DNA of 64,000 bases from Arenibacter sp. P308M17 (GTDB taxonomy: Bacteria > Bacteroidota > Bacteroidia > Flavobacteriales > Flavobacteriaceae), in the NCBI RefSeq assembly GCF_003426735.1, contig NZ_QVON01000001.1, forward strand, positions 248,001-312,000, written 5' to 3'. This document shows, in pieces, positions 1 through 64,000 of this stretch (its first letter is position 1; each line of letters starts with the position of its first letter). The notes below the pieces were generated by a model, which was not told the origin of the DNA, made no database searches, and worked only from the letters and a program-made list of their open reading frames with translations. Both the position numbers and the translations under genes were made by a program.

Positions 1-77
1 TACGATTATAATAGGGATCCCTTTCTTTTCAATTCATAGCCAGCCTTTGGGATATTGTTATAAGATGTACTCAATTC

Positions 78-1103
78 ATGGAAAAGAAAACGACCATATA
101 TGATATTGCGGCCAAACTTGGTCTAACCGCTGCCACAGTCTCCAGGGCCTTGAACAACAATGCCAAAATAAGTTTAAACACCCGCAAGTTGGTCTTGGAG
201 ACGGCTTTGGAAATGAATTATGAACAGAATAAGTTGGCTTTGGCCCTAAAAAGTGGAAAAAGTTATAATGTAGGGGTCATAGTTCCCAGAATTGATAGTA
301 ATTTCTTTTCAACCGTTATACGTGGCATTGAAGAAGAATTGTATCCCAAGGGCTACCATGTCATTATCTGCCAGACCCACAACCAGGAAAATTTGGAAAT
401 TGAAAAAATAAATTCCCTCTTAAATGTTCAGGTAGATGGCATTTTAATGTCTATTTCCAATGCCGATCTGGAGGAAGATAAAGGGTTTAACAAACTTTTA
501 AAAAATAAAGGAACGCCATTGGTGTTCTTTGATAGAAAGAAGGACATAAAGGGGGTTAGTTCTGTAACCATAGATGATTTCAAGGGAGGATATGATGCCA
601 CCAAACACCTAATAGAACAGGGCTGCAGGCGTATAGCCCATCTGTACAACGACCGTAAGTTTGAGATTTTCAACAATAGGTTTTTAGGGTATAGGCAGGC
701 TTTGCTCGATAATGGCATTGAATTCGACGAAAGTTTGGAAATCGAAACCATTAGCAATGTGGCGGAGGGCAGAAAATCCGCTAGGGAGTTGCTTGGTAGG
801 GACAGACCTCCGGATGCTATTTTTTCTTCCAGTGATTTTGCGGCTTTGGGGGCCTTGCAGGAAATAAGGGAGCGCGGACTTGGCATTCCGGAGGACATAT
901 GTATTGTTGGATTCTCCAATGAGCCATTTACTAAGTTTATGGAATTGACCATCACTTCAGTGGATCAGTTTCCTATGGAAATGGGGAAAGTGGCGGCCCA
1001 GGTATTTTTGGAAGAGGTAAGCAATATCCAGGACATCAAAATAGCCAAAAATATTGTGCTGACACCGGAACTGATTGTGAGAAAATCGTCATTAAAAACT
1101 TAG
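78..1103 (+). CDS. LacI-family transcriptional regulator
   Basis: This is a 341-residue LacI/GalR-type repressor. An N-terminal helix-turn-helix (about residues 5-30, containing YDIAAKLGLTAATVSRAL) is followed by a hinge and a periplasmic-binding-protein-like sensor domain (about 60-335). Full length for the family; the ATG at 78 gives the expected start just before the HTH. It converges on uxaB and lies next to a uronate module, so it probably senses a hexuronate catabolite. A LacI-type operator at 2972-2985 upstream of uxaB is a plausible target. The family assignment is secure; the effector is inferred from neighbours only. Confidence 0.93.
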   Translation: MEKKTTIYDIAAKLGLTAATVSRALNNNAKISLNTRKLVLETALEMNYEQNKLALALKSGKSYNVGVIVPRIDSNFFSTVIRGIEEELYPKGYHVIICQTHNQENLEIEKINSLLNVQVDGILMSISNADLEEDKGFNKLLKNKGTPLVFFDRKKDIKGVSSVTIDDFKGGYDATKHLIEQGCRRIAHLYNDRKFEIFNNRFLGYRQALLDNGIEFDESLEIETISNVAEGRKSARELLGRDRPPDAIFSSSDFAALGALQEIRERGLGIPEDICIVGFSNEPFTKFMELTITSVDQFPMEMGKVAAQVFLEEVSNIQDIKIAKNIVLTPELIVRKSSLKT

Positions 1104-1234
1104 ACATTCTCTCAAAAGGCTTGAATCAATTATCCCAATTCTTCGCGCTTTGATTTTTAAGGGATACACCTCTGCGCCATGGAATTCCATTCCGTTCCAA
1201 AACCCATTTCATTACATATTCTGTTAGTTCTTCC

Positions 1235-2680
1235 TTAGAACCTTTTGCTGAAATTGGCAAACCCCCCTTCTATTCCGTGGGTGTCAATTTCCTCCAAGGC
1301 TACCGCTACGGCATCCGTAAGGTTTTCCGTTTGGTTCAGGTCTTCCCCCCAGTAGCTTGTTTTGCCCAGGACATTTGTAGCTATTTCCCTATAATTATTG
1401 GATTTCCATATGTCGGCAAACACATCCACAATATCCGCACTGTCATTTACCGGTAATTTTTCACCCTTCCAGCTTCCTTTGTAAAATCTGATCAAGGCGG
1501 CAAAGGCAAAGGTGAGGTGGAGGGGTAATTTTTTGTTGAGGGCAACGTATTCCAATAAACTTGGTAGTACCCTTACCTTAAATTTGGAAATGGAATTGAG
1601 GGCTATACTGGATAGGTTATGGACAATAAACGGGTTTCTAAAGCGATCCAAAACCTCTTCGGCAAATTGGTCCAGTTCCTTTTTATCCATAGGGAGGGTT
1701 GGGTTGATCTCGTTAAAGATGGCATTGTTTACAAAGCCACCGGTAAAATCGTTGTCTACGGTTTGCTTTACGGTGGCATTGCCGTATAAAAGGGAAAAGG
1801 GGACCATAGCGGTATGCGCGCCGTTTAGGATTCTAACCTTTCTGGTCCTATAGGGCTGCATATCCGCTACAATCTTTACGTCCAGATCGGTTTTATGAAA
1901 GGGCAACTTGTCCTTAAGTGCGTCATCACCTTCAATCACCCATAGAAAAAATGTTTCCGCCGCTACTATTAAATGGTCCTTATAGGATAGTTGGGCATTG
2001 TAGGCCTCAATGTCATCTTTGGGATAGCCCGGTACAATTCGGTCCACCAGGGTGTTATGGAAGGAGCAGTGTAGGTTGAGCCATGTAATAAAGGCGTCGC
2101 CAAGTTTCCAATCATCGGCATATTTTAAGATGATTTCCTTAAGACTGTCCGAATTATAATTGATCAATTCACAGGGGATTATGGTCAGGCCCTTATTGGC
2201 ATCCCCTTTAAAATATTGAAAACGATGGTGTAAAAGTAACGTGAGTTTGGCAGGAAATGAACTTGGGGGCTGCATATCCATGGTGTCGGTTTCCACATAG
2301 GCTATGCCCGCTTCGGTAGTATTGGAAACAATGAACTGAAGCAATTCTTCCCGCGCCAAATTGAGATAATCTTTAAAATTGCTATAGGGATCGATTCCTT
2401 TTACAATATTGGTAATAAGTTCTTTATGTTGAATCTCCCTGCCTTTCTGAATACCTTTCATAAACAGGGTATACAATCCATCTTGGGCGTTCAGCATTTT
2501 TACCATGCCCCGATCAATGGGCTGTACCACCGCTATGCCCGCATTAAAATGGGCTTTTTCATTTAATTTTTGGAAGGCATAATCCACAAAGGCCCTTAAA
2601 AAGTTGCCCTCACCAAATTGTACGACCTTAATGGGCAGGTTAGATTCTAAATGGGCGTTAGTTCTGTTTACTATTTTCAT
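1235..2680 (-). CDS. uxaB: Tagaturonate reductase (altronate oxidoreductase)
   Basis: The 481-residue protein belongs to the mannitol dehydrogenase/UxaB family. It has an N-terminal nucleotide-binding region (VVQFGEGNFLRAF, about residues 19-31) and the family's C-terminal signature around RKVRILNGAHTAM (about 281-293). UxaB reduces D-tagaturonate to D-altronate with NADH in galacturonate catabolism, in the cytoplasm. It is the last gene of a minus-strand run behind the TRAP transporter and a Gfo/Idh/MocA oxidoreductase, though a 401-bp spacer with its own operator suggests separate transcription. Uronate isomerase (UxaC) and altronate dehydratase (UxaA) are not in the window. The product is well supported by sequence; the pathway role is inference. 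Confidence 0.9.
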   Translation of the reverse strand: MKIVNRTNAHLESNLPIKVVQFGEGNFLRAFVDYAFQKLNEKAHFNAGIAVVQPIDRGMVKMLNAQDGLYTLFMKGIQKGREIQHKELITNIVKGIDPYSNFKDYLNLAREELLQFIVSNTTEAGIAYVETDTMDMQPPSSFPAKLTLLLHHRFQYFKGDANKGLTIIPCELINYNSDSLKEIILKYADDWKLGDAFITWLNLHCSFHNTLVDRIVPGYPKDDIEAYNAQLSYKDHLIVAAETFFLWVIEGDDALKDKLPFHKTDLDVKIVADMQPYRTRKVRILNGAHTAMVPFSLLYGNATVKQTVDNDFTGGFVNNAIFNEINPTLPMDKKELDQFAEEVLDRFRNPFIVHNLSSIALNSISKFKVRVLPSLLEYVALNKKLPLHLTFAFAALIRFYKGSWKGEKLPVNDSADIVDVFADIWKSNNYREIATNVLGKTSYWGEDLNQTENLTDAVAVALEEIDTHGIEGGFANFSKRF

Positions 2681-2780
2681 CTGTTGGTATTTATTGTTGT
2701 CTGGCGAGTGTAATTACACACATCAATTTTTTATTATTAATGGGTTTGTGAACCTTCGGTTTCGCTTATTAACATTTCGT

Positions 2781-2796
2781 CCCGATAATTATCGGG
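2781..2796. repeat. 16-bp perfect palindrome CCCGATAATTATCGGG, copy 1
   Basis: The palindrome CCCGATAATTATCGGG is embedded in a 23-bp stretch (2778-2800) found again in reverse orientation at 46717-46739. Identity beyond the palindrome itself shows the two copies are related rather than coincidental. It may be a REP-like element or a hairpin in the uxaB leader. Confidence 0.75.
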
Positions 2797-2971
2797 AGGT
2801 ATCAACTTTATTGTTATGGCTCATTTCATGTTTTTAAGATTAAGGTTTGCTATACGCCATATATTTTAAATCTTAATCAATAGATTTTTTATTGTGGCAT
2901 TTTTTAATTTGTTGCCTTTAATTTTTTTGAGGACGCCTTAAAAACCTTTTCTGATCATCTTCCATCAATAA

Positions 2972-2985
2972 TGTAATCGATTGCA
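2972..2985. promoter_or_regulatory. LacI-family operator upstream of uxaB
   Basis: TGTAATCGATTGCA is a near-perfect palindrome centred on CG, the usual form of LacI-family operators. It touches a -7-like element on the minus strand, so bound repressor would block uxaB transcription. The LacI protein at 78-1103 is the obvious candidate ligand. Confidence 0.6.
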
Positions 2986-2993
2986 CAAAAATA
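2986..2993 (-). promoter_or_regulatory. Possible -7 element (TATTTTTG) for uxaB
   Basis: On the minus strand TATTTTTG fits the Bacteroidota -7 consensus TAnnTTTG and sits directly before the LacI-type operator. No clear -33 TTG is seen at the usual spacing, so the call is tentative. It would give a leader of about 290 nt before uxaB. Confidence 0.35.
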
Positions 2994-3081
2994 CTATAAA
3001 TTATTTTATGTCCTATTGCTTTCCCTTGATTGTGTCACCCAAATTGTACGGTCAAAGCTAGAGAGGCATGTCTTCGTAATG

Positions 3082-4125
3082 TTATAATGGGACTACTTTC
3101 TTGTCCCTGTTGCTTTCCAAAGCTGCTTCAATTACTTTAATTACATTCTTTCCTTCCGTTCCTGTTACCGGGACCGATGCATTATTTCGCAAGGTCTGGT
3201 AAATACCTTCATAGTATTCCATGTAATCCCCGTTTAGGGTAGGTAGGTGTTCCCTGATAATTTTACCTTCCTTTTCGGTGTGCAATAATCCTTTTTCCCC
3301 ATCCGGTTCCACCCCCCAGTCTTTGGAGCCCGGAATTTTTCCGGCCTGTAGTTCCGCTTCCTGAATATCGGCCTTGGACTTAACAAAGGTGCCCTTGGTT
3401 CCGTGAACAATATTTCCGGGCAATTTCTCCCGAACGTAATAACTGGATTTCAATATAACCCTATGGGTATCATAGAATAATTTTAAATCGAAGTAATCAC
3501 CTACTTTGGAATTTGGGCGAAAAGTATCCAGATCTGCAAATAGGGCCGTGGGCATCCCAAATAATACCAATGCTTGGTCTATCAAATGTGAGCCCAGGTC
3601 ATAGATGCTTCCAACGGCGGCCGTGGGGACTTCCTTATGAAGCTTGTAGCTCAGCCCTGGGTCATAACGGTCATAATGGATCTCTGCTTCAACAATATTT
3701 CCCAGCCATCCCTCATCGAGGATTTTTTTCACGGTTTTAAAATCACTGTCATATCTTCTATTGTGGTATACGGAAAGTGCCACATTTTTTTCCTTGGCCA
3801 ACTGTATCAGTTCTTCCGCCTGTTTTACAGTGGCGGTGAACGGCTTTTCTACAATGACATTTTTCCCTGAAATTATGGCCTGCTTGGTAAAATCATAATG
3901 TGTAACACTTGGGGTATTCACAACTACCAGTTCAATATTTTGGTCTTCCAGCATTTCTTCCAGGGTGCGAAAGGTCTTTATATTTGGATATTTGGCCTGG
4001 GCATTGTTTTTGGTCCTTTCCCAAACCCCATATAAATTGAACGCTGGATGTACCTCGATGAAGGGAGCGTGAAAAACGTATCCACTCATTCCAAAGGAGC
4101 ATAAGGCAGTGTTTATAGGTTTCAT
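3082..4125 (-). CDS. Gfo/Idh/MocA-family oxidoreductase
   Basis: This 347-residue NAD(P)-dependent oxidoreductase has an N-terminal Rossmann fold (about 1-120) with the family's EKPF motif near residue 93, and a C-terminal alpha/beta dimerisation domain. There is no signal peptide, so it is cytoplasmic. Members oxidise or reduce sugars, inositols and sugar acids; the substrate cannot be read from sequence. It lies 75 bp downstream of the TRAP large permease in the same orientation, so it probably acts on the imported compound. Confidence 0.88.
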   Translation of the reverse strand: MKPINTALCSFGMSGYVFHAPFIEVHPAFNLYGVWERTKNNAQAKYPNIKTFRTLEEMLEDQNIELVVVNTPSVTHYDFTKQAIISGKNVIVEKPFTATVKQAEELIQLAKEKNVALSVYHNRRYDSDFKTVKKILDEGWLGNIVEAEIHYDRYDPGLSYKLHKEVPTAAVGSIYDLGSHLIDQALVLFGMPTALFADLDTFRPNSKVGDYFDLKLFYDTHRVILKSSYYVREKLPGNIVHGTKGTFVKSKADIQEAELQAGKIPGSKDWGVEPDGEKGLLHTEKEGKIIREHLPTLNGDYMEYYEGIYQTLRNNASVPVTGTEGKNVIKVIEAALESNRDKKVVPL

Positions 4126-4200
4126 TGTTTTAAATGTTTAAAAGGGTTCTATAATAATCTATTTTCAAAATAATTTCAAATTAGATCCGGAACTTATTGG

Positions 4201-5475
4201 TCAATCTATAAAAAGGTTGGGCAATGCGAGGGATAACCATGGAAACAAGGTCACTAGAATCAATACCAAAAAGCTCACCAATAAAAATGGAAGTCCAGCC
4301 TTGCTTACCGCTCCAATGGAAATCTTTCCTATGCTGGAGGCTACAAAAAGGCAAACCCCAACTGGTGGCGTTGTTAAACCTATAATTAAGTTCAGCACGG
4401 CAATCACGGCAAAATGTATGGGATCAACATCTACGGCGACCGCCACCTTCAACAGGATAGGAAATAGGATCAATAAGGCGGCAATGGTCTCCATAAAGGT
4501 ACCGACTACTATCAGTAACAGATTGATCAGCAAGAGAACTACATATTTATTGTCCGAAAATCCCAAAATTTCCATGGAGATCTCCTGTGGAATTTGTTCC
4601 GTAATCAATATATATCCAAATAGATTGGCAAAACCTACCAAGACCATTAGGGAAGCCGATGTTTTCATGCTGTCCAGGATAATGACCTGGGTGTTTTTCA
4701 TATTCAATTTTTTATACACAAATTTCCCAATTACCATGGCATAGACTACGGCGATAATAGAGGCTTCCGTTGGGGTGAATATGCCGCCCACAATTCCATA
4801 AAGGATAATGAAGGTCATCAAGAGCGACCAAAAGGTGTCCACAAAACTTCCTGCCACATCCCTTAGGCTACTGCGCTTATGCTTGGGGTATTTTTTTCGC
4901 CTGGATATAAAATAGGCGGTCAACATGAGGCCAATACCCAATAACAGACCGGGAAGCGCTCCAGCCAAAAACAATTTCCCCACGGAAAGGCCGCTCAAGG
5001 TGGCCGCTATGATCATGGGTACACTGGGTGGAATTATGGGCCCAATGGTGGAGGAGGCCGCGGTAACGGCACATGAAAAGTCCGTATCGTAACCTTCCTT
5101 TTTCATGGCCGGGATCATAATGGAGCCCATACTGGCGGTATCCGAAATGGCCGTACCGGATATTCCGGCAAAAAGCATGGAAGCCCCAATATTGACAAGG
5201 GAAAGGCCACCGCGAATATGGCCCAAAAGGTGGTTGCAGAACTTGATTATTTTTTCGGTCAACCCCCCTTGATTCATCAGATTTCCTGCAAGGATAAACC
5301 CGGGAACACTGAGCAGGACAAAGACATCTATGCCAGAGTACATTTTCATGGGTACTAGGATCAACGGTACCCCTTTGACCACCAAATAGCTTAAACAGGC
5401 AAGTCCCAAAGCAAAGGCAATGGGAAAGCGAAGTATTAGACCAAGAATAAAAACGATGACCAGGATCCAAATCAT
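4201..5475 (-). CDS. TRAP transporter large permease (DctM type)
   Basis: The 424-residue, strongly hydrophobic protein has many membrane segments along its length and family motifs such as GISGTAISDTASMGSIMIPAM (about 103-123) and GLTTPPVGVCLFV (about 363-375). It is the ion-coupled channel subunit of a TRAP importer and partners DctQ and DctP. Its ATG overlaps the DctQ stop codon by 4 nt, which indicates translational coupling. TRAP systems import organic acids; with uxaB alongside, a hexuronate or related sugar acid is likely. Confidence 0.93.
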   Translation of the reverse strand: MIWILVIVFILGLILRFPIAFALGLACLSYLVVKGVPLILVPMKMYSGIDVFVLLSVPGFILAGNLMNQGGLTEKIIKFCNHLLGHIRGGLSLVNIGASMLFAGISGTAISDTASMGSIMIPAMKKEGYDTDFSCAVTAASSTIGPIIPPSVPMIIAATLSGLSVGKLFLAGALPGLLLGIGLMLTAYFISRRKKYPKHKRSSLRDVAGSFVDTFWSLLMTFIILYGIVGGIFTPTEASIIAVVYAMVIGKFVYKKLNMKNTQVIILDSMKTSASLMVLVGFANLFGYILITEQIPQEISMEILGFSDNKYVVLLLINLLLIVVGTFMETIAALLILFPILLKVAVAVDVDPIHFAVIAVLNLIIGLTTPPVGVCLFVASSIGKISIGAVSKAGLPFLLVSFLVLILVTLFPWLSLALPNLFID

Positions 5476-5948
5476 GGTTTAGAACTTTTCTTAATGTTCA
5501 TAATTTTTCTTATGAGGTAATAACTTATTGATGATGACATTATAAAGATGCTAAAGAAGGCGATTCCCATATTGAGGCCCATACTCGGGGATTTTTCCGA
5601 TAGTCCCAAAATCACGAATTTAATGGCGTATATGGCCATAACAACAAAAAGGACCAGGGTAATTGAAGGTACTGCCATGTTCAATGTTCTTTTGATCCTT
5701 TCCGGAAACTGATTGTAAAACATGTCCAAGTGCACGTAAAATTCGTTCTTCATGGCCAGACCGGCGGCAAAAGACATCGCATAAATAAAGAAAAGACGGG
5801 AAGCCTCCTCGGTCCAAGGTGGGGTGTTAATGGGTGAAAACCGACAAATTATTTGAAGCATAACGGTGAAAAGTAGGCCAAATGTACTTAGTAAGGTCCC
5901 CATTTTGAGCAGGCGGCCAATGTTTTTATTTAACATCGTCTTCGTCAT
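5472..5948 (-). CDS. TRAP transporter small permease (DctQ type)
   Basis: This 158-residue membrane protein has about four hydrophobic segments and the DctQ-like motif RFSPINTPPWTEEASRLFF (about 31-49). It bridges the substrate-binding protein and the large permease. With the ATG at 5948 it overlaps the DctP gene by 23 bp; a second Met, four codons in at 5936, would cut the overlap to 11 bp and fits the hydrophobic start equally well. Its order between DctP and DctM is standard. Confidence 0.9.
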   Translation of the reverse strand: MTKTMLNKNIGRLLKMGTLLSTFGLLFTVMLQIICRFSPINTPPWTEEASRLFFIYAMSFAAGLAMKNEFYVHLDMFYNQFPERIKRTLNMAVPSITLVLFVVMAIYAIKFVILGLSEKSPSMGLNMGIAFFSIFIMSSSISYYLIRKIMNIKKSSKP

Positions 5949-6939
5949 TTTTTAGTTCCCTATATAATTTTTGTATTTCGGGAGAGAGACTTTCATAAAT
6001 GGCCTTTTCGCATTTTTTTGCAAAGGCTTCCTTGTCCACCTCTATAAATTGCATTCCTGAAGCCTTAAGTTCTTCCTGTACATTTTTCTCATTTTCCAGA
6101 TAGAGCTGGTGTTCAAAGGCCTGCATTTCTTTCCCTGCCTGTAGAAAAATTTCCTGAAGGTCCGGGGGCAGTTTTTGAAATTGCTTTTCGCCCACTACCG
6201 GGTAGACCCAACTAATGACATGCCCGGTTAGGTTGAGGTATTTCTGTACTTCTGAAAATCCTGCGTTATGAATCATGGCAAATGGGTTTTCCTGGGCCTC
6301 TATGGTACCCTGTTGTAGGGAAGTAAAGACTTCGGAAAATGCCATGGGAGTTGGTTTGGCCCCAAGGGCGCTCCATGTGGTTACAAATGCGGGTACATTG
6401 GGCACTCTAATGATAAGTCCCTTTAGGTCGTCCGGATGGCGTATAGGTCTATTGGAGGTTAAATGCCGAGGTCCCCTTTCAAAATGGCCAAGGGCGCGTA
6501 GCCCTGATTTTTTGATCATTTCCTCTTCCATTAATTTCCCTACCGGACCATTAATATACCGGTTCATATCGGTAGAGTCCCTCATTAGGAAGGGCAACTC
6601 GCAAAAAGTGGCCACCTCGAACCAATTGGTCAAGGTAGATCCCGTTGTGGTCATATCAATAACCTCGGCCTGTATCATGCGAATGGCCTCGATCTCTTTG
6701 GCCAATTGTTCGGAGGGATATATCTCTACTTTGATACGGCCTTTGGAACGTTCTTCCACAATTTCCGCAAAAAAGGCAAAGGCCTTGTACCAGGTATGTT
6801 CCTCATTTACCAATAGGGCGGTCCGCATCAAAAACTCAGGTTCCTTTTTTTGTGTTTCGCATTGGGGGAAGAGGAATATGCAGAGTAAAGCGAAAATTAA
6901 TGTAGCGAGGAAACGGGCCATCCGAAGCGGATTTTTCAT
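5926..6939 (-). CDS. TRAP substrate-binding lipoprotein (DctP type)
   Basis: This is a 337-residue DctP-family solute receptor. A hydrophobic signal ends in a lipobox-like FPQC (Cys27), so the protein is probably membrane-anchored. The family core includes RGPRHLTSNRPIRHPDDLKG (about 155-174), whose arginines usually bind the substrate carboxylate, and a GTIEAQENP region near residue 212. First gene of the transporter operon. The ligand is probably a sugar acid: an inference from the arginine region and the uxaB neighbourhood. Confidence 0.92.
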   Translation of the reverse strand: MKNPLRMARFLATLIFALLCIFLFPQCETQKKEPEFLMRTALLVNEEHTWYKAFAFFAEIVEERSKGRIKVEIYPSEQLAKEIEAIRMIQAEVIDMTTTGSTLTNWFEVATFCELPFLMRDSTDMNRYINGPVGKLMEEEMIKKSGLRALGHFERGPRHLTSNRPIRHPDDLKGLIIRVPNVPAFVTTWSALGAKPTPMAFSEVFTSLQQGTIEAQENPFAMIHNAGFSEVQKYLNLTGHVISWVYPVVGEKQFQKLPPDLQEIFLQAGKEMQAFEHQLYLENEKNVQEELKASGMQFIEVDKEAFAKKCEKAIYESLSPEIQKLYRELKNDEDDVK

Positions 6940-7131
6940 GGTATTGGTCCAAAATTGATTATTCGTATAAATATAACTATTTAGTTTTAACGGCCATAAA
7001 AGTTAAAGGGGGTAAAATGGAAGAATATAATGGGTGGAAAGGGCCTCCGCTCCTCTAGCGTTAATTGTTTTTTAAGGAGTACTTTTATTTAGGCCGATTT
7101 TCAGTTTCTCCTAGATCAAGTTACTAAAAAG

Positions 7132-7168
7132 TCAAAAACCCTTAGAACTAGGAACCAAGGGTTTTTGA
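7132..7168 (-). terminator. Intrinsic terminator after the small secreted protein
   Basis: A 12-bp perfect stem (TCAAAAACCCTT at 7132-7143 with AAGGGTTTTTGA at 7157-7168) has a 13-nt loop. On the minus strand it is followed by a T-rich stretch. It lies 67 bp past the stop of the gene at 7235-7597. Confidence 0.7.
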
Positions 7169-7234
7169 TATGGGGGAATGTTTTTTACGTTGCTACACTA
7201 TTGAGTTTTGAAAGTATAGCATTTGGCGTACCAA

Positions 7235-7597
7235 TTAAAGTCGGACCAACTCCTCTGCATCCAAAGCTTCTTTTAGTTTGGCTTTTATATAGCTATGGCT
7301 ATTGAAAAAGCGTTTTCCGTTTTTCCGCTTTAGGTGTACTACCTTACTACCATCTGGCATCTCTTCCATTTTCGAAATGATCACTTTGCTTTCGAAAAGT
7401 GTTTTGTAGTTTGGTATACCGCCTTTCTTAATGATGAAATTCATCCTTGGTACTTCTATATGTTCATACAGATTTGCCGATGGACTTCCGATCATTAATA
7501 CCGAACCTACTTCCAAATCATCAATTTCAGTTGTCGGTGACGCTTGTAGTAGGGTTACTCCACAAAAAAAATAAAGTGCTGTTAATACTGTTTTCAT
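7235..7597 (-). CDS. Hypothetical secreted protein
   Basis: I do not recognise this 120-residue protein. Starting at Met in MKTVLTALYFF (7597) gives a good signal peptide ending near LQASP; an upstream ATG at 7630 adds 11 polar residues and would weaken the signal. The mature part is small, basic toward the C terminus and has no cysteine or obvious repeat. A strong terminator follows, so it looks like a real single-gene unit. It is followed at a distance by the TRAP operon, with no evident link. Confidence 0.6.
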   Translation of the reverse strand: MKTVLTALYFFCGVTLLQASPTTEIDDLEVGSVLMIGSPSANLYEHIEVPRMNFIIKKGGIPNYKTLFESKVIISKMEEMPDGSKVVHLKRKNGKRFFNSHSYIKAKLKEALDAEELVRL

Positions 7598-7630
7598 AGT
7601 TTTACAGTTGTTTTTTAATTGTTTAATCAT

Positions 7631-7953
7631 TTTTACCGCTTAAAAATAACAATAATTAAATATTTGGAGTCTTAAGATTTTCATAAATCGGCTCGTGTAG
7701 AGGGACAAATAGGAGGGGAATAGCTTTAAGTCGACTTTTTTGGAGCAAGATTGCCAAACTATAAATGGGGCATCACCTGGAACGCTATAGTAGTCCGTTC
7801 CAAAAGTTGGCCATTAATGCATGTTTAGGGGTTGGGCAAAAATAAATCCCTTTAGAAAAGTAGCTAAAGGGATTTGTTTGTATCAATATTGCCACTTGCC
7901 CCATTGTGCCATAGAGGTATGTGATGGCATTTAGGTCATTGCCTCGATGTTTA
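7631..7953. other. Intergenic spacer with a terminator
   Basis: No gene is supported in this 323-bp stretch. It holds the terminator at 7844-7875 and otherwise AT-rich sequence that should include the promoter of the small secreted protein. Confidence 0.6.
7844..7875 (-). terminator. Intrinsic terminator after the sorbosone-dehydrogenase-like gene
   Basis: AAATCCCTTTAG (7844-7855) pairs perfectly with CTAAAGGGATTT (7864-7875) around an 8-nt loop, followed on the minus strand by TTATTTTT. It is placed 78 bp after the stop codon at 7954. Confidence 0.7.
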
Positions 7954-9222
7954 TCAATAGGATATTTTGTATACGGTACCATTTAAATCTTCACTTACAT
8001 ACAATTCGCCATTAGGTCCTTGCGCCAACCCACAGGGTCTGTGCTGAATGGGGCCGCTGGGATTTGCCAGGTCAATGCCGGAAAAATTGTCTGCAAAAAT
8101 TTCCCAATCCCCATTGGGCTTGCCATCCTTAAAAGGGATGAAGGCCACGAAATATCCTTTTTTTAACTCTGGGGACTGTCCGTGGAAAGCAATAAAGGCG
8201 CCATTTCTATATTTTTCAGGGAACATGGTACCTGTGTAAAAAAGTAGGTCGTTGGGTGCCAAATGTGCTGGGAAGGCCATTATAGGATCTATAACGTCTT
8301 CGTTTCCTGTTTTTTCGCCATCTCCCCCATATTCCGGAGCAAGTATATTCTTTTTCTTAAACTGGTCGTAATAGATATAGGGCCAACCGGCATCATCCCC
8401 TTGATTAAGTTCAAACAAAGTTTCCGCAGGAAGCTCGGCACTGTGCTTGGCCGTATAGAGTTCTGGATAAAAATCATGGAATGCTCCCCGGCCATGTACG
8501 GCGGCAAATAAGGAGTTGGTCTTGTTGTTCCAGGCTGTGGCTACCGCATTTTTTACTCCGGTGGCATAGCGTTTTCCATCGGAAAAGGATTGGTTTAGTT
8601 TATCGGCCTTGAATTGCCAGATACCCCCTGCCGAATCCAGGATAGCGCAGGGCATAATACCTTTTCCAGTGCCTTCTTCGCGACAGGAATCGTTCCAGGA
8701 GCCTATAGTGACATAAATATTGTCATTATTGTCCATTACAAATGATTTTGCATTGTCCCGGCCTTTATCCGCCAATCCGTCTACTATATTCTCTGGATTA
8801 TCGACGTCAATGATTTCTTCGTTTTCGTTTAATTTATAGCGATATATCCCAGAATTGGAAGAGGCATATAGGTATCCGTTTTTAATCAATATTCCTGTAC
8901 CGGGGAGCTTGCCAAACTGATGTTCCCCATCAATTTTTCCGTCCTTGTCCGTATCTTTTAAGACTACAATTCCTTTTTCGTCCTTTAGCTTGGATCGGTT
9001 AATAAAGATATCCCCGTTTTTTGAGACGGTCATATGTCGTAGATTTCCCAAATCTTTGGCTACGACCTCAAGGGAAAACCCGTCAGGGATTACAATATCC
9101 GTTTCATTGATTGCAACTGCTGCTTTTTCTTTGGAATTTTGTTTGCATTGGGTAGTCAGTAATCCCAATAAAACAATCATGGTCAATGATTTAAAAAGAG
9201 GGAAGGAAATAGTGTTCTTCAT
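7954..9222 (-). CDS. PQQ-type sugar (glucose/sorbosone) dehydrogenase-like lipoprotein
   Basis: The 422-residue protein resembles soluble glucose/sorbosone dehydrogenases, which form a six-bladed beta-propeller with bound PQQ. A signal peptide ends in LLTTQC, giving a lipidated Cys near residue 26. The body has repeated blade-like strands and a late HRPCGLAQGPNGELYVSED segment (about 394-412), typical of the family. DTDKDGKIDGEH (about 90-101) resembles a Ca-binding loop. Probably an envelope protein oxidising sugars or lactones if PQQ is supplied; no PQQ synthesis genes are in the window. It is transcribed alone. Confidence 0.8.
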   Translation of the reverse strand: MKNTISFPLFKSLTMIVLLGLLTTQCKQNSKEKAAVAINETDIVIPDGFSLEVVAKDLGNLRHMTVSKNGDIFINRSKLKDEKGIVVLKDTDKDGKIDGEHQFGKLPGTGILIKNGYLYASSNSGIYRYKLNENEEIIDVDNPENIVDGLADKGRDNAKSFVMDNNDNIYVTIGSWNDSCREEGTGKGIMPCAILDSAGGIWQFKADKLNQSFSDGKRYATGVKNAVATAWNNKTNSLFAAVHGRGAFHDFYPELYTAKHSAELPAETLFELNQGDDAGWPYIYYDQFKKKNILAPEYGGDGEKTGNEDVIDPIMAFPAHLAPNDLLFYTGTMFPEKYRNGAFIAFHGQSPELKKGYFVAFIPFKDGKPNGDWEIFADNFSGIDLANPSGPIQHRPCGLAQGPNGELYVSEDLNGTVYKISY

Positions 9223-9581
9223 GAATAAATTTTAGTAAAGTTTGAAAAGGGGCTAAAGATACTACATCAATCCAAGTTTTGGGCAAAAAACTCAAAATTG
9301 GCCTAAGATGTTAAAGTTTTTTAATGGAAGTGATTTATACTTTTTGGTTAAGTACATGACAAAAATCGTTTCAACATGGTTTCTCGGAAAATCAGTTTAA
9401 CCCCAAACCCTAAAGCCTGCCTGTCCGGTAGGCAGGGGAGCCTGATTTTCCTTGATTTCTCCCTTTAGGGTCGGGGCCAAAAATTGAGGAAAATCATGCA
9501 AAATTAAATTTTGTCATGTACTATAACTTTTTGAAAATAACCTTGTTTTTTTCGGGGCATTACAGAAGAGTTCTGTAAATT
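9223..9581. other. Intergenic spacer holding a structured repeat element
   Basis: This 359-bp spacer has no gene. About half is a nested inverted-repeat element (9351-9522); a short hairpin, TTACAGAA-gag-TTCTGTAA (9560-9578), sits just after the DUF3570 stop and could aid termination although it lacks a U-run. Confidence 0.65.
9351..9522. repeat. MITE/BIME-like element with 14-bp inverted ends
   Basis: AGTACATGACAAAA (9351-9364) and its exact reverse complement (9509-9522) bound 172 bp. Inside are further paired arms: GGAAAATCAG with CTGATTTTCC, CCCTAAAG with CTTTAGGG, and a CCTGCCT...AGGCAGG hairpin at 9416-9436. The nesting suggests a folded RNA or a non-autonomous mobile element. It has no coding capacity. 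Confidence 0.65.
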
Positions 9582-10859
9582 TTAATCCATTATAAACTTG
9601 GCGCCCAATTCAAAAATGCTGGCACTTAATCCGGTAGTTCTTTCGTATTGGTTAAACCTAAAACTAATGCTCTTTAATCCAAATTTCCACACTTTGCTCT
9701 GGGTAAAAATGTCCTTATAGGTAACGCCCAAGCCATATTGGCTGCTGTCAAAGCCCGAAAGGTCGTAATCCGAGGTGTAATATTCATAGGTGGACAAGGC
9801 CGTTTCCTTGGCGTAAAAATAATTGGAGGCAGTTTGGGTATAGTAACGGTACATAGGATATATCGTAAACTTATCCGATATTTTTACCGGTATTTCCAAA
9901 CTTCCCGTATAGGCGGTCACCCCCCAATCATCGTAATAGTATCTGAAATAGGCCCTAAGGCTTATAAGTTCGTTGAAATAGTATGAGATTCGGCCTCCTA
10001 GGGGAATTTTAAACCTACTTTCAGGCAATATTTCCACATTGTCCGCCAATTGAAACTCTTCTATAAAAAAGTTGTTCCTGTCCTGCAGATACACCCTTTG
10101 GTGCGGAGTGGACAGCAATCCTTCCTGAAAAATAAAGTCGAGCGAAAGGGATGCCTGAAAACGCTTGGTGATGATTTGGGAAAAAATAAGGGAAACGGAA
10201 TACGAATTCCGATTAAGTTTATCAAATTCATTGAAAAGGGGGGAATAGGTGCCGTTGCCACTGATTCGATTATCAAAAAAGCCTTCCCGTAATTCAATGG
10301 GGTACTGTGGTTTATAGGTATCCAGATATACTTGTCCGCTAATTCCCAATTCCGTATTTTTTTCGTTCATGAGATGGGTGTAGCCACCACCGAAGCCTAT
10401 GGAAAAATAATCATACTCTGCAGATACCGCAATATTGCCGCTAAGGATATTATTTCGATCCTTGGAGCTATGGGTAAAGGTGGGGTGAAAATAAGTTAGG
10501 GCATCACTTCTTGATGCGCCGGAGGAGGCTACCCACGGACTGGCCGTATTGTTGCCGTCAAAAGGGTTGATATTGCTGGAAGAAGCTGAGGTATAGGCCG
10601 ATATTCCAGCGTCCAGACTCAGAACATTATCCTCCCCAATAGGAATGCTCACAATGATCGTTGGGGTCATATCCGTCAATTTTTCTGTTCCCTCCCCACC
10701 CGTAACAGCGGCATTGTTTCCGTCCTGACTGTAATAACTATATAGCAGCTCCACTTCAGGGGTCTCCAAAACTTTTTTTATATATTCTTGATTGTTTTCT
10801 TGGGAAATTCCTGCCCATGAAACCATTCCAAAAAATAAGATACATCCTATTGCCTTCAT
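9582..10859 (-). CDS. DUF3570 outer-membrane protein
   Basis: This 425-residue protein matches what I recall of the DUF3570 family. A signal peptide (about 1-20) is followed by VELLYSYYSQDGNNAAVTGG (about 36-54), SAYTSASSSNINPFDG (about 87-102) and long amphipathic strands ending in an aromatic-rich C terminus, consistent with an outer-membrane beta-barrel. Residues 113-116 are SGAS (10512-10523), resembling the [ST]GA[ST] core to which ApbE attaches FMN. It starts 6 bp after DUF4266 and is last in the thioredoxin/ApbE/DUF4266/DUF3570 operon. The barrel is a reasonable prediction; flavinylation is inference. Confidence 0.85.
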   Translation of the reverse strand: MKAIGCILFFGMVSWAGISQENNQEYIKKVLETPEVELLYSYYSQDGNNAAVTGGEGTEKLTDMTPTIIVSIPIGEDNVLSLDAGISAYTSASSSNINPFDGNNTASPWVASSGASRSDALTYFHPTFTHSSKDRNNILSGNIAVSAEYDYFSIGFGGGYTHLMNEKNTELGISGQVYLDTYKPQYPIELREGFFDNRISGNGTYSPLFNEFDKLNRNSYSVSLIFSQIITKRFQASLSLDFIFQEGLLSTPHQRVYLQDRNNFFIEEFQLADNVEILPESRFKIPLGGRISYYFNELISLRAYFRYYYDDWGVTAYTGSLEIPVKISDKFTIYPMYRYYTQTASNYFYAKETALSTYEYYTSDYDLSGFDSSQYGLGVTYKDIFTQSKVWKFGLKSISFRFNQYERTTGLSASIFELGAKFIMD

Positions 10860-10865
10860 TCTATT

Positions 10866-11075
10866 TTAATTGCATCCGCAACCACCACCTGTTTTGCCCC
10901 CATTGGCCCCAGCAGCAGCTTCCCGATAAATATGAAAATTGGTTTCAAAGCGTTCCAGACTTTTGGTGGCCAAATCCATTTCTTCATCGTTGAGGTATAC
11001 TTTGTCGTATTCCTTTACCGCAACGCATGAGGATAGTGATAAAATGCCAATAATAGGAAGGATCAAATGTCGCAT
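10866..11075 (-). CDS. DUF4266 small lipoprotein with a C-terminal GGGCGC tail
   Basis: This 69-residue protein starts at ATG 11075, four bases after the ApbE stop; longer upstream starts would run into apbE. A signal peptide ends in LSSC (lipidated Cys17). The short mature chain ends in GGKTGGGCGCN, with two cysteines split by Gly at the very C terminus, the DUF4266 hallmark. Two close cysteines could bind metal, form a disulfide or take a modification. Its conserved company with ApbE, thioredoxin and DUF3570 suggests an envelope redox complex. The function is unknown. Confidence 0.82.
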   Translation of the reverse strand: MRHLILPIIGILSLSSCVAVKEYDKVYLNDEEMDLATKSLERFETNFHIYREAAAGANGGKTGGGCGCN

Positions 11076-11079
11076 AATG

Positions 11080-12069
11080 TTATTGGGTTTTGTTAAGTTC
11101 AATATTTTGGGAAGTGTGAATATTGTTTTGGTCATCAATAATAATGCATTCCACCCCTTTAATTTGGTCGATCATATTAAGTCCCGTTTCCGTTCCAGTA
11201 ATAAAAACGGAGGTAGCCAGCGCATCGCACAATTCGGCACTAAGGGCAAAAATGGTGACGCTTTGGATACCTGTGGAGGGGTATCCCGTTCTTGGGTCGA
11301 TAATATGGCTATATTTTACCCCATTAAAGGTGACGTATTTTTCATAATTACCCGAGGTGGCCACTGCTGCATTGACAACGGGGAACCAGGAGAAAATGTT
11401 GTCCTTGTTCAAAGGATTGGTTATGCCTACCATCCAATCCTTGCCGTCCGCTTGTTTCCCCCAAGTTGTCAGATCCCCGGAGGCATTGATTATTCCGGCT
11501 TTTACCCCTTCGGCCTTTAACATGCTCCTTACCTTATCGGCAGCATAACCTTTACCAATGGCCCCGAAACCTATTTTCATACCCTCCAATTTTAAAAATA
11601 CGGTTTGCGCCTTTTTGTCCAGTACAATATTTTGGTAGCCGATCTTGGCAACCGAATTTTTTATGGCCTCTTTAGAGGGCATTTGGGCCATACTGCCATC
11701 ATATTTCCAAACCTTGTCCATGGAGGCATAAGTAATATCGAAGGCACCGTCCGTAATTTTGGAAACGGTGATGCACCGTTCGATCAGATCTATTAATTCT
11801 TGATCTACTTTTACGGGTGATATGCCCGCATTTTTATTTATTTCAGAGGTTTGTGAGCTAGGGTTCCAGGAGGAAATCAACTTTTCAATTCTAGAAATTT
11901 CTTCAATGGCCATGTCTATATAATGGTTGGCAGCAGTTTCATCCGGGGCAACGATAGTAATATCGAACCTGCTACCCATTAACTTTGTAGTTCGTCTTTG
12001 TGCCTGTTCTTGGGGAAAAACGGTACCATAAACTAGAATGGCAATTGCCAATACCATTGGGATTTTCAA
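11080..12069 (-). CDS. apbE: FAD:protein FMN transferase (ApbE)
   Basis: The 329-residue ApbE-family protein carries the expected motifs: GAIGKGYAAD (169-178), NASGD (195-199), HIIDPRTGYP (255-264) and the metal-site segment CDALATS (281-287). An N-terminal hydrophobic signal (about 1-18) puts it in the periplasm, where ApbE moves FMN from FAD onto a Thr/Ser of target proteins. Its start overlaps the thioredoxin stop by 4 nt. No Nqr or Rnf subunit is nearby; the only neighbour with a target-like motif is DUF3570 (SGAS). Confidence 0.93.
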   Translation of the reverse strand: MKIPMVLAIAILVYGTVFPQEQAQRRTTKLMGSRFDITIVAPDETAANHYIDMAIEEISRIEKLISSWNPSSQTSEINKNAGISPVKVDQELIDLIERCITVSKITDGAFDITYASMDKVWKYDGSMAQMPSKEAIKNSVAKIGYQNIVLDKKAQTVFLKLEGMKIGFGAIGKGYAADKVRSMLKAEGVKAGIINASGDLTTWGKQADGKDWMVGITNPLNKDNIFSWFPVVNAAVATSGNYEKYVTFNGVKYSHIIDPRTGYPSTGIQSVTIFALSAELCDALATSVFITGTETGLNMIDQIKGVECIIIDDQNNIHTSQNIELNKTQ

Positions 12070-12500
12070 CCTTCAAACGATTTTAAAAGTGCTATATATT
12101 CTTTGACGGAAATATTCTTAAACCCGGTTTGGCCCAGAATATTGCCATTGGAATCCAAAACTAGCACCAAGGGGAAATATCCGTTTTTATTATACTTTTC
12201 TGCAAGTTGGGCGTTTTTCTTTTTTTGGTCTTCTTGGAGTTGGTTGGCTTTTTTTCGTGGAAAGTCTGCCCTTAGCATAATCCAATGGTCCTTGGCATAA
12301 TCCTGAAATTCTTGGGCCTGCCAAATACTTTTATCCAATTTTATGCAGGGCGCGCACCAATCGGAACCAGAGAAGACCATTACTATATTCCGGTTACTTT
12401 CTTTGGCCATTGCCGCTGCGGCGGACCAATCGGTTTCCCAGTTTTGAGCGGTTATTAGACTTGATATCAACAGCGCCATTATTAAAGTCCACTTCTTCAT
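12066..12500 (-). CDS. Secreted thioredoxin-fold protein (WCAPC)
   Basis: This 144-residue thioredoxin-like protein has a signal peptide (about 1-18, ending ITAQ) and an active site WCAPC (48-52). The cis-Pro region is YFPLVLVLD (about 108-116). It would act as a periplasmic disulfide reductase or isomerase. It is the first gene of the operon and overlaps apbE by 4 nt. A likely partner is the CGC tail of DUF4266. An FNR-like palindrome lies about 50 bp upstream. Confidence 0.88.
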   Translation of the reverse strand: MKKWTLIMALLISSLITAQNWETDWSAAAAMAKESNRNIVMVFSGSDWCAPCIKLDKSIWQAQEFQDYAKDHWIMLRADFPRKKANQLQEDQKKKNAQLAEKYNKNGYFPLVLVLDSNGNILGQTGFKNISVKEYIALLKSFEG

Positions 12501-12546
12501 TTGAAATGTTTAAGTGATAAAAGTATTGCTTTTGAAAATATCAAAT

Positions 12547-12562
12547 CATGATAACTATCATG
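12547..12562. promoter_or_regulatory. CRP/FNR-like palindrome upstream of the thioredoxin/apbE operon
   Basis: CATGATA-ac-TATCATG is a 7-bp perfect inverted repeat containing TGAT-N4-ATCA, the core layout of FNR/DNR-type sites. Its centre is about 54 bp before the thioredoxin start codon, a suitable place for promoter control. No CRP/FNR regulator is encoded in the window. Confidence 0.5.
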
Positions 12563-12656
12563 TTTATTTTGTCGGGCTAAAATCAATTCCTTACATTCAG
12601 TAGTTGATCAAAATCTTGGATAAGAAGGATTCCTTAATAATATAATTGAAAAGTAA

Positions 12657-13571
12657 TTACCGTTTTAAGGTATTTAACCATCCTACCCATTGATCGGTCC
12701 AACTGGCCAGATGTGGGTCATTTAGGCCCAATGCAAAACCGTGGCCCCCTGTTGGATAGATATGCATTTCAGCAGGAACTTGGTGCTGCACCAATGCGGT
12801 ATAAAATAATAGGCTATTTTCTACGGGAACAGCAGTATCGTCCGTGGCATGGACCAAAAAAGTGGGCGGCGTATCGGCCGTAACCTGTAATTCGTTGGAG
12901 AAATGATCCAACATTTTTTGGGAAGGATTTTCTCCCAATAGGTTTTTCCTGGAGCCTCCGTGAGTATTGGGTTCCCCCATGGTAATTACCGGATAGGCCA
13001 GGGTCATGAAATCTGGACGTGCACTTTGTTCGTCAATGACATCTTTCTTGGGGTAAACATTTTCATTAAAGTGGGTGCCCAAGGTAGAGGCCAAATGTCC
13101 TCCTGCAGAAAAGCCTATGATACCAATGTTGCGGGGATCAATATTCCATTCAGTAGCCCTGGAACGCACTGTCCTCATGGCCCTTTGTGCATCTTGTAAG
13201 GGTACTATGTGCATATTTGTTTGGGATTTTGCACTGGGCAAACGATATTTTACCACAATGCCTGCAATACCCTTGGAATTTAAGAATTTGGCGAAATCGG
13301 TCCCCTCCCAATCATAGGCCAGTATTCCGTAACCACCACCTGGAAATATCAATACCGCCTGTCCTGTGGCATTTTTTTTGGAAGGCAGATATACTTCCAA
13401 TTCTGGTATTTGCACCTTGGCGATCCTCACAATATCCGCACTAATCGCCTCCTCTTTTTCATTCGTTTTTATAGTATTTGGAATGTCGTTGGGCCAAAGC
13501 GGAAGTACGGTGTTTTGTGCGAAAGTAGTCATAGTAAATAAACAGCTCAAGAGAAAATGAAATGGTTTCAT
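12657..13571 (-). CDS. Secreted alpha/beta hydrolase (BD-FAE/acetyl-esterase type)
   Basis: The 304-residue esterase has a signal peptide (about 1-19). The catalytic set is visible: FPGGGYG oxyanion region (76-82), nucleophile Ser155 in GFSAGG, an Asp in HATDDTAVP (241-249) and His277 in GGHGFA. This resembles bacterial carbohydrate acetyl-esterases and feruloyl-type BD-FAE enzymes. It would remove acyl groups from glycans in the periplasm. It is separated from the thioredoxin operon by 156 bp and its stop lacks a clear hairpin. The glycan is unknown. Confidence 0.85.
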   Translation of the reverse strand: MKPFHFLLSCLFTMTTFAQNTVLPLWPNDIPNTIKTNEKEEAISADIVRIAKVQIPELEVYLPSKKNATGQAVLIFPGGGYGILAYDWEGTDFAKFLNSKGIAGIVVKYRLPSAKSQTNMHIVPLQDAQRAMRTVRSRATEWNIDPRNIGIIGFSAGGHLASTLGTHFNENVYPKKDVIDEQSARPDFMTLAYPVITMGEPNTHGGSRKNLLGENPSQKMLDHFSNELQVTADTPPTFLVHATDDTAVPVENSLLFYTALVQHQVPAEMHIYPTGGHGFALGLNDPHLASWTDQWVGWLNTLKR

Positions 13572-14083
13572 TATTATTTTTGAATTGGTTGATAAGGTTA
13601 AAGATAGAAAATTTGGATGAACAAGAAGGTTAATGGTTTTTTAAGCGCATCCTATTCCCCGAAATGAATTGTTTTAAGCGATTTTCACTGTAATAAGGGC
13701 TATATTTTAATACATATGGGATATTGAAATATGTTTTTCAATAGTTATTAGTTACTAATATTTTTTTAAAACATTGATAATAAATGTATTACAATATTGA
13801 CATTATTTAACTTTCTATATTTCACTAGAAGTTTTAAAGGTGACTCCGTAGAAATGACCACGGCAGTCATTTCGAACAACCGATAGAGGGAGAAATCGAA
13901 GATTCACGAATACCTTTAAAATAAAAATGACATGGGCTAAATCGCACAAATGGACCGCTCCAAACTAGGCCAGGGCCAAATCCTATAGTAAATTCAAATA
14001 TATGCGATTTCTCTATGAATACTTATTGGGACCTGTATAATATGGTGTCTTTTATCGAGGTAGTTGTTGGGTTGCGTAATGAA
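13572..14083. other. AT-rich spacer with a REP-like remnant
   Basis: The 512 bp show no convincing gene. Around 13851-13873, GAAATGAC pairs with GTCATTTC, followed by GAGAAATCGA, a pattern like a degenerate REP element. The remainder is very AT-rich and unassigned. Confidence 0.5.
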
Positions 14084-16201
14084 TTAATTTTTCTTTGTAG
14101 TAATCTCTATAACTCCATTCTTTCCTTGTTTTCCATATTTCTTTGTAGTTTCAGCACCTGGCCTATAAGTAGTCGTGCTTTCAACCTCCGAATATTTCAA
14201 GGTGGGAACAAAATTCTTGCCCTTGTTTACACCGTTCACATAAATGACAGCTTTTTCCATTCCATTCCGTCTAAATGGGCTTAAGTCATAGATGTCATCC
14301 GGGTCGTTCATATTGATGCTATAACCAACCTTCCATTTGCTAATTTGAGTGGTTTCACCTTCATGTTTTATGACTTCAATACTTTCCACAGAGCCCGGTG
14401 TGTTGCCGTTTAGGTTGCCATTGGATTGTGGGTCACTGTTATTGTTGCCGGACTGGACCTTCCATTCACTTTTTTTGGAAGTAATTTCAATTACTCCATT
14501 TTTTTCTCCTTTTTTGCCGTATTTATTCAAGGCCGCGTCTCCTTTTAACACCTTCATGTTTTCGATTGAACTAGGGGGGATGGTACCAAAATTAAAATCC
14601 GAATCTTTTTCGACACCATCAATAATAAATAAAGGTTCCTTATCGGATTTAATGTAGGTGTAAGGATTGATTTGGGTATTTGCTGGGGTTTTGTCGACTG
14701 TTATCGCGTTATGATAACTTTTAGTCGTAATCTCTATAGCACCATCTTTTGCTTTTTCACCGTATTTATTGGTAGCCGTAGCTCCTTTTACTACATTAAT
14801 ACTGTGTATGTCCGCAGGGTCAACTTCACTGGCCTTTGAGTCCTTAGTTGCCTTAACTCCATTTATAATGATCATTGGGTCTGTTGGGACTGAATTATTC
14901 GTCGTTGGTGATGCCTTGATATGGATTGTTTCAGGATTAGGATTAGTTTTTCGAATTTGGTTATAGGTTTTAAGTCCATCTAGGTTATCATATTGGTCCG
15001 ACCCATGACCCATAGAAATAATTTTACCATCCTTATCGGCTTCAACATATAATGAAAATGGTTTTATACCACTCTGGTCATTAAATGTATTGGTGCCGGT
15101 GATGGTAGAATTGTCAGCTTTGGATACGGTGAACGACGATGATATATTTATGATCACTCCTATTTGGTTTCTCTTAATGTCTGTAAAAGATTGGGAAATG
15201 TTATAAACTCTTTTAAGGGTGCTGGTTATCTTTTCCAAATCTTCATCTGAAGTATTTCTATCAATTGTAAACTCAACTTTGGTGGTTTCGTTGCTACCGT
15301 TTACTAATGATGATTCCTGTATGTTAGTTGAGGAATTTACCTTTGTAACCGTTTTAGTATTAAATGCTAGTAAAAAGAAGGCAAGGCCAGGAATTACAAG
15401 ACTAAATTTCCAGGCTTTGAATTTGTTTGATCTGTTTTTGTTTAACATGACGATTCGTTTTTTGATTGATGATGTATAAAATGGATTGATAATTGATGAA
15501 TATTGTTGTTCTGCTGAGGAATTTTTTAGTAATAGGTATTGATATTCCTTAGAGTTGTCCATTTTTTTTGTAGCACAATGGTCCGCTATATATTCCAAAT
15601 TTTGTGTTAGTGATTTTTTGTAAAGCCATACAAAGGGATTTACCCATTGAAACGCAGAAAATAACTGGATCAACAAAATATCTATGGAATGCCATTGAAG
15701 CACGTGTATTTTTTCATGGGCAATGATTTTTTCCAATTCATCTGTCCGGTGCATGTCCGGATTGTAAACGATGAGATTGAAAAAGGAAAAGGGAGAAGTG
15801 TTGGTTTTGGACTCTATATATTTAAAGTCTTTATCATTAATAATGGTTCCTTGTTTTATCAAGCGCCTTAATGATAATAGTTGAACTCCAAGTCGTCCCA
15901 GAAAAAGGAGTACACCACAGGCGTATAGTATTGCAATTATGTTCCACCTATTAAGTGTAGTAGCGCTTATGGGAGTGGATTCCATAGTCGGGGATTCGGT
16001 CAAAGTTAAGGGTAGGGGGTCTACCAGAATAATCTCGGTAAGCGTCCAGATAGGAAAAATTAGGGCCATGACAATCCCCAAAATCAGAAAAACCCTATGG
16101 AAGGTTAAAAAGGTCTCCTTTTCCAGGAAAAGTTTAAAGCAGCACCAAAAAAGACCAAGAATACCACTGCTTTTTACCAGGTATATAAGGAAATCTTCCA
16201 T
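14084..16201 (-). CDS. BlaR1-like M56 metallopeptidase with three TonB-plug-like repeats
   Basis: The 705-residue protein begins with membrane helices (about 4-23, 36-58, 87-110), then an M56 zinc protease with HEKIH (162-166) and a downstream LEYIADHCA (202-210), and a further helix at about 265-282. The extracytoplasmic C-terminal part contains three segments resembling SusC plug domains: about 441-494, 522-575 and 650-703, each with a [VI][IF][IY][VI][ND]GV core and a KYGxxxxxGxIEIT ending. Its start shares one base with the BlaI stop. It probably senses an envelope signal and cleaves the BlaI-like repressor. The sensor ligand is unknown. Confidence 0.87.
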   Translation of the reverse strand: MEDFLIYLVKSSGILGLFWCCFKLFLEKETFLTFHRVFLILGIVMALIFPIWTLTEIILVDPLPLTLTESPTMESTPISATTLNRWNIIAILYACGVLLFLGRLGVQLLSLRRLIKQGTIINDKDFKYIESKTNTSPFSFFNLIVYNPDMHRTDELEKIIAHEKIHVLQWHSIDILLIQLFSAFQWVNPFVWLYKKSLTQNLEYIADHCATKKMDNSKEYQYLLLKNSSAEQQYSSIINPFYTSSIKKRIVMLNKNRSNKFKAWKFSLVIPGLAFFLLAFNTKTVTKVNSSTNIQESSLVNGSNETTKVEFTIDRNTSDEDLEKITSTLKRVYNISQSFTDIKRNQIGVIINISSSFTVSKADNSTITGTNTFNDQSGIKPFSLYVEADKDGKIISMGHGSDQYDNLDGLKTYNQIRKTNPNPETIHIKASPTTNNSVPTDPMIIINGVKATKDSKASEVDPADIHSINVVKGATATNKYGEKAKDGAIEITTKSYHNAITVDKTPANTQINPYTYIKSDKEPLFIIDGVEKDSDFNFGTIPPSSIENMKVLKGDAALNKYGKKGEKNGVIEITSKKSEWKVQSGNNNSDPQSNGNLNGNTPGSVESIEVIKHEGETTQISKWKVGYSINMNDPDDIYDLSPFRRNGMEKAVIYVNGVNKGKNFVPTLKYSEVESTTTYRPGAETTKKYGKQGKNGVIEITTKKN

Positions 16202-16560
16202 TAGTTCTTTTTTTCTATGTGCTTTATAATTTCTTTCAATTCTTCCACACTTATTTTATCCTCGGAGGCAAAATGTGATACCAGATTCTTATATGAATTA
16301 TTAAAATAATCCTCAATGGCTCCACTAATGAATTGCTTTCGATACTCTTCCTTGGCTACTAAAGGGTAGTATTGGTGGGTATTTCCGTAGGCTTCATGGG
16401 ATACATATCCCTTTTCTTCCAGATTACGGATAATCGTGGAAAGGGTGTTATAATGGGGTCTGTCTTTCGTAAATTTAGCAAGAACATCCTTTACAAAAGC
16501 CTTCTTCAAATCCCACAAAACTTTCATTACCTCTTCCTCCTTGTTGGTCAATTTCTTCAT
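16201..16560 (-). CDS. BlaI/MecI/CopY-family repressor
   Basis: This 119-residue winged-helix protein starts at MKKLTNKEEEVM (ATG 16560), the normal family beginning; the frame stays open to 16716 but that extension covers the operator region. The HTH (about 25-65) includes HYNTLSTIIRNLEEKGYVSHE, followed by a helical dimerisation tail. It represses its own operon and is inactivated by proteolysis when the partner M56 protease is triggered. TAATG overlap couples it to the protease gene. Confidence 0.92.
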   Translation of the reverse strand: MKKLTNKEEEVMKVLWDLKKAFVKDVLAKFTKDRPHYNTLSTIIRNLEEKGYVSHEAYGNTHQYYPLVAKEEYRKQFISGAIEDYFNNSYKNLVSHFASEDKISVEELKEIIKHIEKKN

Positions 16561-16685
16561 AGCTGCTTTATTTATCATTTGTTGGGCGTTACGGCAAAGG
16601 CCGCCAGGCTTTACGTTACAAGTCCTCGTTCTGGAATCCATAACTGCGGGCTTTTCACTCCAATCCTTAACGCAGGTCAAACATA

Positions 16686-16703
16686 CAACTATATATTTAG
16701 TTG
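16686..16703. promoter_or_regulatory. Secondary BlaI-type operator
   Basis: CAACTA-tatatt-TAGTTG is an inverted repeat of 6 bp arms, with the same AACTA/TAGTT half-sites as in the neighbouring 36-bp palindrome. It lies about 125 bp before the BlaI start. Confidence 0.5.
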
Positions 16704-16706
16704 TGC

Positions 16707-16742
16707 AACTACACAAATAGTTAATTAACTATTTGTGTAGTT
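16707..16742. promoter_or_regulatory. 36-bp perfect palindrome, probable BlaI operator
   Basis: Positions 16707-16742 read identically on both strands. Key parts are ACTACAC and GTGTAGT at the ends, with AGTTAATTAACT in the middle. The outer TACA...TGTA halves fit MecI/BlaI-type operators. The site lies upstream of the blaI-like gene and probably overlaps its promoter. Confidence 0.65.
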
Positions 16743-16860
16743 TTTATTCGTTAAGGCCAGAAATGTCTATGCGTCAGGATCATTCAAAAAGGCCCCTTAT
16801 GTGCGCAATGGGTTTAAACCAACGTTTTTCTAAAAGTGATGGTGACATCAAAAAAAAAAA

Positions 16861-16886
16861 TGGTTGGCTAAGAATTTAGCCAACCA
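16861..16886. terminator. Bidirectional intrinsic terminator
   Basis: TGGTTGGCTAA (16861-16871) pairs with TTAGCCAACCA (16876-16886) around a 4-nt loop. An A-tract precedes and a T-tract follows, so it works on both strands. It ends the SusCD-1 operon 43 bp past the susD stop. Confidence 0.85.
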
Positions 16887-16928
16887 TTTTTTTAATCAAT
16901 AAACACTTACTTTTTTGTCAAATCACAA

Positions 16929-18695
16929 CTAGTTTCCTCCGCTACCTATGGTCGGGTTGTTTTTATCCCACCAAAGGCGTTGGGAGTTTAGAACACTTGG
17001 GGTTTCATCCCTTGGGCTGGTAAATCCTTGGTCTGCGCTTGCTTTCTCCCAGTTTTCCCTATTTAAATCACCTGGTTCCGGTGTTGGGGCTCTCCTAGGA
17101 AATGGTATTTCATTGTCATCGGTAGGATAACGCGCCAATAACGAAGATCCATATTTTGGATATCCGGTACGCATGGATAGGGCCCAACCTTCCGAGGGCA
17201 ATCTGTAAAAATTCAGAAACTGTTGTACATACACCTTTTCCAAATCGTCAGTACCATTAAATTGGACTTCAGGAGTGGCAAGGTAATTTGTAATCTCATT
17301 ATCCGCTATTGGTAGATAGGGATATGTTTTATTGGCTACTCTTAAGGAAAGATCTCCTCTTTCACCTATCATGTTGTAGGTTCTGATAGAAGATTCTATT
17401 CCTTTAATGTACCAATCCTCGGCATTCCCGGAAGTATAACCTTTAAGGATAAATTCGGACATCAAAAAACAGACCTCTGCATAGGAAATGACTACATCAA
17501 CGTAATTGCCTTCGGGCTGTGGTAGTCCACCATAGGTGTGCTTCGATTCCTGGATCAGTCTTCGGTTCCATTTTGATACCATCATAGTATTGGTTCCTAT
17601 GGTATTGGGATCGTCTATAAACAAATAATATCCGGGTACCCCTATATTGGGATCCTGCCTATGGGTAGGGGCCCCAATATAACGGTATCCCAATATATCC
17701 TCTCCCTCGGCGGTAGTATAAAGTACCGTATTGTCATTGTCTATATCCACAGCAGGTGAAATATCGGCTGTGCTAGCAAAGGCATCAATGGATTCTTGTG
17801 TATAACCATTGGGTTCAAAGAAAATTCTCAATCTAGGATCTACGGTACCTTTCATAAAATCTACAATAGGTTTTGCGGCCCACATAAGTCCTTTCCATTC
17901 AAAGGCGGCACCGGCAGAACCACGGTATGTTCCGCCTAGGTCAAAAATGAACTGATCTTCATCACCTTCAAATAACCGGCCATCTGTCACCACACTGGCT
18001 ATAATTTCCCTTGCCTTGGTTTCGTTTTGAGACAACAAACGTGTGGCAATTCGCAATTTAACCGCATTGGCACATTTCACCCATTTTGAGGCGTCCCCAT
18101 TATATACTATGTCACTGCTGCCAAAGTCGAATTCATTGACCAGATTCTCACTTAAATTTATGATGGCGTTGTCCAATTCGTCTATCAATTGCAATAAAAG
18201 GGCTTCCTGCTTATCATAAATAGGGTCCAATTTTCCCTCATAACGACCTTTACCCGCCTCGGAATAGGGGATATCCCCGTATTGATCCGTAATAGTTAAA
18301 GCAAAATAGGCCTGAAGTACATCGGCAGCGGCAACCAATTTTTGTTTTGATTTTTTCTCCTCTTCTGGAAGTTGGCTTATTTGAAGCCGCATTTCATCCA
18401 AGTGGTTCATAACCGTTCCATAGAAAGTACCGTATTTACTGCCGGGCAAAATGGTATTTACATCATCCGCATTGGCAATCCCTTGGGAGAGGTACTGGGC
18501 CCAGGTCATTTTTTGATGGTTTTCATGGTACCATTCCCCACCACCTTTGTAGGTGCCTATTGATTTTTGCACATAAGTAAACAAGGTTTCCGGAGGGGGA
18601 ACCCCTACCTCGGGATCGGTATTTATCTCCTGAAAATCCTTTTCGCACCCTACAAAAAGTCCCAGTGCAAACATTATATAAATTATTTTTTTCAT
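16929..18695 (-). CDS. SusD/RagB-family surface lipoprotein, pair 1
   Basis: The 588-residue protein has a lipoprotein signal ending LFVGC (Cys17) and a SusD-like helical body with an N-terminal KDFQEINTDPE stretch. SusD proteins lie over the SusC channel and capture substrate at the cell surface. The features NTDPE and AQYLSQGIAN fit the SusD-like subgroup often found outside classic glycan loci. It follows SusC with a 19-bp gap and a terminator follows it. No glycoside hydrolase is in its operon, so the ligand is open. Confidence 0.93.
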   Translation of the reverse strand: MKKIIYIMFALGLFVGCEKDFQEINTDPEVGVPPPETLFTYVQKSIGTYKGGGEWYHENHQKMTWAQYLSQGIANADDVNTILPGSKYGTFYGTVMNHLDEMRLQISQLPEEEKKSKQKLVAAADVLQAYFALTITDQYGDIPYSEAGKGRYEGKLDPIYDKQEALLLQLIDELDNAIINLSENLVNEFDFGSSDIVYNGDASKWVKCANAVKLRIATRLLSQNETKAREIIASVVTDGRLFEGDEDQFIFDLGGTYRGSAGAAFEWKGLMWAAKPIVDFMKGTVDPRLRIFFEPNGYTQESIDAFASTADISPAVDIDNDNTVLYTTAEGEDILGYRYIGAPTHRQDPNIGVPGYYLFIDDPNTIGTNTMMVSKWNRRLIQESKHTYGGLPQPEGNYVDVVISYAEVCFLMSEFILKGYTSGNAEDWYIKGIESSIRTYNMIGERGDLSLRVANKTYPYLPIADNEITNYLATPEVQFNGTDDLEKVYVQQFLNFYRLPSEGWALSMRTGYPKYGSSLLARYPTDDNEIPFPRRAPTPEPGDLNRENWEKASADQGFTSPRDETPSVLNSQRLWWDKNNPTIGSGGN

Positions 18696-18714
18696 GGCTT
18701 CTAAATTTTTCCGA

Positions 18715-21700
18715 TTAGAAATTAAGATTTACTGCAAATGTTATGGACCTTACATATGGCGCCGATCTCATTTGCAACGGATTGGCCGCAGCATTATTGC
18801 TTATAGATGGATTGATATTGTCCGGCATGGAGTTGTATATGAATCCCAAATCCCTTCCGGTTAGGGAGAGCGAGGCACTATTTATGGACAATTTGTCCAG
18901 TATTGATCCCGGTACTTGGTAGGATAGCGATAATTCACGCAGGGCAACCCAACTTTGGGTATAGACTCCCGTTATGGGAGTACCCGTACTTGCAGATGTC
19001 CATCTATATATATAGCCGGACCAATGGGTTGGCTCTACCAATCCCTGATCGTACGCCTGCTGATAGGTTAAGCCCCCAACATCAACACTTGTTCGGTTGC
19101 CCGAAGGGCCGGAATCAATTGTTGTTCCATCCGGAAAAACACCATCCGGGATATATCCATCCTCATAGGTTTTGCCGAAAAAGTTTTGCCCCTGTCCCTG
19201 GCTGGTCCAAACAATACCACCTTGGGAAGCATCCCTGTTGGGCAAAGAGCTTTTTATTACTCCTTGGTGCAGACCATAACGGGCATCCGCGGAATATATT
19301 TCACCCCCGTACCTGGCATCGACAATGGCGCTTAGACGTAACCTTTTAAACCTTACGGAAGTATTTGCACCGCCATACCAATCTGGTTGCATATTTCCCA
19401 TTACGTGCAACGAATCCAAGTTGTTGATTCCAATGGGGTAGGCTACGGACCAACCATTTCGGTTTGCCAAAATTGGTTTGTCATGATTTTCGGTATTGGA
19501 TCCTTCATAGTAGGAGTAGCCCCTTCTGGTGACCAAGTCTCCGTAATTGCCACCAACATAGGCATAGGATGCCGTACCAGCATTGCTGTCATCAGGATTT
19601 CCGTATAAATTAAATTCGTTTATGCCGGGTGCCAATTCAATAATTTTATCCCGGTTTCTAGTGAAATTGGCCCCAATATCCCAACTAAAATCTTTGGTGT
19701 CAATAATATTTACATCCAGTGCCGCCTCGATCCCCGAATTTTGAAGGTTACCGGCATTTATCAATTGCCTGTTTATACCAGATTCACTGGGAACGGGCAA
19801 GTCGATTATCTGATTTTTGGTATTGTCCTTATAATAGGCCACATCCAAACCAACCTTATTATTAAAAAAACGGATATCTATTCCGGTTTCCCAAGAATAT
19901 TTCTTTTCTGGCTGTAGATCTGGGGATATTGCCGTATTGTTTTCATATCGAAATAGGTTTAAAGCTGGGTTGTCATTAAAATTGTCTGACACGAACCCTG
20001 TAGAGAGTCGATAAGGAGAGGTGTCATTACCAACAATGGCATAGGATCCCCGTAATTTTGCAAACGAAATAAAGCTGGGCAAAGGCAAGGTTTCACTTAC
20101 CACCCATGACAAACTCCCTGAGGGATAAAAATAGGAATTATTTCCATGTCCGTCCGGATAGACCAAAGCGGAGGACCAGTCATTTCTGGCCGTTAGATTT
20201 AGATATAGGTCTCTTCTGAAGCTGGTATTGAAGAAGGCATATACGGAATTTATTTTTTTCCTATCACCAATTCCCCCGTCTACATTGGCAGGATTAAGGG
20301 AGTTTGAGATGTTAAAGAAATCCCGGATTTTAAATCCGCCGTTAGTACTTATACTGGTATATTTGGTCTCTGTACTCCACATATCACCTCCCAATATCAG
20401 GTCCAGTCGGATATCCTCATTTATCTCTTTGTTAAAGAATAGTTTTCCGGAAAAGCTATATTGAAATTTTTCTCCATTCTCCATTCCATAAGCCCCGCCC
20501 AATCTATTCACATCCTTTGCAAAGGTTTTAAAATCCTGGGTCCAAGTGTATTGGTTTAAATTTCCTTCCAAGGAAGCACTAATGTTTTTGGTTATGGTGT
20601 AATCCAAATTTAATTTACCGATAAGGGAACCTTCCACACGCTCATTTTCATCGTCCAAAATACCCATCCACAGTTTGCTCATTCGGGTGTAGTTGTAGTT
20701 GTCTCCGGCAGGATAGGGTATACCACCGTCTACATCCTTATAATTGTTTCTCCACTTATTTACATCGTAATTACGGGGAAAACCATCGTGGAACCAATCG
20801 GAATTTGCTCCGGGATTTACGGGATTTTTTCCTATAGATCTTGTGTAATGAACTGTGGCACCAACGGTTAATTTATCTTTGATCAAATCTTGGGAACCCT
20901 TGAAACTAATAGAGTTTTTATCGAAATCGTTCCTCGGTGATACCCCTGTTTCCGAAAAATTGGAGAAGGACAATCGGAAAGCGTTCGTTTCCCCACCGCC
21001 ATCTACCGAAACGTTGGTATTTCTTAGAAAACCGGTATCGAAAGAGTCTTTGTAGTTATTGGGCTGCGCTACCCATTTGGCCAAGGAACCGTCGTAATCT
21101 ATGATATCCTGTCCGTCAAACCTTGGTCCCCAACTCGCTGCATGTTCCTCGCTGGAAGTAAAAGCCATGGAGGGCAGACCAGTGGTGAGGTCGTAAGTAA
21201 AAAACTGGCTGGTGTCATGTCTGTCGTCCCTTACTCTAGTGTTTGGACCGTTATCAACGCCACTGAACCAACCGGCCGTGTTGCCAGATCCGTATTCATT
21301 CTGGAAATCTGCACTATCATAAACGTTTCTTGTGCCTATGGTCTGATTGATACTAACCCCTAGCCCTTTGCGTTTTTGACCGGATTTTGTGGTAATCATT
21401 ACTACACCATTTAAAGCGCGCGAACCGTAAAGTGCGGCAGCTGCGGCGCCTTTTAAAATGGAAAAGGATTCAAAATCGTCAGGGTTTAGGTTTTTTAATT
21501 GGTTGCCCCAGTCCGATCCGTTAGTACCACTAAGGTCGTTGTCCATCAACACACCATCAACCACGAATATGGGCTGTGTATTGCTTCCAAAAGTAGAATT
21601 ACCTCTTATAGTAATACGTGAACCACCAAAGGTACCCCCCGAGGTAGTACTGATCTGTACCCCTGCCGTTTTCCCCTGCAAGGTGTTAACAGGATTTACC

Positions 21701-22110
21701 TGTACCGCTTGGGCCAATTCGCCCCCGGCTATTTCGGTAACCGAATATCCAAGGGCCCTTTCCTCCCTTTTTATTCCCAAGGCCGTTACCACTACTTCAT
21801 CCAATTGACTGGAATCTTCTTCCATAGAAATATTGACGCTGTTGGAATTGCCAATGGTTACCGTTTGGGTCTTCATTCCTATATAGGAGAAAGAGAGTAT
21901 ATCCCCTACGGAAACCTCAAGGCTATAATTCCCGTCAAAATCGGTTTGTGTGCCGTTTGTGGTCCCTTGAACCACAATGCTTACCCCGGGTAGGGGAGTT
22001 CCGTCATTGGCATCCGTAACGCTGCCCGAAACTGTTTTGTTTTGGGCCATTACCCCGTTTAAACAGAGTAGGGTCAGAGCCATTAGGAAGAAATGGATTT
22101 TCTTGTTCAT
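18715..22110 (-). CDS. SusC/RagA TonB-dependent transporter, pair 1
   Basis: The 1131-residue outer-membrane transporter has a signal peptide (1-22), a carboxypeptidase-regulatory-like domain (about 27-96), a plug domain (about 115-225, with the SusC motif around QPIFVVDGV) and a large beta-barrel ending in an aromatic-rich strand (TFAVNLNF). It lacks an STN domain, so it is probably not tied to an ECF sigma/FecR system. It imports ligand delivered by the partner SusD using TonB energy. It lies downstream of the dioxygenase-like and isomerase genes in the same direction. Confidence 0.95.
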   Translation of the reverse strand: MNKKIHFFLMALTLLCLNGVMAQNKTVSGSVTDANDGTPLPGVSIVVQGTTNGTQTDFDGNYSLEVSVGDILSFSYIGMKTQTVTIGNSNSVNISMEEDSSQLDEVVVTALGIKREERALGYSVTEIAGGELAQAVQVNPVNTLQGKTAGVQISTTSGGTFGGSRITIRGNSTFGSNTQPIFVVDGVLMDNDLSGTNGSDWGNQLKNLNPDDFESFSILKGAAAAALYGSRALNGVVMITTKSGQKRKGLGVSINQTIGTRNVYDSADFQNEYGSGNTAGWFSGVDNGPNTRVRDDRHDTSQFFTYDLTTGLPSMAFTSSEEHAASWGPRFDGQDIIDYDGSLAKWVAQPNNYKDSFDTGFLRNTNVSVDGGGETNAFRLSFSNFSETGVSPRNDFDKNSISFKGSQDLIKDKLTVGATVHYTRSIGKNPVNPGANSDWFHDGFPRNYDVNKWRNNYKDVDGGIPYPAGDNYNYTRMSKLWMGILDDENERVEGSLIGKLNLDYTITKNISASLEGNLNQYTWTQDFKTFAKDVNRLGGAYGMENGEKFQYSFSGKLFFNKEINEDIRLDLILGGDMWSTETKYTSISTNGGFKIRDFFNISNSLNPANVDGGIGDRKKINSVYAFFNTSFRRDLYLNLTARNDWSSALVYPDGHGNNSYFYPSGSLSWVVSETLPLPSFISFAKLRGSYAIVGNDTSPYRLSTGFVSDNFNDNPALNLFRYENNTAISPDLQPEKKYSWETGIDIRFFNNKVGLDVAYYKDNTKNQIIDLPVPSESGINRQLINAGNLQNSGIEAALDVNIIDTKDFSWDIGANFTRNRDKIIELAPGINEFNLYGNPDDSNAGTASYAYVGGNYGDLVTRRGYSYYEGSNTENHDKPILANRNGWSVAYPIGINNLDSLHVMGNMQPDWYGGANTSVRFKRLRLSAIVDARYGGEIYSADARYGLHQGVIKSSLPNRDASQGGIVWTSQGQGQNFFGKTYEDGYIPDGVFPDGTTIDSGPSGNRTSVDVGGLTYQQAYDQGLVEPTHWSGYIYRWTSASTGTPITGVYTQSWVALRELSLSYQVPGSILDKLSINSASLSLTGRDLGFIYNSMPDNINPSISNNAAANPLQMRSAPYVRSITFAVNLNF

Positions 22111-22414
22111 GTGAAATTAATTAGTCTAGTTAGTATTGACGACGGATGCATTTTGCAAGCGTAGATACCATTAAATTTCTTAACTATTTGTTAACTTTTT
22201 TAAAAATATCGACCAACAACATTATTGAAATGACGAACAACGTTCCTTAGTCGTTATTGAAAAAAATATTATGATTTTTGAGAGTGAAAATTTGTTGATT
22301 AGTGATATTTTTTTTGCCCTATTTTTTGATGATATTTGATGATGGTCTTTTTTTTGTCAATATTTGATTCAATTGAATTTATGGACCTAATTTGCTATAT
22401 CTCGTTAATGGATA
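22111..22414. other. AT-rich spacer upstream of SusC-1
   Basis: These 304 bp hold no gene and should include the SusC-1 leader or promoter. I see no clean Bacteroidota promoter or strong hairpin here. Confidence 0.5.
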
Positions 22415-23245
22415 TTAATTCCTTAAATGATTTGGTAGTATTGACACAACAATATGGCTTTTAATAAAGTTATTTATTTCCAATTGATCCCCAAGCGGTA
22501 TTTTAGTATTGGGCCGGTAAAGGGAGTAGGGGTATGGACCATATTCCGGGGTGATGGTGATAAAGGGGCGGTTGTTATCTTGGGCATTTTTGATCATCAA
22601 ACCCCACCACTCTGTAAATTGTTCCAACTCCGCTTTGTAATTTTCGTCGCGTGGGTCCACGACCTGTGGAGTTTGGGCCGATCCTACCCTAGCATGGATA
22701 TGGTACGTATGGCTTATGGCCTTTTTTACTGCTTCGGGTTGGTTTTCCAACAAAGATTCGGCAACACAGCACCAATGTGATAGGTCCGAAGTGAGTTTCA
22801 GAAAGGGATATTCCTCCAAGTAGGGCAAACAGGCATGGGCGGCAAAGGAAAATCGTGAGCGATGGGTTTCATGGGTAATGATGACCCCGGTCTCCAATTC
22901 AATTTCATGGGCAGTTTCAATTAGGACGGAGTTTTGGCACCTTGTATAAAAGTCCATGCCGGTATGCGAATTCACCAATAGGGGGTTGGCCTCCACGAGG
23001 TTGTACAAATGTCTTTTATATTGTTCCCGATGCTTGGTAAAATCTACCTCCTTGGTTTGCCAATGCTGTCCTATGAAATCCAGTTCCAAATCTTTCAGCA
23101 TGGAACAAATTTCCTTCTTTTTAACAGTTTCCAAAGGAAGGTCTATTTCTACGCCCTGATAACCGGCCTCTTTAATTTTGTTTAAAAATACGGGCCAGGA
23201 TACATCGGTACTTCCCCAACGTGGATATATAAATTTAATTTGCAT
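22415..23245 (-). CDS. Sugar phosphate isomerase/epimerase-like TIM barrel
   Basis: The 276-residue protein fits the xylose-isomerase-like TIM-barrel family: an N-terminal GYQGVEIDLPLE (about 33-44), metal-site candidates in VIITHETHRSRF (about 141-152) and KLTSDLSHWCCVAES (about 170-184), and HIHARVGSAQTPQV (about 202-215). No signal peptide, so cytoplasmic. Members are isomerases or epimerases of sugars, or related lyases. It follows the dioxygenase-like gene by 13 bp, so the two probably act in one pathway. The substrate is not identifiable. Confidence 0.85.
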   Translation of the reverse strand: MQIKFIYPRWGSTDVSWPVFLNKIKEAGYQGVEIDLPLETVKKKEICSMLKDLELDFIGQHWQTKEVDFTKHREQYKRHLYNLVEANPLLVNSHTGMDFYTRCQNSVLIETAHEIELETGVIITHETHRSRFSFAAHACLPYLEEYPFLKLTSDLSHWCCVAESLLENQPEAVKKAISHTYHIHARVGSAQTPQVVDPRDENYKAELEQFTEWWGLMIKNAQDNNRPFITITPEYGPYPYSLYRPNTKIPLGDQLEINNFIKSHIVVSILPNHLRN

Positions 23246-23258
23246 GCGTTGTATTGCT

Positions 23259-23996
23259 TTAATTTCTCTGCTTTCTTTCGCCAGTATGATCTACCCCTTG
23301 TTCCCGCTCATAATCGATCATTTTTTTGGGCCTAAAGTTTAGGATCAATGCCCTTCTATGGGTTTCGGTGGTGTTGCCCCGGCTAAAGTGAAGCGTAAAG
23401 CCGTCATGAAAGGTGCATCCACCTGGATTTAGGGGCATACTTAAAGCCTTTGAACTGTCTATTTCGCAGTATAGGGCTCCCCCATTGGGTAGGTTTTTGT
23501 GGGGCAGGATGGCATTATCTTCTGTTTTTGGGATAAACCACATACATCCATTTTCTACGAACACCTTGTCCAATGCAATCCAACAACTGGCCGATCTTTT
23601 GTCTGGCATGGCTATCCAATAGGCAGCGTCCTGGTGCCAAGGGGTTGGGGTATTGGTATAAGGGGCCTTATTGATCATCATGTCAAAATCCAGTTCCATA
23701 TCTTCGCCTAGTAGGTCTTTGGCCCATTGTTCCGCTTTTTTATAGGCACTGTTATTAATGAGTTCATGGGCTATGGTGCTGGGTCTCATAATTTGGGTAA
23801 TACGCTCCACCCTACTATTGGTACTATTATCCGCGCCTGCAAGGTCACTTCGCAGGTGGGCGGTTTTCACTTTGTCCCCTAACAACCCGTCGTAAATGGT
23901 CCTGAGAGAGTCCACTTCCTCTTGTGTGATTAAATGCTCTATTTTAATAAATCCATCCTTGATGAATTTGGATCTTTTTGTTTCCATGCTGCTCAT
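23259..23996 (-). CDS. Phytanoyl-CoA dioxygenase (PhyH)-family protein
   Basis: This 245-residue Fe(II)/2-oxoglutarate-dependent oxygenase has the iron triad: H-x-D in TPWHQDAAYW (about 117-126) and a distal His in TLHFSRGN (about 206-213), then a 2-oxoglutarate-type Arg (HRRALILNFRP, about 218-228). It would hydroxylate a small substrate in the cytoplasm. The start could be Met1 or Met4. It is the first gene of a possible operon leading to SusCD-1 and faces an AraC regulator 79 bp away. Confidence 0.87.
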   Translation of the reverse strand: MSSMETKRSKFIKDGFIKIEHLITQEEVDSLRTIYDGLLGDKVKTAHLRSDLAGADNSTNSRVERITQIMRPSTIAHELINNSAYKKAEQWAKDLLGEDMELDFDMMINKAPYTNTPTPWHQDAAYWIAMPDKRSASCWIALDKVFVENGCMWFIPKTEDNAILPHKNLPNGGALYCEIDSSKALSMPLNPGGCTFHDGFTLHFSRGNTTETHRRALILNFRPKKMIDYEREQGVDHTGERKQRN

Positions 23997-24075
23997 TTGT
24001 GTGCATCAAAGATGTAGTTAAAATAGATAAATAGCTATCAATTTTGTACTATATTACTTTTTTATACATTTTATC

Positions 24076-24939
24076 ATGGATATTGGAGCACAGGAAAGAC
24101 GGGTGTTTAATTTACAGGATTATGGGGTTAAAAGAGGATTGGCCATTGGGCATTATCGTTATAAACAGGTAAAGCCGGGTCTTGAACGTCATCAACATAA
24201 AGGAGCTTTGGAAATTTGCTACTGTATGAAAGGGCAACAACACTATAAGATTGGGGAGGAATTGTATGAGCTTAACGGTAATGATATTTTTGTAGTACCC
24301 CCTAATACTGTTCATAGCACGGGGGAATTTCCGGAAGATAAGGGAGAACTGTTTTGGATTCAATTGCTTGTAGATAGTTCCAAAGGGAAACTATGCAATA
24401 TGCCCAAAGAGCATTCCGAATTTTTGCTTGCTGGGCTTCTGGATAAATCGCAACATGTTTTCAAGGGCTCCTTTCAACTAAAATTTATTTTGGAGAAACT
24501 GTTGGTTCAGTTGGAGAATTTTGATTCCTTGTTGTCTAGAATAATGGTGGATCAGTTGATTGCCCAATTACTATTGGAAACCGTTATGCTGTCCAATAGT
24601 CCCCAACAAAGTCCGCCATCCGTAAAGCTGAATGACCTGAACAAGTTTATTCATAAAAATCTGCATAGGACAATTTATGTGGATGAAATGGCAAATCTAA
24701 TTGGGATGTCCGTGGGGTATTTTAAGTTTTGGTTTAAATCGAAAACGGGTATGCCGCCTAGGGAATTTGTTAACCGATTAAAGATTGAACAGGCCAAAAT
24801 AGATTTATTGTCCGGTAACTCGGTAACTAAAGTAGCCTTTGGTCTGGGTTTTGGTTCCTCCCAATATTTTGCTGTCACTTTTAAGAAGTTTACGGGGTCT
24901 ACCCCCCGATCTTATAGAAGTTTGCATAGTGGAGAATGA
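24076..24939 (+). CDS. AraC-family transcriptional regulator 1
   Basis: The 287-residue protein has an N-terminal cupin-like sensor domain (HQHKGALEICYCMKG, about 40-54) and a C-terminal pair of HTH motifs (about 180-282, including IYVDEMANLIGMSVGYF and KVAFGLGFGSSQYFAVTFKKFTG). It is divergent from the PhyH gene with a 79-bp shared promoter region, so it probably controls the PhyH/isomerase/SusCD-1 genes in response to their substrate. A terminator follows. Confidence 0.92.
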   Translation: MDIGAQERRVFNLQDYGVKRGLAIGHYRYKQVKPGLERHQHKGALEICYCMKGQQHYKIGEELYELNGNDIFVVPPNTVHSTGEFPEDKGELFWIQLLVDSSKGKLCNMPKEHSEFLLAGLLDKSQHVFKGSFQLKFILEKLLVQLENFDSLLSRIMVDQLIAQLLLETVMLSNSPQQSPPSVKLNDLNKFIHKNLHRTIYVDEMANLIGMSVGYFKFWFKSKTGMPPREFVNRLKIEQAKIDLLSGNSVTKVAFGLGFGSSQYFAVTFKKFTGSTPRSYRSLHSGE

Positions 24940-25502
24940 AATATAAAATAAACCTACACCACTTACCTTAATAAAAAAATCCGGAACCACTAGGGTATCC
25001 GGATTTTTCAAAACTAACTCAACTCAATTTTAACAGGCCTATTTAGAGGAACTTGAAACAAGCCTGAAAATCATTAAAACTCTAATATTATGTATGTCAA
25101 TTCATTTCATGAATGAAATCTTAGGCAAGATATGATGTAAATATCCTCTAGGCTACCAATTTAATGATTATTAATGATACATTTTTTGCATTTTTAGCAT
25201 AGAATAATAATTATATGGTATATATAGGATATATAATTTTAGAAGAATGTCTAAAAGCAAAGTACTAATTAGGTTTTTACGGGTCACCATACCAAGGTGG
25301 TGGCCTTTTAGGGGTTAACTCCTTCGTTGACCTTATCTTGCTTTCCTGTTGGCACTTATATTGAAGCTCCGATTTATACACAATTACAATTTTCACTAAC
25401 TTGTAATCTTGTTACGGATGAATTTGCATAAACAGGTTTTACGACTTGTTTTTCAGTTTGTTCCGAGCCTTTTAATTACATAAATTGTTAATTAACAATA
25501 AA
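24940..25502. other. AT-rich spacer upstream of the glycerophosphodiesterase
   Basis: After the AraC terminator at 24975-25008 these 563 bp show no gene. A weak hairpin (CACCA...TGGTG near 25280) is the only structure seen. Promoter elements for the next gene were not recognised. Confidence 0.5.
24975..25008. terminator. Intrinsic terminator after AraC regulator 1
   Basis: AAAAATCCGGA (24975-24985) pairs with TCCGGATTTTT (24998-25008) around a 12-nt loop. The trailing T-run follows on the plus strand and A-run precedes, so it may act both ways. Confidence 0.75.
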
Positions 25503-26312
25503 ATGAAAGCCACTATACTAATATCCCGTTTCCTCCTAATTGGATGTCTCTTTATTCAAAGTCTTATATTCGGACAGTTTAATAAACATAAAGGAGAAGA
25601 TAAATATCATTTGATAGCCCATCGCGGAGGAGTTGTTGATGACCAAACTGCGGAAAACAGTATTGCTTCGTTGAAAAAGGCTTCAGAAGAGGGATATTGG
25701 ATGGTCGAGGTTGATTTGCGTTTAACACGGGACAGTGTTCTGATTATCCATCATGATTCAAATTTTAGGAGATACTATGGGGTAAATAAAACCGTATCGG
25801 AAATGGATTGGAATGAGGTAAAGGAATTAAAAGGGGATTTGGGTAATAGGGTCCTTTCTTTTGAAGAAGCGCTGAAGTTTTGTCAAGAAAGCGATCTACA
25901 GGTGATGGTCGATAATAAAATTAAAGGGTACGATATCGATTTATTTGGGGAAGTAGTGGCATTATTAAAGAAGTATGAACGTTTGGAGCATGCCATGATG
26001 ATCGGAACGGATGAATCCACTGCCTTCTTCACTGGGAAAGTAAAACTCAGTTGCACACGCCAACAGCTTCAGGATAATATGCTCAAGCCAGGGTTTAATC
26101 CTAAAGACTATTATTTGTTTTCTAAAAGTATATCAAAAGAGGATGTGGAATGGACAGGGAGGCATGGTATAATGGCTGTTGGGATAATCAATGCTTGGGC
26201 ATTGAAAGCTAACAATATGATGGAGGAAGCCGGTGAAGAGGCAAAAAAGTTAAAAGAAGCAGGTGTGGGCTACTATCAAATTGATTCGATTTTTGGTTCT
26301 TTGTTTAAGTAG
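25503..26312 (+). CDS. Secreted glycerophosphodiester phosphodiesterase
   Basis: The 269-residue GDPD-family enzyme starts at ATG 25503, which places a signal peptide (about 1-24, ending IFGQF) at the N terminus; an in-frame TTG at 25485 is less likely. GDPD motifs are clear: LIAHRGG and AENSIASLKKA near the start, VEVDLRLTRD and LIIHHD for metal binding. It cleaves glycerophosphodiesters to glycerol-3-phosphate and an alcohol. It converges on the SusCD-2 operon, sharing a terminator region, so it may or may not belong functionally with it. Confidence 0.88.
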   Translation: MKATILISRFLLIGCLFIQSLIFGQFNKHKGEDKYHLIAHRGGVVDDQTAENSIASLKKASEEGYWMVEVDLRLTRDSVLIIHHDSNFRRYYGVNKTVSEMDWNEVKELKGDLGNRVLSFEEALKFCQESDLQVMVDNKIKGYDIDLFGEVVALLKKYERLEHAMMIGTDESTAFFTGKVKLSCTRQQLQDNMLKPGFNPKDYYLFSKSISKEDVEWTGRHGIMAVGIINAWALKANNMMEEAGEEAKKLKEAGVGYYQIDSIFGSLFK

Positions 26313-26321
26313 AAAACAAAA

Positions 26322-26348
26322 ACACGGGAAGAAAATTCCTGCCCGTGT
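26322..26348. terminator. Terminator between the glycerophosphodiesterase and SusD-2
   Basis: ACACGGG (26322-26328) pairs with CCCGTGT (26342-26348). On the minus strand TTTTTGTTTT follows directly, ending the SusCD-2 operon; on the plus strand a T8 run follows about 10 nt later. Confidence 0.7.
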
Positions 26349-26413
26349 CCTGTAATTGTTTTTTTTGAAACTTTTTGGGATTTCAAAAAAATCATATCCA
26401 TTCCTTAAATGAA

Positions 26414-27922
26414 TCAGTAACCTGTGTTTTGTTCCAGATTTGGATTATTCTGCATCTCGGAGGTGGGTATGGGGAATAAGAGTTCCCTTGCGGTAAGTGC
26501 CTTATTTGGCAGGTACGAGAAATTATGCCCCACAAAATCTTCCAAAGCATTGGTTTCCGTGTTATATGCCTTTCTCCATCTAACCATGTCGAACCATGTC
26601 TTGTTTTCGAAACTAAGCTCATGGATTCGCTCTATTCGTACCGCTTCCCTAAAGGCATCCTGTGAAAGACCGGTGAGATCGGCAAGCTCGGCACGATCCC
26701 GAACTAGATTGACTGCATCATATGCCTCTGTTGTAGGCCCGCTTTGGGCTTCGTTCGATGCTTCCGCATACATCAACAATACGTCGGCATATCTATAAAT
26801 GCACCAGTTCAAGTCCGATTGGGCACTTCCTTCATTGGCGGTAATATCAAAAAGTTTATAGATATATGGTGCTCCTAGATTGATACTGCTGTTGCGATCG
26901 GCCTCCAAGGAATAGCTTGTAAAATAGAATTGCTTTTCTTCTGCCCTCTTGTCGCCCGTCTCATAAGAATCCACAAAGGCATTTGTTGAAAAGATACCTC
27001 CGGTTTGGTCGGAATAGGCCGAAATTCCCAAGTTATATGGTAAAATCGCTGCTTGCCAGTTACCAGATTGGATACCCGCCGCGAACTGGGTCATAAAGAT
27101 ATATTCCCCTGTATTTTTGGTCGCAGGGTCGTGCAGCTCGTCATAGGTTTCAAAAAGACCAAACTCTTCCGAATCGATCACCTCTTTGGCTTTGGCGGCG
27201 GCAAGTGCGTAATTCTCGGTTTTTTGGAGGGGGTAGCCCGCCATGGTCAGATATACATCTGCCAACAGTGTTTTAATGGCTCCCATAGATACCCTTCCCG
27301 ATGCATCCCTCCAAGGTAAGTTGGCATTTTCCGCATCTGTAAGATCGCTGACAATCAAATCATATACCGCTTCGGGCGACGATTGTTCAGGGTATAACTG
27401 CTCCGAGCCCAAATCTACCGAATTGGTGATAATGGGAATATTCCCGAACATTCTTACCAAACCAAAATAATAGTAGGCCCTAAAGAATTTTGCTGTGGCC
27501 AAATAATTTTCCTTATCGGTCTCATCCATATTTATTTCAGGGATTTTCTCTATGGCCAGATTGGCCCTGGAGATGCCGGAATAATATCCGGTCCAGAAAC
27601 TATTGCCATATCCATTGTCGGAATTGTTAATTAGATCCTTTACCAGGTATATATTGGTAGCCTGTCCCAAAGAGGTATTGGCCAGACCAGTGGCAAACTC
27701 GAGCATTAACCAGGTACCTCCGCCAAATCCACTGCTGGTAATCGGAATCAGGGGTTGGTACAATCCATTAACCGCACTTTCGGCATGTGCAGCCGTGGTA
27801 AAGTAAGTGTCGGTGGTGAAGTTAGACTCATCTTCTTCATCCAAAAAATTACTACAGGCCGTTATACTTGATATTGTGGTTACGACGGCTATAGCTCTTA
27901 TAAAGTTTTTATAGAATTTCAT
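26414..27922 (-). CDS. SusD/RagB-family surface lipoprotein, pair 2
   Basis: This 502-residue SusD protein has a lipoprotein signal ending SITAC (Cys23), an N-terminal FLDEEDESNFTTDTYF stretch and the typical C-terminal CIYRYADVLLMYAEASNEAQ (about 380-399) plus FPIPTSEMQNNPNLEQNTGY ending. It binds glycan or other ligand on the cell surface and delivers it to the SusC partner 20 bp upstream. It is the last gene of the sigma/FecR/SusC/SusD set. Confidence 0.95.
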   Translation of the reverse strand: MKFYKNFIRAIAVVTTISSITACSNFLDEEDESNFTTDTYFTTAAHAESAVNGLYQPLIPITSSGFGGGTWLMLEFATGLANTSLGQATNIYLVKDLINNSDNGYGNSFWTGYYSGISRANLAIEKIPEINMDETDKENYLATAKFFRAYYYFGLVRMFGNIPIITNSVDLGSEQLYPEQSSPEAVYDLIVSDLTDAENANLPWRDASGRVSMGAIKTLLADVYLTMAGYPLQKTENYALAAAKAKEVIDSEEFGLFETYDELHDPATKNTGEYIFMTQFAAGIQSGNWQAAILPYNLGISAYSDQTGGIFSTNAFVDSYETGDKRAEEKQFYFTSYSLEADRNSSINLGAPYIYKLFDITANEGSAQSDLNWCIYRYADVLLMYAEASNEAQSGPTTEAYDAVNLVRDRAELADLTGLSQDAFREAVRIERIHELSFENKTWFDMVRWRKAYNTETNALEDFVGHNFSYLPNKALTARELLFPIPTSEMQNNPNLEQNTGY

Positions 27923-27942
27923 TTTTTTTATCTTTTATATGG

Positions 27943-30900
27943 TTATAGTCCAATATTTAGTCCTAGCATAAAGGTTCGGGGCCTAGGATAATCGTACAGT
28001 GAGAATCCTTGATCAAAAGCGCCACCGCCATTCGAACTTTCAGGGTCATACCCCGGATATTTGGTCGATACAAAAAAGTTCTGCACCGAGGCGTATACCC
28101 TGAAACGATTCAGGTGCAAGCGCTCTACCAATTCCGGTTTGAAGACATAGGACAGCATCAAATTTCTTCCCCTTAAAAAGGAAGCATCCTTTAATTTTCC
28201 TGAATCGTTGTTGGTGTCATATCCGGCCGCAATTGGTCTTATCTGGGCTATATCGGTATCCTGATTGTCCGGGGTCCACGCATTAAGGACGGTCTTGAAG
28301 CTATTGGCAATGGTCTGGCGGTCTTCTGCAGAGTGTTCGTCACGATACATTACACTATTGCCATATTGAAATTGCAGGTCTACCAATAGCTCAAAATTGC
28401 CATACCTAAAGGTATTGGAAAAGGTTCCAAAACCATCCGCAATACCTTTTCCGATGATGGCCCGGTCATCGCTATTGATGGCCCCATCGTTATTAAGGTC
28501 GCGGTATTTGATATCCCCGGGCAATCTGTCGTAGATAGCTGCCTGGGCCGCCTCATCGGTGTTCCATGTGCCCTCATCAATATATCCGAAGAAAGTACCT
28601 AAAGGCTCGCCAACACGGATCAGGGTAGATCCCAAGAAAATATCGGAACCTCCTGAAAGCGCAATTACTTCGTTCTTATTGATTGAAATATTAAAGTTAC
28701 TGCTCCAGCCAAAAAGGTCATTATCAAAATTGACCGTATTCAAATTGATTTCGATACCCTTGTTTTCCAGGCTTCCAACGTTTCTAAACACATTGGTAAA
28801 ACCACTGGAGGAGGGTATGGGCGCATTTAGGAGCATATCCGTGGTCAACTTTCTATATACATCAAGCTCCAGTCCAATGCGATTGTTTAAAAGGCCCAAT
28901 TCAATGCCGGCATCCACTTGTTCTGTTTTCTCCCATTTTAAATCCGGATTGGCCATACGGCCCGCTACGGTATAAGTGGCTAGGGCATCATCTAAAATTA
29001 CCGTTCCATTGGACAGGCCTGCCAAGGCTTGGTAGGCCGGTAGTTCTGAGTTGCCCGTTGCCCCGTAACTGGCCCTGATTTTAAGATTGGAAATGGTTTC
29101 GCTCTCCGAGAGAAAATCCTCTTCGGAAGCCCTCCAGGCCAATGCCGCAGAAGGGAAAAAGGCAAACTGATTTTCCGGTCCAAATTTTGAGGATCCGTCG
29201 GCCCTACCGGTAAGGGTCAACAAATATTTGTTCATGTAGTTATAGTTGACACGCCCAAAATAAGAGTTGAGACCGTAAGCTACCTTGCTCGAAGAGGGAG
29301 CCTGTGGGTTGGAACCTGCACCAAGGTTGTTAAAACCGTAAAAATCATCCGCAAACCCTCTAGTGGATGCTGTTGCGCTGAATTCATCTATATGTTGCCA
29401 GGAAAGCCCTACCATGGCCGTTATGGAATTATTGCTGTCAAAATCCTTGTTATAGGTCAAATAATTTTCAAATTGCCATGAATTATAACGGGAGTTGGCG
29501 ACACTGGCGGCACCATCGGGCATGGCTATATATCTTAGGTCCTTACCTCCGTAATAATCGTTTCTTTGGTTGATAATACTGGTACCTATGGTGGTTCGCA
29601 ATTGAAGGTTTTTATTAAATTCAATATTACCGTAGAAGTTGCCGAGAACGGTCTGGGTCTTAAGGAAGTATCTACGATCGTTGGCAACCGCTACTGGGCT
29701 GCCGCCACCTTCCATTCCTGGATAGTCTATATTGGATCCCCAACTGCCATCTTCATATCGAACGGGGATAATGGGCAAGGCCTCATATACTTGGCGCATG
29801 GTAGTGATACCGCCGCCTCCAAGTTGATCTACCTGCTTTTCGTTTTGGTCGTTGTAGCTCAGGCTGCCTCCAACCCTTAACCAATCGGTTACTTCCGTGT
29901 CCAAAGTAAACCTGCCGGAGTAACGCTTTAGCCAAGATTCCACGATTAATCCTTCTTCATCCCTAAAGCCCATAAATAGCCCGAAATTTGATTTTTGGTT
30001 ACCACCGGTAAAGGAAAGCTGATGGTTTTGGGTAAGGGCCGCCCTAATGGCCTCATCTTGCCAATCGGTATCATATAGGGGGTTGCCGTTGGCGTCAAAA
30101 AGCCTGGGATCGGTCCTCTTTAATCTGGGGTCGGTATATCTTCCCCCGGCCCATCCTTCAGGGTCGAATTTTTCGGCATTGGCATAGGCAATTTCCTCAA
30201 CGCGAAGAAACTCTTCCGAATTCAACAGATCAAGCTTTTTAGGTAAGGTTCCCAAACTGAAATCCACATCGTAATTAAGTCGGGTTTCACCGGTGGTCGT
30301 ACCTTTTTTGGTAGACACCAGTATTACCCCATTGGCGCCCCTGGCTCCATAAATGGCAGTTGCGGAAGCATCCTTTAATACTTCAATGGATTCGATATCA
30401 TTAGGGTTCAGGTAATCTATCGGGGTACTGCCGTTAGGTAAATTCACTGCATTAAGGATTACACCATCAATTACATAAAGGGGAGTATTGGCGATACTTA
30501 CCGAGGTATTGCCACGGATCCGTACTACGGTCCTACCTCCTGGTCGTCCGGAGCCGGAGGTTATGTTTACCCCTGCTACCTTCCCGGCCATGGCCTGGTT
30601 TAAGGAGGCTGCCGGCCTTTCTGCCAACTCTTCGGACTTAATGGAGCCCACAGCCCCGGTTAGGTCACTCTTTTTCTGTGTTCCATAACCGATCAGCACA
30701 ACCTCGTCCAATCCTGCTGCACTTTCCTCCAAGCTAATGGAAACAGAGGATTGCCCATTAAGGGGTACTTCTTTTGAGGCAAAGCCAATATAGCTTATAA
30801 CCAAGGTTGCATTTTCATTGGCCACATCCAGTGAAAAGTTGCCGTCAAAATCGGCCGTAACCCCATTAGTGGTTCCTTTTTCCACGATATTTGCCCCCGG

Positions 30901-31350
30901 TAGGGGGTTGCCGTCCGCATCGGTAATGGTTCCGTTTACGGTATGTTGTTCAATGGGATTATTTACGGGGTCGACAGATTTGCGTATTTTACCCGTTTTT
31001 AATATAATCTGCTTGTTCTTAACGGTAAAATAGATATCTGTTGCTTCAAACATCCTGTCCAAGATATTTGAAATAGGTTCTTTCTTCACATTTACGGAGA
31101 CAGTTCTCTTTAAATTTACCTTTTTATGGTTGTACAGAAACCTGAAATCGGAAAGGGATTCTATTTCCTCAAAAACCTGTTGAACGCTAACGTTATTTAG
31201 GCTTAATGTGATTTTTGTATTCTGGCCATAGGTGTTGGCCTGAATTTTAAATAGAGAAACTATTAGTAATAGGGTCGTTAGTTTCATCTTTAAATGATGT
31301 TTACTTAGCCAATCCGAATGGAAAGGCCCTACTAGATTCAATTTTTTCAT
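27943..31350 (-). CDS. SusC/RagA TonB-dependent transducer with STN domain, pair 2
   Basis: The 1135-residue transporter has an N-terminal signal (Met22 is an alternative start), an STN/secretin-like domain (about 45-118), a carboxypeptidase-regulatory-like domain (about 137-210), plug (about 225-340, with LYVIDGVIL) and a C-terminal barrel. The STN domain contacts a FecR-type anti-sigma factor; here FecR and an ECF sigma gene sit directly upstream. Substrate binding outside would thus release the sigma factor and induce the operon. The substrate is unknown but the fucose locus begins just past the sigma gene. Confidence 0.95.
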   Translation of the reverse strand: MKKLNLVGPFHSDWLSKHHLKMKLTTLLLIVSLFKIQANTYGQNTKITLSLNNVSVQQVFEEIESLSDFRFLYNHKKVNLKRTVSVNVKKEPISNILDRMFEATDIYFTVKNKQIILKTGKIRKSVDPVNNPIEQHTVNGTITDADGNPLPGANIVEKGTTNGVTADFDGNFSLDVANENATLVISYIGFASKEVPLNGQSSVSISLEESAAGLDEVVLIGYGTQKKSDLTGAVGSIKSEELAERPAASLNQAMAGKVAGVNITSGSGRPGGRTVVRIRGNTSVSIANTPLYVIDGVILNAVNLPNGSTPIDYLNPNDIESIEVLKDASATAIYGARGANGVILVSTKKGTTTGETRLNYDVDFSLGTLPKKLDLLNSEEFLRVEEIAYANAEKFDPEGWAGGRYTDPRLKRTDPRLFDANGNPLYDTDWQDEAIRAALTQNHQLSFTGGNQKSNFGLFMGFRDEEGLIVESWLKRYSGRFTLDTEVTDWLRVGGSLSYNDQNEKQVDQLGGGGITTMRQVYEALPIIPVRYEDGSWGSNIDYPGMEGGGSPVAVANDRRYFLKTQTVLGNFYGNIEFNKNLQLRTTIGTSIINQRNDYYGGKDLRYIAMPDGAASVANSRYNSWQFENYLTYNKDFDSNNSITAMVGLSWQHIDEFSATASTRGFADDFYGFNNLGAGSNPQAPSSSKVAYGLNSYFGRVNYNYMNKYLLTLTGRADGSSKFGPENQFAFFPSAALAWRASEEDFLSESETISNLKIRASYGATGNSELPAYQALAGLSNGTVILDDALATYTVAGRMANPDLKWEKTEQVDAGIELGLLNNRIGLELDVYRKLTTDMLLNAPIPSSSGFTNVFRNVGSLENKGIEINLNTVNFDNDLFGWSSNFNISINKNEVIALSGGSDIFLGSTLIRVGEPLGTFFGYIDEGTWNTDEAAQAAIYDRLPGDIKYRDLNNDGAINSDDRAIIGKGIADGFGTFSNTFRYGNFELLVDLQFQYGNSVMYRDEHSAEDRQTIANSFKTVLNAWTPDNQDTDIAQIRPIAAGYDTNNDSGKLKDASFLRGRNLMLSYVFKPELVERLHLNRFRVYASVQNFFVSTKYPGYDPESSNGGGAFDQGFSLYDYPRPRTFMLGLNIGL

Positions 31351-31471
31351 ACTTTTGTAAAGGTTTGGTGATTAAACATTTCGTTTGTTTATATCACTTT
31401 CTTATGCCGGGAAATGCTCCAACATTTTCCGGCTTTTTTTGTGAAAGCGATTTGTCCAGTGTTCCTAATTC

Positions 31472-32719
31472 TCATTTATTGTTCATTGGCGTCTTATTTA
31501 AGTTAGTATTAGTTTCGAGTATAATAATTTTGGAACCTTCGCGTACATATTCAAAGGGAGTATCTTCTTTGAAGGCGTCCATGATTTCTTCAATAGTCTC
31601 ATTTCTAAATGTAGCGGTGTATATTTGATTTTCCAATCTCCCGCTTCTATCTTCTATACTAATATTGAAATGACGTTCCAGTTTTGCCCTAATACTATAA
31701 AAAGGGGAGGCCTTGAATAAAAGATACCCATCTTTCCATGCCGTGTAGATATTGGTGTCCACCTCTTTTACGGTCATGGTATTATTGGTCTTGTTCCATG
31801 CCGCCCTTTGTCCGGGTACCAGTTGGGCCGTAGTATTTGATCCCATGTTGGCCCCTTCCTTGTATAGGACCACGGCCCCTTCTACCAGCACGGTGCTGAT
31901 GTCCTCATCTTCCGGATAGTGAGAAAGGTTAAATTGGGTGCCCAATACCCTTATGTTCATTTCGTCCACGTTTACAATAAATGGATGGGCCTTATCTGTG
32001 GTAACGTCAAAATATGCTTCCCCTTTTAAAAAAACTTTTCTCTCCTGCCCCTTAAGGAAACTGACCGGATATTTAATGGAGCTTCCTGAATTTAATTTTA
32101 CCTTGGTGCCATCGGAGAGGACAAGGTCGAATTCCCGTCCATAGGGAATGTTGAGGGTATTGTAAACCAATTTGTCCTGAGCTTCGGTACTGTTATATTG
32201 TAAAGAGTTTCCCTGCTGTGAAGCCACCAAATTTCCATTGGTAGTGGTAATTTTTCGCTCTCCGTTCAGCGAAATGGTTTCAACAGTACCATTGTCCAAT
32301 TGCAATGTAATTAGCTCGGAATTCGGCTTGTTTTCAATATCTGTTGGAGTGGTAGCGGCTCCCAATGTGTTTTGGTTATAAAAGTAAACACCAATCAGCA
32401 CTAGGAAGGTTGCTGCAATACCGGACCAAAATCCAATATCTGATTGTGGAAAAAATAACCTAACTTTTTTTTTCTTTTCAATACCCTTTATTTTGAAAAG
32501 TATTTTGTTCAATAGAATTTCGGAATCTCCTTTTATTCTTTTCTTGATGGGCAGGTTTCCTATTTTTACATTTTCCCAATGCTTGGCCAAAATTCCGTTC
32601 ATAAGGTCATTTGGATCGGAACTATTGATAAGCTCCATTAAACAATCCAATTCCTTCTCGGAAATGGTATTGTCCACCAATTTTTGGAAGAGCTTCTCCA
32701 ATTTGTTCTTGTTTTGCAT
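31472..32719 (-). CDS. FecR-family anti-sigma factor
   Basis: The 415-residue protein has a cytoplasmic N-terminal part (about 1-95), one membrane helix (about 97-115), a FecR domain (about 150-330, with YGREFDLVLSDGTKVKLNSG) and a C-terminal STN-contacting domain. It holds the ECF sigma factor inactive until the SusC STN domain signals. It is 121 bp before SusC-2 and about 100 bp after the sigma gene, all on the minus strand. Confidence 0.94.
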   Translation of the reverse strand: MQNKNKLEKLFQKLVDNTISEKELDCLMELINSSDPNDLMNGILAKHWENVKIGNLPIKKRIKGDSEILLNKILFKIKGIEKKKKVRLFFPQSDIGFWSGIAATFLVLIGVYFYNQNTLGAATTPTDIENKPNSELITLQLDNGTVETISLNGERKITTTNGNLVASQQGNSLQYNSTEAQDKLVYNTLNIPYGREFDLVLSDGTKVKLNSGSSIKYPVSFLKGQERKVFLKGEAYFDVTTDKAHPFIVNVDEMNIRVLGTQFNLSHYPEDEDISTVLVEGAVVLYKEGANMGSNTTAQLVPGQRAAWNKTNNTMTVKEVDTNIYTAWKDGYLLFKASPFYSIRAKLERHFNISIEDRSGRLENQIYTATFRNETIEEIMDAFKEDTPFEYVREGSKIIILETNTNLNKTPMNNK

Positions 32720-32819
32720 CTATTGTATTTTGATAGCCGTATTATGGGTTGTATAAGTAATACACCTCAAAAATGAAAAAGTCCCAAATTAAATGTATTT
32801 TTTTTACGAAATAGATAAA

Positions 32820-33410
32820 TTAGGCTGGAAGAAGGAGAGCGAATAGAAAAAAATATATGGTGTCTGCCATATGCGGTTTTAATTCTGTCCTGATAATTTG
32901 TAAGGTCTTCCAGAGATGGTTTTTCACCGTTTTTTGGGTTATTCCCAAAAGATCGGCTATTTCCTCATTGCTCTTTCCCTGTTGTTTGGACAAAATGAAG
33001 ATGCTGCGTTTTTGAGTGGGAATGTTTTCCAATATATCATTGACCAAATCCTCATATTCGGCAAGGAGAATAGTGTTTTCGGTTTCCTCGTTTAATAGAC
33101 TAATGTTTTTCCAATATTCCTTTTTTAAGGATTCTTGACAAGCAATACTCCTTAAATAATTGTAGGTTGAATTTTTGGCTATGGTAAATAGAAAGGCATC
33201 AAAAGATTGTCTTGCATCTATGGTTTCTCTTTTTGTCCAAATCTTTATGAATACCTCCTGTAGTATTTCCTCGGAGGCATAATCCGACTTGGTTATGGAA
33301 TGTATAAAATAGTACAGCCTTTTTTCATACAGATCAAATATGGTCTTGAATGCCGCCCTGTTTCCCTTTTTCAGGGAAACAATCAGTTGGTCTAAGGGTT
33401 GTCCTAACAT
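32820..33410 (-). CDS. ECF-type RNA polymerase sigma factor
   Basis: This 196-residue sigma-70 family protein has region 2 (about 20-88, with SEEILQEVFIKIWTKRE) and region 4 (about 125-175, with QGKSNEEIADLLGITQKTVKNHL). The C terminus ends in an unusual hydrophobic tail, IYFFLFALLLP, beyond region 4. It should be controlled by the FecR next to it and drive SusCD-2. No sigma-binding promoter was identified. Confidence 0.94.
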   Translation of the reverse strand: MLGQPLDQLIVSLKKGNRAAFKTIFDLYEKRLYYFIHSITKSDYASEEILQEVFIKIWTKRETIDARQSFDAFLFTIAKNSTYNYLRSIACQESLKKEYWKNISLLNEETENTILLAEYEDLVNDILENIPTQKRSIFILSKQQGKSNEEIADLLGITQKTVKNHLWKTLQIIRTELKPHMADTIYFFLFALLLPA

Positions 33411-33623
33411 TTTACAAGCAATTGAAGGAGTTGGGTTTTGAGTAATTTAAGTTAGTAATTTCCTTAAGAAAAAGGAACCACTTCATGTTAATATCCGAAT
33501 ATATGATGTAATTTCTTTCATTTCAACTAAAATTTACACATTTAGCAATACTTTTTTTGCCAATTATGTATCAGTACAAAAAAAGATGTATATTTATAAT
33601 CTCAATTAAGCCGTTTATTTTTT

Positions 33624-34490
33624 ATGAAATTACACCTTCTTAATAGGGCCAGTTTACAGAATAGTTCCTTTACGGTTACCTATAATAGGTATTCCCATTT
33701 CTTAAAAGTGTGGCATTACCACCCGGAGTTGGAATTGGTTTACATTGCCAAGAGTACCGGTACCCGTTTTATTGGGGATGGAATTGAAAAATTCTCTGAA
33801 GGAGATCTCGTACTTATTGGTAAAAACCTACCTCATATGTGGCTTAATGATGAGATCTATTTTGAGGCCGATTCAGGCCTGGAGTCGGAGGCAATAGCCA
33901 TCCATTTTAAGGAAGATTTTTTAGGGATGGAATTTTTGAATGCCATAGAAATGAAGCCGATATTACAATTGATCAAAAGGGCCGGGCAGGGGATTAAATT
34001 CTCCAATATGGATTCCAGACTTATTGAGAAAATTAAGAAACTTCATAGCCATGAACCTTTTGACAAAACAATAAAGCTTATTGAAATTTTGTACAAATTG
34101 GCAAATCATGAGGAGTATCAGCTATTGTCGAGTCCAGGGTTTTTAAATTCCTTTAACAAGACCGATAATAAAGGGTTGGATGAAATTTATGAGTTTGTCT
34201 TTAAAAATTTCAATCAGCCTATCGGCTCCAAGGATGTGGCGGAGATAGCCAAAATGAATCCTTCTGCCTTTAGTAGGTTTTTTAAGCGTATTCACAGAAA
34301 GACCTTTACCCGTTATTTAAATGAAATTCGAATTGGTTATGCCTGTAAATTGCTGATCGAGAACAAGAATAGCATTACCCCTGTCTGTTATGAATCCGGA
34401 TTTAACAATATTTCAAATTTTAACAGGCACTTTAAGTCCATAACCGGGATGTCGCCTTCAGATTATATTAAACTTCATACTCAAAATTAA
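33624..34490 (+). CDS. AraC-family transcriptional regulator 2
   Basis: The 288-residue regulator has a cupin-type N-terminal domain (HYHPELELVYI, about 31-41) and a C-terminal AraC HTH (about 185-285, with IGSKDVAEIAKMNPSAFSRFFKR and ITPVCYESGFNNISNFNRHFKSITG). It precedes the fuconate dehydratase gene by 104 bp in the same orientation, which makes control of the oxidative fucose genes plausible. It diverges from the ECF sigma gene. Confidence 0.92.
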   Translation: MKLHLLNRASLQNSSFTVTYNRYSHFLKVWHYHPELELVYIAKSTGTRFIGDGIEKFSEGDLVLIGKNLPHMWLNDEIYFEADSGLESEAIAIHFKEDFLGMEFLNAIEMKPILQLIKRAGQGIKFSNMDSRLIEKIKKLHSHEPFDKTIKLIEILYKLANHEEYQLLSSPGFLNSFNKTDNKGLDEIYEFVFKNFNQPIGSKDVAEIAKMNPSAFSRFFKRIHRKTFTRYLNEIRIGYACKLLIENKNSITPVCYESGFNNISNFNRHFKSITGMSPSDYIKLHTQN

Positions 34491-34542
34491 TATGTATCTT
34501 ATTTAATGGCAAAGAAAGTATTGATATTGGTACTTCTTGTGG

Positions 34543-34573
34543 TTGTCATAGATAAGCTTTGGGATTAGTTTTG
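34543..34573 (+). promoter_or_regulatory. Bacteroidota-type promoter for the fucose operon
   Basis: TTG (34543-34545), 20 bp, then TAGTTTTG (34566-34573) matches the -33/-7 pattern TTG-N19-21-TAnnTTTG. It ends 21 bp before the fuconate dehydratase ATG, giving a very short leader. Confidence 0.6.
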
Positions 34574-34594
34574 TTGTGATCAATTTTAAACATA

Positions 34595-35917
34595 ATGAAC
34601 AGTAAAATTATAATTACGGATGTTCTGGTAAAAGATGTCCGATTTCCTACCAGCAAGTCGCTGGATGGTTCTGACGCCATGAATCCGGATCCGGACTATT
34701 CCGCAGCCTATGTAATACTAAAAACCGATCATCCCGACCATCTGGAGGGGCATGGACTGACCTTTACCATTGGAAGGGGTAATGAATTATGTGCAGCTGC
34801 CATCCATTCATTGGCACCCTTGGTAAAAGGAAAATCGTTGGGGAGTTTCACTGCCAATATGGGCGCCTTTTGGAAGATGATTACGGGCGACAGTCAATTG
34901 CGTTGGTTGGGACCTGAAAAAGGAGTGATCCACTTGGCTACAGGAGCTGTGGTAAACGCCGTTTGGGATCTTTATGCCAAAGTAGAAAAGAAACCCTTGT
35001 GGAAACTATTGGCGGACATGACACCCCAAGAATTGGTTTCCTGTATAGATTTCACCTACATCACAGATGCCATTGGCCCTCAGGAAGCTTTGGAACTTTT
35101 GGAATCAAAGGTGGCTACCAAACAGCAGCGGATAGATAATTTATTGGCTAATGGTTATCCTGCCTATACTACTTCAGCAGGGTGGTTGGGATATTCGGAC
35201 GATAAAATGAGGAGATTGTGCAGGGAAGCCAAGGCATCCGGATTTAAGCATATGAAAATAAAGGTAGGATCGGATCTAAAGGACGACATGCGGCGGGCGG
35301 CCATAATCAGGGAAGAGATCGGGACCGACTTAAAACTTATGATGGATGCCAACCAGAAATGGGATGTGGACGAGGCCATTGCCAATATGGCGGAACTTAA
35401 AAAGTTTGATCCATGGTGGATCGAGGAACCCACTAGTCCGGACGATATTTTAGGCCATGCAAAAATAGCAAAAGCCGTTCACCCTATAAAAGTGGCCACT
35501 GGGGAACACTGCCAAAACAGGGTTGTTTTTAAGCAACTTATGCAGGCCAATGCCATTGGTATCTGCCAGATAGATAGCTGTAGGGTTGGAGGGGTAAATG
35601 AAATATTGGCCATCCTTTTAATGGCCGCTAAATTCAATATTCCTGTTTGTCCCCACGCTGGGGGAGTAGGGCTCTGCGAATATGTACAGCACCTTTCTAT
35701 GATAGATTATATCGCTATAAGCGGCTCTATGGAGAATCGGATAATAGAATATGTAGATCATTTGCACGAGCATTTTTATGACCCTGTGGTAATAAGGAAC
35801 GGGGCTTATATGCCGCCTTCCATGCCAGGTTATAGTATCACTATGAAAGAGCAATCCTTGGAGGACTATAGTTTTCCGGAAGGCGTAATTTGGCAGGATG
35901 GGGTCGTAGCCAAATAA
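34595..35917 (+). CDS. L-fuconate dehydratase (enolase superfamily)
   Basis: The 440-residue enzyme matches fuconate dehydratase in length and motifs: K221-x-K223 (KIKV), metal ligands Asp251 (MMDANQ), Glu277 (WIEEPT) and Glu304 (ATGEHC), and His354 in CPHAGG. These sit about three residues from the positions I recall for the Xanthomonas enzyme. It converts L-fuconate to 2-keto-3-deoxy-L-fuconate in the cytoplasm. It opens a long plus-strand run of fucose genes behind a clear promoter. Confidence 0.92.
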   Translation: MNSKIIITDVLVKDVRFPTSKSLDGSDAMNPDPDYSAAYVILKTDHPDHLEGHGLTFTIGRGNELCAAAIHSLAPLVKGKSLGSFTANMGAFWKMITGDSQLRWLGPEKGVIHLATGAVVNAVWDLYAKVEKKPLWKLLADMTPQELVSCIDFTYITDAIGPQEALELLESKVATKQQRIDNLLANGYPAYTTSAGWLGYSDDKMRRLCREAKASGFKHMKIKVGSDLKDDMRRAAIIREEIGTDLKLMMDANQKWDVDEAIANMAELKKFDPWWIEEPTSPDDILGHAKIAKAVHPIKVATGEHCQNRVVFKQLMQANAIGICQIDSCRVGGVNEILAILLMAAKFNIPVCPHAGGVGLCEYVQHLSMIDYIAISGSMENRIIEYVDHLHEHFYDPVVIRNGAYMPPSMPGYSITMKEQSLEDYSFPEGVIWQDGVVAK

Positions 35918-35937
35918 ATGGGAAAAGTATAATAGTA

Positions 35938-36118
35938 AACTACCTCGGGGCAATCCCGATAGTTATAGGGACACGAGGCATTGAAAGTAAATTCAAGTTT
36001 GATTTAGACGTCTGTCTGCCGACAAAGGCAGGTCCGTCCGAACGGATACGGGCGGGCAAGCGTCGGAGCACCTGCCTGCGACAGGCAGGTTTAAATCTCG
36101 ATTATCGAGTATAATTAA
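35938..36118. repeat. Cluster of REP-like hairpins
   Basis: This spacer holds several GC-rich palindromes: ACCTGCCTG-cga-CAGGCAGGT (36070-36090), CTCGATtATCGAG (36097-36109) and imperfect CTCGGGG/CGATAG arms near 35943. CTGCCTG/CAGGCAG hairpins recur at 9416-9436 and 56979-56998. It lies between fuconate dehydratase and the SDR gene and could stabilise or attenuate the mRNA. Confidence 0.6.
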
Positions 36119-36131
36119 TTTAAAATATAAT

Positions 36132-36908
36132 ATGTCACTTTTTAGTCTAGAAAACAAAATAGCAGTTGTCACCGGTGGTGCCAGCGGGATTGGTGAGGCC
36201 ATATCCAAAGCGTTTGCCGGTCAAGGTGCCCATGTGCACATCTTGGAATTTAATGCGGAAAATGGAGAACGTGTTGTTGGGGAAATCAAGTCCATGGGAG
36301 GAAAGGCCAATTTTCACGCCTGTGATGTGTCCAATAATGCCCAGGTGGCCCAAATAATTTCCGCCATTGGTAACGAGGGCTATATTCATATTTTGGTGAA
36401 CAACGCCGGAATTGCCCATGTAGGAAATTTGGAAGGAACCGCCGAGGAGGATATGGATAGGATCTATAATGTAAACATCAAAGGGGTGTATAATTGTATG
36501 CATGCCGTTATCACCAAAATGAAGGAGAAGGGCGGGGTCATTTTAAATATGGCTTCCATTGCCTCCACAGTTGGTATATCGGACAGATTTGCCTACTCTA
36601 TGTCCAAAGGGGCAGTGCTTACCATGACCTATTCCGTGGCCAAGGATTATTTGGATCAGGGCATTCGCTGTAATAGCATTTCCCCGGCGCGGATCCATAC
36701 CCCATTTGTAGACGGATTTATAAAAAAGAACTACCCTGGCAAGGAAGCGGAAATGTTCGAAAAATTATCCAAATCCCAACCTATTGGAAGGATGGGCAAA
36801 CCTGAGGAAGTGGCAAATTTGGCCGTTTATCTCTGCTCGGACGAGGCCTCTTTTATCACAGGAACCGATTTTCCTATAGATGGGGGGTACATAAAATTGA
36901 ACGGATAG
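36132..36908 (+). CDS. SDR oxidoreductase, probable 2-keto-3-deoxy-L-fuconate dehydrogenase
   Basis: This 258-residue classical short-chain dehydrogenase has the glycine motif TGGASGIGEA (about 14-23), NNAG (about 92-95), catalytic Ser (NMASIAS) and YSMSK (YxxxK) and a C-terminal GTDFPIDGGY. In the non-phosphorylating fucose pathway an SDR oxidises 2-keto-3-deoxy-L-fuconate to the 2,4-diketo acid. Its position straight after fuconate dehydratase supports that role. The SDR family is certain, the substrate inferred. Confidence 0.85.
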   Translation: MSLFSLENKIAVVTGGASGIGEAISKAFAGQGAHVHILEFNAENGERVVGEIKSMGGKANFHACDVSNNAQVAQIISAIGNEGYIHILVNNAGIAHVGNLEGTAEEDMDRIYNVNIKGVYNCMHAVITKMKEKGGVILNMASIASTVGISDRFAYSMSKGAVLTMTYSVAKDYLDQGIRCNSISPARIHTPFVDGFIKKNYPGKEAEMFEKLSKSQPIGRMGKPEEVANLAVYLCSDEASFITGTDFPIDGGYIKLNG

Positions 36909-37225
36909 GTTTAATGTGGCAATGTGATAATGAACCAATGAACCAATGAACCAATGTATCAATGTATCAATGTACCAATGAACCAATGTGATAATTTGAT
37001 GATTTGGAGATACGGGGTTTGAAATGGGATTGGTAGAGATTTGAAAAAGGAAAGACAGTTGGCAGTAGCAGGGGGCAGAAAGAAGAGAATGTACCAATGA
37101 AGCAATATACCAATGAAACAATGTAGCAATTTGATGATTTGGAGATTATAGAAATTGTAAAACATAACCTCATAACATGATAACCCCATAACACAAGAAG
37201 TAATTCTTATTAAAAAAAATGATAA
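36909..37225. repeat. Two arrays of degenerate 8-bp repeats
   Basis: From about 36930 the sequence runs as octamers of the type ACCAATGA/ACCAATGT/ATCAATGT, closing with AATTTGATGATTTGGAGAT (36993-37011). A second, shorter array at about 37090-37146 closes with the identical 19-mer (37128-37146). The intervening 70 bp is unrelated. Minus-strand frames across it give HWFIG/HWYID-like repeats, which I treat as by-products. No gene is supported in these 317 bp. Confidence 0.75.
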
Positions 37226-39469
37226 ATGAGTAGGATATTTCAATATTTGGCCATCATATGTTTGTTGGGAGCTTGTGAACAAAAACCAAAGTTCAATGCT
37301 TTGGCTATGCAGGTTTCAAATACCATAGAAGTCAAAGATACGGACACTAAAGATTCCATTTTACTTAAGGCGGCCCATGTGGTGCCAACAGCAAATCAGT
37401 ATGGGGCCCTGCAAAACGAGTTTATAGCCTTCATACATTTTGGTCCCAACACCTTTACCAGGATGGAATGGGGAAATGGAATGGAAGACCCTAAAATATT
37501 CGATCTCCAGAATTTGGATACCGATCAATGGTGCAGGGCCATGAAGGATGCCGGCATGAAAATGGTCATTTTTACCGCCAAGCACCATGATGGTTTTGTA
37601 CTATGGCAAAGTCGTTATACTAAGCATGGCGTAATGTCCTCTCCCTTTAAAGATGGCAAAGGCGATGTCCTTAGGGAATTGTCCGAGTCCTGTAAAAAAT
37701 ATGGCCTAAAATTAGGGGTATACCTGTCCCCTGCAGATCTGTTCCAAATTGAAAATAAGGAAGGGCTATATGGAAATTTAAGCGAGTATACCGAAAGGAC
37801 CATCCCAAGGCCAGTGGAGGGAAGGCCATTTGAGAATAAAACGACCTTCACTTTTAAAGTGGACGACTACAACGAATATTTTCTGAACCAACTCTTTGAG
37901 CTGCTTACCGAGTACGGACCCATCCATGAAGTTTGGTTCGATGGTGCCCACCCGAAAAGAAAAGGTGGCCAGACATACAACTATTTGGCATGGAAGGAAT
38001 TGATCAGGGCCTTGGCCCCAAAAGCGGTAATTTTTGGGAAAGAGGATATTCGTTGGTGCGGTAACGAGGCCGGGAAAACCAGGGATACCGAATGGAATGT
38101 AATTCCCTATCAGGAAGATCCCGATCAGATGAACAGTTTTGCGGATTTGACGGACGAATCCCTGGGGAGCAGGGAAGATCTATACAAGGGCAAATATTTA
38201 CATTATCAACAGGCCGAGACCAATACTTCTATCCGTGAAGGCTGGTTCTATAGGGATGATGAGGACCAGAAAGTGCGTAGTACGGACGATGTATTCGATA
38301 TGTATGAAAGATCCGTAGGGGGTAATTCCACTTTTCTTCTCAATATTCCCCCAAATAGGGAGGGTAAATTTTCCCCTACCGATGTGTCCGTACTGGAAGA
38401 AGTGGGGGTCAGGATCAATGAAACCTATGGTTCCAATTTGTTGGCGGATGCCAAGGGACCACAAGGGATCTTGGATAACGACCCTGCAAGTTTCGAACTT
38501 TTGGGGCTGGGAGCCCAAGAGATGGTTATTGAAACCGATGTCCCTATTACCATAAACAGGTTGGCTATCCAGGAAGCCATAAATACGCACGGGGAACGCG
38601 TGGAAAGGCATGCCTTGGACGCTTGGGTGGACAATGGGTGGAAGGAAATTGCTGACGCCACCAATATAGGATATAAACGTATTTTACGTTTTCCAGAAGT
38701 GACCACTCAAAAATTGCGCATCCGAATTCTGGAATCCCGTTTTTATCCGGCCATAGCCAATGTATCGGCACATTATTATAAGGCGAGGCCTCCACAACTC
38801 AGCATTGAAAGATCGGTAGAGGGGGCGGTATCCATTTCTCCCAAAAAGGATAGCTTTGGTTGGAAACCCCACGGGGAGGATATTGCCGGAAATATAAATT
38901 CTGGCTATAACATTCGTTTTTCCACAGACGGTAGCGAACCTACAGCAGCTTCGGAAATTTATCGGCAGTCCTTTAATTTGCCTTCGGGAGAGGTGAAGGC
39001 GGTAGCAGAAGTAAATGGAAAATTGGGGAGTGTAACTTCGCAGCTATTCGGAATTGTAAAAAAAGAGTGGAAGCCCGTAGGGGAAGATAGTTTTAAAGGG
39101 GAACATACGGCCTTAAAGGCCTATGATGGGGATCCCTTATCCTACTGGAGTTCTGCGGAAAAAGCGGGAACCCATTTCATCAATATAGATCTTGGTAAGG
39201 AATATGCCATCAGTGGATTCACATACACCCCCCAAACGTCTTCCTCCGAAGGGATGATAGAAAAGGGTGTGGTTAGGGTAAGTGCAGATGGAAAATCCTG
39301 GAAAAATGTGGAGGACTTCCAGTTCGGAAACTTAATAAACGATCCCACGACCAGAACCCATATGCTGAAGTCCAAGGTAAATACCAGATATATTGGGATT
39401 GCATCCAAAGTAATTGCAGGAAACGGTAAAACGGCGACTATTGCGGAATTGGATTTTTTATTGGAGTAG
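37226..39469 (+). CDS. GH29 alpha-L-fucosidase lipoprotein with F5/8C module
   Basis: The 747-residue protein has a lipobox LLGAC (Cys17), a GH29 catalytic domain (about 50-400) with FTAKHHDGF (117-125) and nucleophile Asp239 in EVWFDGAHP, a chitobiase-type beta-sandwich (about 565-610) and a C-terminal F5/8 type C carbohydrate-binding module (about 620-747). Sequence style fits GH29 subfamily B, which prefers branched alpha-1,3/1,4-fucosides. It releases L-fucose from oligosaccharides at the cell surface or periplasm. It is downstream of the SDR and upstream of a sulfatase. Confidence 0.92.
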   Translation: MSRIFQYLAIICLLGACEQKPKFNALAMQVSNTIEVKDTDTKDSILLKAAHVVPTANQYGALQNEFIAFIHFGPNTFTRMEWGNGMEDPKIFDLQNLDTDQWCRAMKDAGMKMVIFTAKHHDGFVLWQSRYTKHGVMSSPFKDGKGDVLRELSESCKKYGLKLGVYLSPADLFQIENKEGLYGNLSEYTERTIPRPVEGRPFENKTTFTFKVDDYNEYFLNQLFELLTEYGPIHEVWFDGAHPKRKGGQTYNYLAWKELIRALAPKAVIFGKEDIRWCGNEAGKTRDTEWNVIPYQEDPDQMNSFADLTDESLGSREDLYKGKYLHYQQAETNTSIREGWFYRDDEDQKVRSTDDVFDMYERSVGGNSTFLLNIPPNREGKFSPTDVSVLEEVGVRINETYGSNLLADAKGPQGILDNDPASFELLGLGAQEMVIETDVPITINRLAIQEAINTHGERVERHALDAWVDNGWKEIADATNIGYKRILRFPEVTTQKLRIRILESRFYPAIANVSAHYYKARPPQLSIERSVEGAVSISPKKDSFGWKPHGEDIAGNINSGYNIRFSTDGSEPTAASEIYRQSFNLPSGEVKAVAEVNGKLGSVTSQLFGIVKKEWKPVGEDSFKGEHTALKAYDGDPLSYWSSAEKAGTHFINIDLGKEYAISGFTYTPQTSSSEGMIEKGVVRVSADGKSWKNVEDFQFGNLINDPTTRTHMLKSKVNTRYIGIASKVIAGNGKTATIAELDFLLE

Positions 39470-39595
39470 TATTTATGCGCAATGAATGAAAATATATCAA
39501 AATTGTAATTGGTAGTGGAAATTGAATCCAACTATATTTAGGAATCAAAAAAAAGTCGGTTATCACTGGCGACCAGGCAGTAAGGAATTAGCACT

Positions 39596-41179
39596 ATGAA
39601 GGGTTGGTATACGTATTTTTTTATAATAGTATTGATTGGGGGAACTATATATGCCCTTAATGGGAAGTCAACGGTCAACCAGGAAATGCGGCCGAATATT
39701 ATCTATGTGTTGGCCGATGATCTTGGATACGGTGATATTGCAATCTATAATCCGGAAGGTAAAATTAAAACGCCCCATCTGGATGCAATGGGATCTGCAG
39801 GAATGATCTTTACGGATGCCCATACCTCATCTTCCGTATGCACTCCTACCCGATATGGAATTATTACCGGGAGGTATAATTGGAGGAGTCCATTAAAAAG
39901 TTCAGTACTTACAGGGATTTCCAAGGCATTGATCCCTAAAAGCAGAACTACGGTGGCCTCCCTGCTCAAAGAAGAGGGCTACGAAACCGCATTTATTGGA
40001 AAATGGCATTTGGGGTGGGACTGGGCCCTTAAGAATCCCGATTTGGAAACAGCTGAAGGTTGGAATCCGGAGGATTTTGATAATTTGGATTTCTCCAAAG
40101 AGGTTGGGAATTCACCCAACACCCTGGGTTTTGAATACTCCTATGGGCATAGTGGTTCACTGGATATGGCGCCCTATGTATATGTGGAAAACGGGATGCC
40201 GACCATGATCCCCGATTCCGTTACCGAAAGTAAGGACACCTATGGTTGGTGGCGCAAGGGGCCTACCGCACGGGATTTTGATTTTGATGATGTGACCCCC
40301 AATTTTTTTAGAAAAGCCTTTGGTTATATCGAAGAGAAGTCTAAAGGGGAATCGCCCTTCTTTTTGTATTTGGCCCTGCCTTCGCCCCATACCCCGATCT
40401 TGCCCACTGAAGCATGGGAGGGAAAAAGTAATCTAAATCCTTATGGGGATTTTATGATGATGATAGACGACTATATGGGACAATTGAACAAGGTAATAAG
40501 GCAAGCGGGAATAGAGGAAAATACCATGGTGATCTTTACAAGTGACAATGGCTGTTCCCCAGCTGCCAAGATTGATGAAATGTTGGCCAAAGGGCATAGT
40601 CCCAATGGAATTTTAAGAGGGCATAAGGCCGATATTTTTGAAGGAGGGCATAGAGTGCCCTTTATGGTAAAATGGCCTGCCAAGATCCAGCCTAATTCGG
40701 AATCGGACAAAACTATTTGCACAACGGATTTGTTGGCTACCTGTGCAGAGATAGTGGGTGCCGAGCTACAAGAGGACGAAGGGGAGGATAGTTTTTCCTT
40801 TTTGCCCCTATTGACCGATCCTGCTTCCAAAAAGTATCTAAGGGAAGCAACGGTGCACCATTCCATCAATGGGAGTTTTGCCATAAGAAAGGATAATTGG
40901 AAAATGATTTTTTGTCCAGGATCGGGTGGGTGGAGCGATCCCAAACCGGATTCTAAAGGCATTGGGGAACTTCCCAAATTTCAGTTGTACGATCTTAGCA
41001 AGGATCCTCAGGAAAGGAACAATCTATACGGACAGTTTCATGAGGTGGAAAGTGGACTGACAAGACTAATGGTTTCCTATATAGAAAATGGGCGAAGTAA
41101 TCCGGGAGAAAGGCAAAAAAATGACCCTGAAGGTTACGGAAGCAAGCAATGGAAACAATTGGAGGTGTTTTATAATTGA
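39596..41179 (+). CDS. S1-family sulfatase 1
   Basis: The 527-residue sulfatase has an N-terminal hydrophobic signal (about 4-21), metal-binding Asp41/Asp42 (LADDLGYGD) and the formylglycine motif Cys82-T-P-T-Arg86, followed by TGRYNWRS. HLGW (GKWHLGWD) and TSDNGCSP are further family signatures. The Cys must be oxidised to formylglycine by a separate maturase, not in the window. Between two fucose genes it probably desulfates a fucose-containing glycan. Sulfation position cannot be read. Confidence 0.93.
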   Translation: MKGWYTYFFIIVLIGGTIYALNGKSTVNQEMRPNIIYVLADDLGYGDIAIYNPEGKIKTPHLDAMGSAGMIFTDAHTSSSVCTPTRYGIITGRYNWRSPLKSSVLTGISKALIPKSRTTVASLLKEEGYETAFIGKWHLGWDWALKNPDLETAEGWNPEDFDNLDFSKEVGNSPNTLGFEYSYGHSGSLDMAPYVYVENGMPTMIPDSVTESKDTYGWWRKGPTARDFDFDDVTPNFFRKAFGYIEEKSKGESPFFLYLALPSPHTPILPTEAWEGKSNLNPYGDFMMMIDDYMGQLNKVIRQAGIEENTMVIFTSDNGCSPAAKIDEMLAKGHSPNGILRGHKADIFEGGHRVPFMVKWPAKIQPNSESDKTICTTDLLATCAEIVGAELQEDEGEDSFSFLPLLTDPASKKYLREATVHHSINGSFAIRKDNWKMIFCPGSGGWSDPKPDSKGIGELPKFQLYDLSKDPQERNNLYGQFHEVESGLTRLMVSYIENGRSNPGERQKNDPEGYGSKQWKQLEVFYN

Positions 41180-41316
41180 TTTGAGAATTTGAAGATGGGA
41201 TGATTTGGAAATGTACCAATTTGGAAATGTGCCAATTTACCAATGTAATAATTGGAACCAGAAACCAGAAACTAGAAACATATCATAATAAACAATAACT
41301 GAATAAATAAAAACAA
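41180..41316. repeat. Short degenerate octamer array
   Basis: About 41186-41280 carries loosely repeated GATGATTTGGAAATGTACCAATTTGG-like units cut here into short words, plus CCAGAAACCAGAAACTAGAAAC. It resembles the arrays at 36909-37225. Confidence 0.5.
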
Positions 41317-42177
41317 ATGAAATTAGTACGATTTGGAGAAATAGGACAGGAAAAACCTGGGGTTCAATTGGAAAATGGTACCCGATTGGACGTATCGGCC
41401 TTTGGAAGGGATTATAATGAAGATTTTTTTGGAACGGATGGTTTGGCCCAACTAAAGGATTGGTTGGCAAAGAATGAAGGCAATTGTCCTAAAGTGGATG
41501 ATAGCGTCCGTTTGGGCGCGCCCTTGGTGAGACCATCAAAAATTGTTTGTGTAGGGCTAAATTATGCCAAACACGCAGCAGAAAGCGGAATGGCAGTACC
41601 CAAGGAACCGGTTTTGTTCTTTAAGGCCACTTCTGCCATGGTGGGTCCCAACGATGATGTGATCATTCCAAAAGGTAGCGAAAAAACAGATTGGGAAGTG
41701 GAATTGGCAGTGGTTATAGGTAAAAAGGCATCCTATGTGTCGGAGGCCAACGCCTTGGACCATGTTGCCGGATACGTATTGCACAACGACTACAGTGAGA
41801 GGGCCTTTCAAATAGAAAGGGAAGGTCAATGGGTAAAAGGAAAAAGTTGTGACACCTTTGCCCCCGTAGGACCTTTTATTGCCACCAAGGATGAAATTAA
41901 AGACCCCAACAATTTACACTTATGGTTAAAATTAAACGGGGAAACGGTACAGGATAGTTCCACTTCCGATTTTATTTTCAAAGTGCAGGAGGTGGTAAGC
42001 TATATAAGTCAGTTTATGACCTTGTTGCCCGGGGATATTATTTCTACGGGAACGCCATTTGGGGTAGGCTTAGGATTTAATCCACCTAAATATTTAAAAG
42101 CTGGCGATGTAGTGGAATTGGGAATTGAAGGACTTGGAAGTTCCAAGCAAACGGCAAGGGCCTACAGCGGGAAATAA
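41317..42177 (+). CDS. FAH-family hydrolase, probable 2,4-diketo-3-deoxy-L-fuconate hydrolase
   Basis: The 286-residue fumarylacetoacetate-hydrolase-family enzyme has metal ligands in E127-V-E129 (DWEVELAVV) and Asp158 (LHNDYSER), and GTPFGVGLG (about 246-254). In the oxidative fucose pathway such an enzyme splits 2,4-diketo-3-deoxy-L-fuconate into pyruvate and L-lactate. The dehydratase, dehydrogenase and a lactate-oxidising flavoenzyme in the same locus make this the best reading; annotation pipelines often name it ureidoglycolate lyase. Confidence 0.88.
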   Translation: MKLVRFGEIGQEKPGVQLENGTRLDVSAFGRDYNEDFFGTDGLAQLKDWLAKNEGNCPKVDDSVRLGAPLVRPSKIVCVGLNYAKHAAESGMAVPKEPVLFFKATSAMVGPNDDVIIPKGSEKTDWEVELAVVIGKKASYVSEANALDHVAGYVLHNDYSERAFQIEREGQWVKGKSCDTFAPVGPFIATKDEIKDPNNLHLWLKLNGETVQDSSTSDFIFKVQEVVSYISQFMTLLPGDIISTGTPFGVGLGFNPPKYLKAGDVVELGIEGLGSSKQTARAYSGK

Positions 42178-42355
42178 TTCAAATTAATTTTGATATTACC
42201 CTAATTTTATTGGATGGTTCTCTCCAGAATGGCATATTTTAATTTGAGAATCGGTCCGGGTCTTGACAGGGCCTTGTATATTAAACGCTATAGTGTCCCC
42301 TGGAATGGAGTCGAGAGGTTAACAGTGAAAATTTAATTTAATAATTCCAAGCAGC

Positions 42356-44509
42356 ATGAATTCCAAGTTCTATGTAATCGTTTTGTGTTTTGTCCTTACC
42401 CTATATAGTCCACTTATTTTTGGACAGGACCTGGAATGGACCGAGATTGAAAATGGCATCTGGAAAGCCAGTGTAGGGGAACCTGAGGATATAAGCCTGC
42501 TTCGGGCTGCAGATATAAAGCCCAAGGTGAATGCCTTGAACAAATTGCCGGCCACCGTTTTTCCTTTACCAAAAGATAGGATCAAAACAAAAATAATGGA
42601 CGGGAAGATCTATTTGCAGTTTCCATTGTCCAGGAAAGAGCAAATTTATGGTTTGGGACTCAATTTTAAAACGGTACATCAGAGAGGTAGAATCATGCAA
42701 TTGCACGTGGACCACTATGGGGGTCGTGATGATGGCCGTACACACGCCCCTGTTCCTTTTTATGTATCTTCCAAAGGGTATGGGGTACTGATAGACGCGG
42801 CCAGGTATATCACCGTATATGCCGGGACAGGTATTAGGGTAGATGCGGACGATAAACCGGTGTTGAGGGACAGGAACACAGATCCGCAATGGCAGGCACA
42901 GCCCTATTCCGATGCCGTGGAAATTTTGGTACCGGCAAAGGGAACCGATGTCTATATATATGGGGGTACTACGCCCATGGAGGCGGTACAACGCTATAAT
43001 TTGTATAATGGAGGGGGGTATATTCCCCCAAAATGGGGCCTGGGATTTACCCAGAGGGTACCTACACTTTATAGCCAGGACGATATTGCCAAAGAAGCCC
43101 AGGAGTTTAAGGACCATGATTTTCCCTTAGACTTTATCGGAGTGGAGCCAGGCTGGCACAGCATGGCCTATCCCTGTACCTTTGAATGGGACAGTACAAG
43201 GTTTCCGGATCCAAAAAAGTTCAATAACGAATTATTGGCAGAGGGGATAAGAACCAACTTATGGCTGAATCCCTATGTATCCCCGGTAGGTTCCCTTTAT
43301 CCGAAATTAAAAGGTCTTTCCGCTTCACATACCGTGTGGAACGGAATCGTACCCGATTTGATGCTTCCCGAAACCAGGGATATTCTAAAGGAACACTTTG
43401 TTCAAAATCATTTGGACCTTGGGGTCAGCGGCTATAAGATCGATGAGGTTGATGGTTTTGATTTTTGGGTATGGCCGGACGTAGCTACATTTCCTTCCGG
43501 TTATAGCGGGGAACAAATGCGACAGGTCTATGGCCTACTAATTCAGGACATGACCGCAAAATGGTTCAAGGAAAAAAATCAGAGGACCTATGGTCTGGTA
43601 AGGGCATCCAATGCAGGGGCGAGTGCCTTGCCCTATGTGATTTACAACGATTACTACAGTCATAAGGATTTTATAACGGCCTTGGTCAATAGCAGCTTTA
43701 TCGGGGTGTTATGGACACCGGAGGTACGTGCCTCCAAGACGGCGGAGGAGTGGTTAAGGAGAATGCAATCTGTTTGCTTTTCATCTATGGCCATGCTGAA
43801 TGCCTGGGCGGACGGTACCAAACCCTGGTCTTTTCCCGAAGTGGAAGAGGCCGTCAGGGAAGTAGCCAATTTAAGGATGCAGTTATTGCCCTATATCTAT
43901 TCTACCTTTTCCCAATATCATTTTGAAGGCCTGCCCCCTTTTAGGGCCATGAATTTGGTAGAGGGATTTTCTTACTCCCAAGAGGTAGCAGAAGGGGAAT
44001 TGGACTCAACGGACAACCCCTATAAAGTAGCCATTAAAAGTGAAATAAAGGATCAGTATATGATGGGCGACAATATTTTGGTAGCCCCTATGTTCGAAGG
44101 TGAGACGGAGAGAACGGTTATTCTCCCAAAAGGAAAATGGTTCGATTTCTACAGTGGGGAATTTGTTGGGGAAAACGAGCTTATCACCGTAACCCCCGGA
44201 ATGGAAAAAATACCGCTCTTTGTCAGGGATGGAGGCATAATCCCCATGCGGCCTACCCAAAGACAGGCCCCAAAAGTAGGGGAAAAGGTAGACCTGATTA
44301 TTCGTCATTATGGCACCAAGGAGGGTGAATATACCCTTTATGATGATGATGGACTAAGCTTCGATTTCGAAAAGGGACAATACTCGGAGGTCAAAATACA
44401 GGTAAAAAAGGACCGGAAAGGAAAGTTGGTCGGGAAAATTGGAAGCCCTGAAAAGGGGAAGCCCTATAGCTATAACAAAAAGGTAACTTGGGAATTTAAA
44501 ACCAAATAA
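42356..44509 (+). CDS. GH31-family glycoside hydrolase
   Basis: The 717-residue enzyme has a signal peptide (about 1-23), an N-terminal galactose-mutarotase-like domain, a TIM-barrel with the GH31 nucleophile Asp363 in GYKIDEVDGF, and C-terminal beta domains. GH31 members act on alpha-linked glucose, xylose or galactose. The position of the acid/base is unclear (candidate Asp in IYNDYYSHKDF). In a fucose locus an alpha-galactosidase or alpha-xylosidase role would fit a branched fucan or fucogalactan. It is exported to the periplasm or beyond. Confidence 0.88.
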   Translation: MNSKFYVIVLCFVLTLYSPLIFGQDLEWTEIENGIWKASVGEPEDISLLRAADIKPKVNALNKLPATVFPLPKDRIKTKIMDGKIYLQFPLSRKEQIYGLGLNFKTVHQRGRIMQLHVDHYGGRDDGRTHAPVPFYVSSKGYGVLIDAARYITVYAGTGIRVDADDKPVLRDRNTDPQWQAQPYSDAVEILVPAKGTDVYIYGGTTPMEAVQRYNLYNGGGYIPPKWGLGFTQRVPTLYSQDDIAKEAQEFKDHDFPLDFIGVEPGWHSMAYPCTFEWDSTRFPDPKKFNNELLAEGIRTNLWLNPYVSPVGSLYPKLKGLSASHTVWNGIVPDLMLPETRDILKEHFVQNHLDLGVSGYKIDEVDGFDFWVWPDVATFPSGYSGEQMRQVYGLLIQDMTAKWFKEKNQRTYGLVRASNAGASALPYVIYNDYYSHKDFITALVNSSFIGVLWTPEVRASKTAEEWLRRMQSVCFSSMAMLNAWADGTKPWSFPEVEEAVREVANLRMQLLPYIYSTFSQYHFEGLPPFRAMNLVEGFSYSQEVAEGELDSTDNPYKVAIKSEIKDQYMMGDNILVAPMFEGETERTVILPKGKWFDFYSGEFVGENELITVTPGMEKIPLFVRDGGIIPMRPTQRQAPKVGEKVDLIIRHYGTKEGEYTLYDDDGLSFDFEKGQYSEVKIQVKKDRKGKLVGKIGSPEKGKPYSYNKKVTWEFKTK

Positions 44510-44544
44510 TATCCAACCAAAAACAGGGAGGATTTCAGAAAGAT

Positions 44545-46686
44545 ATGATTAAGAAGCATTTATTATTTTTACTTTTTGGATTATTTTCAATAACGGGATC
44601 CGTAGGGGCCACCTTTCAGGACCCCATTAAAATTGCCTGTGTGGGAAACAGTATTACCTATGGTTCGGGAGTGGCCAATAGGGAAAAAAATGCGTATCCG
44701 GAACAATTACAGTCCATGTTGGGGAATACATATGAAGTACGGAATTTTGGGGTGGGCGGAAGAACCCTCTTAAAAAAGGGGGATAAACCCTATTGGGAAG
44801 CGGAGGCCTATTCCAAGGCACTGGAATTTAAGCCCGATGTTGTTTTTATAAAATTGGGCACCAATGATACCAAGCTCCAAAATAGGATTCATTTGGCCGA
44901 TTTCGAGAGTGATTATATAGACCTGATCAATAGTTTTAAAACAGAAAATGAACACGCTAGGATAATTCTTTTACTTCCTGTTCCTGCCTTTACTGCCGAT
45001 ACCACCGGAATATGGAACGAGGTCATCAAAAATAAAATCGCCCCCATAACCCGCAAGGTCGCCTACAGGACCAATTTGGAGGTATTGGACCTGTACCAGC
45101 TGTTTATAGATCAACCGGGCCTCTTGCCAGATAAGGTGCACCCTTCCTCCCTTGGGGCTACGGTCATTGCCAAAAGATTATATGAAGCTGTAATCCAAAA
45201 GGAAACTGTAAAGATAGATATACCAAAATCCAAGGAAATAAAAGTGCTGGAATCCGAAAATTTTTATGGGTATTCCCTCACTAATTTTGAACTTAAGGGC
45301 ACCCTATGTAAGGTGGTAAAGCCCAAGAAAGTGGCACCTGGAGCTCCTTGGGTACTTAGGGCCCGCTTTTGGGGCCATGAACCACAAACCGATATAGCCT
45401 TATTGGAAAGGGGCTTTCATATTGCCTATTGTGATGTGGCCAATTTGTACGGTGGTCCCGAAGCCATTGAACGTTGGGACCGGTTTTATGGGTTCATGAC
45501 CCAGGCCGGACTCTCCAAAAAAGTAGTGCTGGAAGGAATGAGTCGGGGAGGGTTGATTATTTATAATTGGGCCGAAAAAAATCCGGAAAAAGTAGCCTGT
45601 GTTTACGCAGATGCCCCTGTTCTTGATGGCAAGAGCTGGCCGGGCGGAATGGGAAAGGGTAAGGGAAGTGCCAATGATTGGGAGACCTTTAAAAAGGTGT
45701 ACCATTTAAAGAACGAAAAAGAGGTATCCAAATTTAAGGGTAACCCCATTCAAAAGATAGCATCCATAGCAAAAGGAGGTTATCCCATGATGCACGTATG
45801 TGGTGCTGCCGATGAGGTGGTACCTATTGAAGAAAATACCAAGCCATTTGAAGATGGAATCAAAGCCCATGGGGGCAACATCCATGTAATTTACAAGGAG
45901 GGGGTAGGGCATCATCCCCATAGTTTGGAAAATCCGACTCCGATGGTCAACTTTATCCTTAACGCAACAGGGCAGAAGGTAAATTTTGCCCAAATTCCAG
46001 CGCCTAGTGCGGAATTTAGATCGGGTGCCGGTTGGAAGGAAGGAAAGGATTGGTGGGCCCAGGCCAATGATATTGATTCCCTGTGCAGGACCTCCAAGGA
46101 AACCGATTTGCTGCTCATAGGGAATTCCATTACCCAAGGCTGGGGCGGAAAAAGACCTAATGTTACCTATGCCCCCGGTAAAGAAGCCATGGAACTATAT
46201 TTTAAGGATTTAAATTGGATCGGTGCCGGTATTTCCGGGGACCGTACCCAGCATATTTTATATCGTCTAGATAATGGTAGCTATGAAGCCGCCAGACCAA
46301 AGGTGGTGGTATTGACCATTGGCGTGAACAATTTTGGTGACAATACTGCGGAAGAAATTGCGGACGGCATAGGAAAAGTACTGGGCTTAGCAAGGCAAAA
46401 ATTTTCGCCTTCCACAAAAATAATGTTGTTTGGTCCCCTGCCCACCGGCTTGGACCCCAATACGGATAGAAGGGAGAAGTACCATAAGGTACATGCCCTG
46501 ATAAAACACCATGGAGATGGAAAAAAGGTGTTCTATTACAATCTGATCAATGAATTCTCCAATGAAAAGGGATTCTTAAAACCCGATTTGCTTTCCCAAG
46601 ATGGCATACATTTAATGGCAGACGGCTACAAGGTATGGGGTAAATTAATTAGGGATAATTATTTTAAAATCAATAAACAGGAATAA
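44545..46686 (+). CDS. Three-domain esterase: SGNH - alpha/beta hydrolase - SGNH
   Basis: The 713-residue protein starts behind a good ribosome site (AGGGAGG). After a signal peptide (about 1-22) come three separate hydrolase domains: SGNH domain 1 (27-220; Ser36 in GNSITYG, Asp196/His199), an alpha/beta hydrolase (about 240-475; Ser333 in GMSRGG, Asp423, His456 or 457) and SGNH domain 2 (about 490-710; Ser528 in IGNSIT, Asp686/His689). All three catalytic sets look complete. It follows GH31 by 35 bp and precedes a SIAE-type esterase, so it probably deacylates a decorated glycan. Confidence 0.88.
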   Translation: MIKKHLLFLLFGLFSITGSVGATFQDPIKIACVGNSITYGSGVANREKNAYPEQLQSMLGNTYEVRNFGVGGRTLLKKGDKPYWEAEAYSKALEFKPDVVFIKLGTNDTKLQNRIHLADFESDYIDLINSFKTENEHARIILLLPVPAFTADTTGIWNEVIKNKIAPITRKVAYRTNLEVLDLYQLFIDQPGLLPDKVHPSSLGATVIAKRLYEAVIQKETVKIDIPKSKEIKVLESENFYGYSLTNFELKGTLCKVVKPKKVAPGAPWVLRARFWGHEPQTDIALLERGFHIAYCDVANLYGGPEAIERWDRFYGFMTQAGLSKKVVLEGMSRGGLIIYNWAEKNPEKVACVYADAPVLDGKSWPGGMGKGKGSANDWETFKKVYHLKNEKEVSKFKGNPIQKIASIAKGGYPMMHVCGAADEVVPIEENTKPFEDGIKAHGGNIHVIYKEGVGHHPHSLENPTPMVNFILNATGQKVNFAQIPAPSAEFRSGAGWKEGKDWWAQANDIDSLCRTSKETDLLLIGNSITQGWGGKRPNVTYAPGKEAMELYFKDLNWIGAGISGDRTQHILYRLDNGSYEAARPKVVVLTIGVNNFGDNTAEEIADGIGKVLGLARQKFSPSTKIMLFGPLPTGLDPNTDRREKYHKVHALIKHHGDGKKVFYYNLINEFSNEKGFLKPDLLSQDGIHLMADGYKVWGKLIRDNYFKINKQE

Positions 46687-46716
46687 TTATGAAATATCCA
46701 TTGGCAAAATTTTCAA

Positions 46717-46739
46717 ACCTCCCGATAATTATCGGGACG
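46717..46739. repeat. 23-bp repeat with CCCGATAATTATCGGG palindrome, copy 2
   Basis: The 16-bp palindrome at 46721-46736 with flanking bases is the exact reverse complement of 2778-2800. It sits in the spacer between the three-domain esterase and the SIAE-like gene, alongside CTGTCTGCC/GGCAG-type arms (46807-46822), and supports starting the next gene at 46842. Confidence 0.7.
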
Positions 46740-46841
46740 AAAATGACTACTTGGATATTACACCCGCCGGAACGAAGAAGTCGGGCAGGTCTGACCGATA
46801 AAAAACTGTCTGCCGAACAGGCAAGCAATAAATATAAACAG

Positions 46842-48245
46842 ATGAAAAATAGAAAAAAATTGTTGGGCTTACTGCTGCTGCTATCCGTTGCCAATACCTA
46901 TGCAGAAATTTGGCTTCCTTCCATTCTTTCGGATAATATGGTACTACAGCAAGATTCGAATGTCACTATTTGGGGATGGACAACAAGTACCAGTGAGGAT
47001 ATTACGGTATATGGGACCTGGAACAATGAAAAAGTAACGACCAAAGCCTTTCAGGGAAGTTGGTCCCTTCAATTGCCCACCCCAAAGGCGGGGGGCACTT
47101 ACAGCCTAATTGTGGAGGGCCACGAGAAATTGGAGTTGACGAATGTACTGATAGGGGAAGTTTGGTTGGGTTCAGGACAGAGCAATATGCAATGGACCCC
47201 TAAAAACGGATTGGAAAATGTGGATGAGGAGATTAAAAATGCCAATTACCCTGAGATACGTTTTTTTCAGGTAGCACAGCAGGTTTCGGAACATCCGCAG
47301 GATCAATTAAAGGGAAAATGGGAAGTCTGTACAGCTGAAACTATGGAGAAATTTAGTTCCGTAGCTTATTTCTTTGGAAGGGAGTTGTATAAGAATCTAT
47401 CTGTTCCGGTAGGCCTTATTAACTCTAGTTGGGGGGGTACACCTGTTGAAGTATGGTTAAAAAAAGAGTTGATAACCAAGGATGCCGAATTGGCGGAGGC
47501 ATCGAAAAAACTGAATGAGGTGGCCTGGTGGCCCAGTAACCCAGGTTTGACCTACAATGCTATGATACATCCCATTACCAAATTCAATATAGCAGGATGT
47601 ATTTGGTACCAAGGGGAATCCAATAGGGTAAATCCTATTTCCTATTACAAATCCTTTCCCTTGATGATCAAATCGTGGAGGGAGGAATGGGGCAAGGACC
47701 TGCCCTTCTATTTTGTACAGATTGCCCCCTATAAATATGACGACCCAAAAGGAACCGATGCGGCACATGTCAGGGATGCGCAACTGCATACCATGAACAA
47801 TTTGGCCAATACGGGCATGGTGGTCACCAATGATATCGGGAATTTGGAAAATATTCATCCCATAAACAAGCAGGATGTAGGGCAGCGTTTGGCACTATGG
47901 GCCTTGGCCAAAACCTATGGAAAAAAAGGGTTTGAATATTCTGGTCCTATCTTTAGGTCAAAGGAAGTTAAGAACAAAAAAATTGTCCTCAGTTTTGATT
48001 ATGCCGACAAGGGTTTAATGCAAAAGGGAAAGGAACTGCGCGAGTTTTATGTTGCAGGGGAAGATAGGGTATTTTATCCTGCAAAGGCAAAGATTGATCG
48101 TAATACCGTAATACTATCTTCCTCTAAGGTAAAGCATCCCGTGGAAGTTCGTTTTGCCTTTACCAACGGGGCCTTGCCCAATCTTTATAATTCGGAGGGC
48201 CTACCGGCATCCGCTTTTAGGACGGATGATTGGGATTTGAAATAA
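46842..48245 (+). CDS. Sialate O-acetylesterase (SIAE)-type SGNH esterase
   Basis: Translation most likely starts at ATG 46842: it gives a clean signal peptide (MKNRKKLLGLLLLLSVANTYA, cut after about residue 21) and avoids the repeat-bearing stretch from 46689. The 467-residue protein has SGNH motifs GSGQSNMQW near residue 108 and WYQGESN near 245, typical of the SIAE/DUF303 family. It removes O-acetyl groups from carbohydrates. Sialic acid itself is not implied. It lies between the three-domain esterase and a fucosidase. Confidence 0.87.
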   Translation: MKNRKKLLGLLLLLSVANTYAEIWLPSILSDNMVLQQDSNVTIWGWTTSTSEDITVYGTWNNEKVTTKAFQGSWSLQLPTPKAGGTYSLIVEGHEKLELTNVLIGEVWLGSGQSNMQWTPKNGLENVDEEIKNANYPEIRFFQVAQQVSEHPQDQLKGKWEVCTAETMEKFSSVAYFFGRELYKNLSVPVGLINSSWGGTPVEVWLKKELITKDAELAEASKKLNEVAWWPSNPGLTYNAMIHPITKFNIAGCIWYQGESNRVNPISYYKSFPLMIKSWREEWGKDLPFYFVQIAPYKYDDPKGTDAAHVRDAQLHTMNNLANTGMVVTNDIGNLENIHPINKQDVGQRLALWALAKTYGKKGFEYSGPIFRSKEVKNKKIVLSFDYADKGLMQKGKELREFYVAGEDRVFYPAKAKIDRNTVILSSSKVKHPVEVRFAFTNGALPNLYNSEGLPASAFRTDDWDLK

Positions 48246-48267
48246 AATACGTTAAATACTATAATAC

Positions 48268-49608
48268 ATGAAGTTTTTGATTGCCCTTACTTTTCTTTTG
48301 ACCGTTACAGCTAATTTTGGCCAAGAAGTGGCAGAGGATACCGTTCATCAAAAAGAACGGAAAATGCAATGGTTCAAGGATGCTAAATTGGGTATTTTTA
48401 TCCACTGGGGCTTATATTCCGTAAATGGGATAGACGAATCCTGGTCCTTTTATAATGGGTATATTTCCCATGAAAATTATATGAAACAGACCAAAGGGTT
48501 CACCGCCAAAAAATACGACCCACAGGCCTGGGCCGATTTGATAAAGCGCAGTGGCGCCAAATATTCGGTGATCACTTCCAAACATCACGAAGGCTTTGCC
48601 TTATGGGATACCAAGTTTGGGGATTTTAATGCGGTTAAAAGTGCTGCGGCAAAGCGCGATGTGTTAACCCCTTTTGTATCCGAACTCCGAAAAAATAATA
48701 TAAAGGTGGGCATATATTATTCGTTGCCCGATTGGTCATACCATGATTACACCCATTTTACGAGAGACTCCATTAGGTACAAAATTTCCGAAGAACCAAA
48801 CCGATGGAACAAATTCCTTAGCTATTACCAAGGCCAACTAAAGGAATTGTCGGACAACTATAATCCCGATCTATATTGGTTCGACGGGGATTGGGAACAC
48901 AATTCGGAGGAATGGCAAGTGCCCAAGGTAAGGCAGATGCTTTTTGACACGAATCCCAATATCATTTTGAATTCCAGACTTAGGGAACAGGGAGATTATG
49001 CTACCCCGGAACAGGGAATGCCCATTACGAGACCAAAGAATAAATTTTGGGAATTATGCCTTACCATGAACGATTCATGGGGGTTCCAGAAAAATGACCA
49101 CAATTATAAGACCACCGATCAAATTATCGGGATTTTTGCGGATGTTATTGGAAATGGGGGCAACCTATTGCTGGATATTGGTCCCAAGGGAGATGGAAGT
49201 ATTCCGGAAGAACAGGTAGCCATATTGGAAGGTTTGGGCCGTTGGACCAACAAACATAAAGAGGCTATTTACGGGACGCGGTCCGGCATTCCAAAAGAAC
49301 ATTTCTATGGCCCATCTACCTTGTCAAAAGATGGGAACATCCTGTATCTATTCGTTAAGGGCAATCCGAATGGGGAGGTCGTGATTCGGGGATTGAAAAA
49401 CAACATCAATCGTATTTACGTGGTGGGCGAAGGCACTAAATTATCCCATCAGGTAATTGGGAAGGTATATTGGAGCCATTACCCGGGAATCAATTATATA
49501 AAGTTACCGGAACATGTGCTGGATGAAAACATGACCGTTCTAGCAGTTATGTTGGATGGTAAGGTGGATCTATATCGCGAGGATGGGGATGTAATAGAAA
49601 GTAATTAA
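48268..49608 (+). CDS. GH29 alpha-L-fucosidase 2
   Basis: This 446-residue GH29 enzyme has a signal peptide (about 1-18, ending NFGQ), the motif GIFIHWGLYS (42-51), TSKHHEGFALWD (103-114) and nucleophile Asp206 in LYWFDGDWE. It lacks a C-terminal binding module. Sequence style fits subfamily A, with broad action on alpha-L-fucosides. It starts 22 bp after the SIAE-like gene and is followed 24 bp later by a sulfatase, so the three are almost surely co-transcribed. Confidence 0.94.
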   Translation: MKFLIALTFLLTVTANFGQEVAEDTVHQKERKMQWFKDAKLGIFIHWGLYSVNGIDESWSFYNGYISHENYMKQTKGFTAKKYDPQAWADLIKRSGAKYSVITSKHHEGFALWDTKFGDFNAVKSAAAKRDVLTPFVSELRKNNIKVGIYYSLPDWSYHDYTHFTRDSIRYKISEEPNRWNKFLSYYQGQLKELSDNYNPDLYWFDGDWEHNSEEWQVPKVRQMLFDTNPNIILNSRLREQGDYATPEQGMPITRPKNKFWELCLTMNDSWGFQKNDHNYKTTDQIIGIFADVIGNGGNLLLDIGPKGDGSIPEEQVAILEGLGRWTNKHKEAIYGTRSGIPKEHFYGPSTLSKDGNILYLFVKGNPNGEVVIRGLKNNINRIYVVGEGTKLSHQVIGKVYWSHYPGINYIKLPEHVLDENMTVLAVMLDGKVDLYREDGDVIESN

Positions 49609-49632
49609 ATTAAGGTAAAAAAACGAAACGCC

Positions 49633-51180
49633 ATGGTGTCACGGTTCTTAAGTTTTCTGGTCCTTGGATTCCTAATTTTAGGATGTAGGGATAAAGCCAG
49701 CCAAAAAAATGGGAAGGCTCCCCAAGCTCCCAATATTGTCCTGTTTTTTGTAGACGATATGGGCTGGCAGGATACTTCGGTACCTTTTTGGGATAAAAGA
49801 ACCCCGTACAATGATCTTTATCAAACCCCTAATATGGAGCGTTTGGCCCAGGAAGGAATGAAATTTACCCAAGCCTATTCCACTGCAGTCTGTTCACCCA
49901 CCAGGGTAAGCCTAATGACAGGAATGAATGCGGCCAGACATAGGGTTACCAACTGGACCTTGCACAAGGACAAATTGCAGCCCATGGAGACCAATCACAA
50001 AACGCTGAAATTTTCGGAATGGAACGTAAACGGGATGAGTCCGGTTGCCGGTACGGAAAAAGCCGTACACGCTACCCCATTGCCACAAATCCTGAAGGAT
50101 GCGGGATACTATACCATACACTCGGGGAAAGCGCATTTGGGGGCCATAGGCACCCCTGGAGAGAACCCATTGAATCTTGGTTTTGAAGTAAATATAGCGG
50201 GACATGCCGCCGGAGCTCCCCAAAGTTATTTGGGAAGTGATTATTTTGGAAATGGTAAAAAGGGCAAAGAGATATGGGCGGTACCAGGATTGGAAAAATA
50301 CCACGGCACGGATATATTTTTGACCGAGGCCATAACCCAAGAGGCAAAATTGGCCATGGATGCCGCCTTGGGAAAAGACAGACCTTTCTTCCTGTACATG
50401 GCACATTATGCCGTACATACCCCGATAATGGCCGATAGTAGATTTGTTCAGAAATATTATGACAAGGGACTGGATTCCACCGAGGCCAAATACGCATCAT
50501 TGGTGGAGGGAATGGACAAGAGTTTGGGAGATATTATGGATTATCTGGAAGACAAAAATGTTTCCGACAACACTATTATCCTGTTCATGTCTGATAACGG
50601 CGGACTCAGTGCAGTGGCAAGGGGAGGGGAAAAACATACCCATAACAAACCCTTGAGCAGCGGTAAAGGTTCCGCTCGTGAAGGAGGTATCCGTGAGCCC
50701 ATGTTGGTAAAATGGCCAGGGAAAATAGAGCCTAATTCGGTTGAAGACCAACCGCTTATCATCGAAGATTTCTACCCGACCATTTTGGAAATGGCAGGTA
50801 TTGAAAACTATGAAACAGTGCAGCCAGTGGATGGGGTTAGTTTTCTTCCCGTTCTTACAGGCAAATCCATGGATGGAACAAGGCCCTTATTTTGGCATTA
50901 CCCCAATGAATGGGGGCCATCGGGACCGGGAATAGGAGCTTCCAGTACTACCAGAGTGGGCGATTGGAAATTTATTTACTATTACAATGACGGTAGTATG
51001 GAACTGTTCAACCTGAGGGAAGATATTGGGGAGACCAAAAATTTGGTAGTGGAGCGGCCGGAAAAAGCAAAGGAGTTGGCCAAGATATTATCGGATTACT
51101 TAAGGAAAGTGGAGGCCCAATTACCTTCAAGGAAAGATACTGGGGAGCAGATTGCCTATCCGGATGAGGCATTCCAATAA
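49633..51180 (+). CDS. S1-family sulfatase 2 (lipoprotein)
   Basis: The 515-residue sulfatase has a lipobox LILGC (Cys18), metal-binding Asp41/Asp42 (FVDDMGW) and the formylglycine motif Cys87-S-P-T-Arg91 in STAVCSPTRVSLMTG. Additional signatures are HSGKAHLG (about 163-170) and MSDNGG. Here the usual GKWHLG is replaced by GKAHLG. It is surface- or periplasm-anchored and should remove sulfate from fucosides or other sugars of the same glycan as sulfatase 1, with different regiospecificity, since the sequences differ widely. Confidence 0.93.
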   Translation: MVSRFLSFLVLGFLILGCRDKASQKNGKAPQAPNIVLFFVDDMGWQDTSVPFWDKRTPYNDLYQTPNMERLAQEGMKFTQAYSTAVCSPTRVSLMTGMNAARHRVTNWTLHKDKLQPMETNHKTLKFSEWNVNGMSPVAGTEKAVHATPLPQILKDAGYYTIHSGKAHLGAIGTPGENPLNLGFEVNIAGHAAGAPQSYLGSDYFGNGKKGKEIWAVPGLEKYHGTDIFLTEAITQEAKLAMDAALGKDRPFFLYMAHYAVHTPIMADSRFVQKYYDKGLDSTEAKYASLVEGMDKSLGDIMDYLEDKNVSDNTIILFMSDNGGLSAVARGGEKHTHNKPLSSGKGSAREGGIREPMLVKWPGKIEPNSVEDQPLIIEDFYPTILEMAGIENYETVQPVDGVSFLPVLTGKSMDGTRPLFWHYPNEWGPSGPGIGASSTTRVGDWKFIYYYNDGSMELFNLREDIGETKNLVVERPEKAKELAKILSDYLRKVEAQLPSRKDTGEQIAYPDEAFQ

Positions 51181-51374
51181 TCTTCAATGATAGGAGGAAA
51201 CGCTATAAAGTGTTTCAAGTTAAAAATGAAATGGTGCCAATAAAAGAATTGAGAAATTTGATATGATAAAATGAAGTAGATTACGAATAAAAATTATAGA
51301 TTCGGTCGCTTTAGGACAAATTAAGGATTTAGTGCCTATTTTGCTGAGGATAATGGAATTTAATTAATAGGATA

Positions 51375-52157
51375 ATGGATTTACAATTAAAGGATAAAGT
51401 AATTTTGGTAACTGGAGGTTCCAAAGGAATCGGTCATGGCATAAGTATACTACTGGCCGCTGAAGGGGCCGTTCCGGTTATTATAGGCAGGGATGAAAGC
51501 AGTATGTTGGAGGTGGTTGCGGATATCGAAAAGAATGGTGGAAAAGCATCCTATTCCATGGCCGAACTTACAGATCCGGAACAATGCAGGCTTGCCGTGG
51601 AAAGTGCTGTTGAAAAATATGGGAAGATTGATGGGGTGGTAAATAATGCCGGTATCAACGATGGAGTAGGGCTGGAAAATGGGAATTATGAAGATTTTCT
51701 AAGATCTATAAACCGAAACCTTACCCATTATTATTTAATGGCGCACTATGCTTTGCCCGAATTAAAAAAATCCCGGGGATCTATTGTAAATATAGGATCC
51801 AAGACGTCGGTGACGGGGCAGGGGGGGACTTCGGGCTATGCCGCAGCCAATGGTGGGCGCAATGCCATAACACGGGAGTGGGCAGTGGAACTATTGCCCT
51901 ATAATATAAGGGTCAATGCCGTCATTGTGGCCGAATGTTATACCCCATTGTACGATCGATGGATCAAGACCTTCGACAATCCGGAAGAGAAATTAAAGGC
52001 CATAACCGATAAAATTCCGTTGGGACAGCGGATGACGACTGCAGAGGAAATTGCAAGCACCGTGGCCTTTTTGCTTTCCAATAGATCTAGCCACACTACC
52101 GGGCAATTGCTCTTTGTGGATGGGGGGTATACCCATTTGGACAGATCAATTTCTTAA
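51375..52157 (+). CDS. SDR oxidoreductase, probable L-fucose dehydrogenase (YxxxK lysine is Asn)
   Basis: The 260-residue SDR resembles characterised bacterial L-fucose dehydrogenases in its start (MDLQLKDKVILVTGG), NNAGINDGVGL (90-100), SKTSVTGQGGTSGY (142-155) and C-terminal FVDGGYTHLDR. It would oxidise L-fucose to L-fucono-lactone. The YxxxK site reads Tyr155-A-A-A-Asn159 (AAT at 51849-51851), so the catalytic lysine is missing, while the frame and the rest are intact. It is 64 bp before fucP. The family is certain; activity is in question. Confidence 0.85.
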   Translation: MDLQLKDKVILVTGGSKGIGHGISILLAAEGAVPVIIGRDESSMLEVVADIEKNGGKASYSMAELTDPEQCRLAVESAVEKYGKIDGVVNNAGINDGVGLENGNYEDFLRSINRNLTHYYLMAHYALPELKKSRGSIVNIGSKTSVTGQGGTSGYAAANGGRNAITREWAVELLPYNIRVNAVIVAECYTPLYDRWIKTFDNPEEKLKAITDKIPLGQRMTTAEEIASTVAFLLSNRSSHTTGQLLFVDGGYTHLDRSIS

Positions 52158-52220
52158 AAAGATAAATATTGAAGCCTATATATAAGTGATCTAAAAAGTT
52201 AAACTGTAATCAACAATCCA

Positions 52221-53531
52221 ATGAAAGACCAAAGACCACCCGTTGTATCCAAAAAGGTACTCCTTCCTTTTATTCTAATTACCTCCTTATTCGCCCTTTG
52301 GGGTTTTGCCAACTCAGTTACCGATCCCATGGTACAGGCTTTTAAAAAGGTTTTGGAACTCTCCAATTCCCAAGCTGCCTGGGTACAGATGGCATTTTAT
52401 GGAGGCTACTTTTGTATGGCGTTGCCAGCAGCCCTTTTTGTACGTAAATACTCCTATAAGGTGGGGGTATTGATTGGGTTGGCCCTATACGCAGGAGGAG
52501 CCCTATTATTTTACCCGGCTGCCATAACCGAGCAATTTTGGTTCTTTTGTCTGGGGCTCTATGTCCTAACTTTCGGATTGGCTTTTTTGGAAACCACGGC
52601 CAATCCCTATATTTTGGCCATGGGCGCACCCGAAACCGCTACCCAGCGTTTAAACTTGGCGCAAGCCTTTAATCCTGTAGGATTATTGCTGGGCCTTTTA
52701 GTGGCACAGCAATTTGTCCTTAAAAAATTGCAGTCGGACGATATTGCAGATTATTCCACTTTGGAGGAGGCACAAAAGGCCTTGATAAGGACTACGGATT
52801 TAATGGTCATTCGAGATCCTTATGTTATTTTAGGATTGGTAATCTTGGCAGTTTTTGTCCTTATCCTCATAAGTAAAATGCCGCAGGCCAAGGATGAAGG
52901 CGGTATTCCCAGTCTGAGGGATACTTTTAGCGGGCTGTTCAATAATAAGAAATATGTGTTGGGTGTTGTGGCGCAGGTATTTTATGTAGGTGCCCAGATT
53001 ATGTGCTGGACCTATATATATCAATATGCCGAGGCCATAGGGATTTCCAGTGAGGATGCCGCCAATTACCAATTTGCCGCCTTTATCCTTTTCTTGGTGG
53101 GCAGGGCAATCGGAACCTATATGTTGCGCTTTATGAGCCCGGGCAAATTATTGATGTACTTTGCCGTATTTGCAACCTTGTGTTGTGTGGGGACCATTTA
53201 TATAGAAGGTATAATAGGATTGTACTGTTTGGTGGGAATTACCTTTTTCATGTCCCTTATGTTCCCTACCATCTACGGTATAGCGCTAAACGGACTTAAT
53301 GAGGAGGAATCCAAGATTGGTGCCGCCGGCCTGGTGATGGCTATTGTGGGCGGTGCCCTAATGCCAAAATTGCAGGGAATGATTATTGATGCCGGCGGCA
53401 ATGCGGTAAACGACATTCAGATTATGGGGGCTACCGAGGTAAATTTTTCTTTTATCCTTCCTACACTCTGTTTTGTGTATATAGCTTGGTACGGATTACG
53501 GGTCTTTAAGAAGTACGAACTGCCAGTCTAG
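52221..53531 (+). CDS. fucP: L-fucose:proton symporter
   Basis: The 436-residue major facilitator protein has about 12 membrane segments and the FucP-type features: PFILITSLFALWGFANSVTDPM (about 16-37, shown in parts), LETTANPYILAMG (about 123-135) and RLNLAQAFNPVG (about 142-153). It imports L-fucose into the cytoplasm with protons. It lies directly after the fucose dehydrogenase and before a mutarotase. The stop codon overlaps the end of a repeat element. Confidence 0.93.
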   Translation: MKDQRPPVVSKKVLLPFILITSLFALWGFANSVTDPMVQAFKKVLELSNSQAAWVQMAFYGGYFCMALPAALFVRKYSYKVGVLIGLALYAGGALLFYPAAITEQFWFFCLGLYVLTFGLAFLETTANPYILAMGAPETATQRLNLAQAFNPVGLLLGLLVAQQFVLKKLQSDDIADYSTLEEAQKALIRTTDLMVIRDPYVILGLVILAVFVLILISKMPQAKDEGGIPSLRDTFSGLFNNKKYVLGVVAQVFYVGAQIMCWTYIYQYAEAIGISSEDAANYQFAAFILFLVGRAIGTYMLRFMSPGKLLMYFAVFATLCCVGTIYIEGIIGLYCLVGITFFMSLMFPTIYGIALNGLNEEESKIGAAGLVMAIVGGALMPKLQGMIIDAGGNAVNDIQIMGATEVNFSFILPTLCFVYIAWYGLRVFKKYELPV

Positions 53532-53691
53532 TGTCGTGTTAATGCTACTGTGTAGTTTAAGTCGCGGTTAATTTTTATCTGGCCAAGGCAAAAAAATGTT
53601 GCATAGCCTTAGCTACGGAACTGTTTTTTAACGAAATCCAGGTGAAAAAGAACAAGACTTGGGACGGCTAAAGTAGGGTTGACAGGACACT
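53530..53691. repeat. MITE-like element A
   Basis: AGTGTCgTGT (53530-53539) and ACAgGACACT (53682-53691) form near-perfect inverted ends around 162 bp without coding capacity. It contains CATAGCCTTAGCTACGGA (53602-53619), 17 of 18 matching a segment in element B (57028-57045). It abuts the fucP stop. Confidence 0.5.
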
Positions 53692-53748
53692 GGATGAAAG
53701 CTTTGAACATAAATAAACTTCAACGAATAATAAACAAAAAATAGGAAA

Positions 53749-54078
53749 ATGAAACGATATTGTTTGGCATTGGACCTTAAGGATGATCCCGAGTTGATCA
53801 AGGCCTATGACGATTACCATAAGGAAGTATGGCCAGAAATCCTTCAAAGTCTTAGGGAATCGGGTATAAAGGACATGGAAATCTATAGGGTAAGGAACCG
53901 CATGTTTATGATAATTGATGCAGATGACCATTTTTCCTTTGAAAAAAAGGCAAGGATCGATGCCAAGTATCCGGAAAATGAAAAGTGGGAGGAATTGATG
54001 TGGAAATACCAACAGGCACTTCCATTTGCCAAACCCGGTGAAAAATGGCTACTTATGGAAAAGGTGTTTCAGTTATAG
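53749..54078 (+). CDS. L-rhamnose/L-fucose mutarotase (RhaM family)
   Basis: This 109-residue cytoplasmic protein fits the RhaM/DUF718 mutarotase family: HKEVWPEILQSLRESGI (about 24-40) with the family's catalytic His, and the C-terminal KWLLMEKVFQL. It interconverts alpha and beta anomers of a 6-deoxyhexose. Among fucose genes its sugar is presumably L-fucose. It lies between fucP and the lactate-oxidising flavoenzyme. Confidence 0.88.
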   Translation: MKRYCLALDLKDDPELIKAYDDYHKEVWPEILQSLRESGIKDMEIYRVRNRMFMIIDADDHFSFEKKARIDAKYPENEKWEELMWKYQQALPFAKPGEKWLLMEKVFQL

Positions 54079-54159
54079 GCCCCATATAAGTTTACAATAT
54101 TAATATGGGAGCGGGAATTATAAGGGAAAAATTAAAGAACAATTGCAGATTAGAATGCC

Positions 54160-55317
54160 ATGGAGAATAAAAAGGAAATAAGGATCAATAGCAAATATCC
54201 ATCCGTTACCGATTTAAGGAACAAAGCCAAAAAAAGGATTCCCAAGTTTGCCTTTGAGTACTTGGACGGAGGTTGTAATGATGATGTAAACCTACATAAG
54301 AATACGGCTGAAATTAGGGACATAGAGTTATTGCCCTATTACCTTAGCAAGCATACCGGGTCCAGTATGAAGACCGAATTGTTCGGGCATGTATATGATG
54401 CCCCTTTTGGAATTGCACCTGTGGGCCTACAAGGATTAATGTGGCCCAAAGCCCCTGAAATTTTGGCTAAATCGGCCTTTGAACATAATATCCCCTTCAT
54501 TCTAAGTACAGTGACCACCAGTAGTATAGAGCGCATAAGCGAGATTACCGAGGGAAAGGCCTGGTTTCAACTTTATCATCCTACGGAAGACGCCGTTAGG
54601 AACGATATTATTAAAAGGGCCGAAGTGGCAGAATGCCCGGTATTGGTTATTTTGGCCGATGTGCCCACCTTTGGTTTCCGTCCAAGGGATGTGCGCAACG
54701 GACTGGCCATGCCTCCTAAAATGTCTATTAAGAATATACTTCAGATATTGGGCAAGCCAAATTGGGCCATGCAGACCTTAATACACGGACAGCCCAACTT
54801 TGAAACCCTTAAACCCTATATGCCCAAAGGCCTGGATCTGGCACAATTGGGGAAATTTATGGACAGGACATTTACCGGAAGGTTAAATGAGGAGAAGATA
54901 AAACCGATAAGGGATATGTGGAAGGGCAAATTGGTAATTAAAGGGGTTGCCAATGAGGCCGATGCGGAGAGTGCTATTAAATTAGGGTTGGATGGGATTA
55001 TAGTGTCCAATCACGGGGGCAGGCAATTGGATGCCGGCGAATCTACCATAAAACCTTTAACAAGGATAGCTGCAAAATTTGGGGACCAAATAAAGGTGAT
55101 GATGGACAGTGGCCTGAGAGGGGGTCCGGATATTGCTAGGACCATGGCCAGTGGGGCGGAATTTACCTTTCTGGGGCGCTCCTTTATGTACGGGGTTGCG
55201 GCATTGGGCGCCAAAGGGGGCGACCATACCATTTCACTTTTAAAAACGGAACTACAACAGGTAATGGAACAAATTTGCTGTGAAGAGGTAAAGGATTTCC
55301 CCAATCATCTTATTTAG
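54160..55317 (+). CDS. FMN-dependent alpha-hydroxy acid dehydrogenase (L-lactate type)
   Basis: The 385-residue TIM-barrel flavoenzyme has YLDGGCNDDVNLHKN near the start (FMN-site region), the catalytic His in VSNHGGRQLD (about 285-294) and the FMN-phosphate loop MDSGLRGGPDI (about 314-324) and FLGRSF. It oxidises L-lactate to pyruvate. L-lactate is a product of the FAH-family hydrolase in this locus, so it would complete oxidative fucose use. It ends 65 bp from a convergent LacI gene. Confidence 0.9.
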   Translation: MENKKEIRINSKYPSVTDLRNKAKKRIPKFAFEYLDGGCNDDVNLHKNTAEIRDIELLPYYLSKHTGSSMKTELFGHVYDAPFGIAPVGLQGLMWPKAPEILAKSAFEHNIPFILSTVTTSSIERISEITEGKAWFQLYHPTEDAVRNDIIKRAEVAECPVLVILADVPTFGFRPRDVRNGLAMPPKMSIKNILQILGKPNWAMQTLIHGQPNFETLKPYMPKGLDLAQLGKFMDRTFTGRLNEEKIKPIRDMWKGKLVIKGVANEADAESAIKLGLDGIIVSNHGGRQLDAGESTIKPLTRIAAKFGDQIKVMMDSGLRGGPDIARTMASGAEFTFLGRSFMYGVAALGAKGGDHTISLLKTELQQVMEQICCEEVKDFPNHLI

Positions 55318-55356
55318 GAGTCCTTTTTTTGAAGGGATTTACGGGTTTGGGAAGCA

Positions 55357-55388
55357 TTGTAACACTAAAGGTTTTTTTAGTGTTACAA
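55357..55388. terminator. Hairpin between converging lactate dehydrogenase and LacI genes
   Basis: TTGTAACACTAAA (55357-55369) pairs fully with TTTAGTGTTACAA (55376-55388), 13 bp with a 6-nt loop. It overlaps the LacI stop codon. U-runs outside the stem are lacking, so termination is plausible rather than certain. Confidence 0.5.
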
Positions 55389-56390
55389 GGTGCTGTTTTC
55401 CAATCTGGCGTCAAAAGATATTTGCTGCAGCTCCTGGTCGGGTTCCTGGATCTGTCCTATAAGAATTCGCAATGCTTTTTGTCCTATTTCCTTAATAGGC
55501 TGATGGAGATAGGGGATAGGGTCTTCCAAGAAATTATAGGAGGAATTTTGGTCGAAAACCACCACATTGACCTTTTTTAATATCTTTCTGTCCAACCCCA
55601 ACATTTGTGTTAATCCTTCTTCGGCAAGGGTATTGGTATGAAAATAAATGGCATCCACCCCGGCCTCCAGTACCAATTCCTTTACGACACTTTTCATTTC
55701 CGCTTTTAGGGATCCGTGATCAATTTTTTTTATCCATTTGGGATCAACGGGCACACTAGCATTTTTAAGGGCTTCAAGGTAGCCCTGATGCCTTTCTTTG
55801 TAATGGTGCATGCTTGAATTATAAAGTACGGCCCCTATTTTTTTGTTGCCTTTTCCCAACAAATAGTTGGTGGCCTGCATAGAAGCCTTAAAATTGTCAA
55901 CTGCGACGTAATTGGTAGTAAGGTCATTGAAGAACCTATCGATCAGCACAAAGGGAATACCCGTTTTTGTCAGTTCCGCAATAATATCTTTGGAACCTTC
56001 AGGGGCTGCTATAATAAAACCATCCACCTGTCTCATTTTAAGAAAATCCAACACCTTGTTGAATTTTTCCACCTTTTCGTCCGAAGATCCAAATATTACG
56101 GTATAGTCCTGGGAAAATGCTTCATCCTCAATGGTCCTTGCCAGATTGGAAAAAAACGGGTTGGAAATATCCGCCACAATAACCCCTATGGACCGAGTTT
56201 TATTGGTTTTAAGGCTTCTGGCATTCCAGTTGGGGTGATAGTTCAATTCCTTGGCCACCTCCCTTATTCGTTTTGCCGTCTTTTCGGATACCCTGTTCTC
56301 CTTACCCTTATTGCTCAAAACATATGAAACCAAGGGGATGGAAACACCCACAACTTTTGCGATATCCTTTAATGATGTTTTAGGTTTCAT
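55383..56390 (-). CDS. LacI-family transcriptional regulator 2
   Basis: This 335-residue LacI/GalR regulator has an HTH near the N terminus (SLKDIAKVVGVSIPLVSYVL, about 6-25) and a sugar-binding sensor domain (about 60-330). It lies between the two fucose operons and reads toward the plus-strand one. CG-centred palindromes at 58765-58778 and 63690-63701, before the symporter and kinase genes, are likely targets. The effector is probably fucose or a fucose catabolite. Confidence 0.92.
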   Translation of the reverse strand: MKPKTSLKDIAKVVGVSIPLVSYVLSNKGKENRVSEKTAKRIREVAKELNYHPNWNARSLKTNKTRSIGVIVADISNPFFSNLARTIEDEAFSQDYTVIFGSSDEKVEKFNKVLDFLKMRQVDGFIIAAPEGSKDIIAELTKTGIPFVLIDRFFNDLTTNYVAVDNFKASMQATNYLLGKGNKKIGAVLYNSSMHHYKERHQGYLEALKNASVPVDPKWIKKIDHGSLKAEMKSVVKELVLEAGVDAIYFHTNTLAEEGLTQMLGLDRKILKKVNVVVFDQNSSYNFLEDPIPYLHQPIKEIGQKALRILIGQIQEPDQELQQISFDARLENSTL

Positions 56391-56458
56391 ATCCTCATAT
56401 TGGGTTAAAATTGGAAGATTGTAGCCAATCAGATTTTAATTCGCTGTTAAATAATAAG

Positions 56459-56666
56459 TTAACGTGAGTTCGATAAGTATTTTATTTAAAATCAGTTGTT
56501 TATATGACATCTGTCCGGTCGAGCGGATGTAAATACATTACAGTAAAATAACCTCTCGACTCCGCCCGCCTGAACGGCACGGGCAGGCTCGAGGGGACCG
56601 TAGCATTTATTTTAATTCACATTAAATCAATGCGTTGATAATATTTTTATGTCGAACTCACGTTAA
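56459..56666. repeat. 208-bp element with 15-bp perfect inverted ends
   Basis: TTAACGTGAGTTCGA (56459-56473) recurs as its exact reverse complement at 56652-56666. Inside is a GC-rich CCTCTCGACTCCGCCCG / CGGGCAGGCTCGAGGGG palindrome region (about 56552-56595). This is the layout of a non-autonomous mobile element or a MITE. Confidence 0.65.
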
Positions 56667-56934
56667 GTTATTTAATTTAGTGGGCAATAGTTACAAGGTG
56701 CTGAAATTACGAAATTCATGCTAAATACAAATACCGGCATTTATTACCCAGTTAAAGCTTAAAACCCCGCCTCAAGGTAGTTGGACAGTAGACAGTGTTC
56801 ATTAAACAGTTTTCAGTTGGCAATTTTTTGTCAACTGTTTATTACTCATTACTCATGGCTTACTGCTTACAGCCAACCTACCAATTTGCCCCTTTTATGA
56901 AATCCCGTGAGAGGCAAAATAAAACTTTTTTCTT

Positions 56935-57116
56935 AGAGACTGTCCAAATTTTGTTCTTGGAATATTTTATGTTGTATTCCTGCCTGCCGGCAGGCAGGTT
57001 TTTGTCAGACGAAGGTATTTTGAGGTTCATAGCCATAGCTACGGACCGAAAAATAGCTGATGTATGGCGGGAAAAGACATATAAAAGAACCAAAGGATAA
57101 GGTTTAGACAGTCTCT
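56935..57116. repeat. MITE-like element B
   Basis: AGAGACTGTC (56935-56944) and GACAGTCTCT (57107-57116) form exact 10-bp inverted ends. Inside are the 20-bp perfect palindrome of CCTGCCTGCC (56979-56998) and CATAGCCATAGCTACGGA (57028-57045), shared with element A. It has no coding capacity. Confidence 0.55.
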
Positions 57117-57119
57117 TAA

Positions 57120-58604
57120 TTAATGTTCATATATTTCATCGGTTTTCTTATTGATTATGGAGATAAGGAAGCCCACTATGAATATGGCCGCGGTTCCAAA
57201 TACAATGGTCAAATAGGTATGGAAGGAAGCACCAAGGGAATCCTCTCCGAAAATGCTGCCGGATAAACTCATCCATACAATGACCAAAATACCTGCCAAT
57301 ACCCCGATAAGGGCCCCTTTTACATTTTTGGTTTTGGAGAACAGTCCCAAAAGCAAAAGTCCCAGCATACCCCCACTAAAAATGGAAGAGAGTTTCCACC
57401 AGGCATCGAGGGCACTTTTTACATTGATCATGGCTATGGCGATAACGATCCCGATAACGCTTATGATTGCCGATGAAATATAGAGTACCCGCATCCCTTC
57501 TTTGTCCGATGCCGTCTTTTTAAAATATTTATTGTAATAATCCGTAAGAAAAACGGTTGCTGAACTATTAAAACTTGTAGATATGGTACTCATTCCGGCT
57601 GCAAAGATAGAGGCGATCATTAGTCCGGTTATCCCTGCAGGCAGGGCATTTACAATGAAATGGGGGAATACGCTATCGCTTTTGTTGATATCTTGGAGTT
57701 CTATGGGTAAAGTGGCGGCCGAATGGTAATAGGCAAAAAGGGAAGTCCCTATAAAAAGAAATACCACGGAAATGGGCAAATAGATCAAGCCACCGATCAG
57801 GGCCGATTTTCGAGCTTCCTTATCAGATTTCGAGGCCATATAGCGTTGCACATAATTCTGGTCTATCCCATAATTTTGGAGGTTAATGAATATACCGTAA
57901 ACCAGCACCACCCAAAAGGTAGGTTCGGTAAGGCTAAGGCTAAAACTTCCCAGTCCAAATTTATCATTCTCCGAGGCTATTTCGAATACCTGGCCGGGAC
58001 CTTCCGGCATATTAAAGAGAATAAATCCAACACAGACCAGGGCACCAACTATTAGAATTATGCCCTGTATGGCATCGGTCCATAATACGGCCGTAATTCC
58101 GCCCAATAAGGAGTAAATGGAAACTACCAGGCCCGTAAAAATGATTATGGTGACCATGTCCCACCCAACAATGGCATTCAAGGTAAGCGCCAAGAGGTAT
58201 AAAATGGTCCCGATCCGCATCAATTGGGTAAGCAAATAACAAAGCGAGACATAGATCCTGGCCCAGGCGCCAAAACGTTGTTCCATATAGGTGTAGGCAG
58301 AGGGGCTATTGATCTTTCTGTAAAGGGGGACAAAATATTTTACTGCAATCAAGGAGGCAATGGGAAGGGAAAGGCTAAATGCCAAGGCGTTCCAATTGGA
58401 TTGATAGGCATTTCCAGGTAGGGCAAGGTAACTTATACTACTGACAAAGGTGGCAAAAATGGACATGGTGACCACCCATCCAGGAATATCGTTATTGCCC
58501 ATGGTATAAGAGGAGGAAGTTCTACTTTTCTTAAAAAATGAACCCCCAAAAAGGGCTATCCCCCCTATGTAAATGAAGAATACTATTAAATCCAAACTTT
58601 TCAT
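57120..58604 (-). CDS. Sodium:solute symporter (SSS family)
   Basis: The 494-residue integral membrane protein has about 13 hydrophobic segments and SSS signatures such as GRNDIPGWVVTMSIFATFVSS-like (about 36-57) and FAAGMSTISTSFNSSATVFLTDYY (about 336-359). It imports a solute with sodium. It lies downstream of fucI and the sialidase-like gene on the minus strand, although a 343-bp gap with an operator suggests its own promoter. The cargo may be a sugar such as fucose or a product of the sialidase-like protein. Confidence 0.9.
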   Translation of the reverse strand: MKSLDLIVFFIYIGGIALFGGSFFKKSRTSSSYTMGNNDIPGWVVTMSIFATFVSSISYLALPGNAYQSNWNALAFSLSLPIASLIAVKYFVPLYRKINSPSAYTYMEQRFGAWARIYVSLCYLLTQLMRIGTILYLLALTLNAIVGWDMVTIIIFTGLVVSIYSLLGGITAVLWTDAIQGIILIVGALVCVGFILFNMPEGPGQVFEIASENDKFGLGSFSLSLTEPTFWVVLVYGIFINLQNYGIDQNYVQRYMASKSDKEARKSALIGGLIYLPISVVFLFIGTSLFAYYHSAATLPIELQDINKSDSVFPHFIVNALPAGITGLMIASIFAAGMSTISTSFNSSATVFLTDYYNKYFKKTASDKEGMRVLYISSAIISVIGIVIAIAMINVKSALDAWWKLSSIFSGGMLGLLLLGLFSKTKNVKGALIGVLAGILVIVWMSLSGSIFGEDSLGASFHTYLTIVFGTAAIFIVGFLISIINKKTDEIYEH

Positions 58605-58947
58605 TGTTATTGGCTATTTAGGTTATATCGTATAAGGTTTAAAAATAGGATATTTGCACTACTTAAGGGTTGGTTACTTGTAAAATCCTAAAAATACTTT
58701 GCTGCTAAAACAATGGATCAATGGGTTAGAACAAGTGAAACTGATTTTCAGATCGCTAGTATAGCTTTATCGATTAAGCAATGATAATTAATTCTTTTGT
58801 GATTACAAAAGAAAGTGGGTTTAATTTGGAGGGGCTCTTCTAATCTAGTCCGAAATTTAACCATGCACTTTCCGTGTTTCATAATTCACCCCAATTTTAC
58901 TCCAAGACTTATTTTTAATCTGTTTAGGGATACTCCCAACCTTGGGA
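58605..58947. other. Spacer upstream of the symporter gene
   Basis: These 343 bp hold one LacI-type palindrome (58765-58778). No gene or clear promoter is visible. Confidence 0.5.
58765..58778. promoter_or_regulatory. LacI-type palindrome upstream of the symporter gene
   Basis: CTTTATCGATTAAG is palindromic apart from one central pair per arm and is centred on CG. It lies about 160 bp before the symporter start. The LacI regulator at 55383-56390 is a plausible ligand. Confidence 0.4.
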
Positions 58948-60108
58948 TTATAGCTGTTTCGGATCTATGACCACATGCTTTACGGACTGTCTAACATAGG
59001 TATAGGTAATGTGCACCAAGCCGTCCGAGGTCTGGATGATGGCAGGGTAGGAGTATCCGGATTCCGCCGGTACGTTTTCCAAGGTCATCACAGGTTTCCA
59101 ATCGGTACCGTTATCGGATATGGCCAAATTAAGCATATTTCTGCCCTTGGGCTCCTCTCCCTCTTTGGTGGTATGGTTGTATATAAGCAGTTGCCTATTA
59201 TCTGCAAGTGTTACTGCATCGGTGCCCGAATTGGGGTTGGGAAGTTCGGTTGCGGTCATTTTGCTCCAGGTTTGTCCTTGGTCGTCCGACCAGCTTTGGG
59301 AGATTACATTTTGCCGTGTCCTGCACAGTACCTGCATTTTTCCATTGGGATAGGTAAGGATGCTGGGCTGAATGGCATCAAATTCCTTACCGTCGTTGAT
59401 CGGCCCTACAACTTCCCATGTCTTGCCCTTGTCCTTGCTTATTTCAAAGTGTACCATCCAATCCACATCCCCGTCGTCCAACATAATTTCTGTACTGGTT
59501 GGGCTAATAATAGTGCCGTCTTCCAATTGGATAGGCTTGTTTTTGACTGGGCCCAACAAGTGGCCAATTTTTTCATCCATTCCCATTTTTTCGGGTTTGG
59601 ACCATGTTTTACCGTCATCGGAGGAGGTCATTAACATGCCCCACCAAGTCCTAGGATCCGGTCCCTCTTTATAAAATAATAAGAGTGGCCCTTCCTTGGG
59701 CTGAAATAGTACCGGATTCCATAGGGGATAACGCAAGGTGTCGTTTTGCACCCCGTTGGCCACTTCTTCCGGCCAGGTCCATTTGCCATTCACCATTCTG
59801 GATACCCGGATGCCGACATCGGGATTTCGCTCATGGGTACCTGCAAAAAATGCACATACCAATCCGGTAGGCGTTTCTACTATGGTAGAGGCATGGCATT
59901 CCGGAGTGGGCTTATTGTCCAAAGGATAGAGAAGTCCCCCACTTAAATAGGCTCCTTCACCTGGCTGGGACAACGGGGGCAAGGTAAAATTACCGGTAAT
60001 GTCATTTCCGCTCTTATCCGCTTCCGTTGAAGGTTTTTTCTCTGCCTTATCCTTGCAGGAGAAAATTGTAAAAGTTAGTACTGTTAAAAAAAAGGGAATG
60101 GTTTTCAT
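58948..60108 (-). CDS. Sialidase-like (BNR repeat) lipoprotein
   Basis: The ATG at 60108 gives a 386-residue lipoprotein with lipobox IFSC (Cys18); an in-frame TTG at 60135 is less likely. Several Asp-box repeats (SSDDGKTWSKP, SKDKGKTWEVV, SDDQGQTWSKM) predict a six-bladed propeller, and ECHASTIVETP plus FAGTHERNPDVGI (about 70-100) resemble the putative neuraminidase family. It is 52 bp after fucI. No sialic-acid genes are present, so it may act on another glycan in fucose-rich material. Confidence 0.85.
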   Translation of the reverse strand: MKTIPFFLTVLTFTIFSCKDKAEKKPSTEADKSGNDITGNFTLPPLSQPGEGAYLSGGLLYPLDNKPTPECHASTIVETPTGLVCAFFAGTHERNPDVGIRVSRMVNGKWTWPEEVANGVQNDTLRYPLWNPVLFQPKEGPLLLFYKEGPDPRTWWGMLMTSSDDGKTWSKPEKMGMDEKIGHLLGPVKNKPIQLEDGTIISPTSTEIMLDDGDVDWMVHFEISKDKGKTWEVVGPINDGKEFDAIQPSILTYPNGKMQVLCRTRQNVISQSWSDDQGQTWSKMTATELPNPNSGTDAVTLADNRQLLIYNHTTKEGEEPKGRNMLNLAISDNGTDWKPVMTLENVPAESGYSYPAIIQTSDGLVHITYTYVRQSVKHVVIDPKQL

Positions 60109-60160
60109 GGTAATTTTGTTTTGTCCGTTTAACAATCAATAATAGGTACTTTTTTTCAAT

Positions 60161-61942
60161 TTAGTATAGTGGACCGTAATTCTGGCAGGCCCTATAGTCG
60201 GCAGATTCCTGATCCATACCAAACGAAGCCCAGTCCTTGGGCCTAAAAATGCGTTCTGGCTCAATATTATGCATATTTACCGGAATTCTGAGCATGGAAC
60301 AAAGGGTAATCAATTCGTCCCCAAAATGCCCATAACTGAAGGCCCCGTGATTGGCTCCCCAATTGTTCATAACGCTGTACACGTCCTTAAATGCTTGGTC
60401 ATTGTTCAATCTTGGGGCAAACCAGGTGGTGGGCCAGGTTGGATTGGTCCTGGCATCCAAAGTATGGTGTACTTCTTCGGGCAGGTCTACCGTCCATCCT
60501 TCCACGATCTGCATAACCGGGCCCAGGCCCTTTACCACATTTATCCGGCACATGGTTACGGGCATTTCGCCTTTGGTGACAAAATGGGAGGAATATCCAC
60601 CCCCTCCAAAATACTCATACATGGCAGGAGGCCAATCTGTAGCTTCCAAGCATTTTGCAGCTTCCGTTTCTGAGATGTCCCAGAAGGGTTTCATGGCCGG
60701 CTTCCCGTTTATTTCCTGTTCGCCAGTACCATCCAGGGTTGATGAGCCGGAATTGATAAGGTGGATAATACCATTTGCCGCCTTGCCTTGTAGCTTATGA
60801 CCAGTGACCCTTTCTACGGAAGCCGGACTCCAATACGTCCTTACATCCGAAAACATTTGGGCCTGGTTGGTCAAAAGATAACCAAAAAGCATGGAAATAC
60901 CGTTAAGGCTGTCATTTTCCGTGGCCATCATATAGGGGGGGCGAATGCCATTCCAATCAAAGGAGGAGTTAAGGATGGCCTCCATAAAATCCCCGTTGGG
61001 CATATAGTCGTTCCACTGTCGTTGCCCTTGGAATCCTGCAGCAATGGCACCATGCCCTAGCGCCTCCTCCCCGAAGCCCAATGCGGCCAATTTGGGATTG
61101 CCTATCATAAGATCTCGGGAGATCAATGTCATTTTTACTATGGTCTCCCATTCTTCATCCATACGCCCCCGGGATTTTTGTAACTCCTTGGCATTGTAAT
61201 TTTTTCCTTCCCTACAATGTTCTTTGGTCCATTTTAGGGCTTTTTCGAATTCTTCCGGATCAAATATCCCGAGTTGCATCCTGCGGTTTACCTCGCTCAT
61301 ATCCACATATTCGTTCCGCATTCCCAAGTAGTCCTGAAAGAAACTTTCGTTTACAATGGATCCGGCTATCCCCATGGACACGGAGCCTATGGAGAGATAA
61401 GATTTACCGTTCATCATGGCTACTGCCAATCCGGCTTTGGTAAATTGCAACAACAGCTTTTGCACGTCCTCGGGAATGTTTTCATCATCGGAGTCCTGCA
61501 CTTCCTTTCCGTAGATACTAAAGGCAGGCACCCCTTTTTGGGCATGTCCGGCCAAGGCGGCGGCCAAGTACACCGCACCGGGCCTTTCGGTACCGTTAAA
61601 TCCCCAAATAGCTTTGGGGCGGGTGGGATTCATATCTATGGTCTCCGTTCCATAGCACCAACAAGTGGTTACCGTAATGGAAAGCCCTACGCCTTCCCTA
61701 AGAAATTTTTCCTCGCATTTTTGTGCCTCCGGTACCCTTCCAATGGTGGTATCCGCAATAACGCATTCTACCTTACTGCCGTTATAGTTCCTTAGGTTGT
61801 TGGAAAGGAAATGGGCCACACGTTCGGCCATGGCCATGGTGGTCTGTTCCAAGGATTCCCTTATCCCGCCCAAACGGGCGTCGATTACCGGTCTTATTCC
61901 TACTTTGGGGATAGCTCCTAAATGGTTGTGTATGTTTTGCAT
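60161..61942 (-). CDS. fucI: L-fucose isomerase
   Basis: The 593-residue enzyme aligns from end to end with what I recall of E. coli Fuc[19 protein letters not shown] (15-32), [47 protein letters not shown] and ATENDSLNG, with the Glu, Asp and His metal ligands retained in [14 protein letters not shown] and MHNIE contexts. It converts L-fucose to L-fuculose (and can convert D-arabinose to D-ribulose). It lies 32 bp after the kinase gene. Confidence 0.97.
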
Positions 61943-61974
61943 TACTTGAATTTTGGTGTATTGAATTAATTTAT

Positions 61975-63660
61975 TTAAATTTTCTGTAATTCCTGGGTTT
62001 CAATAAAGTCGCCCAAGAAGCCGTATTGCCCATACAGTTTCGTGTATTTTTTTACATTTTCTGGGATGGGGTAGTATTCTTTTAGAAATCCGCTGCCCAT
62101 GGCATTTTGTGCCTCCAGAAAGGTCTTGTGGATTCCCGAAGCTACCGCTGCTGCCATGGCGGCGCCAAGGGCACAGGTCTGTTCCGATTTAATTATCCGG
62201 ATGGGGAAGTTGAGGACGTCGGCCAAGATCTGCATTACGAATTCCGACTTTTGGGCCACCCCGCCAATGGCGATAATACCGTCTATGCGGACCCCTTCTG
62301 CCTGAAATTGTTCTACTATTTTTTTGGAACCAAAGGCGGTAGCTTCCACCAGGGCCCTAAAGATATGTGGGGCCGTAGTTCCCAAGGTAAGGCCTTGAAT
62401 GGCTCCTTTAAGACTTTGGTTGGAGTCCGGCGTTCTCCTCCCGTTCATCCAGTCGAGCGCAATTATTCCAGAGGTATCTATTTCTATTTTACTGGCGGCC
62501 AATGTCAATTCGTTAAGGATGCCATCGGCCATTTCTTCCAATAATTTGGTTTTGGTTTCAGCATCCAAAAGGGTACTGTTTCCAATAATTTTGTTGGAGG
62601 GCCACAGCAACATTTCCCTGAACCAGGCATACAGGTCGCCAAAGGCGGCTTGGCCGGCTTCCAGCCCTATCATGTTTGGAATAATGGAGCCATCTACCTG
62701 TCCACAGATACCGCGGATCGCCTTTTTTCCTATTTCCTCCTTGGGAGCAACGATCATATCACAGGTTGAGGTACCTATCACTTTTACCATTTGATAGGGT
62801 TTTATGGCACTGCCAATGGCCCCTATATGGGCGTCTATGGATCCGGCACCGATAATTACCTCTTTGGGCAGCCCCAGTATTTGTGCCCATTCTTCGGAAA
62901 TAGTGCCTACGGCATGATCGGAAGTATAGGTATCGGTGTACAATCGGTCTCTTAATCCGGAGAGGAGGGGGTCCAAGCCGGACCAAAAGGTATCTGGGGG
63001 CAGTCCATTCCAATCAGTGTGCCACATGGCTTTATGCCCTGCCGCACATCGACTTCTTTTTAGGGTCAGGGGATCGGTATTTCCCGTGAGCAGTGCCGGA
63101 ATCCAATCGCAGTGTTCTACCCAGGAATAGGCCGCTTTGCGGACAGCTTCATCTACTCTCAGGGTATGTAATATTTTCGACCAAAACCATTCCGAGGAGT
63201 ATTCCCCACCGCTAAATACGGTATAGTCCTTGCCATTTTCACGATGTGCCAGTTGATTAATTTCCTTGGCTTCTACAATGGCCGTATGGTCTTTCCACAG
63301 GATGAACATGGCATTGGGATTTTCTTCAAAACCGGGAAGCATTGCCAAGGGGGTACCTTCCTTATTAATGGCAATGGGTGTGGAGCCTGTGGCGGCCACG
63401 GAAATAGCGGCTATATTGTTTACAATTTCTTGGGAAAGGGGGGCAATGGTCTCCTTAACGGCTTTTTTTAGGCCTTCTATGTAATCCAAGGGATGCTGTC
63501 TAAATTGGTTGGTCTCCGGTTGGCAGTAGAGGCCCTGGCCCCATCTTTCGTAAAGGGCAACGGCCTGACCCATAATCTGGCCATTGGTGGTATCTACGAT
63601 CATGGTCCTTACGGAATCCGTTCCATAGTCGATTCCAAGGGTGTATTTCCGTTTTTGCAT
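61975..63660 (-). CDS. FGGY carbohydrate kinase (ribulokinase-like)
   Basis: This 561-residue FGGY kinase has phosphate-binding motifs near the start ([15 protein letters not shown], 9-23), and [11 protein letters not shown] (about 299-309) and a C-terminal [19 protein letters not shown] (about 474-492). Length and sequence fit AraB-type ribulokinases, longer than typical fuculokinases. Next to fucI its substrate is likely L-fuculose or a ribulose. No matching aldolase is in the window. A LacI-type operator lies 30 bp upstream. Confidence 0.88.
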
Positions 63661-63689
63661 AGGTGGTATAGTGAGTAATTTAATCTAAT

Positions 63690-63701
63690 TTAAACGTTTA
63701 A
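63690..63701. promoter_or_regulatory. LacI-type operator before the kinase/fucI operon
   Basis: TTAAACGTTTAA is a perfect 12-bp palindrome with a central CG, 29 bp upstream of the kinase ATG. This is a typical LacI-family target; LacI 2 is the closest candidate. Confidence 0.5.
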
Positions 63702-63950
63702 GCAAGCAAAGTAAAAAAATATCCCCAGACTCTTGTTACAAATTTGACTTTTTAACAATTGTGGGAATTGGTTAATGATTTCGGTATTTTGTGGCTTAGA
63801 TACAGGATTTACAGCGTCTTTTTATTGGAAAAGGACGCGATAAAATCGCCCCCTCTTACAATTATTCAAAAACAATCCATAAAGTATCGAGTTTTTTTAT
63901 CAAATAAATTTTACTTTTGCAGCCGCGGTTTAAAATATTGAATTGCGAAT

Positions 63951-64000
63951 GGCCTCATAGTTCAACGGATAGAATAGAAGTTTCCTAAACTTTAGATCCA
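63951..64000 (+). tRNA. tRNA-Arg (CCT), cut by the window end
   Basis: The first 50 nt of a tRNA are present. Acceptor 5' GGCCTCA, D-loop with GTTCAACGGATAGAAT and an anticodon stem GAAGT/ACTTT flank the loop TTCCTAA, so the anticodon is CCT (Arg). The T arm and acceptor 3' strand lie outside the window. Confidence 0.8.

Follow-up and report, generated by a model that had tools for sequence, protein, structure and literature searches.

What is the task of an operon that encodes a thioredoxin, an FMN transferase (ApbE), a lipoprotein of family DUF4266 and a protein of family DUF3570? The four genes lie on the minus strand of contig C1 of Arenibacter sp. P308M17, at 12500-9582 of the window, i.e., of the whole stretch of 64,000 nucleotides analysed (Table 1). 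The initial annotation had read them as a self-contained thiol/flavin redox unit of the cell envelope, in which ApbE flavinylates one of the members. In outline this is correct, yet it has been in print since 2021: a set of ApbE, DUF3570, a thioredoxin-like protein and DUF4266 was described by Méheust et al. (2021, eLife, PMC8238504), whose text, as far as available, lists 316 such clusters free of DsbD, next to 285 clusters of DsbD flavinylation systems, and states that the role of the gene set “remains uncertain”. The window operon is securely a DsbD-free member of this published ApbE/DUF3570/thioredoxin/DUF4266 flavinylation system. Beyond that one paper, no literature on DUF3570 or DUF4266 (PF12094, PF14086) was found among CC-licensed PMC papers; PMC9331221, in its available part, merely cites Méheust et al. 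An outer-membrane flavin barrel is absent from the titles and abstract beginnings of the papers on flavinylation or ApbE found in the same collection. Relative to the available text of PMC8238504, the novelty would be a cofactor predicted to sit on the outer side of a barrel, and a variant of the attachment signal.

Table 1. Features of the four-gene operon (window positions).
Feature	Position	Strand	Evidence
Thioredoxin-like protein (Thioredoxin_7), 144 aa	12066..12500	-	PF13899, E 7.2e-15, 55.3 bits, WCAPC
Thioredoxin active-site CAPC (Cys49, Cys52)	12345..12356	-	sequence
ApbE, FAD:protein FMN transferase, 329 aa, TTG start	11080..12069	-	PF02424, E 6e-85, 285.4 bits
DUF4266 lipoprotein, 69 aa, lipobox LSSC (by eye), C-terminal GGGCGCN	10866..11075	-	PF14086, E 2.6e-19, 70.3 bits
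DUF4266 C-terminal Cys-Gly-Cys	10872..10880	-	sequence; kept among homologues
DUF3570, 425 aa, predicted 16-strand outer-membrane barrel, predicted FMN carrier	9582..10859	-	PF12094, E 1.6e-35, 123.2 bits (cut-off 25)
Predicted FMN site 1, Thr90-Ser-Ala-Ser93 (TSAS), just after strand 3	10581..10592	-	alignment, model
Predicted FMN site 2, Ser113-Gly-Ala-Ser116 (SGAS), same loop as site 1	10512..10523	-	motif, model

The tight spacing of the genes (gaps of -4, 4 and 6 nt) is borne out by the gene coordinates and the Pfam matches. The lipoprotein does contain the GGGCGC that had been placed at its very end, but one Asn follows. PHROGs and NCBIfam yielded no match for DUF4266 or DUF3570. By eye, the N-termini of both the thioredoxin and ApbE are signal-like.

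How firmly the four genes belong together can be judged from a search of 296 genomes of the phylum, here called Bacteroidota because of Arenibacter. DUF3570 occurs in 86 and DUF4266 in 83 of them; all 83 genomes with DUF4266 also have DUF3570, and only G269, G281 and G332 have DUF3570 without DUF4266. The two families are found together (83/83 and 83/86) more often than by chance. For a closer look, 70 regions around DUF3570 were fetched: 20 of the 21 places outside the own genome from one search (the one at a contig edge was dropped), 39 further places listed in the phylum search that do not belong to family f31, and one region each from 11 of the 49 genomes of f31, a family that we guess to be Bacteroidales-like and that is under-sampled in every count out of 70 or 76. 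The number 76 refers to 75 DUF3570s from these regions plus the window protein. All four families are present in 59 of the 70 regions, and in 48 the genes stand in the order of the window on one strand. One or two families are absent from the remaining 11: ApbE and thioredoxin are both missing from L114 and L115, which do have DUF3570 and DUF4266, and no thioredoxin was detected in L061, L064, L099, L111 and L116, where the simple longest-ORF script used for all regions may have missed small genes. L124 (f31) has a small thioredoxin-like protein of Redoxin/AhpC-TSA rather than Thioredoxin_7 type, which means that, judged by sequence, the thiol partner varies between loci. The cysteine motifs are conserved: CxxC is found in 60 of 60 thioredoxin homologues shorter than 220 aa, and in all 69 DUF4266 matches of the fetched regions no more than four residues follow CxC at the C-terminus. 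Of these 69, 56 also match a simple lipobox pattern. The window ApbE clusters with ApbEs from other DUF3570 operons.

The window neighbours, an esterase and a GSDH-like protein, are uninformative on function; they recur in 11 and 9 loci, respectively, only in the same-genus regions L067-L077, and therefore reflect synteny. An inverted repeat, CATGATAACTATCATG, lies at 12547-12562, some 60 nt upstream of the thioredoxin gene; in L065 and L091, TTGATAAATATCAA stands about 70 nt upstream, and a Crp/Fnr-type gene is close by (the L091 protein by Pfam). The repeat is only partly kept among Arenibacter regions, and a match at 10 of 12 positions is reached by 6 of 61 upstream regions, where mononucleotide shuffles would lead one to expect 2.3; regulation of the window operon by a Crp/Fnr-type protein does not follow from this. 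The same genome has a second Rieske-ApbE site on contig C2, where tblastn with the thioredoxin, DUF4266 and DUF3570 revealed no convincing relict genes; the top match for DUF3570 (E 0.004) falls within apbE, on the opposite strand.

Which of the proteins receives the flavin? It had been claimed that no known ApbE client is nearby. This holds for Nqr and Rnf, not for clients in general, and is outdated because DUF3570 itself is one: in E. coli, according to the text of PMC8238504, the DUF3570 of Chlorobium luteolum receives its flavin from the cognate ApbE. DUF4266 and the thioredoxin were considered as clients and dismissed, the demonstrated client being DUF3570 and both of them lacking [S/T]GA[S/T] by eye. 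The published text gives two [S/T]GA[S/T] motifs per DUF3570; the window protein, in contrast, has one canonical SGAS and one TSAS with Ser for Gly. In fact, the most conserved site of the DUF3570s often reads [S/T]SAS, as it does in the window, rather than [S/T]GA[S/T], and the TSAS of the window is in register with the DSVSGAS of f31 homologues.

One might argue that only Ser116 of the SGAS is flavinylated in the window protein and that the TSAS with Ser93 is structural. The published ApbE motif is D-x-x-[S/T]-G-A-[S/T], and a Gly-to-Ala exchange in a model substrate is reported to have given about 50% flavinylation; also, site 1 of the window has Ser instead of Asp at position -6. We nevertheless consider this restriction somewhat doubtful. 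In the alignment of 76 rows (A1) Ala92 is invariant and Ser93 conserved in 97%. The site 1 column comprises D[S/T]V[S/T]GAS in the 16 f31 rows, DHYTSAS in many others and SAYTSAS in the window, and 27 of the 76 proteins are devoid of any canonical motif, every one of them with ApbE in its region. A search for [S/T]GA[S/T] only would miss these 27 DUF3570s, and perhaps other ApbE clients.

The location of the sites was approached by modelling. AlphaFold predicts the window DUF3570 as a barrel of 16 strands (mean pLDDT 87.9, pTM 0.83), and a homologue, the two proteins being 18-21% identical, likewise has 16 strands in its model. A solved relative is not found by sequence (best match a ribosomal protein, E 0.24). 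The structure matches listed for the model are outer-membrane barrels: an integrative BamA model (9a2o; VIA-align Z 21.4, 275 residues, rmsd 3.4), a polysaccharide secretin (4y25; Z 20.9, 252 residues, rmsd 3.1) and PelBC (9h80; Z 20.8, 271 residues, rmsd 3.7), which we take to be 16-strand outer-membrane beta-barrels. DUF3570 is thus predicted to be one, too. In both models the two flavin motifs lie on the loop after strand 3, on the side where the long loops are, while the turns on the opposite side have 2-8 residues; in the window model the loop 90-119 has a pLDDT of about 60, with 113-115 below 50. With the orientation taken from the general rule for outer-membrane barrels, we infer from the models that the flavin loop lies outside the cell.

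The same gene set could, however, work as a periplasmic reductase without any role across the outer membrane, if barrel insertion or loop fold left the flavins accessible from the periplasm only. The N-termini of ApbE and the thioredoxin look periplasmic by eye, and the description in PMC8238504, in its available part, does not assign DUF3570 to the outer membrane, either within it or spanning it. We regard a purely periplasmic role as improbable, since the two models agree in predicting both motifs on the side of the long loops and the conserved lumen residues are concentrated in that half. In the window model, 16 of the 54 lumen-facing positions of the outer half, but 2 of the 52 of the inner half, are conserved to at least 85% (p 5e-4); the second model with its alignment gives 20 of 56 and 1 of 52, respectively (p 4e-6), whereby the two tests are not independent (overlapping, related sequences) and ignore kinship.

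How would electrons reach such flavins? From aligned residue 30 onward, 70 of the 76 DUF3570s have no cysteine (6 have one or more). Disulfide exchange with DUF3570 is therefore impossible in those 70, and thiol electrons probably pass through the CGC tail of DUF4266, for the CXC of which redox cycling was suggested in the text of PMC8238504. The operon was also said to be self-contained, which is unlikely: it has no transmembrane electron donor, and the single DsbD_TM match of the genome is on contig C12. Elsewhere, a DsbD-length neighbour stands beside the set in 10 of 70 regions; Pfam confirms DsbD_TM in the genome of the window and, among the neighbours of the set, in L065, L118 and L124. 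In 12 regions the set is preceded by a Rieske-like gene, and cytochrome b561 is present in 5 of the 70.

We here propose the following sequence of events. Ser93 and Ser116 of DUF3570 would receive their FMN from ApbE in the periplasm, before the barrel folds. Once the protein is inserted, the two flavins would reside on the second extracellular loop, either within the outer vestibule or above it; conserved Arg, Tyr, Asp, Glu and Gln would line the 16-strand barrel. Electrons would pass from the inner membrane to the thioredoxin, with a DsbD encoded elsewhere as donor; in some relatives cytochrome b561 and a Rieske protein may take its place. DsbD exports reducing equivalents across the inner membrane. 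The thioredoxin would reduce the CGC that the lipid-anchored DUF4266 carries at the tip of its Gly-rich tail; this tail would enter the barrel from below and reduce FMN, which would finally deliver the electrons to an external acceptor, plausibly ferric iron. The contact of CGC with FMN, the direction of flow and iron as the possible acceptor are deduced, and we give the explanation as a whole, from membership in the published system to the relay, a probability of about one half.

Alternatively, the CGC of DUF4266 might bind Cu or Fe and DUF3570 be a channel for metal or metallophore, the flavin just tuning the redox state of the metal and the thioredoxin guarding the CGC thiols. VIT1, indeed, occurs in 10 of our 70 regions and at 25 DUF3570 clusters in the text of Méheust et al. 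(PMC8238504). It was, however, not found in the other 60 regions, and the DUF3570 positions conserved to at least 85% include no His, Met or Cys, which makes a metal channel quite improbable. An inward flow, with the barrel oxidising an external substrate and electrons entering the periplasm via CGC and thioredoxin, is highly improbable in view of the pairing with an exporter of reducing equivalents such as DsbD, although the direction is, in the available text of PMC8238504, open in principle for flavinylated systems.

Like the window, the published DsbD-free clusters combine the four families, with identical Pfam accessions, in a single operon; they also share the C-terminal CXC of DUF4266 and the absence of DsbD from the cluster. 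The DsbD flavinylation systems have the four proteins in common with the window and differ by DsbD (PF02683), which in our genome is restricted to the mentioned match on another contig. The only FMN_bind match of the genome is on contig C21, in an apparently complete nqr operon with its own ApbE (gene names by eye); covalent, ApbE-dependent FMN is shared, whereas FMN_bind (NqrC) and the inner-membrane subunits belong to Nqr and have no counterpart in the window operon.

Porin-cytochrome conduits of the MtrCAB type carry electrons through an outer-membrane barrel. Tentatively, DUF3570 might be their haem-free counterpart across Bacteroidota: a flavin-bearing electron conduit with two covalent FMNs, attached before folding by a periplasmic enzyme, in its outer mouth and reduced through the barrel by the CGC tail; the ApbE motif would therefore have to be widened to [S/T][G/S/A]A[S/T]. 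With the flavins on the outer face, this would amount to haem-free electron export across the outer membrane, of relevance to iron acquisition and extracellular respiration. Electron transfer through an outer-membrane barrel would be common to both; no CxxCH haem motif is seen by eye in any of the four proteins, and the carrier, unlike that of the MtrCAB type, would be a covalent flavin on the barrel itself together with a dithiol tail.

The initial annotation had read four closely packed genes of the window as an envelope flavin redox unit whose members should also occur together elsewhere. This co-occurrence is borne out. In the phylum, DUF3570 is found in 86 of 296 genomes and DUF4266 in 83, all of them within the 86. 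The 70 fetched DUF3570 regions contain ApbE in 66, DUF4266 in 67 and a thioredoxin-like protein in 63 cases; the set is complete in 59 and has the window's order, on a single strand, in 48. By these genome and region counts, the four genes do travel together.

Features of the window and of related sites in the same genome
Feature	Position	Strand	Description
Four-gene operon	12500-9582	minus	intergenic gaps -4, 4, 6 nt
Thioredoxin, gene 1		minus	PF13899; N-terminus signal-like
ApbE, gene 2		minus	PF02424
DUF4266 lipoprotein, gene 3		minus	PF14086; 69 aa; C-terminus GGGCGCN
DUF3570, gene 4		minus	PF12094
DUF3570 motifs	residues 90-93; 113-116		TSAS (site 1); SGAS (site 2)
Inverted repeat	12547-12562		CATGATAACTATCATG; about 60 nt upstream of operon
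M56 peptidase fusion	14084-16201	minus	705 aa; BlaR1-type, fused to TonB-plug and SusC-signature pieces
Rieske gene (Pfam) and apbE, contig C2	L130:6222-7908		
Further apbE, contig C20	L132:6834-7847		adjoins DUF1549/DUF1501-like and cytochrome-like proteins (by eye)

Eleven of 17 other Arenibacter genomes contain DUF3570, and the closest named loci to the window's barrel, eleven in number, are all from Arenibacter (86-90% identity across the barrel). Profile searches of the window's genome yielded one DUF3570 and four ApbE. Its only FMN_bind protein is NqrC-like and lies inside an nqr operon that appears complete and includes an apbE of its own. In f31, a family that we would guess to be Bacteroidales-like, the usual order is thioredoxin-like protein, DUF4266, DUF3570, ApbE and then DsbD. 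Pfam confirmed the DsbD neighbour in regions L118 and L124; the small thiol protein of L124 is Redoxin/AhpC-TSA-like. DUF3570 is frequently in tandem there (e.g., L118, L128); a genome can have as many as 9 matches, of which some are pieces of one gene. Two regions, L114 and L115, combine DUF4266 with a DUF3570 carrying TGAT/TGAS motifs and have neither ApbE nor thioredoxin in their 14-kb regions. Their neighbour has CxxCH motifs and a hydrazine-synthase-alpha middle domain (Pfam, L114); a haem-linked version of the system is possible.

DUF3570 was identified as an ApbE substrate by Méheust et al. (2021; PMC8238504). The ApbE motif is given as D-x-x-[S/T]-G-A-[S/T] in the consulted text of PMC12052999 and PMC10722498, and PMC8238504 in places uses the looser "[S/T]GA[S/T]-like". 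Across 76 DUF3570 sequences, site 1 reads [S/T]SAS in 52, [S/T]GAS in 16, SAAS in 3 and ASAS in 3; L114 and L115 are the two rows unaligned here. In this alignment Ala92 is invariant and Ser93 97% conserved; position -6 is Asp in 46 of 76 and Ser in the window's protein. No [S/T]GA[S/T] occurs anywhere in 27 of the 76, yet all 27 have an ApbE in their region. The simplest account, judged from sequence, is that [S/T]SAS is a putative flavinylation site, too.

The AlphaFold model of the window's DUF3570, built with the 76 sequences, is a confident 16-strand barrel (mean pLDDT 87.9). The f31 protein of L124 (18-21% identical) was modelled as well and likewise has 16 strands (mean 86.2). With Foldseek and with VIA-align alike, the 50 matches listed are outer-membrane barrels. 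Both flavin motifs lie on the loop following strand 3 in each model. Outer-membrane barrels have periplasmic N and C termini; by this rule, the loop would be extracellular loop 2. In both models the long loops, and a few short ones, are all on the side of the flavin loop, the opposite side having turns of 2-8 residues. Lumen-facing positions were assigned by hydrophobic alternation and called conserved at 85% or more. In the window's model they are conserved at 16 of 54 positions in the outer half versus 2 of 52 in the inner half (p = 5e-4); for the L124 model, with its own, overlapping sequence set, the counts are 20 of 56 versus 1 of 52 (p = 4e-6). Arg282, Arg306, Tyr308, Asp310, Arg338, Gln342, Glu148 and Asp180 are among the conserved positions. 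We read the conserved outer-half residues as marking a putative site beneath loop 2 where the flavin rings and an external acceptor would bind. The loop that would carry the flavin has low pLDDT, and the flavin's position in the barrel lumen is inferred. A 2024 survey of flavinylated structures (PMC11334425) models FMN-bind, NqrB/RnfD, DUF2271, Flavodoxin_4 and FMN reductase; a search of its available text did not find DUF3570.

How electrons might reach this flavin is constrained by the cysteines. From aligned residue 30 onward, 70 of 76 DUF3570s are Cys-free, so thioredoxin cannot use disulfide exchange on those. The other dithiol of the gene set is the CxC tail of DUF4266, conserved in 69 of 69. 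Lipid-anchored, as indicated by a simple lipobox pattern in 56 of the 69, and with its Gly-rich tail, DUF4266 could reach the barrel interior from the periplasm. In 10 of 70 regions a neighbour has the length of DsbD, which suggests DsbD as electron source; the window's genome has a single DsbD (DsbD_TM), encoded on a different contig from the operon.

Relatives offer further neighbours. A Rieske-like gene (a single sequence cluster) occurs in 12 of 70 regions, on the strand of the set; in 11 of them it directly precedes thioredoxin, in the remaining one ApbE. Pfam recognized Rieske in all four tested (L073, L084, L101, L103); in the L101 copy the iron-sulfur motif is missing its second Cys. 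"Rieske" was not found by searching the main text of PMC8238504. VIT1 occurs in 10 and cytochrome b561 in 5 of 70 regions (sequence clusters, Pfam on one of each), and in L103 and L106 b561, VIT1, Rieske, thioredoxin, ApbE, DUF4266 and DUF3570 are consecutive. These neighbours hint that, in the relatives rather than in the window, electrons may also enter from quinol by a second route and iron may be involved.

The window's genome probably once had a second operon, now shrunk to the Rieske-apbE pair on C2. The pair shares its flanks with the full operons of L062 and L084 (by eye, glutamine synthetase and PurM-like at one end, PrfA-like and PyrF-like at the opposite end), its ApbE groups with theirs (100/100 for the three), apart from the window's ApbE, and remnants of thioredoxin, DUF4266 and DUF3570 sought at this site left no trace. 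An ABC-transporter-like ORF (by eye) adjoins the pair.

Regions L065 and L091 carry TTGATAAATATCAA some 70 nt ahead of the thioredoxin gene, and a gene for a Crp/Fnr-type regulator is close by; that the operon is under redox control is conceivable from these sequences.

The four-gene redox system was correctly and well spotted, but it is not new; the initial annotation arrived at it again from the sequence. The consulted text of PMC8238504 describes clusters of ApbE, DUF3570, PF13899 thioredoxin and DUF4266 with DsbD, counts 316 without DsbD, regards the CXC of DUF4266 as possibly redox-cycling and proposes that DsbD delivers electrons to a thioredoxin/flavin hybrid. The Chlorobium luteolum DUF3570 is reported there to be flavinylated by its cognate ApbE, which was abolished only if both predicted sites were altered. 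A full-text literature search for DUF3570, DUF4266 and their Pfam accessions returned no further paper. The window's operon is one more member of this described system. Three points are additions with respect to the texts consulted: the outer-face position predicted for the flavins, [S/T]SAS as a putative site, and the association with Rieske.
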